From positions 1-39,612 of the IMG/VR virus record IMGVR_UViG_3300022933_000010: a stretch of 39,612 nt of DNA; one strand, 5' to 3'. A program made the translations under genes and the position numbers. Below are positions 1-39,612 of the stretch, piece after piece (the stretch's first letter is position 1; each line of letters starts with the position of its first letter). Origin of the DNA: a virus. The notes under the pieces were generated by a model. It was not told the origin of the DNA and did not search any database. It saw only the letters and a list, made by a program, of their open reading frames with translations.

Positions 1-388
1 TATATTTTTTGCTTTTTTTTTTTTTTTCTGGGTTATTTTTTTTCCAATTACTAGTAAGTATATTTCTTTTTTTTCTTATAATATCATGAGCTTCAGCATC
101 TGTTATTTTTAAATGATGTTTAAGACTGCTTATTCTAGCTGCAAGTGTTAATTTTTCAGGATTTTTATCACGCCAGTTTTTATTTCGTTTTAATTCATGT
201 TCTTTGTTTTTAATGTAATATTCTTTTCTTCTATTTATTTTACATTCTGAACATATAATACCTCTGTATTCATAAATTTTTCCTTTGTATTTTCTTCTTT
301 GAAAAAGAATTGTATACTTTTCAGGGTTATCTTTATAATTATGATTATGGATTAAACAAATTCCTTTTGTGCTTAAAACTGTTTTCAT
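1..388 (-). CDS. Basic zinc-finger-like phage protein, C-terminal end outside the window
   Basis: The frame is open from an ATG at 388 to the window edge, giving at least 129 residues. The N-terminal part has a CxxH pair (residues 11-14) and a CSEC knuckle about 35 residues later, which could bind one zinc. After that it is highly basic, with short Y-x-x-N-x-E/P-E segments like those in the neighbouring HNH-type protein. The start lies just after an SD-like GGAGGA in a 39-bp repeat shared with the exonuclease gene. It may be a nuclease-like or DNA-binding protein, but no catalytic motif is visible in the part present. It was probably once the gene directly after the exonuclease, since a relic exonuclease stop (TGA) overlaps its ATG. 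Confidence 0.65.
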   Translation of the reverse strand, partial: MKTVLSTKGICLIHNHNYKDNPEKYTILFQRRKYKGKIYEYRGIICSECKINRRKEYYIKNKEHELKRNKNWRDKNPEKLTLAARISSLKHHLKITDAEAHDIIRKKRNILTSNWKKNNPEKKKKSKKY

Positions 389-390
389 TT

Positions 391-429
391 ATTAAAATCC
401 TCCGCTTTCATTGGTTTGGTTCTTTCTTT
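391..429. repeat. 39-bp direct repeat, left copy (relic of exonuclease 3' end)
   Basis: Matches 1356-1394 at 38 of 39 positions (C/T difference at 400 vs 1365). Read on the minus strand in the exonuclease frame it encodes KERTKPMKAEDFNK and then TGA, overlapping the ATG of the gene at 388. It therefore looks like the original end of the exonuclease gene, left behind when about 965 bp were inserted. Confidence 0.85.
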
Positions 430-1006
430 ATTCAATTTCATCGGTACCGTACCTTTCTTTTACAATTCTTAAAAAAGCTTTAGCACCTTTAGGTGATAGA
501 TTACATTTACTAGAATTAAATCCATATGTAGTAAATATTAAATTTTCTTTAGAATAACTTCTTGTAGATAAAATACGGTCTTTTGAAACATTAGTAAAAT
601 GTCTTTTTAATCCTTTTCCAGGTTCCATAGTCATTTCAACCCCTGTTGCAGGGCAAATCATTCCAGATACAGCTTTTTGTTCTAACCAACAATTAAAAAA
701 CTCATTAAAATCTTTAAAATCACACCCGTGTTTACTTTTTTTACACGATCCCCACATAGACCTAAAGAATCCTTGTTCAGTACGAATATATTTTTCATTA
801 CTAATACGAGTTTTTTCTTTATTGTTTTTTCTATAAATTGTCTGATATTCTTTTCGTTTTTCTAAAATTTCTTTTCTATTTTTTAAGTAGTATTTTTTTT
901 GATTAGTTTTTATTCTTTCAACATTATCTTGATAAAATTTTTTTCTTTTAATTGTTATTTCTATTCTATTTTCTTGATAATATTTTTTACTCGTTTGATC
1001 AGTCAT
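428..1006 (-). CDS. HNH-like homing endonuclease
   Basis: A 192-residue protein from the ATG at 1006. This start follows an SD-like GAGAAAG and overlaps the upstream gene by 8 bp; a longer frame to 1045 lacks these signals. Residues 1-75 are very basic and repeat a KKYYxxNRxEI pattern seen in phage endonuclease DNA-binding arms. The C-terminal half has CPATGVEMT (118-126), NVSKDRI (139-145) and YSKENLIF followed by NSSK (151-167). This resembles small phage HNH-family nucleases with a CPxTG / DRIxS / N-x-x-K core. The canonical first histidine is not obvious, so catalytic competence is uncertain. A 39-bp repeat flanks the block and suggests mobility. Confidence 0.75.
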   Translation of the reverse strand: MTDQTSKKYYQENRIEITIKRKKFYQDNVERIKTNQKKYYLKNRKEILEKRKEYQTIYRKNNKEKTRISNEKYIRTEQGFFRSMWGSCKKSKHGCDFKDFNEFFNCWLEQKAVSGMICPATGVEMTMEPGKGLKRHFTNVSKDRILSTRSYSKENLIFTTYGFNSSKCNLSPKGAKAFLRIVKERYGTDEIE

Positions 1007-1214
1007 CTTTCTCGATTCTACAATCAAGACAAATACCCCAACCATCTTCTACAACCGTAAGATAGTTTCCACAGCCCTCTTGACATATATTGTTTGTTAA
1101 ATCGAATATATCTTCATCAGCTTCACCATCTTTTACCATTTGTATCTTATGTTCTCTTGCTCTTTCGTCTTCTTTTTCCATCTCTTCTATCTGCATTTGT
1201 TTTACTGCACCCAT
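999..1214 (-). CDS. Small acidic zinc-ribbon protein
   Basis: A 71-residue protein with two cysteine pairs, CQEGC (residues 44-48) and CLDC (62-65), spaced as in a single zinc ribbon. The N-terminal half is charged and probably helical. A strong SD (AGGAAGGAG) precedes the ATG. It overlaps the HNH-like gene downstream and the 51-residue gene upstream, so the three form a coupled unit inside the inserted block. Function unknown; a role in binding nucleic acid or host polymerase is only a guess. Confidence 0.75.
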   Translation of the reverse strand: MGAVKQMQIEEMEKEDERAREHKIQMVKDGEADEDIFDLTNNICQEGCGNYLTVVEDGWGICLDCRIEKDD

Positions 1215-1357
1215 GTTTGCTCCTTCCTATTATATAGTTTGTTAATTAATTTATTTATACGTGAATCTCTTTCTCCCATTGCTCCAATAGGATGTTTTTT
1301 CATAGATTGTAATTTATTAATCTTATCTAAATTATTTGGTCTTATCTTCCTGAACAT
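1202..1357 (-). CDS. Small basic protein of unknown function (51 aa)
   Basis: An ATG at 1357 lies inside the 3' end of the exonuclease gene, preceded by GGAAG, and the frame runs to TAA at 1202-1204, overlapping the next gene. The product is 51 residues, rich in Lys/Arg/Asn, with no recognisable motif. It is the first gene of the three-gene block between the two repeat copies, and its start codon sits at the edge of the right copy. Tight coupling on both sides supports it as real; there is no homology evidence. Confidence 0.55.
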   Translation of the reverse strand: MFRKIRPNNLDKINKLQSMKKHPIGAMGERDSRINKLINKLYNRKEQTWVQ

Positions 1358-2066
1358 TAAAATCTTCCGCTTTCATTGGTTTGGTTCTTTCTTTTTCATC
1401 AAATTTTAGGTCATGATACATGTCCAATCTTTTGAGAAACTCATGTTTATAGCGCCTTAATTCAGGTCCTTCTATTTTAAATTCTTGATAATATAGGTCA
1501 GGCGTGCATACCATGATAACTCCCTGCCTAATTTCAGATTTGTAGACATAGTCGTGTGCCATGGCGTATGCTGCAATTTGCAAATAATAATCTTCGATCC
1601 ATTCTTTCTTCTTCGGACGATTGGCCTGCTTGAAGTCAACAATAGTTTCCATGCCATTGTGTGAGCATACAAGATCTGTTGAGCCTGCGTACAGCCCCGG
1701 ATAGTGTAACGTAACTTCCGAACCATAATACTCTTCAACGGGTAATAAACCCACTTCAATAATCTTTTCAGCCATCGGTTTAGCTTCCGTCCCAATGGGC
1801 GATAGATCATCGTATCCAACTCCTGTGACGTGACATTCCAGGAATTTATGCATGGAAGTCCCACGTTTACTACTATGATTCTTGATCTGTTCTGCTTTTT
1901 CATGGCCTACCTTTTTTTGCCACTGCTTTATAAAACTTTGATCTTTTGTCAATCCTAAAATGGTTGTAACAGACGGCAATCTTTCTCCGCCAAAGTCATA
2001 GAGCCGTGTTCCGTGATGCTCGTACATCTGTCCGGACATATATCTATATCGATCACTCTTCTTCAT
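1332..2066 (-). CDS. PD-(D/E)XK exonuclease (RecB/Cas4-like)
   Basis: A 244-residue nuclease. Visible signatures are LPSVTTIL near the N-terminus (30-37), E117, D131 in GSTD, IVDFKQ carrying D144 and K146, and Q163 in YLQIAAYA. These fit the PD-(D/E)XK core and the QxxxY-type motif of phage 5'-3' exonucleases. It probably degrades host DNA or processes ends in recombination and replication. It is coupled by ATGA to the 2OG oxygenase gene upstream. The last eight or so residues appear to have been replaced during insertion of the HNH block: an older C-terminus survives at 391-429. Confidence 0.88.
   Translation of the reverse strand: MKKSDRYRYMSGQMYEHHGTRLYDFGGERLPSVTTILGLTKDQSFIKQWQKKVGHEKAEQIKNHSSKRGTSMHKFLECHVTGVGYDDLSPIGTEAKPMAEKIIEVGLLPVEEYYGSEVTLHYPGLYAGSTDLVCSHNGMETIVDFKQANRPKKKEWIEDYYLQIAAYAMAHDYVYKSEIRQGVIMVCTPDLYYQEFKIEGPELRRYKHEFLKRLDMYHDLKFDEKERTKPMKAEDFNVQEDKTK
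1356..1394. repeat. 39-bp direct repeat, right copy (inside the exonuclease gene)
   Basis: Partner of 391-429, offset by 965 bp. Here the repeat encodes part of the exonuclease C-terminus (KERTKPMKAEDFN), after which the present protein continues with VQEDKTK rather than the K-stop of the left copy. Confidence 0.85.
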
Positions 2067-2752
2067 TTTTTTGCATTTTTTAAATATTTAGGTGCGAAAT
2101 TTATAACATTATTTATAGGGACTTGGTCATGAAAGTTACCACTCACACTGATTCGTGTACAATCAGATTTGTAAGGCGCAACGTAATGTTTCAACCAAGA
2201 AGGAAAAATAAACATATCTCCTTTTTTAGGAGAAAAAGATAATGTAGTTACTGCATCTCTTGGTCCTTCTCCATATAAAAATTGTATTCCTCCAGGTCCA
2301 CAAGATTTACCTACATAATTTTTTTGTTCTTCTTCTAATTTTTTTGGCATATCAAGATAGATAACAAACGACAATCTACCATCATGATCGTGTGGTGGAT
2401 TATACTCGTGTTGTTTTTGATAATTTATCCAGAGTGCTGATAACACATACTCAGGTTTTGTTTCATAAGGTTTGCTTTGATACCTTTCAAAAGCTTGATC
2501 ATAGACCCCTATAAACTGGGAAAGTCTTGGTAATATTAACTTTTTTGACTCTTCAGAATAACCTATCTCTTCTTTAATTTGTCCTGCAAGTTTATCTCTG
2601 TAGTCTTGTTTACCTTTTTTACCTTCTTTTATAAGTAAATCTATAAATGCATCATCACATTTAAAATGTGTAACACAAGGTCCCCAATTAAATATAGATA
2701 ATTTTATTTGTTCTTCTTCATTCTTCTTCATACATTCTCTTTTCTTCTTCAT
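2063..2752 (-). CDS. 2OG-Fe(II) oxygenase (phage type)
   Basis: A 229-residue protein with the phage 2OG-Fe(II) dioxygenase pattern: PPHDHDG (His121, His123, Asp124), then LSFVIYLDMP, then GDMFIFPSWLKHYV (His189) and R200 in TRISVSGNF, where the last arginine would bind 2-oxoglutarate. Substrate unknown. ATG at 2752 is taken as the start, but the Met eight codons in is equally possible because neither has a clear SD. It lies between the exonuclease and an endonuclease-linked small gene. It is one of six such enzymes in the window. Confidence 0.85.
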   Translation of the reverse strand: MKKKRECMKKNEEEQIKLSIFNWGPCVTHFKCDDAFIDLLIKEGKKGKQDYRDKLAGQIKEEIGYSEESKKLILPRLSQFIGVYDQAFERYQSKPYETKPEYVLSALWINYQKQHEYNPPHDHDGRLSFVIYLDMPKKLEEEQKNYVGKSCGPGGIQFLYGEGPRDAVTTLSFSPKKGDMFIFPSWLKHYVAPYKSDCTRISVSGNFHDQVPINNVINFAPKYLKNAKK

Positions 2753-2764
2753 AGTTGTATTTAT

Positions 2765-2905
2765 TTACCTTTTTCTTTTGCCATACAATCTTTCCATTCT
2801 ACGTTTTTCTACATACTTTAAATGTTTGACCCAAGCCCAGGAGTTGATCTTTCCAGACCACTCCATAGTTTTATCTAAAAACATATAAATATATTTATCG
2901 AACAT
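2765..2905 (-). CDS. Small basic protein of unknown function (46 aa)
   Basis: An ATG at 2905 follows GTGAGGAAAG, a good SD, and overlaps the 3' end of the LAGLIDADG gene by 11 bp. The product has an aromatic N-terminal half (MFDKYIYMFLDK, then several Trp) and a basic tail ending in KRKR. No family recognised. The SD and the overlap support translation. Confidence 0.6.
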   Translation of the reverse strand: MFDKYIYMFLDKTMEWSGKINSWAWVKHLKYVEKRRMERLYGKRKR

Positions 2906-3335
2906 CTTTCCTCACCATTTTATATTCTTCCATTGAGATCACATTATCCTTAAGTGCAACGTTAGTATAGTGCTCTATTACTCTTTGTATCTTAGGCAGT
3001 TTAGTATGAGCCCAAGGCCAAATTAAGGCGCATACATAGTATGCGTCCCGAAAAGTACATCGCCATCTATATTGTTTAAGATAAGGCGTACCGTCAACTC
3101 GTTTGCCTTTTACTTTCTTAGGTGCTAATGTTCCAACACCTAACGTTTCATGTACCCACATCAACACACTACGATCAGTCATCGTAATCTCCATAGATAA
3201 ACGTAAACTATTAGAGTATCTGTATCCAGGTTTACCCTTGTGTTTCTTTTTCTTTTCAATGCCACGTCTTATATGTATGGACCCTTCTCCGTCAAACAGT
3301 CCTGCAATATAGGCTTTGTCAGTATCAGGTATCAT
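2895..3335 (-). CDS. LAGLIDADG homing endonuclease, single motif
   Basis: A 146-residue protein whose N-terminus carries AYIAGLFDGEGSI (residues 8-20), a clear LAGLIDADG helix with the acidic catalytic residue. A lysine-rich loop follows, then a mixed strand/helix pattern (SLRLSMEITMTDRS, TLGVGTL) typical of the alpha-beta-beta fold. One motif implies a homodimer. No intron or intein is evident, so it is free-standing. It starts by TAATG overlap with the upstream zinc-finger gene, so it has settled inside an operon. Confidence 0.88.
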   Translation of the reverse strand: MIPDTDKAYIAGLFDGEGSIHIRRGIEKKKKHKGKPGYRYSNSLRLSMEITMTDRSVLMWVHETLGVGTLAPKKVKGKRVDGTPYLKQYRWRCTFRDAYYVCALIWPWAHTKLPKIQRVIEHYTNVALKDNVISMEEYKMVRKDVR

Positions 3336-3532
3336 TAGTGTATTGACATCCCTTCTCCCTCAAAGTCAGGAAAATCTTCATTTCCATAATCATATAGCTC
3401 TCCTTGAGATCCACAATCCCAGCATTGATGAACCATATCTTCTTTTTCATAAATGCATGCGACTTTTACATAGCCATTACCTCTACAGGTAGGACAAATG
3501 TAAACCTTCTTAACTTTTTTTGAATTTGCCAT
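3335..3532 (-). CDS. Small DnaJ-type zinc-finger-like protein
   Basis: A 65-residue protein with CPTCRGNGY (Cys13, Cys16) and CWDCGSQGE (Cys37, Cys40), close to the CxxCxGxG repeats of DnaJ zinc fingers and of Zn-ribbon chaperone-like phage proteins. The acidic C-terminus ends in FEGEGMSIH. It overlaps the end of the ribbon-helix-helix gene by 23 bp and the LAGLIDADG start by TAATG. Function unknown; metal binding is the only property I would claim. Confidence 0.75.
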   Translation of the reverse strand: MANSKKVKKVYICPTCRGNGYVKVACIYEKEDMVHQCWDCGSQGELYDYGNEDFPDFEGEGMSIH

Positions 3533-3683
3533 TTAATTTCTTCGCTTTCTCGTTTGCTATTGCTTCTATTGTTTTTGCTACTGATAATTTTGCATCGGGC
3601 AATATTATCTTTGATAACTTATCTAAAGTAGCGTATGTTTCTTTACTTAAAGAAACGTTTTTGTACTTAGTCATGTCTGTCAT
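3510..3683 (-). CDS. Ribbon-helix-helix-type regulator (57 aa)
   Basis: The ATG at 3683 follows AGGAAG at good spacing. The product begins with a strand-like KNVSLSKETY and then two predicted helices, the layout of ribbon-helix-helix DNA-binding proteins. It is the first gene after a consensus-like promoter (TTGACA, 18 bp, TATAGT) whose -10 lies in a palindrome, ACTATATAGT. Autoregulation is plausible. It leads a leftward operon with the zinc-finger, LAGLIDADG, 2OG and exonuclease genes. Confidence 0.72.
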   Translation of the reverse strand: MTDMTKYKNVSLSKETYATLDKLSKIILPDAKLSVAKTIEAIANEKAKKLNGKFKKS

Positions 3684-3709
3684 GTTTACTTCCTTTCATG
3701 TTAAAGTAG

Positions 3710-3739
3710 ACTATATAGTGCATAATATAGGATTGTCAA
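3710..3739 (-). promoter_or_regulatory. Sigma70-like promoter with palindromic -10, leftward
   Basis: On the minus strand TTGACA (3734-3739) and TATAGT (3710-3715) are separated by 18 bp. The -10 is half of the perfect palindrome ACTATATAGT (3710-3719), so TATAGT also reads rightward, towards the plus-strand gene at 3739. The expected transcript start is about 20 bp before the SD of the ribbon-helix-helix gene, a likely candidate to bind here. Confidence 0.7.
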
Positions 3740-3957
3740 TGACAAAATTTATTTTATTTATGGTTTTGTGTTCCGGAATGGCACAAAATAAATGTAAAGT
3801 TATACCCACCAATGAAAAATTATTTAATGATTACCATAGCTGCATAGTTTATGGTTATAGTTATTCACACAGATTATTAACAGAATTTGATCCGGAATGG
3901 GTTAACAGTATGGAAGTTTATACTAAATTTTCGTGTAAGTCAGATAGGGTCATATAA
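3739..3957 (+). CDS. Small secreted or lipoprotein-like protein (72 aa)
   Basis: The ATG at 3739 follows AGGA. An upstream extension of the frame runs antisense to the regulator gene and is not believed. The product starts with a short hydrophobic leader, MTKFILFMVLCSGMAQ, whose Cys lies at a possible lipobox-like site. A Cys-containing mature part (CKVIPTNE, YHSCIVYGYSYS, YTKFSCKS) follows. This leader plus DYHSCxxYGY pattern recurs in marine phage genomes as a protein of unknown function. It is one of few plus-strand genes and runs convergently into the 3940-4131 frame. Confidence 0.7.
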   Translation: MTKFILFMVLCSGMAQNKCKVIPTNEKLFNDYHSCIVYGYSYSHRLLTEFDPEWVNSMEVYTKFSCKSDRVI

Positions 3958-4131
3958 AACCAGCTGCTTTCCGTCGACGTACTCACAACCGGCCAAACTC
4001 CAGGTTGCTACCTTTCGGTCATCGCTAACGTACAGGGAAATGCCATTGGCAGATTTGGACGCCCTTGAGCTTTTAAATTTTATTGGCTTAACAAATAAAC
4101 TGTTATAGCCACGACTTCTAATATAATCCAA
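3940..4131 (-). CDS. Uncertain 63-aa frame in a more GC-rich patch
   Basis: The frame is open from a TTG at 4131, with no ATG near its beginning. The C-terminal half (SANGISLYVSDDRKVATWSL, then AGCEYVDGKQLVLYDPI) looks like real protein. By eye its base composition is richer in G/C than its neighbours, which suggests recent acquisition. The N-terminal part is overlapped by a 20-codon ATG frame at 4142 that is -1 relative to it. Either translation starts at TTG, or ribosomes shift from the 4142 frame, or one reading is a decayed gene. Confidence 0.45.
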   Translation of the reverse strand: MDYIRSRGYNSLFVKPIKFKSSRASKSANGISLYVSDDRKVATWSLAGCEYVDGKQLVLYDPI

Positions 4132-4142
4132 GCTTCAATCAT
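4080..4142 (-). CDS. Very short hydrophobic peptide (20 aa), possible frameshift leader
   Basis: The ATG at 4142 overlaps the TGA of the upstream gene as ATGA, the coupling used throughout this operon. The frame encodes MIEAWIILEVVAITVYLLSQ, a plausible membrane helix, and then TAA at 4080-4082. It could be a genuine tiny membrane peptide or the true start of the 3940-4131 gene interrupted by a -1 shift. I see no strong slippery heptamer. Confidence 0.4.
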   Translation of the reverse strand: MIEAWIILEVVAITVYLLSQ

Positions 4143-4345
4143 TTACAAATACATCCATAAAAATTTCCACTGCCATTATCCATGACATGCAAGTTTAAAG
4201 TATCAGCGTATCCACTTAGTTTTAGTCTTAGTATCTCACATATATCCATACAATCTACATCCCCTAATAAAGTTATATTTTCCATCATTTGTTTTGTTAC
4301 AGGAACTAATTGATACAATCCATCATTTAGAATTATTAGTTCCAT
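4139..4345 (-). CDS. Small phage protein of unknown function (68 aa)
   Basis: Acidic, soluble-looking protein of 68 residues with three Cys in the middle and C-terminus (DCMDICEI, GCICK). It starts by TAATG coupling to the gene at 4345-4551 and ends in ATGA with the next frame. No family recognised. Its place as second gene after a strong promoter suggests early expression. Confidence 0.65.
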   Translation of the reverse strand: MELIILNDGLYQLVPVTKQMMENITLLGDVDCMDICEILRLKLSGYADTLNLHVMDNGSGNFYGCICK

Positions 4346-4551
4346 TACTTTTTATTTTGTCTAGTTGGTCTAATGTAATCATTATTTCTAGTCCCCCACT
4401 CAATTATATTTTTTATACCTGGTGCTTTTAAATCTATGTCTACACCAAAAGATCTCCAAGCTTTTTTCATAATGTTTAATTCAAGTAAAAGGTTAGACCA
4501 TTGACCAGGATTGGTACCATCTACTTTTATTGTTATAGTTTTTTCTTTCAT
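4345..4551 (-). CDS. Conserved small phage protein (68 aa)
   Basis: The sequence begins KEKTITIKVDGTNPGQWSN, then LLLELNIMKKAW, and ends basic. The VDGTNPGQWSNLLLELN stretch recalls small proteins I know from marine phages, with no assigned function. It is the first gene after the promoter at 4558-4586, with a very short leader (about 5 nt between the -10 and the ATG), which suggests either a leaderless transcript or use of another promoter. Confidence 0.7.
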   Translation of the reverse strand: MKEKTITIKVDGTNPGQWSNLLLELNIMKKAWRSFGVDIDLKAPGIKNIIEWGTRNNDYIRPTRQNKK

Positions 4552-4553
4552 AC

Positions 4554-4594
4554 CCTATATATAGGATAGTACAGGATGTTTGTCAACCCTGTCC
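4554..4594 (-). promoter_or_regulatory. Strong sigma70-like promoter with overlapping inverted repeats
   Basis: On the minus strand TTGACA (4581-4586) and TATATA (4558-4563) are separated by exactly 17 bp. The -10 lies in a 12-bp perfect palindrome, CCTATATATAGG (4554-4565). A second inverted repeat, ACAGG (4571-4575) with CCTGT (4588-4592), brackets the -35. The -35 also contains the stop codon of the upstream 44-residue gene. It drives the 4551-to-3940 genes. Confidence 0.75.
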
Positions 4595-4717
4595 TTTGTA
4601 TCTTTTCTGTTTTTTCTGTCTTTTTTCTGACTTATTTAATGATTTTTTATGTTGACGTGGTCCACGTTTCTTGGGTTTATTTCGGGGTGTAAAGAACTTA
4701 AAACTTTGTTTAGCCAT
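4583..4717 (-). CDS. Small, extremely basic protein (44 aa)
   Basis: An ATG at 4717 overlaps the end of the upstream zinc-ribbon gene by 8 bp, and the frame ends with TGA inside a promoter -35 element. The product begins MAKQSFKFFTPRNKPKKRG and is almost entirely Lys/Arg/Gln after that. Similar 40-50 residue basic proteins occur in marine phages. Nucleic-acid binding is likely from charge alone; the role is unknown. Confidence 0.65.
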   Translation of the reverse strand: MAKQSFKFFTPRNKPKKRGPRQHKKSLNKSEKRQKKQKRYKGQG

Positions 4718-4919
4718 CTTTCCATTCTTTTACGAAAGGCGTAGCACCATCTGTTGGTGATGTCATGACAGGTAGATAAGTTATCTTACCATTAACATGT
4801 TGCTGTAGATCTGAACCGCAGTTCATACATCTAAATAATTCAGGGGTTAAACCAACTAACATAGTGAGTTCACTACATGTTGGACATTTACCATTAACTA
4901 CTTCTGCTGATACTTTCAT
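4710..4919 (-). CDS. Zinc-ribbon protein (69 aa)
   Basis: Start taken at the ATG at 4919 because it overlaps the upstream stop as TAATG; a GTG at 4937 is the only longer option. The product begins MKVSAEVVNGKCPTC and has a second pair CMNC about 20 residues on, forming one zinc ribbon, followed by HVNGKITYLPV. Small ribbons of this form are common in phages of marine bacteria. They may bind DNA or RNA polymerase, but nothing here proves it. Confidence 0.72.
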   Translation of the reverse strand: MKVSAEVVNGKCPTCSELTMLVGLTPELFRCMNCGSDLQQHVNGKITYLPVMTSPTDGATPFVKEWKDG

Positions 4920-5053
4920 TATTGGCAACTTAAACACTCATCGCTGTCATTGTCAAGGTCTGCGAGTGCTTCTTCTTTACAGTCCTGGCTGCAAAACATA
5001 TCTAATTCGTCTTTAGCTTCGAATTCTTTTTTACATTTAGTACATTTTTTCAT
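4919..5053 (-). CDS. Cys-rich zinc-binding mini-protein (44 aa)
   Basis: The ATG at 5053 overlaps the upstream stop (TAATG) and the TAA overlaps the next start (TAATG). The product has three cysteine pairs: CTKC (4-7), CSQDC (21-25) and CLSC (40-43). The first two give a treble-clef or ribbon-like site of the type KKCTKCKKEF. The rest is acidic. Function unknown. Perfect coupling on both sides makes it a confident gene despite its size. Confidence 0.7.
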   Translation of the reverse strand: MKKCTKCKKEFEAKDELDMFCSQDCKEEALADLDNDSDECLSCQ

Positions 5054-5241
5054 TATTTACCTCTAACAGAATCGATGAAATTATAAACGCGACCGAATTG
5101 CTTGTCAATAGACATTAGGTCCGACTGGATCATAGTTACTATTAACTGAAGTTCTATGAGTGTGACCAATGTCCATGTAGCGAGACCCATTAGGATTGTA
5201 CCCAACAATGCTATTAATGCTGTATTAGTTTTTCTACTCAT
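5053..5241 (-). CDS. Small membrane protein (62 aa)
   Basis: Start taken at ATG 5241, which overlaps the upstream stop by 8 bp; an upstream Met at 5262 is possible. The product has one or two hydrophobic segments (TALIALLGTILMGLATWTL, then LIELQLIVTMI) followed by a polar tail (SIDKQFGRVYNFID). It could be a second holin, an antiholin or a superinfection-exclusion protein. It is far from the endolysin, so I leave it unassigned. Confidence 0.65.
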   Translation of the reverse strand: MSRKTNTALIALLGTILMGLATWTLVTLIELQLIVTMIQSDLMSIDKQFGRVYNFIDSVRGK

Positions 5242-5821
5242 TTGTAGGAACCGGTAGTTCATCTGTCAAGTATTTAGGTATTTTTAGCTTCTTTGTAGCG
5301 TCTTCCCCCATATAATCACCTGGATTTTTCTCCATATACTCTTTTTTTAAATTTTCCCAATGGTTTCCTTCATCTTTTTTATTAATAATTTCTTCATTAA
5401 TTGATACTACACCCTTACATCTTAAGGCCAGTGATCTAAAGTTTTCATTATATAGATAGCTAGGATTAGCATTAACTTTATTACAATGTTTTAATAATTC
5501 TAATTGTTGTTTTAATATAAGATTTTCTGTTCTTATTCTATTTTGTGAGTCACAATTTTTTTTAGATAGACCTAAATTTTTTCTAAATGATAACCTTAGT
5601 TCGTGTCTATCATTATCATAATCACTAGTACTTGGAATACGATAATCATGTTCGGTTTCAACTTTAGTAATAGCTGCTTCCATGCTTCCGTAGACACATT
5701 GTCCTCCATCGTTTTGAAGATATTCGTTTTTAGGATAAGCAGGTTTTGCAAACAAAGTTAAGAGTGTAAACATTATAATTAATAGTGCAGTAAATCTGTA
5801 ATCCATCCTGAGAGTCTCCAT
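5234..5821 (-). CDS. Exported phage protein of unknown function
   Basis: 195 residues from ATG 5821, or 190 from 5806; the latter has GGAG upstream. A clear signal peptide (ALLIIMFTLLTLFAKPAYP) is followed by a soluble, Cys-containing domain (GGQCVYGSMEAA, KKNCDSQNR, ELLKHCNK, ALRCKG) with long helices. Four well-spaced cysteines suggest disulfides in the periplasm. It is adjacent to a membrane-anchored coiled-coil protein, so the pair may work in the envelope, perhaps in lysis or exclusion. No family recognised. Confidence 0.7.
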   Translation of the reverse strand: METLRMDYRFTALLIIMFTLLTLFAKPAYPKNEYLQNDGGQCVYGSMEAAITKVETEHDYRIPSTSDYDNDRHELRLSFRKNLGLSKKNCDSQNRIRTENLILKQQLELLKHCNKVNANPSYLYNENFRSLALRCKGVVSINEEIINKKDEGNHWENLKKEYMEKNPGDYMGEDATKKLKIPKYLTDELPVPTNE

Positions 5822-5828
5822 ACATTAC

Positions 5829-6170
5829 CTAATAATCATTTAATAAATCTCTAGCTACGTCTTTAATATCATAGCCTTGTTCCCGTACCGTATTAGCGAG
5901 CACATTGTAAAGGTTCTCTGCCATGGTCCAGGTAGCTTCTGCTGATGCAAGTCTAGTTTTTACATCTGCCATCTTTTCTTGTTCGTAAGCTAGATCTCTT
6001 CTAAGATCTTTTATCTCGACTTCTTGTATTTTTATGATTGCTAATTGATTAGCATTGATTGTGTCTGTTAAATTAACAATATACTTAACGCCCGTAAATG
6101 TTCCGAAAAGTACAGAAGCTATTACGGGCACTAATACAAAATTCTTTTTAAATAATTCTGCTATATTCAT
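5829..6170 (-). CDS. Membrane-anchored coiled-coil protein, spanin-like
   Basis: 113 residues: an N-terminal membrane segment (FVLVPVIASVLFGTFTGVKY, about residues 11-30) and then a long heptad-rich helix (IKIQEVEIKDLRRDLAYEQE and onwards). This is the architecture of an inner-membrane spanin (Rz), but no overlapping Rz1 lipoprotein gene is visible and the endolysin is 10 kb away. It may instead be a holin-accessory or other envelope protein. TAATG coupling to the 33-residue membrane gene upstream. Confidence 0.68.
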   Translation of the reverse strand: MNIAELFKKNFVLVPVIASVLFGTFTGVKYIVNLTDTINANQLAIIKIQEVEIKDLRRDLAYEQEKMADVKTRLASAEATWTMAENLYNVLANTVREQGYDIKDVARDLLNDY

Positions 6171-6271
6171 TACTTAACAATGTAAGCTATAACAAGAACA
6201 GCAACTACAAGACATTCGATCTTGTGGTATGACCAGTAATGCATAGCTTTACTTTTTAATTTATCAATCAT
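6170..6271 (-). CDS. Tiny single-pass membrane protein (33 aa)
   Basis: Start taken at ATG 6271, which follows GAGGAG and overlaps the upstream stop by 8 bp; the frame extends farther but without signals. The product begins MIDKLKSKAMHYWSYHK and ends in a hydrophobic helix CLVVAVLVIAYIV. Similar 30-35 residue proteins with an N-terminal basic amphipathic stretch and a C-terminal membrane helix occur in many marine phages. Function unknown. Confidence 0.68.
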   Translation of the reverse strand: MIDKLKSKAMHYWSYHKIECLVVAVLVIAYIVK

Positions 6272-6914
6272 TTTTTTTCTCCTCGATTTCATAGAAGAAC
6301 TTGTCGGTATCTTCTGTCCGCCAGGCTCTACTATCTTCAACATTCCATTCAGAAGTTTGCACTTTCCAATCAGGAATATCATCTTTCACAGTGAAAGAAG
6401 GTAAGTCCCATATACATCTATTGTTAGGTTGTGCTGCAAAATTACCATCATCGAGGGCAATTATGTGTGCGCACTTATGTTCGTGCGGAATCTCTGAATG
6501 ATCAGTGTCAAGTATATTACTATCTGGATGTGCAAAGTCAACGGTAAATAAATACTTACCTGGATGCCACTTCTTATCTTTACCAATATACTTTCCTGCT
6601 TGTCCGTCTAGTATATCCCAACGATGGACAGAAGGATAATAAGAAAAACTATTCCAGAGCTGTAGTTCATCAAGTCGTCTTGCGGGCACTCTGGATGGTT
6701 CAAATCCCTTTTGAATAAACGCGCTAATTGGTAAGCGATAAAATACTGCACCGTTTTCCATAATAGCATGAAATAATATAGCACGACCTGTAAGAGCGCT
6801 AAGACCAAACACAATGCAGTCTTCAACTTCTCCATGATGTTTTTTAAGATCATATAAATATTCTCTTTTTATTTGTGCATAAGTTGCTGGTATGTTTGCA
6901 TTTAAGTAAGCCAT
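6264..6914 (-). CDS. Conserved phage protein of unknown function (216 aa)
   Basis: Begins MAYLNANIPATYAQIKREYL. It has a central stretch LTGRAILFHAIMENGAVFYR and a later HEHKCAHIIALDDGNFAAQP. I recognise this as a family found beside replication genes of marine phages and cyanophages, without an assigned function. Multiple His and Cys in HEHKCAH could bind metal. It sits directly after the DNA polymerase (5-bp gap) and so is probably expressed with the replication module. Confidence 0.72.
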   Translation of the reverse strand: MAYLNANIPATYAQIKREYLYDLKKHHGEVEDCIVFGLSALTGRAILFHAIMENGAVFYRLPISAFIQKGFEPSRVPARRLDELQLWNSFSYYPSVHRWDILDGQAGKYIGKDKKWHPGKYLFTVDFAHPDSNILDTDHSEIPHEHKCAHIIALDDGNFAAQPNNRCIWDLPSFTVKDDIPDWKVQTSEWNVEDSRAWRTEDTDKFFYEIEEKKND

Positions 6915-6919
6915 TCATA

Positions 6920-8848
6920 TTAAAAGAAGTCCTTGTCTTCCTCTTCCTCTCTGTTGTTTACAATATCACCCCAACATTCACCATCTTCAAAATCAACTTT
7001 GTTGGGTACCTTTAATGGAACAGCTTGTTCCATTATTTCTTTTATCTTATCAGCTTCTTCTTCATTTTCATATGATACATTTAACTCATCATGTAATTGA
7101 ATCATTGGAGTAATACCAGCTTCTCTTAGATTTATCATAGATTGCTTAGTCATATCTGCCGCACTACCCTGAATTAATTTATTTAATGCTTTATATGTAA
7201 ATGCTCTTTTAATGTTCCGTGATCCGTGTTCCATGCACGCATCATCAAATGTTTGTGGTTTGTGCATCCCGAACGATGCTGGTTCCCACATGTTAAATCT
7301 ACATTTTCTACCTAGTATAGTTCTAATCCAACCTCTTTGTTGAGCACGGTCCATTGTGTGATGGATCAATTGTTTTACAAATGGTACTTTACTATGGTAC
7401 GTTTCTAAAAGATCTTTGGCTACTTGCTCAGTTACACCTAGTTGTGCTTGTAGTTTAGCTTTACCCATACCATAAAACAAACCAAGATTAATTGTTTTAG
7501 CTTGTCCTCTATCTATGTCTGCTATTTCAGCTACCATACTATGAAAGTCTGCTGCTTTTTGAATATCTGAATCATATGGGTTTTCCCCTGCTTCATCATA
7601 CTTATCTGCAATAGATTGAACCCCAGTGGTTCCTAGCGTTGCTAAAGCATAATGCACTACCAGCCTAGGCTCTTGCTGAGAATAGTCAAAACAACCCCAT
7701 CTACGGCCTTCTTCAGGCATAAATATAGACCTAATACCCTTACCAATATTACTATAGTTAGGTAATTGTTGTAGGTTAGGATTTGAGTAAGATAACCTGC
7801 CGGTTATGGTTCCTCCAAAGTCTCCTTTTAACTGATGTATATCTGCATGTATTCTACCATTATAAACATAATTCTTAATAGACTCTAAGAAAGTATTCTT
7901 TAGTTTATCAAGTTCTCTTGCACTTGCGATAGCTCGAAGCACTGGATGTTTGTGATTCTTTAAATAGTTTTTTGTAAAAGAAGGTTTCTGTGTCTTCTCT
8001 GTTCTATCAAAGTCATCAATACCTAGTTTGTTACATACAAGTTCAATACTTTTTGCAGCCCAAACTTCAGGATACATACCTGTGTCGTCATGTATTCTTT
8101 TTATATATTTATCATAAGACAATTTTAATTGGTGATCTAGTTGATCAACCTGTGATTCACTAACCCTTACACCTTTTACTTTCATATCTAGTATACAAGG
8201 AAAAACTTTTTGTTCTAATTCAACAATCGATTGTAAGTCTTGATGTTCAATTTCTTTTTTAAGTTCTTGCCACAAAGCTAAAGTTACTTCTGCATCTCTT
8301 TCAGCATACTCACCTACATACATAGCAGGAAGTCTGTACATCTCTGCTTTAGGATCAACACCCCAATCTTTTGCTGCTTCTTGTAATGCAGATTCATTTT
8401 TACCCATACCTGTATAGTGTTGTGCTACAGAGTTTAAGTCATATCTAAATCTGTTTTCATTAACTAAAGAAGTCATAACCATTGTATCAACAACTGTTCC
8501 GTGAACCGTGAGCCCTAGTCTGTGAATCCAACACATATCATAGATAGCATTGTGAAATACTTTATCTGCTTTTGTTTTAAGTACATCTTGAAACCAACCA
8601 AGAACTTTTTTTCTTTCCATGTTGGGACCTGATTCATGTGCGATAGGATAATAGCCTGACCAATCTCTAACAGCTACTGCAATACCAACTACATCTCCTT
8701 GTCCTCTCATTGATGAAGAACCTTTTGTTTTTAAATCTGGGTCCTTAGTTTCTAAGTCGATAGCTATCTCATCATACTTAGATAAATCTGGAAAATCATC
8801 TGGTGGAAACCATTCTGTCTGTGCAGTGAATAAAGGTTTTTGTATCAT
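6920..8848 (-). CDS. polA: Family A DNA polymerase with 3'-5' exonuclease
   Basis: 642 residues. Exonuclease motifs: DLET (31-34), HNAIYD (99-104) and YAERD (181-185). Polymerase motifs: A, FDYSQQEPR (387-395); B, KTINLGLFYG (451-460); C, HDE (586-588). No 5'-3' exonuclease domain, as usual in phage versions. The residue matching E. coli Phe762 is Leu455, a variant that studies of marine viral PolA link to slower, more faithful synthesis and often to temperate lifestyles. It replicates the phage genome, presumably with the primase and helicases just upstream. ATGA overlap with the DUF3310 gene. Confidence 0.96.
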   Translation of the reverse strand: MIQKPLFTAQTEWFPPDDFPDLSKYDEIAIDLETKDPDLKTKGSSSMRGQGDVVGIAVAVRDWSGYYPIAHESGPNMERKKVLGWFQDVLKTKADKVFHNAIYDMCWIHRLGLTVHGTVVDTMVMTSLVNENRFRYDLNSVAQHYTGMGKNESALQEAAKDWGVDPKAEMYRLPAMYVGEYAERDAEVTLALWQELKKEIEHQDLQSIVELEQKVFPCILDMKVKGVRVSESQVDQLDHQLKLSYDKYIKRIHDDTGMYPEVWAAKSIELVCNKLGIDDFDRTEKTQKPSFTKNYLKNHKHPVLRAIASARELDKLKNTFLESIKNYVYNGRIHADIHQLKGDFGGTITGRLSYSNPNLQQLPNYSNIGKGIRSIFMPEEGRRWGCFDYSQQEPRLVVHYALATLGTTGVQSIADKYDEAGENPYDSDIQKAADFHSMVAEIADIDRGQAKTINLGLFYGMGKAKLQAQLGVTEQVAKDLLETYHSKVPFVKQLIHHTMDRAQQRGWIRTILGRKCRFNMWEPASFGMHKPQTFDDACMEHGSRNIKRAFTYKALNKLIQGSAADMTKQSMINLREAGITPMIQLHDELNVSYENEEEADKIKEIMEQAVPLKVPNKVDFEDGECWGDIVNNREEEEDKDFF

Positions 8849-9084
8849 TTTGTATCTTTCATCTTTTTAATTTCTAGATCACAATAGTGTTTGATCTTCT
8901 CAAGATCTTCTATCTTATTTTTATGTAAATATCTACAAACATATTTCACAACGTTTCCTTGAAAGAACGATAAATTATTCTTTGAAATAAATTCATAAGG
9001 TTGAATGTGGAAGTCTTTGTAGTGAGATCCTCCAATTTGTTTGTCTTGAGGAAAAGCTTCCTCTAACATATTTTTATCCGTCAT
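8845..9084 (-). CDS. DUF3310 protein (T7 gp1.7-like domain)
   Basis: 79 residues with the DUF3310 signature: IGGSHYKDFHIQPYEFI (17-33), NVVKYVCRY, and a helical tail. The same domain occurs in T7 gp1.7, a nucleotide kinase, and in many small phage proteins of unclear activity. By context a role in nucleotide supply for replication is reasonable. It overlaps both the UvrD-like helicase gene and the polymerase gene. Confidence 0.85.
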   Translation of the reverse strand: MTDKNMLEEAFPQDKQIGGSHYKDFHIQPYEFISKNNLSFFQGNVVKYVCRYLHKNKIEDLEKIKHYCDLEIKKMKDTK

Positions 9085-10855
9085 ATTTTTCTCCTAAGTA
9101 AGTTTGTAATAATGGAAAAGGATATTTGTTATATCCAGGTGGTTGAAATAAATATAATTCTTTTTTAGCTCTAGTAACACCTACATAACAAACCCTAATT
9201 TCCTCGTCTTCGTCTTGTTGATTTCCTTTATTATATGCATTTAAGGAATAACCCCATTCAACACATAAAACTACTTTGTCAGCTTCTCTTCCTTTTACCC
9301 CATGAATAGTTGATAATGTAATTTCAGTCGTTAAATTTTTATTTTTTTCCCAACAACCTTTTAGGTAATAGTTAAAGTCTTCTCTATCTCTAAATATAGC
9401 TTTAGGTTTTTTAGCTGATTGAATTCGTGTAGTATCAAAATAAAAAATTTCATGCCACATTTTTTCTAAAGAAGCATTGAGATAAAATTTGTTTTTTAAT
9501 TCTTCATATGAAAACATCTTGTCTGCTTCATATAATTCTATTGGCGCTGTATCTTTTTTAGATAAAGCAGTTTTCTTTCTTTCAGAAATAAATTCTACAT
9601 TCATTTGTTTAACCATTTTTATGTAACTTGTACCTTTAATTGGATGTCCTTCTTGTAGAGTATGCCAAAACTCTATGACTTCTTTACAACCGTCGGGAAA
9701 AGAACTTTTAAATTTACCCCTGTCATCCATGCTTTGTGATTTTTCTAGCCATATTAAATTATTTTCTTTTAAAAATTCAGCGTAAGGTCTAAGAAGAGCA
9801 TTCGTTCTTGCACAAAGAATTATTTGAGAATCTTTATTTAAATGTTCTATTTCATCTAAACCATTTATATAGGAGATATGTCCTTCGTCTTTATTTTCTG
9901 GGTGTATTCTTTTATGACAAGTAAATTCATTACCTAATCTATTATTTATTTCATCCCTTATACCTATAGCAAAGTCATATATTTTTCCTGGAAGCCTATA
10001 AGATGTTTCTAAACGCGTAACATTTTCTTTTTTACAAGGCCATTTTTGAAATAAACGAACGTCTGATCCTTTCCACCCATATATAGCTTGATCATCATCA
10101 CCAACTAAAAATAATTCTTCAGTTTTTTGTGCTATTTTAGATATGACCTGCCATTCTAATTTTGAAAGATCTTGTACTTCATCAACCAGCACTAATTTAT
10201 AAGATGGAAATTCTACTGTGGGGTATAAAGCTTTTAATAACATATCATCAAAATCAATAACTCCTGTCTGACTTTTAAATTTTTTAAGGTTAGTATAAAA
10301 ATAAGTTAATTGCGCTGTGTGTACATATTTAAATTTATCGTTTTCACTTTCTCTAAAGTAACTTATAATTTTATCTAAATCATCTTTGTATTTATGTCTT
10401 TTATCAAAACCTATTTTATGATGTGCTTTGTTTATTATGTCATAATAAATAGCTAATTTTTTATCTTCTTTTTCAGTCCATGCTGCAGGCACGTCATCAT
10501 CCCTGTCGTATTTTTCATCATCCAACATAACCCAAGTGTCAGGATCAGAAGCCATTCTTTTTTTAAAATCTTTTTTTACACTGGAGTTCAAGATATCGTG
10601 TTTACCTATATGATCTAAACAAAATTTATGTATTGTTTTAATTGATTCAGCTTGCTTTTCTGTCAATAAACCTTTTTTAATAACCCTAGCTCGTAATTCC
10701 TCTGCTGTTGCTTTAGCAAAACCAATTAATAAAACTTGATCTAAGTTAACACCTCCTTTAATATAATCTGCTAGAATTTCTAATATCTTGGTTGTTTTAC
10801 CACAACCTGGACCACCTAAAATTTTATATCTTCTCCTGTAAAATTTGTCTAACAT
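9074..10855 (-). CDS. UvrD/PcrA-like superfamily 1 DNA helicase
   Basis: 593 residues with an almost complete SF1A motif set: Walker A GGPGCGKT (14-21), LVDEVQD (223-229), GDDDQAIYGW (252-261), ETSYRLPG (motif IV region), STIHGVKGREAD (about 515-526) and YVGVTRAKKELYLF (about 557-570). It would unwind DNA 3' to 5'. Shorter than bacterial UvrD (about 720 aa), with reduced accessory domains. Because no DnaB- or T7-type helicase is visible in the window, this may be the main replicative or recombination helicase. It abuts the primase gene. Confidence 0.93.
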   Translation of the reverse strand: MLDKFYRRRYKILGGPGCGKTTKILEILADYIKGGVNLDQVLLIGFAKATAEELRARVIKKGLLTEKQAESIKTIHKFCLDHIGKHDILNSSVKKDFKKRMASDPDTWVMLDDEKYDRDDDVPAAWTEKEDKKLAIYYDIINKAHHKIGFDKRHKYKDDLDKIISYFRESENDKFKYVHTAQLTYFYTNLKKFKSQTGVIDFDDMLLKALYPTVEFPSYKLVLVDEVQDLSKLEWQVISKIAQKTEELFLVGDDDQAIYGWKGSDVRLFQKWPCKKENVTRLETSYRLPGKIYDFAIGIRDEINNRLGNEFTCHKRIHPENKDEGHISYINGLDEIEHLNKDSQIILCARTNALLRPYAEFLKENNLIWLEKSQSMDDRGKFKSSFPDGCKEVIEFWHTLQEGHPIKGTSYIKMVKQMNVEFISERKKTALSKKDTAPIELYEADKMFSYEELKNKFYLNASLEKMWHEIFYFDTTRIQSAKKPKAIFRDREDFNYYLKGCWEKNKNLTTEITLSTIHGVKGREADKVVLCVEWGYSLNAYNKGNQQDEDEEIRVCYVGVTRAKKELYLFQPPGYNKYPFPLLQTYLGEKYDG

Positions 10856-12435
10856 TAAAACGGACTTTCTTTTTCTTGGTTAACATACTCTGGAACTTCT
10901 TGTTCTGTTGCAGGCTCATTGTCAAACTGTTCTTTATGTAAAACATATACCCATCGTTTAACACCTTCTTTAATGTGAAACTTATCTCTTGTAATACCAG
11001 GAATTTTTTTTAACATTTGGTGGGTAACGTCTGAAGTAATATTCCATTCATCAGCTTTTATATATTTAAAGAAGTCACCAAAAGTAAATTTAATAGAAGA
11101 CTCATCTTCAAAAGGTCTACCTAATAATATTTTCTTTTTGTCTTTAGTCACTCTAGTATTAAAACAAAAACTTTCTAAACTTGTTTTTAATCTAAACGTT
11201 GGTAAACTTTCTTCTGGTGCATCTATCTCTGTAGCTTTTTCTTGAAGTGCTCGTAGTTGCATATCCCAATTTTTAATTTTAGGGGGTGTCTTACTTGTTT
11301 GTTCTGTTGCAGCTTCTCTTGCTAAATCTTGTTTAACTAATTCTTTTGATGATAGACCTACCTCTTCACCATTAAAACCTAGATACCAAATTTTAGGATT
11401 AGATGTTACGTAAGATAAAGGACCTAATACCAACTCACTGTTTAGTGAACCGCTTATACCAAACTTTCTTTTAATACATTCTTCTTTATTACAATAACTT
11501 TTTAACCAATCTTGGTCACATCTATATACATAATCTTTTTTCTCTCTAGATCCTATGACTCCACTTACTTCACTGAAACCCATACCTTTTCCTTTAGGTT
11601 CAAAAAATTGTTTGTTATATTCTAAAGTTTTATCTTTCCAATCTTCAGGGTATCTTTGTTTTACATACCTAGTCATATCTAATAAAACTTCGTTCCTTTG
11701 ACTTTTAGGTACACCAAATTTTGCAAGTGCTTGCATACAAGGAGGACCATCCTGGAACCATTCTCCAGAGTCTCCTTCGTCTATGTTTGATTTTAATGTT
11801 TTGAGTTGTTTGGGAGTGACTGTATTTCTTTCATAGTGTTCAAAGAACTCTTCCAGGGTGGCCCCAGAGCCATCCTCCTTTATCATACACCTCACAGTAT
11901 TTTTGTAGTTATGATATGGAAGATTGATCCAACTACCTGCTGAACCTTTTTCAAGGTTTAAATATTTTTGCACAGGAAATATTTTATCTGGTTTACAATC
12001 TCCAAATATATTTTTTATTGAATGTAATTTTTCTCTTAATAATAATGCAGGGACTTCTTCTGTTAAGAATATGTAAACGTGTATACCACCGCTTTTAGAT
12101 TTAAATGGTATTACAGGTACATTCAAACTTTTTATTTTTTTATATAATTCTTTTACGTCAGGTTTATATTCATCTAAATCTATTGCACCCCAAGTACATT
12201 TACTGTCACTTGTAATAGGACAAAGACCTAAACTATCTGCTTCTATAATTTTTGTTTTTGTTTTAACACTAAACTTAATGCCTTCTAGATGTGCTTTCCA
12301 CATTTCTTCTGTATGTGCATAAGAAGATGTAAATGAAGTACCAGATTTTTTACCGTTACCATTACTTTGATCAAGTACATGGTACCCAAATCTTTCTTCC
12401 AAACCTTTAAATATCTTTCTAAATTTTTCTACCAT
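10855..12435 (-). CDS. Archaeo-eukaryotic-type primase (AEP/TOTE-like)
   Basis: 526 residues from the ATG at 12435; a longer frame to 12489 reads through a GC-rich hairpin and is less likely. The N-terminal catalytic part has WGAIDLDEY with D86 and D88 (the AEP metal pair) and FKSKSGGIHVYIF (S115, H119), the SxH motif. A Cys cluster (CNKEEC) follows in the middle, then a C-terminal region of unknown fold. It would lay primers for PolA. No SD is visible before the ATG. It lies between the ssDNA-binding candidate and the UvrD-like helicase. Confidence 0.85.
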   Translation of the reverse strand: MVEKFRKIFKGLEERFGYHVLDQSNGNGKKSGTSFTSSYAHTEEMWKAHLEGIKFSVKTKTKIIEADSLGLCPITSDSKCTWGAIDLDEYKPDVKELYKKIKSLNVPVIPFKSKSGGIHVYIFLTEEVPALLLREKLHSIKNIFGDCKPDKIFPVQKYLNLEKGSAGSWINLPYHNYKNTVRCMIKEDGSGATLEEFFEHYERNTVTPKQLKTLKSNIDEGDSGEWFQDGPPCMQALAKFGVPKSQRNEVLLDMTRYVKQRYPEDWKDKTLEYNKQFFEPKGKGMGFSEVSGVIGSREKKDYVYRCDQDWLKSYCNKEECIKRKFGISGSLNSELVLGPLSYVTSNPKIWYLGFNGEEVGLSSKELVKQDLAREAATEQTSKTPPKIKNWDMQLRALQEKATEIDAPEESLPTFRLKTSLESFCFNTRVTKDKKKILLGRPFEDESSIKFTFGDFFKYIKADEWNITSDVTHQMLKKIPGITRDKFHIKEGVKRWVYVLHKEQFDNEPATEQEVPEYVNQEKESPF

Positions 12436-12503
12436 AATAAATATACAATTAATTTTCGCGGGCGTTCCCACTCTCGCTTCGACGCCCACTACCTAGGATT
12501 TGA
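12436..12503 (-). promoter_or_regulatory. GC-rich hairpin in the leader of the primase gene
   Basis: A perfect 6-bp stem, GGGCGT (12460-12465) with ACGCCC (12482-12487), around a 16-nt loop, followed on the minus strand by an A/T-rich stretch and the primase ATG without an SD. This is one of the few GC-rich spots outside genes. It could be an RNA control element, a weak terminator or attenuator between the ssDNA-binding gene and the primase, or a replication-protein site. Confidence 0.5.
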
Positions 12504-13250
12504 TTAGTAAGGAGAGTTAGTTTTCTCTTCTGTACCGTGTTTAGCTTGCACCTCACCTTTGCCAACTGATTCTGCAAATGACTTAGCCATATCGTATACA
12601 ACTTTGTCTGTTACAGGACCAACTTTAGATACATCCCAACCAAACCATGTTCCTTTGTCATTAGACATCTGAACGGTAGATAGATTATAAATGTGGCTAT
12701 AAGTAGGCGGTGTGAATAAACCGTTTTTACCTTGCATCTTGATACCCATCATCATTGAGTTCCATTTTCTACTAACTTTAAGTTGAGTAGATTTCATAGA
12801 AATCAAAGCTGTCTGTGGGTTATCTCCAAGAGTCAATACAAAATGACTAGCAGTGTTATCAAGATAATTACCATTTGGTAATCTGTCTTTGTAATCTTTA
12901 CCTCTAGTCGTCTGACTTACAATATCACTATCTGCATCGTGAATTGCTACAGGTGCACCTGTACTGGTACCTCTGTCTTGCCATTCAATGTACTGTCTTT
13001 TGTAATGAGCCGGTACAACTTGTATAGTGTCATACAGTTCATTAGTTACAGTATTTATTATTTTGCCAGGTTCTGCACCCTCGACATATTTACCATCACG
13101 CTTGTTTACTTCTGGTGATAGTTGGCCCAAAATTTTTAAGAAAGGCAACGCAAGATCTTCTTGCGATATATTTTGAGCGCCTTGTGCTGCATCAGCTTCC
13201 ATATCAAATGTTGCTAATGCACTATTCTTTTTTTCTGCTACTTGGTTCAT
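12504..13250 (-). CDS. Putative ssDNA-binding or replication accessory protein
   Basis: 248 residues. It has LALPFLKILGQLSPEVN near residue 33, later QYIEWQDRG, RLPNGNYLD, and ISMKSTQLKVSRKWNSMMM. An acidic, low-complexity N-terminus and a polar C-terminus flank this. I recognise the family from replication modules of marine phages, where it is sometimes treated as a T7 gp2.5-like ssDNA-binding protein; that function is not certain. The start has AAGGA upstream. It is directly upstream of the primase leader. Confidence 0.6.
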   Translation of the reverse strand: MNQVAEKKNSALATFDMEADAAQGAQNISQEDLALPFLKILGQLSPEVNKRDGKYVEGAEPGKIINTVTNELYDTIQVVPAHYKRQYIEWQDRGTSTGAPVAIHDADSDIVSQTTRGKDYKDRLPNGNYLDNTASHFVLTLGDNPQTALISMKSTQLKVSRKWNSMMMGIKMQGKNGLFTPPTYSHIYNLSTVQMSNDKGTWFGWDVSKVGPVTDKVVYDMAKSFAESVGKGEVQAKHGTEEKTNSPY

Positions 13251-13252
13251 GT

Positions 13253-13804
13253 TTATTTGTTCCTTTTTATAGTTGTTTTATTCTCTGAGAATACCCCAAA
13301 GATTTCCGTTGGCATTTCTTTACCTGCCTCAATACGCTCACGGACTAGCGCTTTCAGAGTCATGGGCTCAACCTTCATCTTTTGTGTTGGTTGAAACCCG
13401 TGACCCTTCGCAAGATCAGCATATTCTGCTGCCTTGTTATCCTCGTTACGACCAAATGATACCAAGATCTCGTTCTTAATAATATCACCTAATCCATTGT
13501 CCCGAAGCCAGTTAAACGCCGTCTCTTTATTTGCTTCTGTAATAGTAGCACGATACGTCGTTGAAACTTTAAGATGTGATCCATCTTGTAGTTTTAATTC
13601 TGCTAAACCCATCTCGGACATCATGGTGGGAATAACCTCACCCGATATACGTTGGTATTCTTTTTTTAAATCTTTAATGTTAGTTTCACTTGCCTCTATT
13701 CTTTTGTGCAAGCCCTCTAACATTTCTACTTGATCTGCAAGAGACTGAATGTTTTCAGTTTTTTTCATTGCATCTTGTTGATCTTGTTCAAAATTAATTG
13801 TCAT
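13253..13804 (-). CDS. Conserved replication-module protein with coiled coil
   Basis: 183 residues. A helical N-terminal half (EMLEGLHKRIEASETNIKD and on) is followed by a mixed domain: AELKLQDGSHLKVSTTYRA, then NKETAFNWLRDNGLGDIIKN and FGRNED. I recall this arrangement as a conserved unnamed protein in marine phage replication regions. Only 2 bp separate it from the ssDNA-binding candidate, so the two probably work together. No enzyme motif. Confidence 0.65.
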   Translation of the reverse strand: MTINFEQDQQDAMKKTENIQSLADQVEMLEGLHKRIEASETNIKDLKKEYQRISGEVIPTMMSEMGLAELKLQDGSHLKVSTTYRATITEANKETAFNWLRDNGLGDIIKNEILVSFGRNEDNKAAEYADLAKGHGFQPTQKMKVEPMTLKALVRERIEAGKEMPTEIFGVFSENKTTIKRNK

Positions 13805-14069
13805 AACTTTCTAATTCCTTTCTTATAATTTCAACTTCTTTACATGCTTTACGATATCTATTCCACCAAATTATAGTGTAAATAAAATCATAAATTTTAG
13901 TTGGTAAGTGAAGTATTTTTACTGTCCAACTTATTAAAAAATGAATTTCATTATATGATTGTTTAAGAGCATTTCTAGAAATTTGTATATGGTCTTCTGT
14001 TTCTAAATAATGTTCAATCCATTTTTCTGTTTTATTTAATCTTTCTTTTAAATAATGTTTTCTAATCAT
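13794..14069 (-). CDS. Small helical protein, possibly membrane-associated (91 aa)
   Basis: Charged, helical N-terminal half (KERLNKTEKWIEHYLE) and a hydrophobic, aromatic centre (FLISWTVKILHLPTKIYDFI, then YTIIWW), ending in a charged helix. The centre could be a membrane hairpin or an amphipathic surface. Overlaps both neighbours (11 bp and 8 bp). No family recognised. Confidence 0.6.
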   Translation of the reverse strand: MIRKHYLKERLNKTEKWIEHYLETEDHIQISRNALKQSYNEIHFLISWTVKILHLPTKIYDFIYTIIWWNRYRKACKEVEIIRKELESYDN

Positions 14070-14427
14070 CTATTTCTCCTTTCTCGTATAGATTAATTTC
14101 AATAGGATAATATTTTCTTTCTTGTTTATCCCATTTCAATACATTGTATTTACCGTTTGTAATATCAGACGCAATAGAACATGCAACACCAATGATTGCA
14201 GGATCTCCTGTTAATAATAAATAATCTTCTGGTGTATAATTTCTTAAACCTTTTCTTAATTTAAAAATTAATGGACCAGGAGAAAAAATCATTTGAGAAA
14301 ACTCTGGTAATAAAAAATTAAATTTACCTGAAGTAGAATAAGAAGCTGCACCCATAATATTTATTTTAGGAGTACCTGCTTGGCTTCCTGGTATTTCTTG
14401 TATTACATAAACTTTTCTTTCTGACAT
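14062..14427 (-). CDS. Conserved phage protein of unknown function (121 aa), near-leaderless
   Basis: Start taken at ATG 14427. A TTG two codons upstream keeps the frame but overlaps the promoter. Sequence features are VYVIQEIPGSQAGTPKINIM, GKFNFLLPEFSQM, GDPAIIGVACSIASD. No catalytic motif recognised. It is the first gene of the leftward replication operon, directly after a promoter whose predicted start point lies at about 14429, so the mRNA would have almost no leader. No SD is present, which agrees with leaderless initiation. Confidence 0.65.
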   Translation of the reverse strand: MSERKVYVIQEIPGSQAGTPKINIMGAASYSTSGKFNFLLPEFSQMIFSPGPLIFKLRKGLRNYTPEDYLLLTGDPAIIGVACSIASDITNGKYNVLKWDKQERKYYPIEINLYEKGEIDD

Positions 14428-14463
14428 TGACAAACAATATAAACATGTTTATATGATTGTCAA
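14427..14463. promoter_or_regulatory. Divergent overlapping promoters around an 18-bp palindrome
   Basis: Rightward: TTGACA (14427-14432), 17 bp, TATATG (14450-14455). Leftward: TTGACA (14458-14463 on the minus strand), 16 bp, TATATT (14436-14441). Between the -35s lies the perfect palindrome ATATAAACATGTTTATAT (14437-14454), which covers both -10s. One dimeric repressor bound there would block both the replication operon and the SNF2-like helicase gene. Confidence 0.8.
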
Positions 14464-14484
14464 CTAGAAAGAAGAGAAAAAATT

Positions 14485-15915
14485 ATGAATTATAAATTTA
14501 AAACAAAACCTTATGCACATCAAATTACTGCATTAGAAAAGTCTTGGAATAAAGAAAACTTTGCTTATTTTATGGAAATGGGTACAGGCAAAACAAAAGT
14601 ATTAATAGACAATGTTGCTATGTTATATGACAAAGGCAAGATTGATGGTGCTTTAATTATTGCACCTAAAGGTGTTGTTAAGACTTGGTATGAACAAGAA
14701 CTACCTACACATTTACCAGATCATATAGAGAATGTGTCTGTATTGTGGCAGCCTAATATTACAAAAACACAACAAGAAAAATTAGATACATTATTTGAAA
14801 TAGACTCTGCATTACATATTTTAATTATGAATGTTGAAGCATTAAGTACAGACAAAGGTGTTAAGTTTGCAACTAAATTTATTAACTCACATAAAACTAT
14901 GATGGCTATTGATGAGTCTACTACAATTAAAACACCTTCTGCTAGACGTACTAAAAATATTATTAAGATAGGTTTAAATGCTAAGTATAAAAGAATAATG
15001 ACAGGTTCTCCTATTACTAAAAACCCACTTGATTTGTATACACAGTGTGAGTTCCTTGATCCGTGGTTGTTGGACTTTGCTTCCTACTACGCATTTAGAA
15101 ATAGATATGCTGAAATGAAAACGATGCATATACGTGGACGATCTATCCAGGTAGTAGATAAATTTCAAAACCTAGGAGAGTTATCCGACATTGTAAAAGA
15201 ATTTTCATACAGAGTATTAAAAGAAGATTGTTTAGATTTACCCCCTAAAGTATTTATCAAACGTCATATAACATTGACAGCTGATCAAAAAAGAGTTTAT
15301 GAGCAAATGAAAGAACAAGCTCTTGCTGTACTCAATGGTAAAGTAACTACCACTATGACTGTATTAACACAGCTAATGAGACTACATCAAATAACCTGCG
15401 GTTATGTAACAGCTGATGATGGAACCACACAACAAGTTGAAAGTAATAGACTTAATGAATTGATGTCTATTTTAGAAGACACAGATGGTAAAGCTATTAT
15501 CTGGGCTAACTATCAATTAAGTGTAGGTGAAATTATACAAAAAATAATTAAAGTTTATGGTCCAGATTCCTATGTTCATTATTATGGTTTAACACCACAA
15601 GAAGATAGACAAGACTTTATTCGTAAATTTCAAAATGATCCTAAGTGTAGATTCTTAATAGGTACACCACAGACAGGTGGATATGGTATTACACTTACAC
15701 AAGCTAATACTGTTATTTATTATTCCAATGGTTACGATTTAGAAAAAAGATTACAGTCAGAAGACCGAGCGCACAGAATAGGACAAACAAAAACGGTAAC
15801 ATATGTTGATATTATAGCAGAGGATACTGTAGATGAAAAGATTGTAAAAGCTTTACGTAATAAAATTAATATTGCATCTGAAGTTATGGGTGAAGAGTTA
15901 AGAGATTGGATCTAA
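14485..15915 (+). CDS. SNF2-like superfamily 2 helicase/translocase
   Basis: 476 residues: an early AHQITALEKS, Walker A MGTGKT (32-37), IDES (142-145) as motif II in place of DEAH, TGSPITKNPLDLY (motif III region), and in the second domain GGYGITLTQA and QSEDRAHRIGQ (424-434), a SNF2/RapA-type motif VI. It would translocate on dsDNA using ATP. It is compact and has no nuclease domain. Alone on the plus strand, expressed from the divergent promoter, and it overlaps the endolysin gene tail to tail by 4 bp. Confidence 0.92.
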   Translation: MNYKFKTKPYAHQITALEKSWNKENFAYFMEMGTGKTKVLIDNVAMLYDKGKIDGALIIAPKGVVKTWYEQELPTHLPDHIENVSVLWQPNITKTQQEKLDTLFEIDSALHILIMNVEALSTDKGVKFATKFINSHKTMMAIDESTTIKTPSARRTKNIIKIGLNAKYKRIMTGSPITKNPLDLYTQCEFLDPWLLDFASYYAFRNRYAEMKTMHIRGRSIQVVDKFQNLGELSDIVKEFSYRVLKEDCLDLPPKVFIKRHITLTADQKRVYEQMKEQALAVLNGKVTTTMTVLTQLMRLHQITCGYVTADDGTTQQVESNRLNELMSILEDTDGKAIIWANYQLSVGEIIQKIIKVYGPDSYVHYYGLTPQEDRQDFIRKFQNDPKCRFLIGTPQTGGYGITLTQANTVIYYSNGYDLEKRLQSEDRAHRIGQTKTVTYVDIIAEDTVDEKIVKALRNKINIASEVMGEELRDWI

Positions 15916-16388
15916 ACTAAATCTACTGCTCTACCAATAATAGGCTTGTATTTAGTTTTCTTATCTTCACGGTAAGCCCGCATGTATTGATGTCTAGGGT
16001 TAAAAGGTATGTAACTTGCGTGAATCCACCCCGAATTAGGTTCTCCAGGCGTGTAGTATTCGAGTATCAATTGATCTGTCTCTAAATTTTGTTTTATCCA
16101 ATCCGCTACTTCAGCATTGTCAACTCCCATACATTCGAAATCAACCGCCTCAGCTTTTGAGTGCTGACTAGTTAAACTTGATCCTATGGCTGTGCACAGC
16201 TCAGGAGAACGGAATCCGCTGGTCACTTTAACTCTACCAAATTGATCACGCACTGGCTGTAAAATATTTTCACACAATGCTTTTAATTTATCTATTTGAT
16301 CAGCATTGGGTTCATTATTAATGCCCTTACGTATAGCCGTGTCTGATTTAATAAGCTCTTGCAAGCTAAAATTACGAGATAGTTTCAT
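15912..16388 (-). CDS. Peptidase M15 endolysin (zinc D-Ala-D-Ala carboxypeptidase-like)
   Basis: 158 residues. Zinc ligands and catalytic region: SGFRSPELCTAIG (57-69), SQHSKAEAVDFE with His76 and Asp83, and GWIHASY with His123. This is the M15A-type fold used by many phages to cut cell-wall peptides. No signal peptide, so release needs a holin; the XhlA-like gene at 16894-17073 is the candidate. ATGA-coupled to the 2OG oxygenase gene in between. Confidence 0.92.
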   Translation of the reverse strand: MKLSRNFSLQELIKSDTAIRKGINNEPNADQIDKLKALCENILQPVRDQFGRVKVTSGFRSPELCTAIGSSLTSQHSKAEAVDFECMGVDNAEVADWIKQNLETDQLILEYYTPGEPNSGWIHASYIPFNPRHQYMRAYREDKKTKYKPIIGRAVDLV

Positions 16389-16897
16389 TTTATTTTAAAA
16401 ATAATGTTTAAGTTTAATCTTACTTTGTCTTCTTTGCAAGAAATACCTTTGTGTAATAAATTGCTTTCAAAAATTTTTGCTTGACCCATTTTGTCTTTAA
16501 AAGTTTTACCATCTATCTCTGTTCCACCATCCGTTGTATGTAGATTATAAATTATTGTTTGACATTTATCTGCAACAGGCCAATCTCTGTGATTCTCAGA
16601 GTGACTTGGAGTAAAGTATAAATTCCAAAAAAATCTATGAGGCTCTGTTTTAATATTTAATTTTTTACTTACTTCATCTAATATTAATTGAGCATATTCA
16701 TTTAATTCTTGAAATTGATTTTCAAAATCAGAACCTTCTTGATAAGTAACATTTTGTAATCCAGTGTTATAAGACATTAATGATTCTAATTGTGACAAAT
16801 TTATATCATCTTTAGATACAAACCAATTTTCTTTTGTAACTAAATCTAATATTTTTAAATTAGTTTCTTGTGGTAAAATATCGTTTAAAATTTTCAT
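16385..16897 (-). CDS. 2OG-Fe(II) oxygenase within the lysis module
   Basis: 170 residues with a clean iron-binding triad: HRD (His103, Asp105) in ENHRDWPV, His149 in NLLHKGI, and Arg160 in KVRLNLNI for 2-oxoglutarate. GGTEIDGKTF sits between, as in prolyl-hydroxylase-like folds. Substrate unknown. It is placed between the holin candidate and the endolysin, coupled on both sides by ATGA, so it is co-expressed with lysis genes. It might modify a cell-envelope or virion target, but nothing proves this. Confidence 0.85.
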   Translation of the reverse strand: MKILNDILPQETNLKILDLVTKENWFVSKDDINLSQLESLMSYNTGLQNVTYQEGSDFENQFQELNEYAQLILDEVSKKLNIKTEPHRFFWNLYFTPSHSENHRDWPVADKCQTIIYNLHTTDGGTEIDGKTFKDKMGQAKIFESNLLHKGISCKEDKVRLNLNIIFKIK

Positions 16898-17073
16898 TTA
16901 AGCATGTTCAATAAAAGAGCAACTACAATTCCAAACGCTCCACCTATTATCATCTTTTCCATACGTTCTAATCTTTGCTTAACTTCTTTGATCTGATCAA
17001 AAGTTTGTTTCTGCATAATACGACACAGTTTTTCATGGTCTTCAATTTTTTGTAATGCAGATTTTTTAGTCAT
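16894..17073 (-). CDS. XhlA-like holin candidate (59 aa)
   Basis: Starts at ATG 17073 by TAATG overlap with the upstream giant gene; ends in ATGA with the 2OG gene. An N-terminal amphipathic coiled coil (KIEDHEKLCRIMQKQ, then EVKQRLERMEKMI) is followed by one C-terminal membrane helix (GGAFGIVVALLLNML). This layout matches haemolysin XhlA-type holin-associated proteins. Position two genes before the M15 endolysin strengthens the call. Confidence 0.72.
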   Translation of the reverse strand: MTKKSALQKIEDHEKLCRIMQKQTFDQIKEVKQRLERMEKMIIGGAFGIVVALLLNMLK

Positions 17074-20000
17074 TATGTTCTTCTTAACCTTTGTCTAATT
17101 AGTTGTTCTTCTGGAGACAGTAATGCCATCTCTGTTGATGTCAAGTTAGTATTTGGATCCACTCCTTGCGCCTGATTATTTACATTTGGTTGGATATTTG
17201 CAGGCATCGGTGTATTTGGTAAGTTAGGTGTTTCCACTGTATCTAAAGAAAAGTCATTTAAATCTATATCAAAAGTATCATCAAGACTTAAAAATTTCAT
17301 TTGTGATCTCATTGCTTTTAAAAAAGGAACAGCTACTTTGTACACATCGTACGAACCTAAGTTGTCTGCAATCTCTTTAAATCTAGCTCTTATATCTTCA
17401 GATGGAAAATAAGGTTCATACTTTCCTCTTCTTAAATTATTAAAAGTTTTTGTTGTAAGTTGTCTATCTTGAAACGTTTGTCTTAAATCATTTGGATTAG
17501 TTCCTAAGATTTGTGCTGCATCAATATTTTTATACATTTCTTTTTGCACTTTAAATCTTGCTTTGTTAGATTCATAGTATCTTGTAATAATATCATTAGG
17601 GTCAATTGGTCCACCTTTTAACAATCCAAAGTAACCACCTGTAAATTCTCTTCTAGCATTTCTTATACCTGTTTGGTATTGAGATATTTTAAATCCCATA
17701 GCTTTAAGTGGATCTACTTTAGTAGGTCTAAACCCTGCTAGTCCAGCTATCTGATCATCTAATTCTAAAATCTCTCCAAGTTTATTTGGTTTACCAGTAG
17801 CTGCTTGTACTATTCTTATATAAGGTTTGTATTGAGGTAAGAGTGCTTCCATTAAATGTCTAAATCTAATTTGTGCTACATCTCCAACAGGAGTTTGATC
17901 TGTGTATAAAACTTTACCTTCTCTTGTTCTACCACCTCTAGTAGTTATATCTCTTGCAGCTTCCGTCCAAATAGATTCATCTAAAAACGGTGCAGCTAAT
18001 TCTGTACTTGCATCTTCTATACCTGACATGAATCCTTTTAAAATTGTATCGCCATCTTTTGATGCTGCTGTTATTTCATTAAGTAAAGTTCTAAAAGGTT
18101 TTGCAACTACATCGTATGCATTACTATGACTAAAATCTATATATTTTAATTCACCAGTTTTTTCATCTCTCATTGGTATGAGTGTAGAGTTTCTAGACCA
18201 ATCAGGAACGAATTGACGTAAAGCATCCAGTTCATCTTTTGATACATTGTATAATGCTTTAGATCCTTCTACTAATGCTGCAGGTACTGCACCTAGTGTA
18301 AAAGCCATACCAGCAGCTCTAGTTGCCCCTATTCTATAGAATGGATTATCATTCTTAACCATTGTTCCTGTAGCAGCATCAAGTACGTACGGTGCTATGT
18401 TAGTTCCAATAGTTGGTTTAGAGTGTCTCATTTCTTTTAATGCTTGGCCACCAATGTTTGTAGTTGTTCTTAACATTTCAGATGGGAAAGACATAAAGTT
18501 ACCAATTGGTAAGTTTCTTGCTGTTCTAACAAAGTCTCCTACATAATTATAATTTGGAACTGTATTCTTAACAATGTCAGCTGTTTCTGTTTTAAGTTTA
18601 GCTAAAAACTCTGCGTTGTTTGGATCAACTTTAACACCTCTTCTTATACCATCTTTTACTAATGCATCTTGTCTTCTGTTTAATTCTACAAAGTAGTTTG
18701 TAATTTTCCAAAAGTCATCTTCTGCAACATATTTACCTTGTAAGTATGCGGGAACTTTTTTAAGTTTGTTAAGCATTGGATTTACAATTGCATCAAGATC
18801 CATAATTTTATCACCGAAACCTACATCTCTCATTAGATTTTTTAAATCTCCTATTTGCACTTGTGAATTCACAACACCTAACTCTAATAATTCTCTATAG
18901 GCTTTTTCAAAACCTTCATCATTAAATCTTGAAGGTTTAAACGGGTTAACCCCAGATATCTGCCAACCTTTTCTAAACGAGTCACCCAATAGTTTTGGGT
19001 TCATAAAACCTTCAAACAAGATACCATTAGCACCGGCGAATGCACCTGCACTAATTATGTTACGTAAGTGAGTAGGTATAGATAAAACTGTTTTTGCTAA
19101 CTGCGCTGTAGCTTTTGGAAATAATAATAAATTTCTATATAAAAAACTTGCACCTTTTTCTGCTACATTTGCTCCCTCTCTCCCTCTGACAGCTGCTGTA
19201 AAAGCACCCTCTGTTAAACCATTCATACGTTTTAACGCTTCTGCTGTGTCCGCTGTAGTAAACATACCACCTAAAGGATTGCTTGCTTTCCCTGCTTTAA
19301 ACTCTGACATACCTGCTAGTGCATCGTCAACTCTTACAATTTTTGCTTGACTGTTTGTTGCTGCTTTTGCAGCTTCTATTGAATCCCAAAAACTACCTCT
19401 AGCTCCTTGTGCTTGTGCTGCAACGTTGGTGTCAAACATTTCTTTAAACATTGCACTTGATCTAGCTATACCGGATAGCTCTGTGATTGCATTAAACATA
19501 GAATATCTTGGGTCTTTCATTTCACCCAATAGTTTTTTAATAACTGGTGGTGGTGCACCTGTTCTTTCTATAATTTCATCTACAAATTTTCCTCCAGGTA
19601 AATCTGTTAAAGTTTTAGATACATAATTTGGATCTGCTAAACCTCTACCAGTCTTCTTAGCTTTGATACCATCTTCTATTATTCGCTCTACAATATTTTT
19701 AGCTTCTTCGTAGTAAGTATCACTATCTAATTTAAATGTTTTGTCTTTGTTAGTGCCTGCAATTTGTTGTCTAAAAAAATCTATAGCTTCTACCATAGAA
19801 TCATCAGTAGGTCTGTATCTACCAAATACACCTAACACAGGTGTAGTTTCAAAAATTTTATAAGTGTTTTCAGTTAAGCCTTTTATCCTGTCTTGTAAAA
19901 TATCTTTTAATTCTTTTGAGTTATAGTTATTTGTAGTTTTAATTAAATTTCCTATTGTGCTTCTAGCTTCATCAACCGTCCCTGTAATTGAATCAATTAC

Positions 20001-21020
20001 TTTTTGATCTACACCTTTGTCTTTTAAAACTTTAACAAATGCATCTGATCTTTTACCATCTACTAATTTAGTTAAATCTCCATCAAACATTAACTCATTT
20101 ATTTCTTTAAGAAATTCATCTTTTTCTTTTTTAGTTAGTGATCTATCTAATATTGATTGCATTTGTGGAAATGCTTTACTTAGATTAGTATCTAATTTTC
20201 TTATAAGTTCTGTTGCTCTATTTACGTCTGCAGATCTAAAACCTTCCATTACTTTTTGAGAACCAAAAACTTCTTTTGTCATTGCTCCTTCAGGTGTGAA
20301 TGCTTGTGCAAACTTACCTAAGTATCTTTCTAGTTTATAATTACTATATGCAAGGTCCTTGCCCCGTGTTGCAAGAGCCTTGGCTCCTTTACCAACACCC
20401 GCTACAAATGGAGTAAGTAATAAAGACTCACTACCAAACTTTAATCTATTCATTAGTTTTCTAGTAGCGTCTTCTCTTCCACCATCTAAAGCGAATACAT
20501 CTAGTTGAGTAGGTCCTCTATCAAACATATCTCCGAAAGATCCTATCTCTTCAACGTCTGCTACAAATGCTTCACCCGCAGCTCCACCTACAGCACCTAC
20601 ACCAAATCTAGCGTAGCCTGTTTGTTTATTTAATCTATCTGCTATTTGTTTTTGTTTAGTTATATTTTTAGAACCGGCACTAACCAATAGTCCAGCTTTT
20701 TTTGAATCAAAATATTTCTTGGCTAACTTACTTCCTAGTTTAAAACCTGCTGTACCTGGCACACCTATTTGAACTAAAGCTTGTGTCAGTTTACCTATAC
20801 CACTTTGTTCTGCGTATTCTTCTAGTGGATTTAGTTTATCAAAAAACATTTCTACTTGTGCAGCAGAGTTAGTATCAAAACCTAAATCAATTAATTCAGC
20901 GCCTAATGAGAATGCTCCTTCAACAACTTTAATACCACCGGATGCAATACCTGCAAGTCCAGAAGTATACCATGATACTTCGTTATTTTCTTCTGCCGGG
21001 TATAATGGTTGTAGAGCCAT
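17073..21020 (-). CDS. Giant internal-virion (ejection-type) protein, 1315 aa
   Basis: The largest gene here. The N-terminus has a Gly/Ala-rich helix (SGLAGIASGGIKVVEGAF), long helical charged regions follow, and there are hydrophobic segments in the middle (LAKTVLSIPTHLRNIISAGA) and later third (TRAAGMAFTLGAVPAAL). No enzyme motif recognised. Length, helical content and membrane-active stretches resemble internal core or ejection proteins of podoviruses such as T7 gp16, without detectable motif identity. It is last in the virion operon and coupled to the lysis genes. A tape-measure role is less likely because no tail-tube genes are seen. Confidence 0.7.
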   Translation of the reverse strand: MALQPLYPAEENNEVSWYTSGLAGIASGGIKVVEGAFSLGAELIDLGFDTNSAAQVEMFFDKLNPLEEYAEQSGIGKLTQALVQIGVPGTAGFKLGSKLAKKYFDSKKAGLLVSAGSKNITKQKQIADRLNKQTGYARFGVGAVGGAAGEAFVADVEEIGSFGDMFDRGPTQLDVFALDGGREDATRKLMNRLKFGSESLLLTPFVAGVGKGAKALATRGKDLAYSNYKLERYLGKFAQAFTPEGAMTKEVFGSQKVMEGFRSADVNRATELIRKLDTNLSKAFPQMQSILDRSLTKKEKDEFLKEINELMFDGDLTKLVDGKRSDAFVKVLKDKGVDQKVIDSITGTVDEARSTIGNLIKTTNNYNSKELKDILQDRIKGLTENTYKIFETTPVLGVFGRYRPTDDSMVEAIDFFRQQIAGTNKDKTFKLDSDTYYEEAKNIVERIIEDGIKAKKTGRGLADPNYVSKTLTDLPGGKFVDEIIERTGAPPPVIKKLLGEMKDPRYSMFNAITELSGIARSSAMFKEMFDTNVAAQAQGARGSFWDSIEAAKAATNSQAKIVRVDDALAGMSEFKAGKASNPLGGMFTTADTAEALKRMNGLTEGAFTAAVRGREGANVAEKGASFLYRNLLLFPKATAQLAKTVLSIPTHLRNIISAGAFAGANGILFEGFMNPKLLGDSFRKGWQISGVNPFKPSRFNDEGFEKAYRELLELGVVNSQVQIGDLKNLMRDVGFGDKIMDLDAIVNPMLNKLKKVPAYLQGKYVAEDDFWKITNYFVELNRRQDALVKDGIRRGVKVDPNNAEFLAKLKTETADIVKNTVPNYNYVGDFVRTARNLPIGNFMSFPSEMLRTTTNIGGQALKEMRHSKPTIGTNIAPYVLDAATGTMVKNDNPFYRIGATRAAGMAFTLGAVPAALVEGSKALYNVSKDELDALRQFVPDWSRNSTLIPMRDEKTGELKYIDFSHSNAYDVVAKPFRTLLNEITAASKDGDTILKGFMSGIEDASTELAAPFLDESIWTEAARDITTRGGRTREGKVLYTDQTPVGDVAQIRFRHLMEALLPQYKPYIRIVQAATGKPNKLGEILELDDQIAGLAGFRPTKVDPLKAMGFKISQYQTGIRNARREFTGGYFGLLKGGPIDPNDIITRYYESNKARFKVQKEMYKNIDAAQILGTNPNDLRQTFQDRQLTTKTFNNLRRGKYEPYFPSEDIRARFKEIADNLGSYDVYKVAVPFLKAMRSQMKFLSLDDTFDIDLNDFSLDTVETPNLPNTPMPANIQPNVNNQAQGVDPNTNLTSTEMALLSPEEQLIRQRLRRT

Positions 21021-21028
21021 TTATAGAC

Positions 21029-21814
21029 CTATGGTTGATCCGATGTTAAACCAAACTCTGGTACTGATCTATCTATTTTCTCTGGTTGTGAAGCTGTAAA
21101 GTCTGGGAATTTAATTTCTGGTATTGTTGAAAATTCATCAAAAGAAATTACACCATTTTTTACTACTATGTATTTGTAGTTGTCTTCATATGGATCGTAA
21201 AAGATTTTGTTGTCAAATCTGTTTTTTTGTTTTTTTATAATTTTTCCTTGTTCAGGATCTCTAATATCAATTTCTAATACTCCACCATATTTTTGACCAC
21301 CTACAGATTCTCTTAAAACATCTGCCATTTCAGTGTTAAATTTTGCTGCTCTTTCAGCTACCATTGGAGGTAGGTTTTCTAAAAATGATTCTAAAGATAC
21401 GTTATATAAAACATCATCTTTATTAGTTCTCATACCTGCAATTTTTTCATCAGAAGATAATTTAGCTGCTAGTTGTGACTTATCAAATTCTTGACCTTCT
21501 AATCTTTCACTTCTTAAAAAATCTCTTTCACCCATTTTTTGACCTTTTGCAAATTGTGCTGCTTGAAAATCTTGAAAAGGTTGTTTAGCTGATGTTGCCA
21601 TCGTTTGAAATATGTTTCCTTGTGGTGGTCTTGATACTAGATCTAAACCAAATTGAGTTAAGAAACCTGCACCTGTTCCAGGAGCAAAGTTTCCCATGTT
21701 ATAAGGATTAGATCCTTGATTGTATTGTTTTCTTGGTTGATCTAGTCCTGATGTAATACCAGTTCCTGTTGATCCACCCATTCTAAACATTGGTCTTTTT
21801 AAAGTTCTATTCAT
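21029..21814 (-). CDS. Internal virion protein candidate (261 aa)
   Basis: Begins MNRTLKRPMFRMGGSTGTG; the RPMFRxGGS...G opening recurs in virion-region proteins of marine podovirus-like phages. A charged helical middle (GERDFLRSERLEGQEFDKSQ) and a beta-like C-terminal part follow. No enzyme motif. 8-bp gap to the 1315-residue gene and 2 bp to the upstream gene, so it is part of the same ejection-protein set. Function inferred only from context. Confidence 0.62.
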   Translation of the reverse strand: MNRTLKRPMFRMGGSTGTGITSGLDQPRKQYNQGSNPYNMGNFAPGTGAGFLTQFGLDLVSRPPQGNIFQTMATSAKQPFQDFQAAQFAKGQKMGERDFLRSERLEGQEFDKSQLAAKLSSDEKIAGMRTNKDDVLYNVSLESFLENLPPMVAERAAKFNTEMADVLRESVGGQKYGGVLEIDIRDPEQGKIIKKQKNRFDNKIFYDPYEDNYKYIVVKNGVISFDEFSTIPEIKFPDFTASQPEKIDRSVPEFGLTSDQP

Positions 21815-21816
21815 AA

Positions 21817-22962
21817 TTAAACACTTGATTGTTTATTAAAATTAAAGTTTCCTGTTAATTTACCTGTTAATCCACCGTATACACCAGCAAGTGTTGTACC
21901 AACACCTAGTGCAGTTTGTAATGGTGTAGGGTTAGGTACATTAGTTGAAACTGTTTGACCTGGATAACCACCCATAATTCCTGTTACTTGATTAGTGTAT
22001 CTATCTAATTGTTCTTGTGGTTGAAATGCTGCTTGTCTTGTAGCTTCTCTAGTTGCATCAAGTCCTGCTTGTGTTTGCGCTTGGTTCAGTGCGCCCAACT
22101 GACCTAAACGTGAAATATCTGTTCCTTGTAATGATTGAGTTTGTGCTCCAAGTCCTGCTTGTTGACCAGCAAGTCCTGATTGGAATGCACCTAAATTTTG
22201 AGTTGCTCCAGCGATACCTTGTTGTGCTTGTCCTAAGTTAAACCTGTTTTGGATGTCTTGCTGTCTTGCAGCTTGAGCTTGTCCAAAACCTTGCTGTAAG
22301 AGACCAGCTTGTAATAAAGCTCGTTCTCTCGCTGCCCCTGTGCCAAACTCAGCGAGTTGCACTCCCGCTCGACCACTGCCGAGCGCACCCAAAGCGGTTT
22401 GTTGATCTTTGATCTGTTGTTCTTGTATTTGTTTATTACGATCAAATTCTGCAAGTGATGCATCAATCACTTGTGATTGATATGGTGACATATATTGTTG
22501 TGTTTGTGCAGTTGTCATTGGACCTGTTGGTATTGCACCAAAAGTAGATCCTGCTGTTTGTAATTGTCCAAGAGCCTGTGTTCCTAATCCAGCAGCAACT
22601 TGTGCTTGTTGACCTGCTGTTTGTAAAAATGGTTCAAAAGAAGCTAGTCCAGTTTTTTGTCCAGTAGTTGGATCTATTCCTGCATTTTGTTGTGCTAATG
22701 TTTGTGCCGTTCCTTGTAATGCATCTTGACCTGCAACTTGTGGTGCAAGGCCTGCTAAATTTTGTTTTCTAATATCAAAAGCTTGTCCAGCTTTTTGTCT
22801 TGCTGCAAAAGCTGCTGGATCTTCACCAGCAAATTGTGTTAAGCCTGCAATACCTGATGATACAATGGGTACACCTTGTTGGGCTAATACATTTTCTGCT
22901 AAGTTAGTTCCTAGTTTTTCTACAAAAGGTGCTGGTCTTGATACTTGTTCTGTTACGGCCAT
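21817..22962 (-). CDS. Ala/Gln/Gly-rich internal virion protein (381 aa)
   Basis: Strongly biased composition with near-repeats such as GTQALGQLQTAG and GLGAQTQSLQGT, and MSPYQSQVIDASLAEFDRNK in the middle. Residues 180-310 are one long amphipathic helix region (QIKDQQTALGALGSG). The C-terminus contains a hydrophobic segment (LGVGTTLAGVYGGLTG). Such Ala/Gln-rich helical proteins often form the internal core or channel for DNA ejection. No enzyme motif. The next gene upstream ends on its start region. Confidence 0.65.
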   Translation of the reverse strand: MAVTEQVSRPAPFVEKLGTNLAENVLAQQGVPIVSSGIAGLTQFAGEDPAAFAARQKAGQAFDIRKQNLAGLAPQVAGQDALQGTAQTLAQQNAGIDPTTGQKTGLASFEPFLQTAGQQAQVAAGLGTQALGQLQTAGSTFGAIPTGPMTTAQTQQYMSPYQSQVIDASLAEFDRNKQIQEQQIKDQQTALGALGSGRAGVQLAEFGTGAARERALLQAGLLQQGFGQAQAARQQDIQNRFNLGQAQQGIAGATQNLGAFQSGLAGQQAGLGAQTQSLQGTDISRLGQLGALNQAQTQAGLDATREATRQAAFQPQEQLDRYTNQVTGIMGGYPGQTVSTNVPNPTPLQTALGVGTTLAGVYGGLTGKLTGNFNFNKQSSV

Positions 22963-24971
22963 TATATTACTTCCTCTAATCTTTGTGATGTTTGAAACAT
23001 TTCTCTAGCGCCTTCCAACCCTTGAGATTCTTCTGAAACTTCACCTCCGGATTCTAAGTTCTTCATCATGTTATACATAACTTCTGCGCCTTTGTCTACA
23101 TCTCCTTCACCTGCATTTCTTACAGCCTCAGCCGTAAATACAAATTCATTCTTAGATAGTCTTGCAGGTACGTCATCTGCTTTTTCCATTCTACCTAATG
23201 GTACAAATCCACCTTCAGCTCTTAAATCCATTTCTTGACCATCCATATCTAATAGAGGCATAGTCTTTTTAGCTACCGGTTCTTTTTCTTCTGTAGATCC
23301 ACCTTCAGCTAAAAGTCTTGTATTAGTAAAATCACGATTATTTGCCATAATATATTTAGGACTAGCACTTAGGTCTGCTCCAGCATATAATATTTCATCA
23401 TTATCCTCTTCTTCAGGTGTCATGAAATATGATGCTAATGATGTTAAACCTATGCCACCTAAAGCTGTTGGCATCATAGACCCACCACCTTTTGTTAAAC
23501 CTAATGAAGGAAGAAACCCTTCTTTGAAAGGGACAAAAGATTGTCCAACTCTTGATCCTGCTTGACCAAATATTGAACCCATAATTCCTTTATTTTTTAA
23601 AAATGCACCACCCAATTTATATGCACCAAAAGCTAATGCAGCTTTACCTATTGGAGACTTAGCTATCTTCTTAACACCACGTGTAATTTTTCTAACAAGT
23701 TTACCTAGACCATATTGTTGTCTTGATGTTTCAAGATCCATGATCCCACCTTCGTAAGGCATGCCACCTTCTGCTAATCCTATTTTTCTACCATCTGTTG
23801 TTAATTTTGGAAAATTACTTTTCATATAGTTTTTTACATCTTGATCAGTGGCATATGTGCCTTTATCTCCCTCTACAATTTTATCTGGGTCAAAACTAAA
23901 ACCTGTAAACCATAAACTATCTGATTCTGGATTTAATTTTTCTATTTGTTTTTTTATATTTGTTGGACTGTCATAAGTAAAAAGACTTCCTCCTTCAGGA
24001 GATACGTTTATAACTTTATTACCTACTTGATTTAAGTAATCAACTTGCTCTTGGTTAAGTCCTGCCACTTTCATATCCTCATTTTCATCATTTATTAATC
24101 CTAACTGCTCTAACATTTTTTTATCAAAAAGATTATTATTAGCTAGTCTCATATTTCCAAATAAATTTGGGTTATTTCTAATTTTGTCGCTACCTTGTCC
24201 CATAGGTGGACCTTTTGGTTTTATAAAACCTTTTGGTTCGTCATCTCCTTGTCCTCCTATTATCATTCTGTCTTGTTTAGTAGACTTGACTTCATTTAAT
24301 CCAGCTTCGTCATACGTAGAACCATCTGCAAACGCAGCTCTACCACCATCAGCTAAGAGTCTGTAATTAATTTGATCTTCATCTTCTATTGGGTCTATAG
24401 CATCCGCTGCATCAGCAGTCAGGATACCTTCTTTAGGAAGAACAGCACCATCACTATACATTCCATCCCCACCCATTATAGGATTACCGTAAGCATCTAT
24501 TTCATTACTTAATCTAGCTCTATTATATTCTTTATAGTGTTCTTCTAATTCGTCTTGAGACATATCAGCAAGAGTTCCATAATTTAAACCAGGGATTCTA
24601 CCTGCTCTAATTACTTCGTTAATAAAATAAGGTCTGTTTATTGCTGAAGAAAAATCTACAAATTTTTTAGTAGCTTTGCCATCAGTAAGTATATCAAATA
24701 CTCCCAATTTCATTTTAGGATAGTTTCTTGTTGCTATAAATTTATTTATATCGGCGTTACCACCTTGCATCTTTATAGCTTCATCTCTTCGCTGTTTTTT
24801 AGTAGGACCTGGTTCCATTTTGTTGAAACTAGCGCCACCAGCAGTAACGTTTGGTGTAATTCGTTTCTCTCTTTTTGAATTAAATGTAGAAGCATCCGCT
24901 CCACCTTTGAGTCCTATACGTCCACCTTGTGCTAGTAATTGTTTGTATTGCTGTGCGTTTGTTATGGCCAT
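22962..24971 (-). CDS. Large virion protein with GGR/ADGG repeats (669 aa)
   Basis: Short motifs recur through the protein: AQGGRIGLKGG (14-24), LLADGGRAAFADGS, RKIGLAEGG, LLAEGG, LRAEGG. Near the C-terminus is ARLSKNEFVFTAEAVRNAG, followed by DVDKGAEVMYNMMKNLESGG; I recognise this block from virion regions of many marine phages, function unknown. A central basic and hydrophobic part (KLVRKITRGVKKIAKS, IGKAALAFGAYKLGGAF) could insert in membranes. Probably an internal or ejection protein. Overlaps the downstream gene by one base. Confidence 0.62.
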   Translation of the reverse strand: MAITNAQQYKQLLAQGGRIGLKGGADASTFNSKREKRITPNVTAGGASFNKMEPGPTKKQRRDEAIKMQGGNADINKFIATRNYPKMKLGVFDILTDGKATKKFVDFSSAINRPYFINEVIRAGRIPGLNYGTLADMSQDELEEHYKEYNRARLSNEIDAYGNPIMGGDGMYSDGAVLPKEGILTADAADAIDPIEDEDQINYRLLADGGRAAFADGSTYDEAGLNEVKSTKQDRMIIGGQGDDEPKGFIKPKGPPMGQGSDKIRNNPNLFGNMRLANNNLFDKKMLEQLGLINDENEDMKVAGLNQEQVDYLNQVGNKVINVSPEGGSLFTYDSPTNIKKQIEKLNPESDSLWFTGFSFDPDKIVEGDKGTYATDQDVKNYMKSNFPKLTTDGRKIGLAEGGMPYEGGIMDLETSRQQYGLGKLVRKITRGVKKIAKSPIGKAALAFGAYKLGGAFLKNKGIMGSIFGQAGSRVGQSFVPFKEGFLPSLGLTKGGGSMMPTALGGIGLTSLASYFMTPEEEDNDEILYAGADLSASPKYIMANNRDFTNTRLLAEGGSTEEKEPVAKKTMPLLDMDGQEMDLRAEGGFVPLGRMEKADDVPARLSKNEFVFTAEAVRNAGEGDVDKGAEVMYNMMKNLESGGEVSEESQGLEGAREMFQTSQRLEEVI

Positions 24972-24980
24972 TTTACTATT

Positions 24981-25151
24981 CTATTTTGTTTTTCCGAAAA
25001 TATCAAGACTAGGCATTAAAAGAGTTACATCTCTTCTAATATCTTCTGGAGATATACCTTTATCTCTCCATTCCTTGTCATTCTTGTATTCTTCGCCTGT
25101 TTTTTTGTTAGTTATTTTTTCTATTATCGTATCTGGTCGTAGTTCTAGCAT
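24981..25151 (-). CDS. Small virion-operon protein (56 aa)
   Basis: ATG at 25151 overlaps the upstream stop (TAATG). The product, opening MLELRPDTIIEKITNKKTGE, continues with DKEWRDKGISPEDIRRD and LLMPSLDIF. Charged and probably helical; small proteins of this type sit between structural genes in related phages, but no role is assigned. Ten bp separate it from the next gene. Confidence 0.68.
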   Translation of the reverse strand: MLELRPDTIIEKITNKKTGEEYKNDKEWRDKGISPEDIRRDVTLLMPSLDIFGKTK

Positions 25152-25480
25152 TATGTTGTTACCTCTTTCTTAATGTTTAGATAGCTAATAGCTACATCAA
25201 AGGAATCTGATGTGCTTGATAACACTGTAAAAGACTTACCACCTTCTACTATTAGCGGTTGAGTTAATAATTCTGTTGTAACGTTTGCAGTTAAAGCTGC
25301 AGATTTTAAAGCTGTAATACTGTTGTTTGTAATTGTGACTGTAGGTGTACCTGCTGATGTAACAAGTATAGATTTAATAACATATGTTTCACTTACTAAA
25401 GGATTACCAGATCCTAATGGTGTAAGTGCTCCACCTGTTGTACTATTATCTATACCTATAAATTTATATTGATTTGCCAT
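25151..25480 (-). CDS. Small beta-rich virion protein (109 aa)
   Basis: Begins MANQYKFIGIDNSTTGGALT and is then rich in Thr/Val/Ser with alternating hydrophobic residues (KSILVTSAGTPTVTITN; PLIVEGGKSFTVLSS), suggesting a compact beta-sandwich as in head-fibre, decoration or head-tail joining proteins. The same pattern appears in 33640-33999. No specific family identified. Confidence 0.62.
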   Translation of the reverse strand: MANQYKFIGIDNSTTGGALTPLGSGNPLVSETYVIKSILVTSAGTPTVTITNNSITALKSAALTANVTTELLTQPLIVEGGKSFTVLSSTSDSFDVAISYLNIKKEVTT

Positions 25481-25481
25481 A

Positions 25482-25646
25482 TTAGTTTACAAAAAAGTTA
25501 AACGCATCAATCTCATCTTTTAAGTCTGCTTGAAACGTTGAGTTTAGTTTTTCTACAATTGCATCAAGATCTCTTACTTGAGCTTCTGCTGTTTCTATAG
25601 TATAATCTCGTTCAGGTCTTGTAATTACTTGTACAATTTTTGCCAT
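25482..25646 (-). CDS. Small helical virion-operon protein (54 aa)
   Basis: ATG at 25646 overlaps the upstream stop (TAATG) and the frame ends at 25482. The product (opening MAKIVQVITRPERDYTIETA) has a beta start and then one long acidic helix, and ends in FNFFVN. Function unknown; likely a chaperone or minor virion part by position. Confidence 0.66.
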   Translation of the reverse strand: MAKIVQVITRPERDYTIETAEAQVRDLDAIVEKLNSTFQADLKDEIDAFNFFVN

Positions 25647-27823
25647 TATCTTCTACCATCCGGTTGTGTATCTAATCTAAAAGTACCTAGTTTCCAACTT
25701 TGACTAGCTGCTGTGTTTTCTATTTTCATAGCAATTGATCTTGCTCTTGCACGTGTGTCTACTTTTGTAGTAGAGGTTGTTATATCAAAAGGTCCAAGTG
25801 GTGAACCAGTTTGTGAATCATTAGGATAGTTTTTTAATTGTAATGTAACTCTAGTAGTTCCTGTTTGTGATATGAAGTCAGGTACAAATCTTCTTATTTT
25901 CATTAAATATTCACCATCTCCTTTAAAAGTTGCAATACCTGTTTGAGTTCCTTGAGCAGATCTTGCTTGTGTTATATCAAAATCTCCTGACGAAATGTTT
26001 GCAGTAACTGCAGTGATTACTCCGTTTTTATTTTGATCAGTTCCAATTTCGTGTTCATAATAAGTTGTCATACCTTCTGTGTTTCCAACTACATCAAAAG
26101 AACTATCAGTGCCTGCATCGTATTCTGTTGCATGTGGACTACCAAAAACTGCTGAGTCTTTCCACATAGTTCTAGATAAAGATCCATTTGCCCATACAGG
26201 TCTTTGAGGAGAAGAATCAAAATAATTATATGAAACCATTCTATTTACAACAGCTGAGGAAGACGTTGGGTAAAACCATATTACTTCACCAAACAAATTA
26301 TTTAATCCAGCAGATATCATTTGATTACCTGACTCTATATTTATATCATCATAAACATAGTCCTCTACTAAACAAGGTAAAGACTCTAGTCTACCAGCAA
26401 ATCTAAAGAAACCATTTTCTGACATCCAGTACGCAGCACCATCAACTTCAACACAAGCATTCTGTCCTACAAGTCCACAGTTGGTCCCAACTTGTGCAAA
26501 GGCAAAAGTAAATGGTTGACCAACAAAACGTTGAGTGAACAATGCAGTATCAGTCCAAACATAAATTGCATCTCTACCTCTAATAGCTCCCATGATCCGT
26601 GATCCGTCGGCCAGTCTCTGTGTACCAGCTGTATTGGTTGCTGTAGGTGTATAAGTATTAATATCCTCTTGGTCCGAGAATCTAATAAACATTTCATCTT
26701 GTGTTAATGGATCACCAATAGTTGTTTCTGTTCCAAAAAATACTAAGTGTCTATCAGGAGTAGATACTAACATATGACGTGAAGATGTTGGTGCACCTGA
26801 TATAATTGTAGCTCTAGTTGCTGTTGCATTTGATGAAGAAGAGTCCCATTCAAAACAAGCGTTGTTGTGAATTAAACAAATAGCTTTGTCTCCAAAGTTA
26901 TCTAATGACCACATACCCGGTTCAACAATTAAATCTCCTGACGCTGCTTCTCCCCATGCAACATAGTCAGTTGAGTTTGTAACTGTATCTCCATCACTGT
27001 GAGATGCTGCTGTTGTTCCTGCTACACCTCTAGTACACCCTGTTAAAGTATTACTACTAACTCCTGTGTATGAAATTTCTTCTGAACCTATTATAATAAA
27101 ATTAGTTCCACTGTCTGGAAACTGTGAAGCATCTGATAGTGTAATACTAGTTACTGCAGCGTTGATTGCTCCATCTAAAGTTGTTGTTACTGCTCCTGCA
27201 GCAGGACCACTCCAAGAACCTAAACCAAAACCAAAACCTTTTCCTTGAACAGATGGACCTACTGTATAATAATGTTGAATTCTAATACCTCCAGATGTGG
27301 TTGCACCACTACCTGTTTCATTTGATGGCATTGTAATTGTTATAGTTGTTGTAGAAGGCACCGATGTTACCATAAATTTTTTATCGTCAAAATCTGATGC
27401 ACTAAAATTAGAATTAGTTATTGTTGTAAAATTATCTAAAAGAATAATATCATTATCTGTCATATTATGTGCAGAAGGAAAAGTTATAGTAACAGTGGGA
27501 GATCCATTAGTTGTGCTGAAAGCATTACTAAGAGTAGTTGTAGTATCTATGGGGTGTATGTCGTAGAATACTCCACCTGAATATGCATATAAAATACTGT
27601 TTGTACCTATGATTGCGTACTTTCTACCTAAGCTGTTTACAAAATGATGTAGTCCTCTGGCTGCTCCAGTTAGATCATCTGTTCCTAACTGTTTCCATCC
27701 ACCTATTTTTTCAGGTGTGCCATATCTAAAACGTACATTATCACAATCTACCCATTGTCCTTCAGCAGTAGTTTCTGATATTTGTTTATTGATGCCTGGT
27801 TGGAATCCAATTTTTTGTAGCAT
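25646..27823 (-). CDS. Large beta-rich tail or portal-vertex protein (725 aa)
   Basis: Start taken at ATG 27823, giving MLQKIGFQPGINKQ; the frame extends 40 codons farther but into hydrophobic, atypical sequence. After it come EGQWVDCDNVRFRYGTPEK and IGGWKQL, an opening I know from podovirus-like marine phages. The rest is Thr/Ser/Gly-rich beta sequence with repeated Trp-containing motifs, compatible with a beta-propeller such as P22 gp10 or a tail-hub protein. No strong SD. Its start is 34 bp from the divergent halogenase island. Confidence 0.68.
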   Translation of the reverse strand: MLQKIGFQPGINKQISETTAEGQWVDCDNVRFRYGTPEKIGGWKQLGTDDLTGAARGLHHFVNSLGRKYAIIGTNSILYAYSGGVFYDIHPIDTTTTLSNAFSTTNGSPTVTITFPSAHNMTDNDIILLDNFTTITNSNFSASDFDDKKFMVTSVPSTTTITITMPSNETGSGATTSGGIRIQHYYTVGPSVQGKGFGFGLGSWSGPAAGAVTTTLDGAINAAVTSITLSDASQFPDSGTNFIIIGSEEISYTGVSSNTLTGCTRGVAGTTAASHSDGDTVTNSTDYVAWGEAASGDLIVEPGMWSLDNFGDKAICLIHNNACFEWDSSSSNATATRATIISGAPTSSRHMLVSTPDRHLVFFGTETTIGDPLTQDEMFIRFSDQEDINTYTPTATNTAGTQRLADGSRIMGAIRGRDAIYVWTDTALFTQRFVGQPFTFAFAQVGTNCGLVGQNACVEVDGAAYWMSENGFFRFAGRLESLPCLVEDYVYDDINIESGNQMISAGLNNLFGEVIWFYPTSSSAVVNRMVSYNYFDSSPQRPVWANGSLSRTMWKDSAVFGSPHATEYDAGTDSSFDVVGNTEGMTTYYEHEIGTDQNKNGVITAVTANISSGDFDITQARSAQGTQTGIATFKGDGEYLMKIRRFVPDFISQTGTTRVTLQLKNYPNDSQTGSPLGPFDITTSTTKVDTRARARSIAMKIENTAASQSWKLGTFRLDTQPDGRR

Positions 27824-27857
27824 GATAGTCTTTTTTATGTTAATATTCCTCATTATA

Positions 27858-28361
27858 ATGAAGAAAGCTACTGCGGTCAATAAATATAAAATAGTCGAAA
27901 ATTTCCTTCCTCTGGATATTTTTAAAGAAGTACAAAAAATCATAACCTTTGAGCTGTCTTATTTTTATAAAAAAGGCAATGGATCTTTAAAAAAGGATGA
28001 TCTCTATCATTTTGTTCATTTTTTATATTTTGAAAATACTATACGAAGTAATTTTTTTGAAAAGCTATTGACACCTATTATGACTAGAATCGATCACACA
28101 TCTATAATTAGAGCAAAAGTAAATTGTTATCCATCTACTGAAACTCAATATACTCATGCAAAACATCAAGATTATCCTTTTCCTCATAAAGGATTAATAT
28201 TTCATATTAATAATAACAATGGATATACTATTCTAGAAGACGGAACTAAGATTGAAAGTATTGAAAATAGGGCCGTATTTTTTGATACTAGCAAACTACA
28301 TCAAAGCACAACGTGTACCGATAAACACTTGCGTTTAAATATTAATATTAACTACGTATAA
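27858..28361 (+). CDS. 2OG-Fe(II) oxygenase, first gene of the halogenase island
   Basis: 167 residues from ATG 27858; other in-frame Met codons upstream (27837) lack an SD too, so the start is uncertain. Catalytic residues: HQD (His103, Asp105) in AKHQDYPF, His148 in TSKLHQS and Arg159 in HLRLNINI. GYTILEDGTKIE sits between them as in hydroxylase cupin folds. Substrate unknown. It leads a tightly coupled plus-strand operon, opposite to all surrounding virion genes. TAATG overlap with the next gene. Confidence 0.8.
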   Translation: MKKATAVNKYKIVENFLPLDIFKEVQKIITFELSYFYKKGNGSLKKDDLYHFVHFLYFENTIRSNFFEKLLTPIMTRIDHTSIIRAKVNCYPSTETQYTHAKHQDYPFPHKGLIFHINNNNGYTILEDGTKIESIENRAVFFDTSKLHQSTTCTDKHLRLNININYV

Positions 28362-28894
28362 TGCAAGATTTAGAATTTAAAATAGAAAAAACAGTCAAGA
28401 TTGTTTCTGGTGACATAACAGATATGGAATTATGTGATCGTTTAATAGAAAAAATAAAATACAATATTGATCCAACATTAAGTTTTAAAACAAATGTCCC
28501 ACATATGACTTCTTTTAAAAGGTTTAATGGAGATCCTGACTTCCACCTTTTTTTAAAATCGATTCAATCAGATATTAAAAAGATTTATAAGCATTCTTTT
28601 ATTATTGAAAATTCATGGGGAGTGTTAATGAATAAAGGAGATTCAACACATAATCATGCTCATATACAAACTTCTGCTTTTTGTGGACTATTATATCTTA
28701 CAACCGGTGGCCCAGGAACAAGTTTTGAAGAAATAAAAAAAGTAATTAATCCAATCAAAGGTAGATATATTTTATTTGACCCTATCCTCCTACATTTTGT
28801 AAACCGTTCTGATTTAGATAAAAGATACAGTTTAGCTTTTAATATGGATCAAATAAAAAAATGGGATAATCTAGACTTTAGTAAAAAAGTATGA
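28361..28894 (+). CDS. 2OG-Fe(II) oxygenase, second gene of the halogenase island
   Basis: 177 residues. The iron site looks like the phage type with HNHAH (97-101) after WGVLMNKGDS, then GLLYLTTGG, then His145 in PILLHFV and Arg155 in KRYSLAFN. Similar spacing is seen in the 2063-2752 and 30854-31456 proteins. Substrate unknown. ATGA coupling to the halogenase that follows implies joint production, so it may act on the same substrate or on its product. Confidence 0.8.
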   Translation: MQDLEFKIEKTVKIVSGDITDMELCDRLIEKIKYNIDPTLSFKTNVPHMTSFKRFNGDPDFHLFLKSIQSDIKKIYKHSFIIENSWGVLMNKGDSTHNHAHIQTSAFCGLLYLTTGGPGTSFEEIKKVINPIKGRYILFDPILLHFVNRSDLDKRYSLAFNMDQIKKWDNLDFSKKV

Positions 28895-30303
28895 AGATAA
28901 ATATCTTAGGAGCTGGAACTTCAGGGTTAGTAACGGCTTTAATTTTAAAAACAAAATTTCCTAATTATAATATAAATATTATTAAATCTGATAAAATAGG
29001 TATCATAGGAGTTGGAGAAGGGTCCACAGAACATTGGTCTGAGTTTACAAATTATGTAGGGATTAAATTTAAAGACTTACTTAAAGAAACTGGAGCTACA
29101 TTAAAATCAGGTGTTATGTTTGAAGGTTGGACCAAAGAACCTTTCCTTCATTCTGTTAATGGAGATTTTAGTAAAGAAGCTGGAGATTACCTATATCTGT
29201 ATGCAAATTTAATAGCCAGAAACATTAATGCAAAATATATGTGTTATCAAAATTTTTATGATAATAAATTCATAAAACAAGATTATAGTAATTTAGTTCT
29301 TCAATTTCATTTTGATACTTTTAAATTAAATACTTTTTTAAATAAAGTATGTATAGAGAAAAATATAAACATTATTGAAGATGATATTAAAGATGCTATT
29401 AAAAACGATTTAGGTGAGATAAAACATTTAGTAGGACAGAAACAAAATTATGACGCTGATTTATTTATTGATTGTAGTGGGTTTTTTGGATTCTTATTAA
29501 AAAAACATTTAAAGGTCCCTTATATTTCTTATCAAAAATATTTACCTGTAGATAGTGCATTTGCTTTTCCTTCTCCAAAAGAAGAAAAACGAAATGCTTG
29601 GACTCTGTCAAGAACCATGAATAGTGGTTGGCATTGGAAAACACCTACTCAAGATAGATTAGGTAATGGATATGTTTATAGTTCAAGTCATATAACAGAG
29701 GATAAAGCACTAGAAGAAATACAAAAATTATATGGTGACAAGATAAAAATAGCAAAATCATTTAAATTTCAAGCAGGTAGAGTAAAAACATTTTGGTATA
29801 AAAATGTTGTAGCAATAGGAGTGTCCGCTGGATTTGTTGAACCTTTAGAAGCGACTTCAATTGGAAGCACTATACAGCAAGCTTTTTGTTTAAATCAATT
29901 TTTGCCTTCTTTAGACAAAAAATCTTTTAATAAACACACTGAATATTTATATGAAAATCTAATGGAATTTGTACACGCACATTATCTTACAAAAAGACAA
30001 GATACTGAATTTTGGAAAGATGTGCAAAACTTGCCCATAATGGAGGGTGTACAAGAACTAATGGAAATTGCAAAAATAAGAATGATTAGAAATACTGATT
30101 TTAATATGGGCTGGCATATGTTTAAAGCTCCTAATTGGGTAATTTTATTTCATGCTTTAGGTTTGTTTAATACAGAGAATATTAAAAAAGAATTAAACGC
30201 CTCTCCTGTTTTAAAAAGTTTTGCAGAAATGGAACACGAAGAGTTGTTTAGTTTTTCAAAAGAATATATAGATCATGACCAAGTTATTAAGGAATCAATA
30301 TGA
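28891..30303 (+). CDS. Flavin-dependent (tryptophan-type) halogenase
   Basis: 470 residues. FAD-binding GAGTSG at 7-12, and GVGEGSTEHW following. Lys72 in ATLKSGVMFE aligns with the catalytic lysine of PrnA/RebH-type enzymes. GWHWKTP (246-252) is the GWxWxIP halogenase signature with Thr for Ile, and FVEPLEATS (315-323) holds the second active-site acid. Such enzymes use FADH2, O2 and halide to halogenate an electron-rich ring. A viral halogenase (VirX1, cyanophage Syn10) is known, with no established natural substrate. No flavin reductase is visible, so the host would supply FADH2. Coupled by ATGA on both sides to 2OG oxygenases. Confidence 0.93.
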   Translation: MKINILGAGTSGLVTALILKTKFPNYNINIIKSDKIGIIGVGEGSTEHWSEFTNYVGIKFKDLLKETGATLKSGVMFEGWTKEPFLHSVNGDFSKEAGDYLYLYANLIARNINAKYMCYQNFYDNKFIKQDYSNLVLQFHFDTFKLNTFLNKVCIEKNINIIEDDIKDAIKNDLGEIKHLVGQKQNYDADLFIDCSGFFGFLLKKHLKVPYISYQKYLPVDSAFAFPSPKEEKRNAWTLSRTMNSGWHWKTPTQDRLGNGYVYSSSHITEDKALEEIQKLYGDKIKIAKSFKFQAGRVKTFWYKNVVAIGVSAGFVEPLEATSIGSTIQQAFCLNQFLPSLDKKSFNKHTEYLYENLMEFVHAHYLTKRQDTEFWKDVQNLPIMEGVQELMEIAKIRMIRNTDFNMGWHMFKAPNWVILFHALGLFNTENIKKELNASPVLKSFAEMEHEELFSFSKEYIDHDQVIKESI

Positions 30304-30851
30304 AACAAATTTATGATTACATAGAAGTCCAAAATGTTTTGGATAAAGATTTTTGTAATAATTTAATATGCTCACTAAATCAAAGAGAATGGTCAGCCCA
30401 CACGTGGTCAGATACAACGGGAAAAGAAGTAGGTTCTAGAGATAAAGAAGAGTTAGAAGTTATGTCCGCAAAAGAAGAAGGAGTTCCTTTACAAAAATTA
30501 GTTATTGAATGTTGCAGGGAATATAGAAAAAAACACGTTGGGGACTATTCTTGGATTAAATCTTTTAGTGAAATAAGATTTAATAAGTATGTAACAGGCA
30601 CTAATATGAATAGTCATATTGATCATATTCATTCTATATTTGATGGAGTGCATAAAGGTATTCCAATTATTTCTGTTGTAGGATTGTTAAATGATGACTA
30701 TAAAGGGGGAGAGTTTATGTTTAACAAAGAATATAAAGTAGAATTAAAACAAGGAGATATTTTATTATTTCCAAGTAATTTTTTATATCCTCATAGAGTA
30801 AATAATATTAGAGAAGGAACACGTTATTCATTTGTAACTTGGGGTTTTTAA
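30300..30851 (+). CDS. 2OG-Fe(II) oxygenase, prolyl-4-hydroxylase-like
   Basis: 183 residues. This is the most canonical of the set: SHIDHIHS (His106, Asp108), ISVVGLLNDDYKGGEFMF, GDILLFPSNFLYPHRV (His165) and Arg175 in TRYSFVTWGF, the C-terminal pattern of P4Hc-type hydroxylases. An N-terminal AHTWSDTTGKE region may bind substrate. ATGA coupling to the halogenase, then 2 bp to the next gene. Hydroxylation of a peptide or small molecule is the expected type of chemistry. Confidence 0.86.
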   Translation: MKQIYDYIEVQNVLDKDFCNNLICSLNQREWSAHTWSDTTGKEVGSRDKEELEVMSAKEEGVPLQKLVIECCREYRKKHVGDYSWIKSFSEIRFNKYVTGTNMNSHIDHIHSIFDGVHKGIPIISVVGLLNDDYKGGEFMFNKEYKVELKQGDILLFPSNFLYPHRVNNIREGTRYSFVTWGF

Positions 30852-30853
30852 TT

Positions 30854-31456
30854 ATGGCAAAAGTATTAGAATTATTTTCACAACCTGTATATTTAGCAGA
30901 TGATAAATACGTAATGGATGATAATGAAAAAGAATCTTTTAAAAATGTAGCAGCGCTTGAAAATTTATTAAATCATACAAGTAAAAATAAAATGTGGCTA
31001 GAGCAAGAAAATTTAAAAAATCTAAAAAAGTTTATATTAGATAATGTAAAAAACTTTCATCACAATATAATAGGTTACGATAAAAGAATAGAACTATATA
31101 TAACTCAATCGTGGCTTACAATGAGTAAACCTGGAGAAGGACATCACTTACATCGACACCCTAATAGTATTTATAGCGGAGTATATTATATAACCGGAGA
31201 GCATACTGAAACTCGTTTTCATAGTCCAAACAAAGACATGCAACAAGTTGTTTTTGAAAAAGAAAAAGAAACTTGTTATTTAGAAGAAATACTAACTGTA
31301 AAAGCAGAGCAAGGTAATTTAATTATTTTTCCTTCTCAATTATCTCATGATGTACTTGCCAATCCAAGTAAAAAAGTAAGAACTACTTTATCTTTTAACA
31401 CATGGTTTAGAGGAGAAGTTGGAATGTACGATAGATTGAACAATTTAAAGATATAG
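30854..31456 (+). CDS. 2OG-Fe(II) oxygenase, phage type
   Basis: 200 residues from ATG 30854, two bases after the previous stop; an in-frame Met at 30839 would extend it into the previous gene. Pattern: GEGHHLHRHPNSIYSGVYYI (His98/100/102), then FHSP, then GNLIIFPSQLSHDV (His165) and Arg176 in KVRTTLSFNTW. It is the PF13759-like type common in cyanophages and pelagiphages. Fourth oxygenase in this operon. Confidence 0.85.
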   Translation: MAKVLELFSQPVYLADDKYVMDDNEKESFKNVAALENLLNHTSKNKMWLEQENLKNLKKFILDNVKNFHHNIIGYDKRIELYITQSWLTMSKPGEGHHLHRHPNSIYSGVYYITGEHTETRFHSPNKDMQQVVFEKEKETCYLEEILTVKAEQGNLIIFPSQLSHDVLANPSKKVRTTLSFNTWFRGEVGMYDRLNNLKI

Positions 31457-31469
31457 TATATAACAAGGT

Positions 31470-31694
31470 ATGCAAATTAGACAACTAAAACCAGGTAATA
31501 TTAAATTTGATTTTTCTTGGAAAGAAAGACTTAAAATATTTTTTAAAGGAGAAGTTTTTTTAAATTTTGATACATCAAAAAGTTTTATTGACTCTTTTGT
31601 ACACACAATTATTACATTTAATACGAACCTTCCTGAAAAATATCAGAACAGATTAAGTGACGAAAACACTAAAATTGATTTAACTAAAGAATAA
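31470..31694 (+). CDS. Small protein closing the halogenase island operon (74 aa)
   Basis: Starts 13 bp after the previous stop with AAGG upstream. The product opens MQIRQLKPGNIKFDFSWKER and continues LKIFFKGEVFLNF, with a polar tail. The pattern of a short basic N-terminus plus WKERLKIFFKG suggests a membrane-surface helix. No family assigned. As the last gene in the operon it could be a partner, a carrier or a substrate; there is no evidence to choose. It ends exactly where the convergent gene ends. Confidence 0.6.
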   Translation: MQIRQLKPGNIKFDFSWKERLKIFFKGEVFLNFDTSKSFIDSFVHTIITFNTNLPEKYQNRLSDENTKIDLTKE

Positions 31695-32441
31695 TTATTT
31701 ATAACTTTTTCGGTTCCAGATTTTATTACTATAATAATTAAATTTTTCTGTAAGAAGACTACTAGAAACAGTAGGTTCTCCTTCTTCTATTTTCATTTTC
31801 CAACTCTCTCTTTTAAAAGGAATAATTTGACAATATGGAGTTCCTTTTTTAATAATAGAAAAATACTTTCCGTTTTTAACTTGTTTTAAAAGATAGTCTT
31901 TTTTTAAAATAAAAGGAAAGTTAATATATTCTTTATAAGCATCCGTATCTACTATACCACTAATGATTTCAAACCTATCATCAACTCTATTTATAGGTGG
32001 AGTAAATAAACAAGAATAGCCAGAAGGAGTATATATTTTCCAAGGGTTATGAAATTTCATACCAGGGAAATTAAAATTTTTTTTTAATTGTGGTGAACCT
32101 TCAAATTGACGAGGAGGGTGTATCTGACGTCCCATATTAGCGTTTATATTTATTTCACTAAACCTTGGGTCATTAGAAAAATCTTCAAAAGAAGATTTTA
32201 CATATATTTCTAATTTACCTTTCTCTACTTCAGTTATTTCAAGATAAAACTCTTGAGGTGTAGTTAGCATATACCCAGTGGTCATTGAATCTGCAAAAGG
32301 TTTACATCCTTTTATAGTGGTTCTGTTAGGGTGATGTTTAAGTTTTTTATACCAATCAGGTAAAAAATTATTAGAGAGTTGAGGTCTGTCTTCAAAATTT
32401 TTTAGATAAATGTCGGGAGCAACAAATTGAATATCTTTCAT
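31695..32441 (-). CDS. Phage conserved protein, DUF6065-like, facing the halogenase operon
   Basis: 248 residues. Recognisable blocks: LPDWYKKL (about 28-35), TIKGCKPFADSMTTGYML, FHNPWKIYTPSGYSCLFTPP, and GTPYCQIIPFKRESW near the end. I know this family from cyanophages and other marine phages, often near oxygenase genes, and it may be what is called DUF6065; function unknown. It lies on the minus strand with its 3' end abutting the halogenase operon, so it may belong to the same island rather than to the virion operon. Gene size is normal for the family. Confidence 0.7.
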   Translation of the reverse strand: MKDIQFVAPDIYLKNFEDRPQLSNNFLPDWYKKLKHHPNRTTIKGCKPFADSMTTGYMLTTPQEFYLEITEVEKGKLEIYVKSSFEDFSNDPRFSEININANMGRQIHPPRQFEGSPQLKKNFNFPGMKFHNPWKIYTPSGYSCLFTPPINRVDDRFEIISGIVDTDAYKEYINFPFILKKDYLLKQVKNGKYFSIIKKGTPYCQIIPFKRESWKMKIEEGEPTVSSSLLTEKFNYYSNKIWNRKSYK

Positions 32442-32460
32442 AAAGATATTAATATATCAT

Positions 32461-32919
32461 TTAATCACAAACTTGCAACATATGAAATACTTCTTCTCCA
32501 GGATTTAAATCAGAGGTGTATTTTGAACAATGTACTGAAAAAGTTTCATTTTCTGATAACATTGCATGGCTCAAAGCTGCACTTAAACGTGCTCTATAAG
32601 CTGCAAGTCTATCTCTCATAGTTGAGGTTTTAGTACCTTCTAAAAATTTATCAAAAGCATTTATTTCGTTTTCAAAATCTTGTTTAAATTCAAGTATAGA
32701 TCTAGTTGGTTGTTCTGTATCTACAAGAACAATATTGTCTTGAGTTAGACTTTCATCAAATCTTTTTGTTTGTGCAACTATTAAATCAAAATCAGATTGT
32801 GAAAAATTTTTTTTAACTAACGTCTCTCCAGAGTTGGCTACGATTGATTCTCCATCAGAATCATCTTTTGATATTCTCCAAATTTCATTTGTATTTCCTC
32901 TAAAATATATATTTGGCAT
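32461..32919 (-). CDS. Tail-region protein of unknown function (152 aa)
   Basis: Begins MPNIYFRGNTNEIWRISKDD, an N-terminal beta strand set, followed by helical stretches (FKQDFENEINAFDKFLEGTK; RLAAYRARLSAALSHAM). It ends in GEEVFHMLQVCD. Ten bp after the Gly-rich protein gene. It may be a fibre chaperone or tip protein. No family recognised. Confidence 0.6.
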   Translation of the reverse strand: MPNIYFRGNTNEIWRISKDDSDGESIVANSGETLVKKNFSQSDFDLIVAQTKRFDESLTQDNIVLVDTEQPTRSILEFKQDFENEINAFDKFLEGTKTSTMRDRLAAYRARLSAALSHAMLSENETFSVHCSKYTSDLNPGEEVFHMLQVCD

Positions 32920-32927
32920 CTTTTATC

Positions 32928-33623
32928 CTATGTTACCTGTTCGAAAATGTATATGTATCCATCCCCGCCATTTCCATTACTTGAAGCTCCACCACCACCT
33001 CTACCGCCTAAGGTAAATCGAGTTAAAGGTGCTTGAGGTCCATTACTTGTACCCGGTCCTGTACCACCTGATCCAGGTGAGGGAGGTGCAATGTTAGTTG
33101 TGTTAGCAAAATCTGATGTGCTATAATTAAATACATTAGGTGTATTTGTACTTCCAGCAGCAGGTCTTGGTTGATCGGGACTGTGAGGACTAGCTCCACC
33201 AGTACCACCTCCTGCATTTATTATATTACCAAAATTAGTTGTTCCACCGGCTTGCCCTTGACTTGGATTAGTTGCACCAGTACCGCCAGCACCAATTTGA
33301 ATCGCTGTTCCATTTAAAACTCCTGGAGCAACGTCTACTGCCCATACACCAAAAAATCCGTGACCGCCTGGTCTTCCTGTTGCGTTTTGGTTTGAGTTTC
33401 CTCCTCCGCCACCACCACCAGAAATTAACCCTGCTGCTTTTGTAGCGTTTTGGTCTATTGCTGAATAGCTGTAACTGTGAGAACCATATTTTAATTCTTT
33501 TGGTTGATAACCTTGTGCACCTGCTGATCCTGAAGCTGCAGAAAAAATTCTACCATCACCATCAACAGAAATTGTTGCTGATGTAAAACTACTTTTTCCT
33601 ACTGGCTTAATTATTTTTGGCAT
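32928..33623 (-). CDS. Glycine-rich tail-fibre/adhesin protein (231 aa)
   Basis: More than a quarter Gly by eye, with a run SGGGGGGGNSNQ, then repeated GAGGTG, GGGTGG, GSGGTGPG and GGRGGGGASSNGNGGDG. Polyglycine sandwiches of this sort form receptor-binding domains in phage adhesins (T4-type gp38 is the known example). N-terminal MPKIIKPVGKSSFTSATISV may attach it to the fibre. It is likely variable between strains and probably helps fix host range. Confidence 0.72.
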   Translation of the reverse strand: MPKIIKPVGKSSFTSATISVDGDGRIFSAASGSAGAQGYQPKELKYGSHSYSYSAIDQNATKAAGLISGGGGGGGNSNQNATGRPGGHGFFGVWAVDVAPGVLNGTAIQIGAGGTGATNPSQGQAGGTTNFGNIINAGGGTGGASPHSPDQPRPAAGSTNTPNVFNYSTSDFANTTNIAPPSPGSGGTGPGTSNGPQAPLTRFTLGGRGGGGASSNGNGGDGYIYIFEQVT

Positions 33624-33639
33624 TTAAATTATCCTCCTA

Positions 33640-33999
33640 TTAGTCTACCATTTCTACATAAGAAACATGAAAAGCTATGTCACTGGCAGCACCAGCTGTT
33701 ACAGCTATAAGATCTGTTTCATCTAAATAGATAGGTCTGCTAATTAAATCTAATGTTGAATCTGCAGGTACAGAAATTGTACTTGCGATTTTATAATAAG
33801 TTACACCATTGTCATCACTAATTTCTACTGTTACGTCTGCAGCATTAGCTCCGTCAATGTTTGCTAATAATATTGTGTCTATTCTTACTGCAGTTTCTGC
33901 AGGAACATCGATCATAGTAGTTCTGTTAGTATCCCCTAAACTACCCATAGCATTCTTAGGTGTGATCGTTGCTATATTTACTAAATTTGGTGTTGCCAT
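33640..33999 (-). CDS. Small beta-sandwich virion protein (119 aa)
   Basis: Opens MATPNLVNIATITPKNAMGS and continues with alternating beta residues: TAVRIDTILLANIDGANAAD, VTVEISDDNGVTYYKIAST and DLIAVTAGAASDIAFHVSY. It is a compact beta-rich minor virion protein as in 25151-25480. Family name unknown. Confidence 0.65.
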   Translation of the reverse strand: MATPNLVNIATITPKNAMGSLGDTNRTTMIDVPAETAVRIDTILLANIDGANAADVTVEISDDNGVTYYKIASTISVPADSTLDLISRPIYLDETDLIAVTAGAASDIAFHVSYVEMVD

Positions 34000-34018
34000 T
34001 TTTTATTCTCCTTTGATA

Positions 34019-34879
34019 TTAATACCCGAAAACCATGGAGAAGACAAGTCCTTTTCCATCCGTAGTTACAGTTTGTGTTGAACTTGATGTTGCATTAGTT
34101 ACTTTTGCTCTACCTGTACCATTTGGTGCTACAGTAATATCTCCATTAGCAGCATCTGTAATAGTAACAGTTCCAGAGTTTGTTCCGCTATTTGTATTTA
34201 AAACTAGATCTGCGGCGCCTCCAGTAGTAACAGTTAATGCTCCTGCTCCATTTGATGTAAGAGTAGCGGCTGCACCACTATCTCCAACTTTTACTGTATC
34301 TGCTGAAAGAACAACATCACCAGTTCCATTTGGTATAATATCAATATCTGCATTTGAAGTTGAAACAATATCGTTTCCATTAACATCTAAGTTTCCACCT
34401 AATTGTGGTGATGTATCTGCAGCTACACTTGATATACCAGTTCCAATTGATAGTGTATCTATATCAGGATTAGTTCCATCGTTTGCTGTTGCGAAAACAA
34501 TTTGATCACCTTTGTCTGTTGCTGAAAAAGTAAATGAATCTCCTGAACCAGAAGCATATTTAAATTGTACTGTGTATGCACCTGATGTTGTATTTCTTAA
34601 AAAATAAAAGTTTTGTACATCTAATGGAATTGTAACAATTTGATTTCCTGTAATTGTACCAGTGAACTCAACCATTCTGTGAGCTAAAACAGCACCAGTT
34701 GATCCATCAGAAACTGTTAATTCAGTTGTTTGTGCTCCACCTGCTATTGATTGTGCAGAGTATCCCCCTGAAATTTGTTCGAAAACTTGTAAATTAGTGT
34801 TAGTTTTTGTTCCCCAAGTTCCGGCATTTTCTCCGGTTGCTTGTAGTTCAACTCCTAAAGGTGTGTATGTTGATGCCAT
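34019..34879 (-). CDS. Tail-fibre protein (286 aa)
   Basis: Begins MASTYTPLGVELQATGENAG, then TWGTKTNTNLQVFEQISGGY, an opening found in many marine phage fibre proteins, followed by beta strands rich in Thr/Gly: QLGGNLDVNGNDIVSTSNA and repeated IDIIPNGTGDVVLS, ITVAPNGTGRAKV motifs. Likely a trimeric shaft or tip. Ends in FSMVFGY. Confidence 0.75.
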   Translation of the reverse strand: MASTYTPLGVELQATGENAGTWGTKTNTNLQVFEQISGGYSAQSIAGGAQTTELTVSDGSTGAVLAHRMVEFTGTITGNQIVTIPLDVQNFYFLRNTTSGAYTVQFKYASGSGDSFTFSATDKGDQIVFATANDGTNPDIDTLSIGTGISSVAADTSPQLGGNLDVNGNDIVSTSNADIDIIPNGTGDVVLSADTVKVGDSGAAATLTSNGAGALTVTTGGAADLVLNTNSGTNSGTVTITDAANGDITVAPNGTGRAKVTNATSSSTQTVTTDGKGLVFSMVFGY

Positions 34880-34891
34880 GTAATCTCCTAA

Positions 34892-35785
34892 TTATGCAAC
34901 GTCACTATAACTTGTATTTGATCCTGTTGCAACACTTGTATACGATGTATTTGAACCTGTGTCAACATCTTGATATGCCTGAATAAATAAGTCTCCGACA
35001 CTTATTGTTGCAGAAATTCCTGTTAACCCCATTACAACAGGAGGACTTAAACTTCCTACTGAAGCTGTTGCAGAAACTCCTGTTAATCCCATAACATCTG
35101 CAGGAGAAATAGATCCTACACTTACTGTTGCAGAAACTCCTGTTGGTAAAATAGTAGGGTTTGAAGTAACACCAACATCTCCAATAGCTGTTGTTCCAAC
35201 TCCTGCTGTAGATACTCCCATAACATCTGCAGGAGAAATAGATCCTACACTTACTGTTGCAGAAACTCCTGTTAGTCCCATTACATCAGCAACAGTAACT
35301 GATCCTAAATTTGTTGTTGCAGAAATTCCTGTTGGAGTCACAACTACGTTACCGATCATTGTAACTGATCCAATACTAGCTGTTGCAGAAACTCCTGTTA
35401 GTCCCATTACATCAGCAGTTGTTACAGAACCTAAAGATACAGTTGCAGATAAACTTTCAAGTATTACAGTTCCTTGAATACCCCAACCTTCGTTGTTGTT
35501 CCATTCACCTCGGCCCCAACCAGAACCTATTTCTGCATCTACTTCTACAGAACCAACAGCTGTTGTTGCAACACCTGCACTTGTTAAAACTACTGTAAAA
35601 GTTCCATCCCAACCATCTTCACCCCAAGCATCCGATCCCCATCCTGCTGTATTAAAAGCATCTATAGATCCGACTGATGTTGTTGTTGAAACTCCTGTTA
35701 ATATAACTGTTGCAAGATTAGATTGCCATGAATTTTCATTCCATGCTACTGAGGGATCATCTCCGCCCCAAATTGATGTAGCCAT
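34892..35785 (-). CDS. Repeat-rich tail or surface protein (297 aa)
   Basis: The N-terminal third has three Trp/Asp/Gly modules (IWGGDDPSVAWNENSW, GWGSDAWGEDGWDGT, GWGRGEWNNNEGWGI), each followed by a VSTTTSVGS-like unit. The rest is about ten imperfect units of G-V/I-S-A-T-x-S-x-G-S, spaced by SPADVMGLT and similar. The C-terminus ends with twin NTSYTSVATGS / NTSYSDVA motifs. Repeats suggest an elongated beta-solenoid or stacked fibre, changing length by recombination. No family recognised. Confidence 0.7.
   Translation of the reverse strand: MATSIWGGDDPSVAWNENSWQSNLATVILTGVSTTTSVGSIDAFNTAGWGSDAWGEDGWDGTFTVVLTSAGVATTAVGSVEVDAEIGSGWGRGEWNNNEGWGIQGTVILESLSATVSLGSVTTADVMGLTGVSATASIGSVTMIGNVVVTPTGISATTNLGSVTVADVMGLTGVSATVSVGSISPADVMGVSTAGVGTTAIGDVGVTSNPTILPTGVSATVSVGSISPADVMGLTGVSATASVGSLSPPVVMGLTGISATISVGDLFIQAYQDVDTGSNTSYTSVATGSNTSYSDVA
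35087..35273. repeat. 58-bp exact direct repeat inside the repeat-rich gene
   Basis: The 58 bp at 35087-35144 and 35216-35273 are identical, 129 bp apart, within weaker repeats that cover most of 34980-35700. A related block (GTTAGTCCCATTACATCAGC) recurs at about 35271 and 35397. Near-perfect DNA identity over synonymous positions points to recent duplication or gene conversion. Confidence 0.85.
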
Positions 35786-35798
35786 AAGGACTTCCTCC

Positions 35799-36236
35799 TT
35801 ACGCTATACGAATGATTGCGTTACTTGCGTCTGCTGTTGGAAATTGAATAGTGAAAGTTCCACTAGTTACAGTTTTATCACTACCAAAAGCGATAACTGC
35901 ACAAGCTTTATCAGAATTTGTGTCATTATAAATTAAAGCACCATTCGCTGTAAAAGATGCTGAAGTATAACTAACATCTGCAAAATCACATATCGCTGTA
36001 GTTCCTGAAGTTGTAGGAGTTACACTTGTAAGAGTTGCACCGCCTGCAGTATAAGCAGTTCCTGATGCATTTGTAATTTCATTTGTTGCACTATAAGCTG
36101 TTGTACTTGCACCTAGTGATGCTGAACTTGTATATAAAGCTATTTTAAAAGTGTTTCCACTTGTTGCTGTAAAATTGTGAGTACCTACTAAGATTTCTTG
36201 TTTGAAACTTGTACAAATTGCTGATGATATTGCCAT
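35799..36236 (-). CDS. Small Thr/Ala-rich virion protein (145 aa)
   Basis: Opens MAISSAICTSFKQEILVGTH, then TFKIALYTSSASLGASTTAY and many short beta strands, ending FTIQFPTADASNAIIRIA. I recognise this as a widely shared phage virion protein family (head-fibre or decoration type) in marine phages, though its exact role is not clear. Adjacent to the repeat-rich gene (13-bp gap). Confidence 0.72.
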   Translation of the reverse strand: MAISSAICTSFKQEILVGTHNFTATSGNTFKIALYTSSASLGASTTAYSATNEITNASGTAYTAGGATLTSVTPTTSGTTAICDFADVSYTSASFTANGALIYNDTNSDKACAVIAFGSDKTVTSGTFTIQFPTADASNAIIRIA

Positions 36237-36247
36237 AATTTATTCTC

Positions 36248-36955
36248 CTACGGGTTTGCTGATTTTACTGGTATACGAACAGCACCATCTGTGTAGTCAT
36301 CTCTTCGTCTTCTACCAACTTGCTCATTAGCAAACTTCTGTACCTCTTGTTTATACTTATTTTCATATAGTGTCAACATATCTATTGGACCTTTTAAAAA
36401 ACCATAAGTCTCTGATAAGCAACAATATAATAAACCATTTGGAAAGTTTAAGCTAATATAGTTAGTAGCATTACCAGACTCTAAAGTAGCTGGCATTTTG
36501 TTATAATGCACTCTGAATTTGTATGTTGAATCAGGGACCGGGGCAAGAAACATTCTTCCAGATGTAGTATCTGTATTACCTGTTGCTCCTCCATACATAG
36601 AATAGTATTTAGGTTTACCTCTTTTTGCAGATTCTGTTGATGATACATATTCTTGTAAATAAGTTACATCTTTTTTTTCTAACCAAGTATTAGCACCTGC
36701 TATAGAGGATGTTGAATCATAAACTTGAATACCTCTTATAAATAAAGCTCCTGCTGGAGCATTAATAGACTCTTGACCTGTTACTAAACTACCTGATTGT
36801 TGTTTTCTATCTGCATCAATAGGAACATCTCTCATTATTCTGTACTGAGAATTTAAAATTATATTTTCTAAAATAGCGGTTGTTAAAACATTTGAATCTG
36901 TTTCAGTATAATTTCTTATTTGTGTAACTAAATCTGAATAACTTAAACCAGCCAT
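36248..36955 (-). CDS. Head-tail adaptor-like protein (235 aa)
   Basis: Opens MAGLSYSDLVTQIRNYTETD; a helical N-terminal half (ILENIILNSQYRIMRDVPID) is followed by a beta portion and C-terminal helices (LYENKYKQEVQKFANEQVG, then RRRRDD). The Y-x-D-L-x-x-x-I-R-N-Y-T opening is typical of adaptor or connector proteins at the portal in podoviruses and related phages. Coupled by TAATG to the small gene upstream. Confidence 0.68.
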   Translation of the reverse strand: MAGLSYSDLVTQIRNYTETDSNVLTTAILENIILNSQYRIMRDVPIDADRKQQSGSLVTGQESINAPAGALFIRGIQVYDSTSSIAGANTWLEKKDVTYLQEYVSSTESAKRGKPKYYSMYGGATGNTDTTSGRMFLAPVPDSTYKFRVHYNKMPATLESGNATNYISLNFPNGLLYCCLSETYGFLKGPIDMLTLYENKYKQEVQKFANEQVGRRRRDDYTDGAVRIPVKSANP

Positions 36956-37086
36956 TATTTACTATCTCCTTTATATTTTGAACGTATCTTTTTTTGTTTT
37001 GCAGTTTCTTCATAAATTTCAAGATGAGGGTCTTGTCTCTCAGGTTTAAAAATATTTTTTATCCAATTCCAAATTTTATTTATCAT
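36955..37086 (-). CDS. Small basic virion-operon protein (43 aa)
   Basis: ATG at 37086 overlaps the upstream stop (ATGA) and TAA overlaps the next start (TAATG). The product opens MINKIWNWIKNIFKPERQD, amphipathic with Trp/Ile, and is then charged. Function unknown; coupling on both ends supports it. Confidence 0.68.
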   Translation of the reverse strand: MINKIWNWIKNIFKPERQDPHLEIYEETAKQKKIRSKYKGDSK

Positions 37087-37685
37087 GCGCTTATCGTTAC
37101 AGGCCCAACGGAACAACCGTAGCCTCCTCCTTTTATATTACCTGTTGTAGCAGTATCCGAGTTAACTGTAAAATAGAAAAAATTAGTTACTGAATAGTCT
37201 GTTGTATCTCTTAGATCATTTTTATACTTTCCTGTTGTAATAGCATATCCTGAACCCTGTCCTATTTGTGCACCAGTTATTCCATCAAAATTAGGAATAG
37301 TTGCATAAGCAAAAACAGGATTAGACTCTGTACCTGTACCAGGTGAAATTGTTGGTGGACCTCTAAATAAATAAGTCGTTCCATTTGTTAAACCGTGTCC
37401 AGGGGAAAAAACATTTATAATACCAGACCCTGCTTCATAAGTTTCAAAACCATTATTAGAAATCATTACAGTTGTAATAGGCTCTGTTCTATCTGGTCTT
37501 ACATTTAATAATGCAACACCGTCCCCACCTGTTGGTTTTGGTTCTAATTGTGGTTGTTTAGGTTCATACTCTGTATAATGAACAAAAGAACCGTTCCATT
37601 CTCTAACCATTTCTCTATATGGAAATTCAAGTCCTGATCTATCTGAAATAGCTTTTGAATGTTTTCCTGTTGCGTACTTAGACAT
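37083..37685 (-). CDS. Virion protein, head or tail joining (200 aa)
   Basis: The N-terminus MSKYATGKHSKAISDRSGLE, then FPYREMVREWNGSFVH, is a recognisable block of a phage virion family found next to the head-tail adaptor gene; the rest is beta-rich with Gly/Thr. ISDRSG could bind metal or be a structural turn. No name assigned. It is one base from the upstream gene. Confidence 0.68.
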   Translation of the reverse strand: MSKYATGKHSKAISDRSGLEFPYREMVREWNGSFVHYTEYEPKQPQLEPKPTGGDGVALLNVRPDRTEPITTVMISNNGFETYEAGSGIINVFSPGHGLTNGTTYLFRGPPTISPGTGTESNPVFAYATIPNFDGITGAQIGQGSGYAITTGKYKNDLRDTTDYSVTNFFYFTVNSDTATTGNIKGGGYGCSVGPVTISA

Positions 37686-38434
37686 TAAGTTCCTGGGTAA
37701 TAAGCTTTAGGTGTAATAAATGTACTCGAAGCTGAACCATCTTCTGCAAGTGCTCTTGATAATTCATCTTCATAATATAATTTCATTTGTTGTACTAATT
37801 GTGGTGCATATTTTTGTGCTAAATAAAAAGCTAAACCTGAAGTCATACAAGGAATAAATCTAAATGGAATATCTGTTGCATTTGTATAGTCTCCAACATC
37901 TTGAATTCTTTTTATGTAATAAAAATGCATATCTTTAGATGCATTAGTTGAATCAGGTGTAGGGTAAATACTAATACTAGTATAATCAATAAATCTTTGG
38001 ACCCAATATTGATTAGGTGTACCTTTAGAAAGTTTATTTGAAAAACCTGCATAAGCTGATCTATCAACTTTAGTCATAGGTGAATCAGATTGAGTTGTTT
38101 GTGTTCTATTAGCTCTTAATTGTGCTTCAAGGACATCGGATATTCCATAAATACCGTTTGGATTTGAAGTGGCACTTGTACCATCTGCAGCAGCTCTATA
38201 AAATTTATACTCAGCTTGTCCTTCGATTAAATCTAAACTTGTACTACCTATTTCCCAATAGTGAATACCTCTATTACCCCATTCTTGAAATAAGATATTA
38301 AGAGATCTTCTAGCTGATTTCATTTGATAACCAGCTACTGAATTTAATCCAATACGTTCAAAAGATTCTTCTATAATTTCATCAATAGAAAAAGTTTTGT
38401 CGAACGTTGTAGTTCCCGAAGTAGTATTAGCCAT
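37685..38434 (-). CDS. Head-tail adaptor or tail accessory protein, P22 gp4-like candidate (249 aa)
   Basis: Helical N-terminal third (FSIDEIIEESFERIGLNSVA, then GYQMKSARRSLNILFQEWGN) with a beta region (RGIHYWEIGSTSLDLIEGQA) and a C-terminal helix pair (SGLAFYLAQKYAPQLVQQMK). This order, with the IHYWEI block, fits tail accessory factor/head-completion proteins of P22-like podoviruses. The assignment is by pattern only. Confidence 0.7.
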   Translation of the reverse strand: MANTTSGTTTFDKTFSIDEIIEESFERIGLNSVAGYQMKSARRSLNILFQEWGNRGIHYWEIGSTSLDLIEGQAEYKFYRAAADGTSATSNPNGIYGISDVLEAQLRANRTQTTQSDSPMTKVDRSAYAGFSNKLSKGTPNQYWVQRFIDYTSISIYPTPDSTNASKDMHFYYIKRIQDVGDYTNATDIPFRFIPCMTSGLAFYLAQKYAPQLVQQMKLYYEDELSRALAEDGSASSTFITPKAYYPGT

Positions 38435-38442
38435 TTAAACTC

Positions 38443-38745
38443 CTAGCCAGTGTAGCCGATAGTAACTGAAGTAGTGTTAGTTAAATCTAAATATATTCCA
38501 GTTCTACATCTGATACCGCTTCCTGGAACATAAATGTCTAGTCCTTCAGTTCCGCAATTACCTTCGAATACTAAAGCACCTGAGTTATCTGTTCCATCAT
38601 ATAGTTTGATATTACTATTAGCCACTCCTTCAACTTGAATATAAGTTATTCTAGCTGGTCCAATATATGAACCTGAAGCGTCTGTTGCTCTACCAAATCT
38701 ACCGTCAGAAGTTCTTGTAGAAAACTGTTGGTCTGATGTTGCCAT
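38443..38745 (-). CDS. Small decoration or head-fibre protein (100 aa)
   Basis: Beta-rich: MATSDQQFSTRTSDGRFGRA, then ITYIQVEGVANSNIKLYDG and IYLDLTNTTSVTIGYTG. The pattern fits small virion surface proteins. It is preceded by a terminator-like hairpin at 38770, so expression may drop relative to the upstream gene. Confidence 0.62.
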   Translation of the reverse strand: MATSDQQFSTRTSDGRFGRATDASGSYIGPARITYIQVEGVANSNIKLYDGTDNSGALVFEGNCGTEGLDIYVPGSGIRCRTGIYLDLTNTTSVTIGYTG

Positions 38746-38769
38746 ATTTTATCTCCTTAAAATTAATAT

Positions 38770-38787
38770 GTGGGGCCGGAGCCCCAC
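38770..38787 (-). terminator. GC-rich hairpin, partial terminator candidate
   Basis: GTGGGGC (38770-38776) pairs with GCCCCAC (38781-38787) around CGGA, extended by one T-A pair, between genes at 38745 and 38800. On the minus strand it is followed by ATATTAATTTTAAGG, not a long T-run, so it would terminate only weakly, attenuating downstream virion genes or stabilising the upstream mRNA 3' end. Confidence 0.6.
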
Positions 38788-38799
38788 ACTAATTATTTA

Positions 38800-39318
38800 T
38801 TACGCGTCAGCGTAAGGTGTTACTATTGTACCTGATCCAAGCAGTAAAGAACTGTGGACTAAGTATGTAGCAGTATCAATCGCTGTAAAAGATACTACGC
38901 TACCAACGATTCCACCTTGTGTAGAACCATTCATAGTTATAACATCATTTGTTGCAGCTGGAATGAAAGCTTTTTTAGAACCGTCATCTACAGCTACCAT
39001 GATACCACCTTTAAATTTGTCAGTACCATCAGTTAAGATGTCCATATCAGTTGCAGCAGTTTCCACATAAAAATGAAAAGTTGCACCAATGTTGTTTAAG
39101 TTATTAACGTCATTATCACCTGCTGATGCGCCATTTGCATTTACATTGATTGAAGGTAAAGTAAATTTACCATCTGCATCATTTGTAAGTAAAATTTTGC
39201 CAGCGTGTGTAGCGACTGTTAATGTAGTGTCAGCTGTTAAGCTAACAGTCATACCAGGACCTGTATTTACAAAGCCATTTTTAGAAATGACCGGTCCTGA
39301 AAACGTAGTGTTTGCCAT
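38800..39318 (-). CDS. Head decoration or virion protein (172 aa)
   Basis: Opens MANTTFSGPVISKNGFVNTG, then PGMTVSLTADTTLTVATHAG, GKFTLPSINVNANGASAGDN, GGIMVAVDDGSKKAFIPAA and a Thr/Val-rich end. Beta-rich capsid decoration type, probably highly expressed: it has its own promoter-like signals (39408-39436) and a strong SD (AGGAG). Family name unknown. Confidence 0.68.
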   Translation of the reverse strand: MANTTFSGPVISKNGFVNTGPGMTVSLTADTTLTVATHAGKILLTNDADGKFTLPSINVNANGASAGDNDVNNLNNIGATFHFYVETAATDMDILTDGTDKFKGGIMVAVDDGSKKAFIPAATNDVITMNGSTQGGIVGSVVSFTAIDTATYLVHSSLLLGSGTIVTPYADA

Positions 39319-39484
39319 GATTATTCTCCTAGTTAAATTCTACATAGTCTCTAGGCCGTCGACTATACTGCGTCTATGCAGAATATTAATTTATGTATAG
39401 TGCCAAAAGTATATACTAGTTTTCAGTAGAGTGCAAGAGAGCCTGTAGTGTGGAGTGGAATTTTTCCAACGATGTAGCTTTTGA
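39319..39484 (-). promoter_or_regulatory. Intergenic region with a promoter and an inverted repeat
   Basis: 166 bp before the decoration gene. On the minus strand there is a promoter-like TTGCAC (39431-39436), 17 bp, TATACT (39408-39413); the -10 is in the palindrome AGTATATACT (39408-39417). Between the promoter and the gene is an inverted repeat ATAGTC (39344-39349) / GACTAT (39361-39366), an 11-nt loop in the 5' leader. AGGAG precedes the ATG. It probably separates a strongly expressed virion gene from the upstream gene. Confidence 0.6.
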
Positions 39485-39612
39485 TTAAGTAGCTACAGAA
39501 ACTTGTGGAGCAGCGTCTTCAACGCTATTTTGCTTGTAAGCAACTTCAGCTTCAGCCAGTTTGATCTCAGTAATGACTTCTTTAATTTTGTCATCGATCC
39601 TGACCATTTCAA
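39485..39612 (-). CDS. C-terminal end of an unidentified virion-operon gene
   Basis: A frame enters from the right edge and ends at TAA 39485-39487. The last 41 or so residues read MVRIDDKIKEVITEIKLAEA, then EVAYKQNSVEDAAPQVSVAT, a helix and an acidic tail. Its position upstream of decoration genes would suit a scaffold, capsid or other head protein, but the fragment is too short to name. Confidence 0.6.
   Translation of the reverse strand, partial: EMVRIDDKIKEVITEIKLAEAEVAYKQNSVEDAAPQVSVAT

Follow-up and report, generated by a model that had tools for sequence, protein, structure and literature searches.

The window, that is, the whole stretch of viral DNA analysed (39,612 nucleotides, IMG/VR record IMGVR_UViG_3300022933_000010), comes from an HTVC023P-type pelagiphage with a small podovirus-type genome. 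Its plus strand carries a cassette (27858-31456) predicted to encode, in order, two 2OG-Fe(II) oxygenases, a flavin-dependent halogenase and two further 2OG-Fe(II) oxygenases (Table 1). All five open reading frames lie where an earlier note on this DNA had placed them, as does the 74-aa protein behind them, and the stop/start overlaps that it had reported are present (TAATG at 28361, ATGA at 28891 and 30300), coupling the cassette genes translationally. Purifying selection acts on every cassette gene (pairwise dN/dS of about 0.03-0.36). The gene order is kept in independent relatives with a halogenase identity of 73-76%, whose cassettes include an extra methyltransferase-like gene after the first gene and sometimes a fifth 2OG oxygenase; the joint, fixed-order multi-enzyme set that the note had proposed does exist, is conserved and turns up repeatedly among marine phages. 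Bacterial homologues reached 35% at best, in an Actinomycetota MAG contig; most, from groups such as Alteromonadales and Caulobacterales, stood at 27-33%.

Table 1. Features of the cassette region and its neighbours
Feature	Position	Strand	Basis
phrog_3287 virion structural gene ("stopper", head-tail), hotspot border	25646..27823	-	phrog_3287 1e-101
Sigma-70-like site TTGACC-17-TATAAT, 11/12, oriented to read the stopper gene	27852..27880	-	promoter scan
P0001, predicted 2OG-Fe(II) oxygenase of phrog_274 type, prolyl-hydroxylase-like fold	27858..28361	+	phrog_274 2.9e-35
P0002, predicted PF13759 oxygenase, HxH motif	28361..28894	+	PF13759 3.3e-6; phrog_81 2.2e-14
P0003, predicted flavin-dependent (PrnA-type) halogenase	28891..30303	+	PF04820 1.1e-96; PrnA/RebH/VirX1 relatives in PDB
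P0004, predicted PF13640 2OG oxygenase, PiuC-related	30300..30851	+	PF13640 6.8e-12; PiuC 1.5e-5
P0005, predicted PF13759 oxygenase, HxH motif	30854..31456	+	PF13759 3.8e-22; solved relatives 3BVC, 2RG4
P0006, 74-aa protein	31470..31694	+	conserved in L009, L010, L019, L021, L022
P0007, DUF6065 protein	31695..32441	-	phrog_7084 4e-41; PF19541 7e-4, below cut-off
P0011, Gly-rich tail adhesin (gp38-like), proposed substrate	32928..33623	-	phrog_863 tail fiber assembly 2e-7

P0003 is a member of the flavin-dependent tryptophan-halogenase family PF04820 (324.9 bits, above the curated cut-off of 21), from which its activity is predicted. The PrnA-type catalytic Lys (K72) and Glu (E320) are invariant, the FAD-binding GxGxxG reads GAGTSG, and the WxWxxP motif is conserved, as WHWKTP in the window (Ile to Thr relative to WxWxIP) and as WNWKIP at locus L009. 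VirX1, the flavin halogenase of cyanophage Syn10 (PDB 6QGM), is likewise PrnA-type and is matched by P0003 at 8.5e-37, but was described as a standalone enzyme, assayed in vitro with small molecules (PMC8407142).

Among the oxygenases, P0001 misses the Pfam cut-off (PF13640, 0.08), and its family conserves H103-x-D105, H148 and R159 across 60 relatives. The AlphaFold model of P0001 (pLDDT 92) finds its best PDB matches in the PHD/P4H prolyl hydroxylases and, as modelled, would share the fold of PHD2 and P. putida P4H at a sequence identity of 10-18%; the latter enzyme reportedly acts on EF-Tu. This comparison supplies the double-stranded beta-helix fold for P0001, the other oxygenases being assigned by Pfam or PDB sequence match only, P0004 and P0005 clearly and P0002 barely above its cut-off. 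The name "DNA endonuclease V" (T4 endonuclease V), attached to phrog_274, was rejected for P0001, whose model has a 2OG oxygenase fold. The metal triad HxD/E...H and the 2OG-binding Arg are present in P0001 and P0004, and intact iron ligands, on which the earlier note had hung its joint pathway, are plain for these two only, because P0002 and P0005 have HxH instead of HxD. In P0002 the HxH and the distal His/Arg are retained at L009.

The site upstream of the stopper gene, which served as the anchor for collecting comparison loci, is a hotspot in the HTVC023P-type lineage, with 2OG arrays in 40/44 and 51/55 of the loci whose sequence reaches 4 kb or more beyond the stopper on its upstream side. 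The halogenase is an optional member of these arrays, and a fixed pathway of one halogenase and four oxygenases was rejected because membership is modular across loci. The linkage itself is firm: 2OG genes peak at 0.70/kb within 1 kb of phage halogenases; their density falls to 0.07/kb by 7-8 kb away and is 0.011/kb around the DNA polymerase loci used as controls (6 2OG genes, zero halogenases and zero Gly-rich genes in 533 kb), so that the clustering is not due to chance. The array genes labelled "ferrochelatase" form a single family across phages, which carries an RHKD (HxD-like) motif. That label was set aside; since a Pfam search gave no match for this family, its 2OG identity depends on iterated profiles.

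In 24/25 and 27/27 non-redundant loci, Gly-rich tail proteins are encoded no more than 1.5 kb away from the array. By itself this proximity is moderate evidence, because only the within-1.5-kb count is significant and the median distance of Gly-rich genes to the array is not (p=0.67, 0.08). In the window the candidate is P0011, with the loops TGRPGGHGFFGVW and GGASPHSPDQPR; both loop His are conserved in L009, L021 and L022. Such adhesins may be called gp38-like by composition and position. The PF21722 match is weak for P0011 (0.0085, below cut-off) and strong for the adhesin of L118 (4e-17), and a PDB sequence search with the L107 adhesin found no match, gp38 polyglycine-II adhesins included. 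In the gp38 adhesins of S16 and PP01, hypervariable receptor-binding loops protrude from a polyglycine scaffold at a Gly-rich tip (PMC12892980), a system described without modifying enzymes. Within the window, the cassette and the adhesin gene stand on opposite strands, which counts against P0011 as the substrate.

The content of the arrays covaries with the composition of the adhesins, as judged by locus comparisons and matched pairs rather than by a phylogenetic regression. Adhesin His stands at 1.1% with a halogenase and 0.4% without. In the discovery set (1.33% vs 0.50%), His was the sole residue of 20 with p<0.05; a test fixed beforehand replicated it in a new locus set (one-sided p=0.033), and 45 new halogenase loci replicated it again (1.03% vs 0.43%, p=2.9e-9, the runner-up residue having p=0.02). 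His is raised in all six halogenase sequence clusters, and Gly-His occurs in 48/66 adhesins with a halogenase vs 9/55 without (p=5e-10). One PF13759 family pairs with adhesin Cys (p=5e-12 to about 1e-11), reaching significance in all three sets and holding in 29/29 unique pairs matched by stopper. P4H-like families pair with adhesin Pro (p=5e-6 to 6e-7; 20/26 pairs matched by stopper). Tabulating enzymes against residues gives a near-diagonal pattern, and the other proteins of the same loci gave no covariation signal of comparable size. For the window itself, P0004 groups with a loose cluster linked to Pro-rich adhesins, while P0001, P0002 and P0005 have no firm tie to one adhesin residue in this analysis.

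Some observations count against these pairings. Two loci, L330 and L373, have His-rich adhesins despite a missing halogenase, and 3/4 loci with only a short halogenase-like protein are His-poor, by a long/short split drawn post hoc, after the data were seen. The difference in Pro also depends heavily on a single adhesin subtype. Trp and Tyr were rejected as halogenase targets within pelagiphages, where neither is enriched in adhesins; over all phages, Trp increases with halogenase number.

Taken with the position of the arrays, the covariation suggests that the enzymes chemically customise the host-gripping tail tip. The cassette is probably a post-translational tailoring set for the Gly-rich tail adhesin, whose loop residues would be halogenated and hydroxylated. 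The halogenase would place a halogen on exposed, Gly-flanked His of the adhesin loops, and possibly also on Trp in T4-like phages; we know of no precedent for His as a flavin halogenase target. The 2OG oxygenases would oxidise other adhesin residues, the one PF13759 family acting on Cys and the P4H-like families on Pro. With somewhat less assurance, we lean towards a second chemical code on the receptor-binding adhesin, written by a modular set of enzymes, with each family devoted to a single type of residue (halogenation of His, oxidation of Cys, hydroxylation of Pro). Hotspot enzymes would be gained, lost and shuffled together with the matching residues, and tip chemistry could therefore vary beyond the 20 amino acids. 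The benefit may lie in how the tip binds its receptor, in its stability or in evading host resistance.

The covariation could also be a linkage artefact, in which adhesin subtypes and enzyme sets are co-travelling haplotypes of a recombination hotspot, composition marks the adhesin lineage and the enzymes act elsewhere. The adhesin and enzyme genes are indeed neighbours, some of the Cys signal falls within a shared, recurrent N-terminal segment (ICATGG...ECGSFKIHTF), and the independent events are fewer than the loci counted, because neighbouring adhesin and array may be co-inherited. We nevertheless consider this unlikely: the covariation recurs in three locus sets with one residue per enzyme, the His stand in varied Gly-flanked contexts rather than in one motif, and the signal survives matching with unique pairs, for His by adhesin similarity (p=6e-9) and by stopper (p=1.5e-6).

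Quite improbable, in turn, is a halogenated, hydroxylated small molecule or surface glycan decoration made during infection, the reading that Iyer and others gave to a predicted cluster of a halogenase and several 2OG oxygenases in the jumbo cyanophage S-SSM6a (Iyer et al., 2021; PMC7824862). There, and in the sister phage S-SSM7, carbamoyltransferase, kinase and nucleotidyltransferase genes accompany the halogenase, and the array of L056 also ends in a carbamoyltransferase. The S-SSM6a cluster, with its carbamoyltransferase and sugar enzymes, was interpreted as a system for a secondary metabolite or capsule, and in S-SSM7 the cluster adjoins neck genes. The present cassette resembles it in setting a flavin halogenase beside 2OG oxygenases, but consists of these enzymes only, in a small podovirus-type genome, and is tied to a Gly-rich adhesin; Pfam and phrog searches found the carbamoyltransferase/sugar enzyme core absent from 27858-32441, and the pelagiphage arrays in the loci read are without scaffold-making, loading or transport genes. 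Nor would a free product account for residue-specific covariation with the adhesin. The "small biosynthetic or modification pathway" of the earlier note holds as a joint set, while a free product is disfavoured, because the array occupies a tail hotspot, is modular in its membership and varies in content residue-wise with the adhesin; among the substrates that the note had listed, a virion protein fits best. A host-directed use, with 2OG enzymes consuming 2-oxoglutarate or modifying host components, is very improbable: such enzymes are frequent in cyanophages, where tuning of NtcA signalling in cyanobacteria was proposed (Sullivan et al., 2010; PMC3037559), but it predicts neither clustering at tail-adhesin loci, nor a halogenase, nor residue matching.

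Adhesin tailoring would give one purpose to two puzzles, the many 2OG oxygenases of marine phages, which annotations often place under DNA repair, metabolism or ferrochelatase, and the native substrate of phage halogenases. Should this hold, phages that infect the most abundant bacteria of the ocean use chemistry beyond the genetic code to diversify how they recognise hosts, and the arrays amount to a collection of halogenases and hydroxylases that act on proteins with residue specificity; the cultured phages HTVC008M, HTVC023P and S-H38 allow direct testing. In HTVC008M, the Gly-rich protein AGE60399.1 (297 aa, 33% Gly) has a GGLGHWDQN loop; in HTVC023P, gp66 shares 84% identity with the Cys-linked oxygenase, and the Gly-rich proteins reach 2.6% Cys and 11.5% Pro. 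The earlier note knew of no described phage system made of this set, which is partly wrong, given the S-SSM6a cluster and the 2OG-Fe(II) "partner AMGs" of HTVC023P-type pelagiphages, which were read as metabolic genes (Wittmers et al., 2022; PMC9599517). Those arrays belong to the same phage lineage and enzyme class, "ferrochelatase" label included, and the main text of that paper mentions neither halogenase nor tail-fibre. The literature searched yielded neither the adhesin link nor the pairing of enzymes with residues.

Promoters and terminators showed no clear excess over shuffles, and the sigma-70-like site is not above chance overall. P0006 occurs in the window's cassette clade only (dN/dS of about 0.03-0.15), with no phage match in INPHARED; as a RiPP precursor it was not convincing, because it is conserved along its full length, lacks a variable core and is restricted to that clade. 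P0007 gave a weak dUTPase-like match in a fold search and recurs near such arrays beyond the window clade, at 12 more loci anchored on a halogenase or on the stopper.

A hotspot lies beside the virion structural gene phrog_3287 (hereafter, the stopper), and the five-gene cassette of the window is one state of it (see table). Positions and stop/start overlaps claimed in the earlier note for a halogenase plus four 2OG-Fe(II) oxygenases (2OG) were confirmed on the sequence. The halogenase P0003 matches PF04820 clearly; its K72 and E320 correspond to the Lys and Glu of PrnA-type enzymes, and it also has WxWxxP. Pfam matches as 2OG oxygenases are clear for P0004 and P0005, marginal but over the cut-off for P0002 and under it for P0001. 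The P0001 family conserves HxD, the distal His and Arg. Within the PDB, the AlphaFold model of P0001 (pLDDT 92) is most similar to prolyl hydroxylases, and the library name 'DNA endonuclease V' was rejected for this protein. HxH instead of HxD is common to P0002 and P0005, and purifying selection acts on every gene of the cassette (pairwise dN/dS about 0.03-0.36). The window has two further 2OG-like genes elsewhere, a phrog_274 member adjoining the endolysin and another in the early region (own-profile match only). In public marine-phage annotations, the labels 'DNA endonuclease V' and 'ferrochelatase' appear to denote 2OG oxygenase families (phrog_274, phrog_3531, HTVC023P gp67, HTVC008M AGE60402.1).

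Coordinates of the cassette and associated genes
Feature	Sequence	Position (nt)	Strand
Cassette, P0001 to P0005	window	27858-31456	+
Stopper, phrog_3287	window	25646-27823	-
2OG-like gene	window	16385-16897	-
2OG-like gene	window	about 2063-2752	-
DUF6065 protein	window	31695-32441	-
Gly-rich protein, P0011	window	32928-33623	-
Methyltransferase-like gene, set between cassette genes 1 and 2 with TAATG overlaps	contig L009	4252-4743	

The DNA polymerase and structural genes of the window, a 39.6-kb IMG/VR record, are nearest to HTVC023P/HTVC027P-group pelagiphages and 023Pt_psg01. An identical cassette is present in a 55.7-kb contig (L008), and L009, L010 and L019-L022 keep the gene order with 73-76% halogenase identity, a methyltransferase-like gene absent from the window following gene 1; two of these relatives carry a fifth oxygenase. 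The opposite orientation of the window cassette relative to the adhesin gene, seen also in HTVC027P and two other loci, would imply separate expression. In cultured relatives the site beside the stopper has oxygenases without halogenase. By profiles built from the window genes, 2OG genes were called upstream of the stopper in 40/44 loci that extend 4 kb or more in that direction (a mean of 4.0 such genes; halogenase in 6/44) and in 51/55 loci of a second set (halogenase in 4/55), and the His...His...Arg spacing occurs in 319/350 full-length 2OG calls vs 79/412 other ORFs. At the 80 loci anchored on DNA polymerase (533 kb), 2OG genes numbered 6, and neither halogenases nor Gly-rich genes occurred. 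When 73 non-redundant loci were instead taken around phage halogenases, a 2OG gene was no more than 60 nt away in 43, at least two such genes occurred within 3 kb in 39, and 22 contained at least two halogenases. Across 8 kb, 2OG density declines from 0.70 per kb to 0.07. Some phage contigs (L044, L048, L054, L057, L058, L061, L065, L069, L077, L078, L080, L092) hold between 3 and 6 halogenases together with numerous 2OG genes in a single 15-17-kb stretch, several with adjoining Gly-rich proteins rich in His and Trp.

In array loci the upstream genes encode tail fibres together with a protein rich in Gly (phrog_2295, PF21722), of which P0011 is the window member. These Gly-rich proteins resemble gp38 adhesins in composition, Pfam and position; a PDB sequence search with the L107 adhesin gave no match. 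The gp38-phage counterparts are polyglycine-II tips bearing receptor-binding loops (PMC12892980). In 24/25 and 27/27 loci a Gly-rich gene is no more than 1.5 kb from the array (permutation expectation 19 and 14; p=0.003 and <0.001), but the median-distance version of this test was not significant.

We infer, as the simplest account, that the array modifies this adhesin: the halogenase would place halogen on exposed loop His, and the oxygenases would oxidise Cys and Pro. Adhesin cores of the pelagiphage lineage contain 1.33% His with halogenase vs 0.50% without (p=0.001); in the discovery set His was the only residue of 20 under 0.05, and other proteins from those loci showed no difference by halogenase presence. 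The His test, defined in advance of the new locus sets, gave 1.09% vs 0.39% in new stopper-anchored loci (4 vs 23 loci, one-sided p=0.033) and 1.03% vs 0.43% in 45 halogenase-found loci (p=2.9e-9; runner-up residue p=0.02), the latter compared with pooled halogenase-free loci from other sets, so that sampling differs between groups. The main caution on such covariation is shared descent of adjoining genes, which matching lessens. When each adhesin was paired with the closest relative from a locus free of halogenase, the excess persisted: His was higher in 55/66 (6e-9), in 36/43 when matched by stopper (1.5e-6), and in 36/40 (by stopper) and 23/27 (by adhesin) unique pairs. It was raised in all six separate halogenase sequence clusters, one of which accounts for 59/66 adhesins. 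The excess is located in Gly-flanked His, a common KIHTF His being found in both classes; Gly-His is present in 48/66 adhesins with halogenase vs 9/55 without, and both loop His of the window clade (GGHGFFGV, PHxP) are conserved in four members. A short halogenase-like class (370-390 aa; L135, L144, L158, L264, L371) has retained both catalytic residues, Lys and Glu, whereas its WxWxIP is incomplete; adhesin His is low in 3/4 loci having only this class, which suggests another substrate.

Applying the same approach to oxygenase families linked one PF13759 family with adhesin Cys (1.35% vs 0.30%, 5e-12), significantly in all three locus sets and in 29/29 stopper-matched unique pairs, and two P4H-like families with Pro (about 7% vs 4%; 5e-6 and 1e-4). 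Pro was higher in 20/26 stopper-matched pairs for the first P4H-like family, which alone retained a clear effect in joint regression. At a looser cut, P0004 falls in a Pro-linked cluster (110 loci, Pro 6.7% vs 2.7%), and the window adhesin core has 9.2% Pro. The P0001 group showed a weak Gln link and nothing else, and most remaining testable 2OG families had no residue link. The enzyme-by-residue table is near-diagonal for adhesins; for other proteins of the same loci no entry was stronger than p about 0.01.

The gene families themselves are not new. For S-SSM6a, Iyer et al. proposed a cluster for a halogenated metabolite, 2OG enzymes included (PMC7824862), Wittmers et al. treated 2OG arrays with 'ferrochelatases' in the lineage of the window as metabolic genes and were unable to trace their origin (PMC9599517), and VirX1 is a phage halogenase whose native substrate is not known (PMC8407142). 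The new part is the coupling of enzyme to adhesin residue; the literature searched, which excluded subscription papers and preprints, yielded no link of these enzymes to tail adhesins. Three phages offer test systems for it: the cultured HTVC008M, with a halogenase, and with an oxygenase array adjoining a Gly-rich adhesin that has a Gly-His-Trp loop; HTVC023P, with Cys- and Pro-linked enzymes and Gly-rich proteins rich in Cys and Pro; and S-H38, with a halogenase and a Gly-rich protein of 4.3% His and 2.1% Trp.

Another recurrent neighbour of halogenase/2OG arrays is the DUF6065 family, whose members adjoin them in several loci (the window, L044, L045, L053, L056, L071, L078, L090, L100, L110, L119, L124) and are also found in haloviruses. 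The DUF6065 model (pLDDT 80) matches dUTPase weakly (best E 9e-4, TM 0.3-0.4), and its conserved Cys/His suggest a different role.
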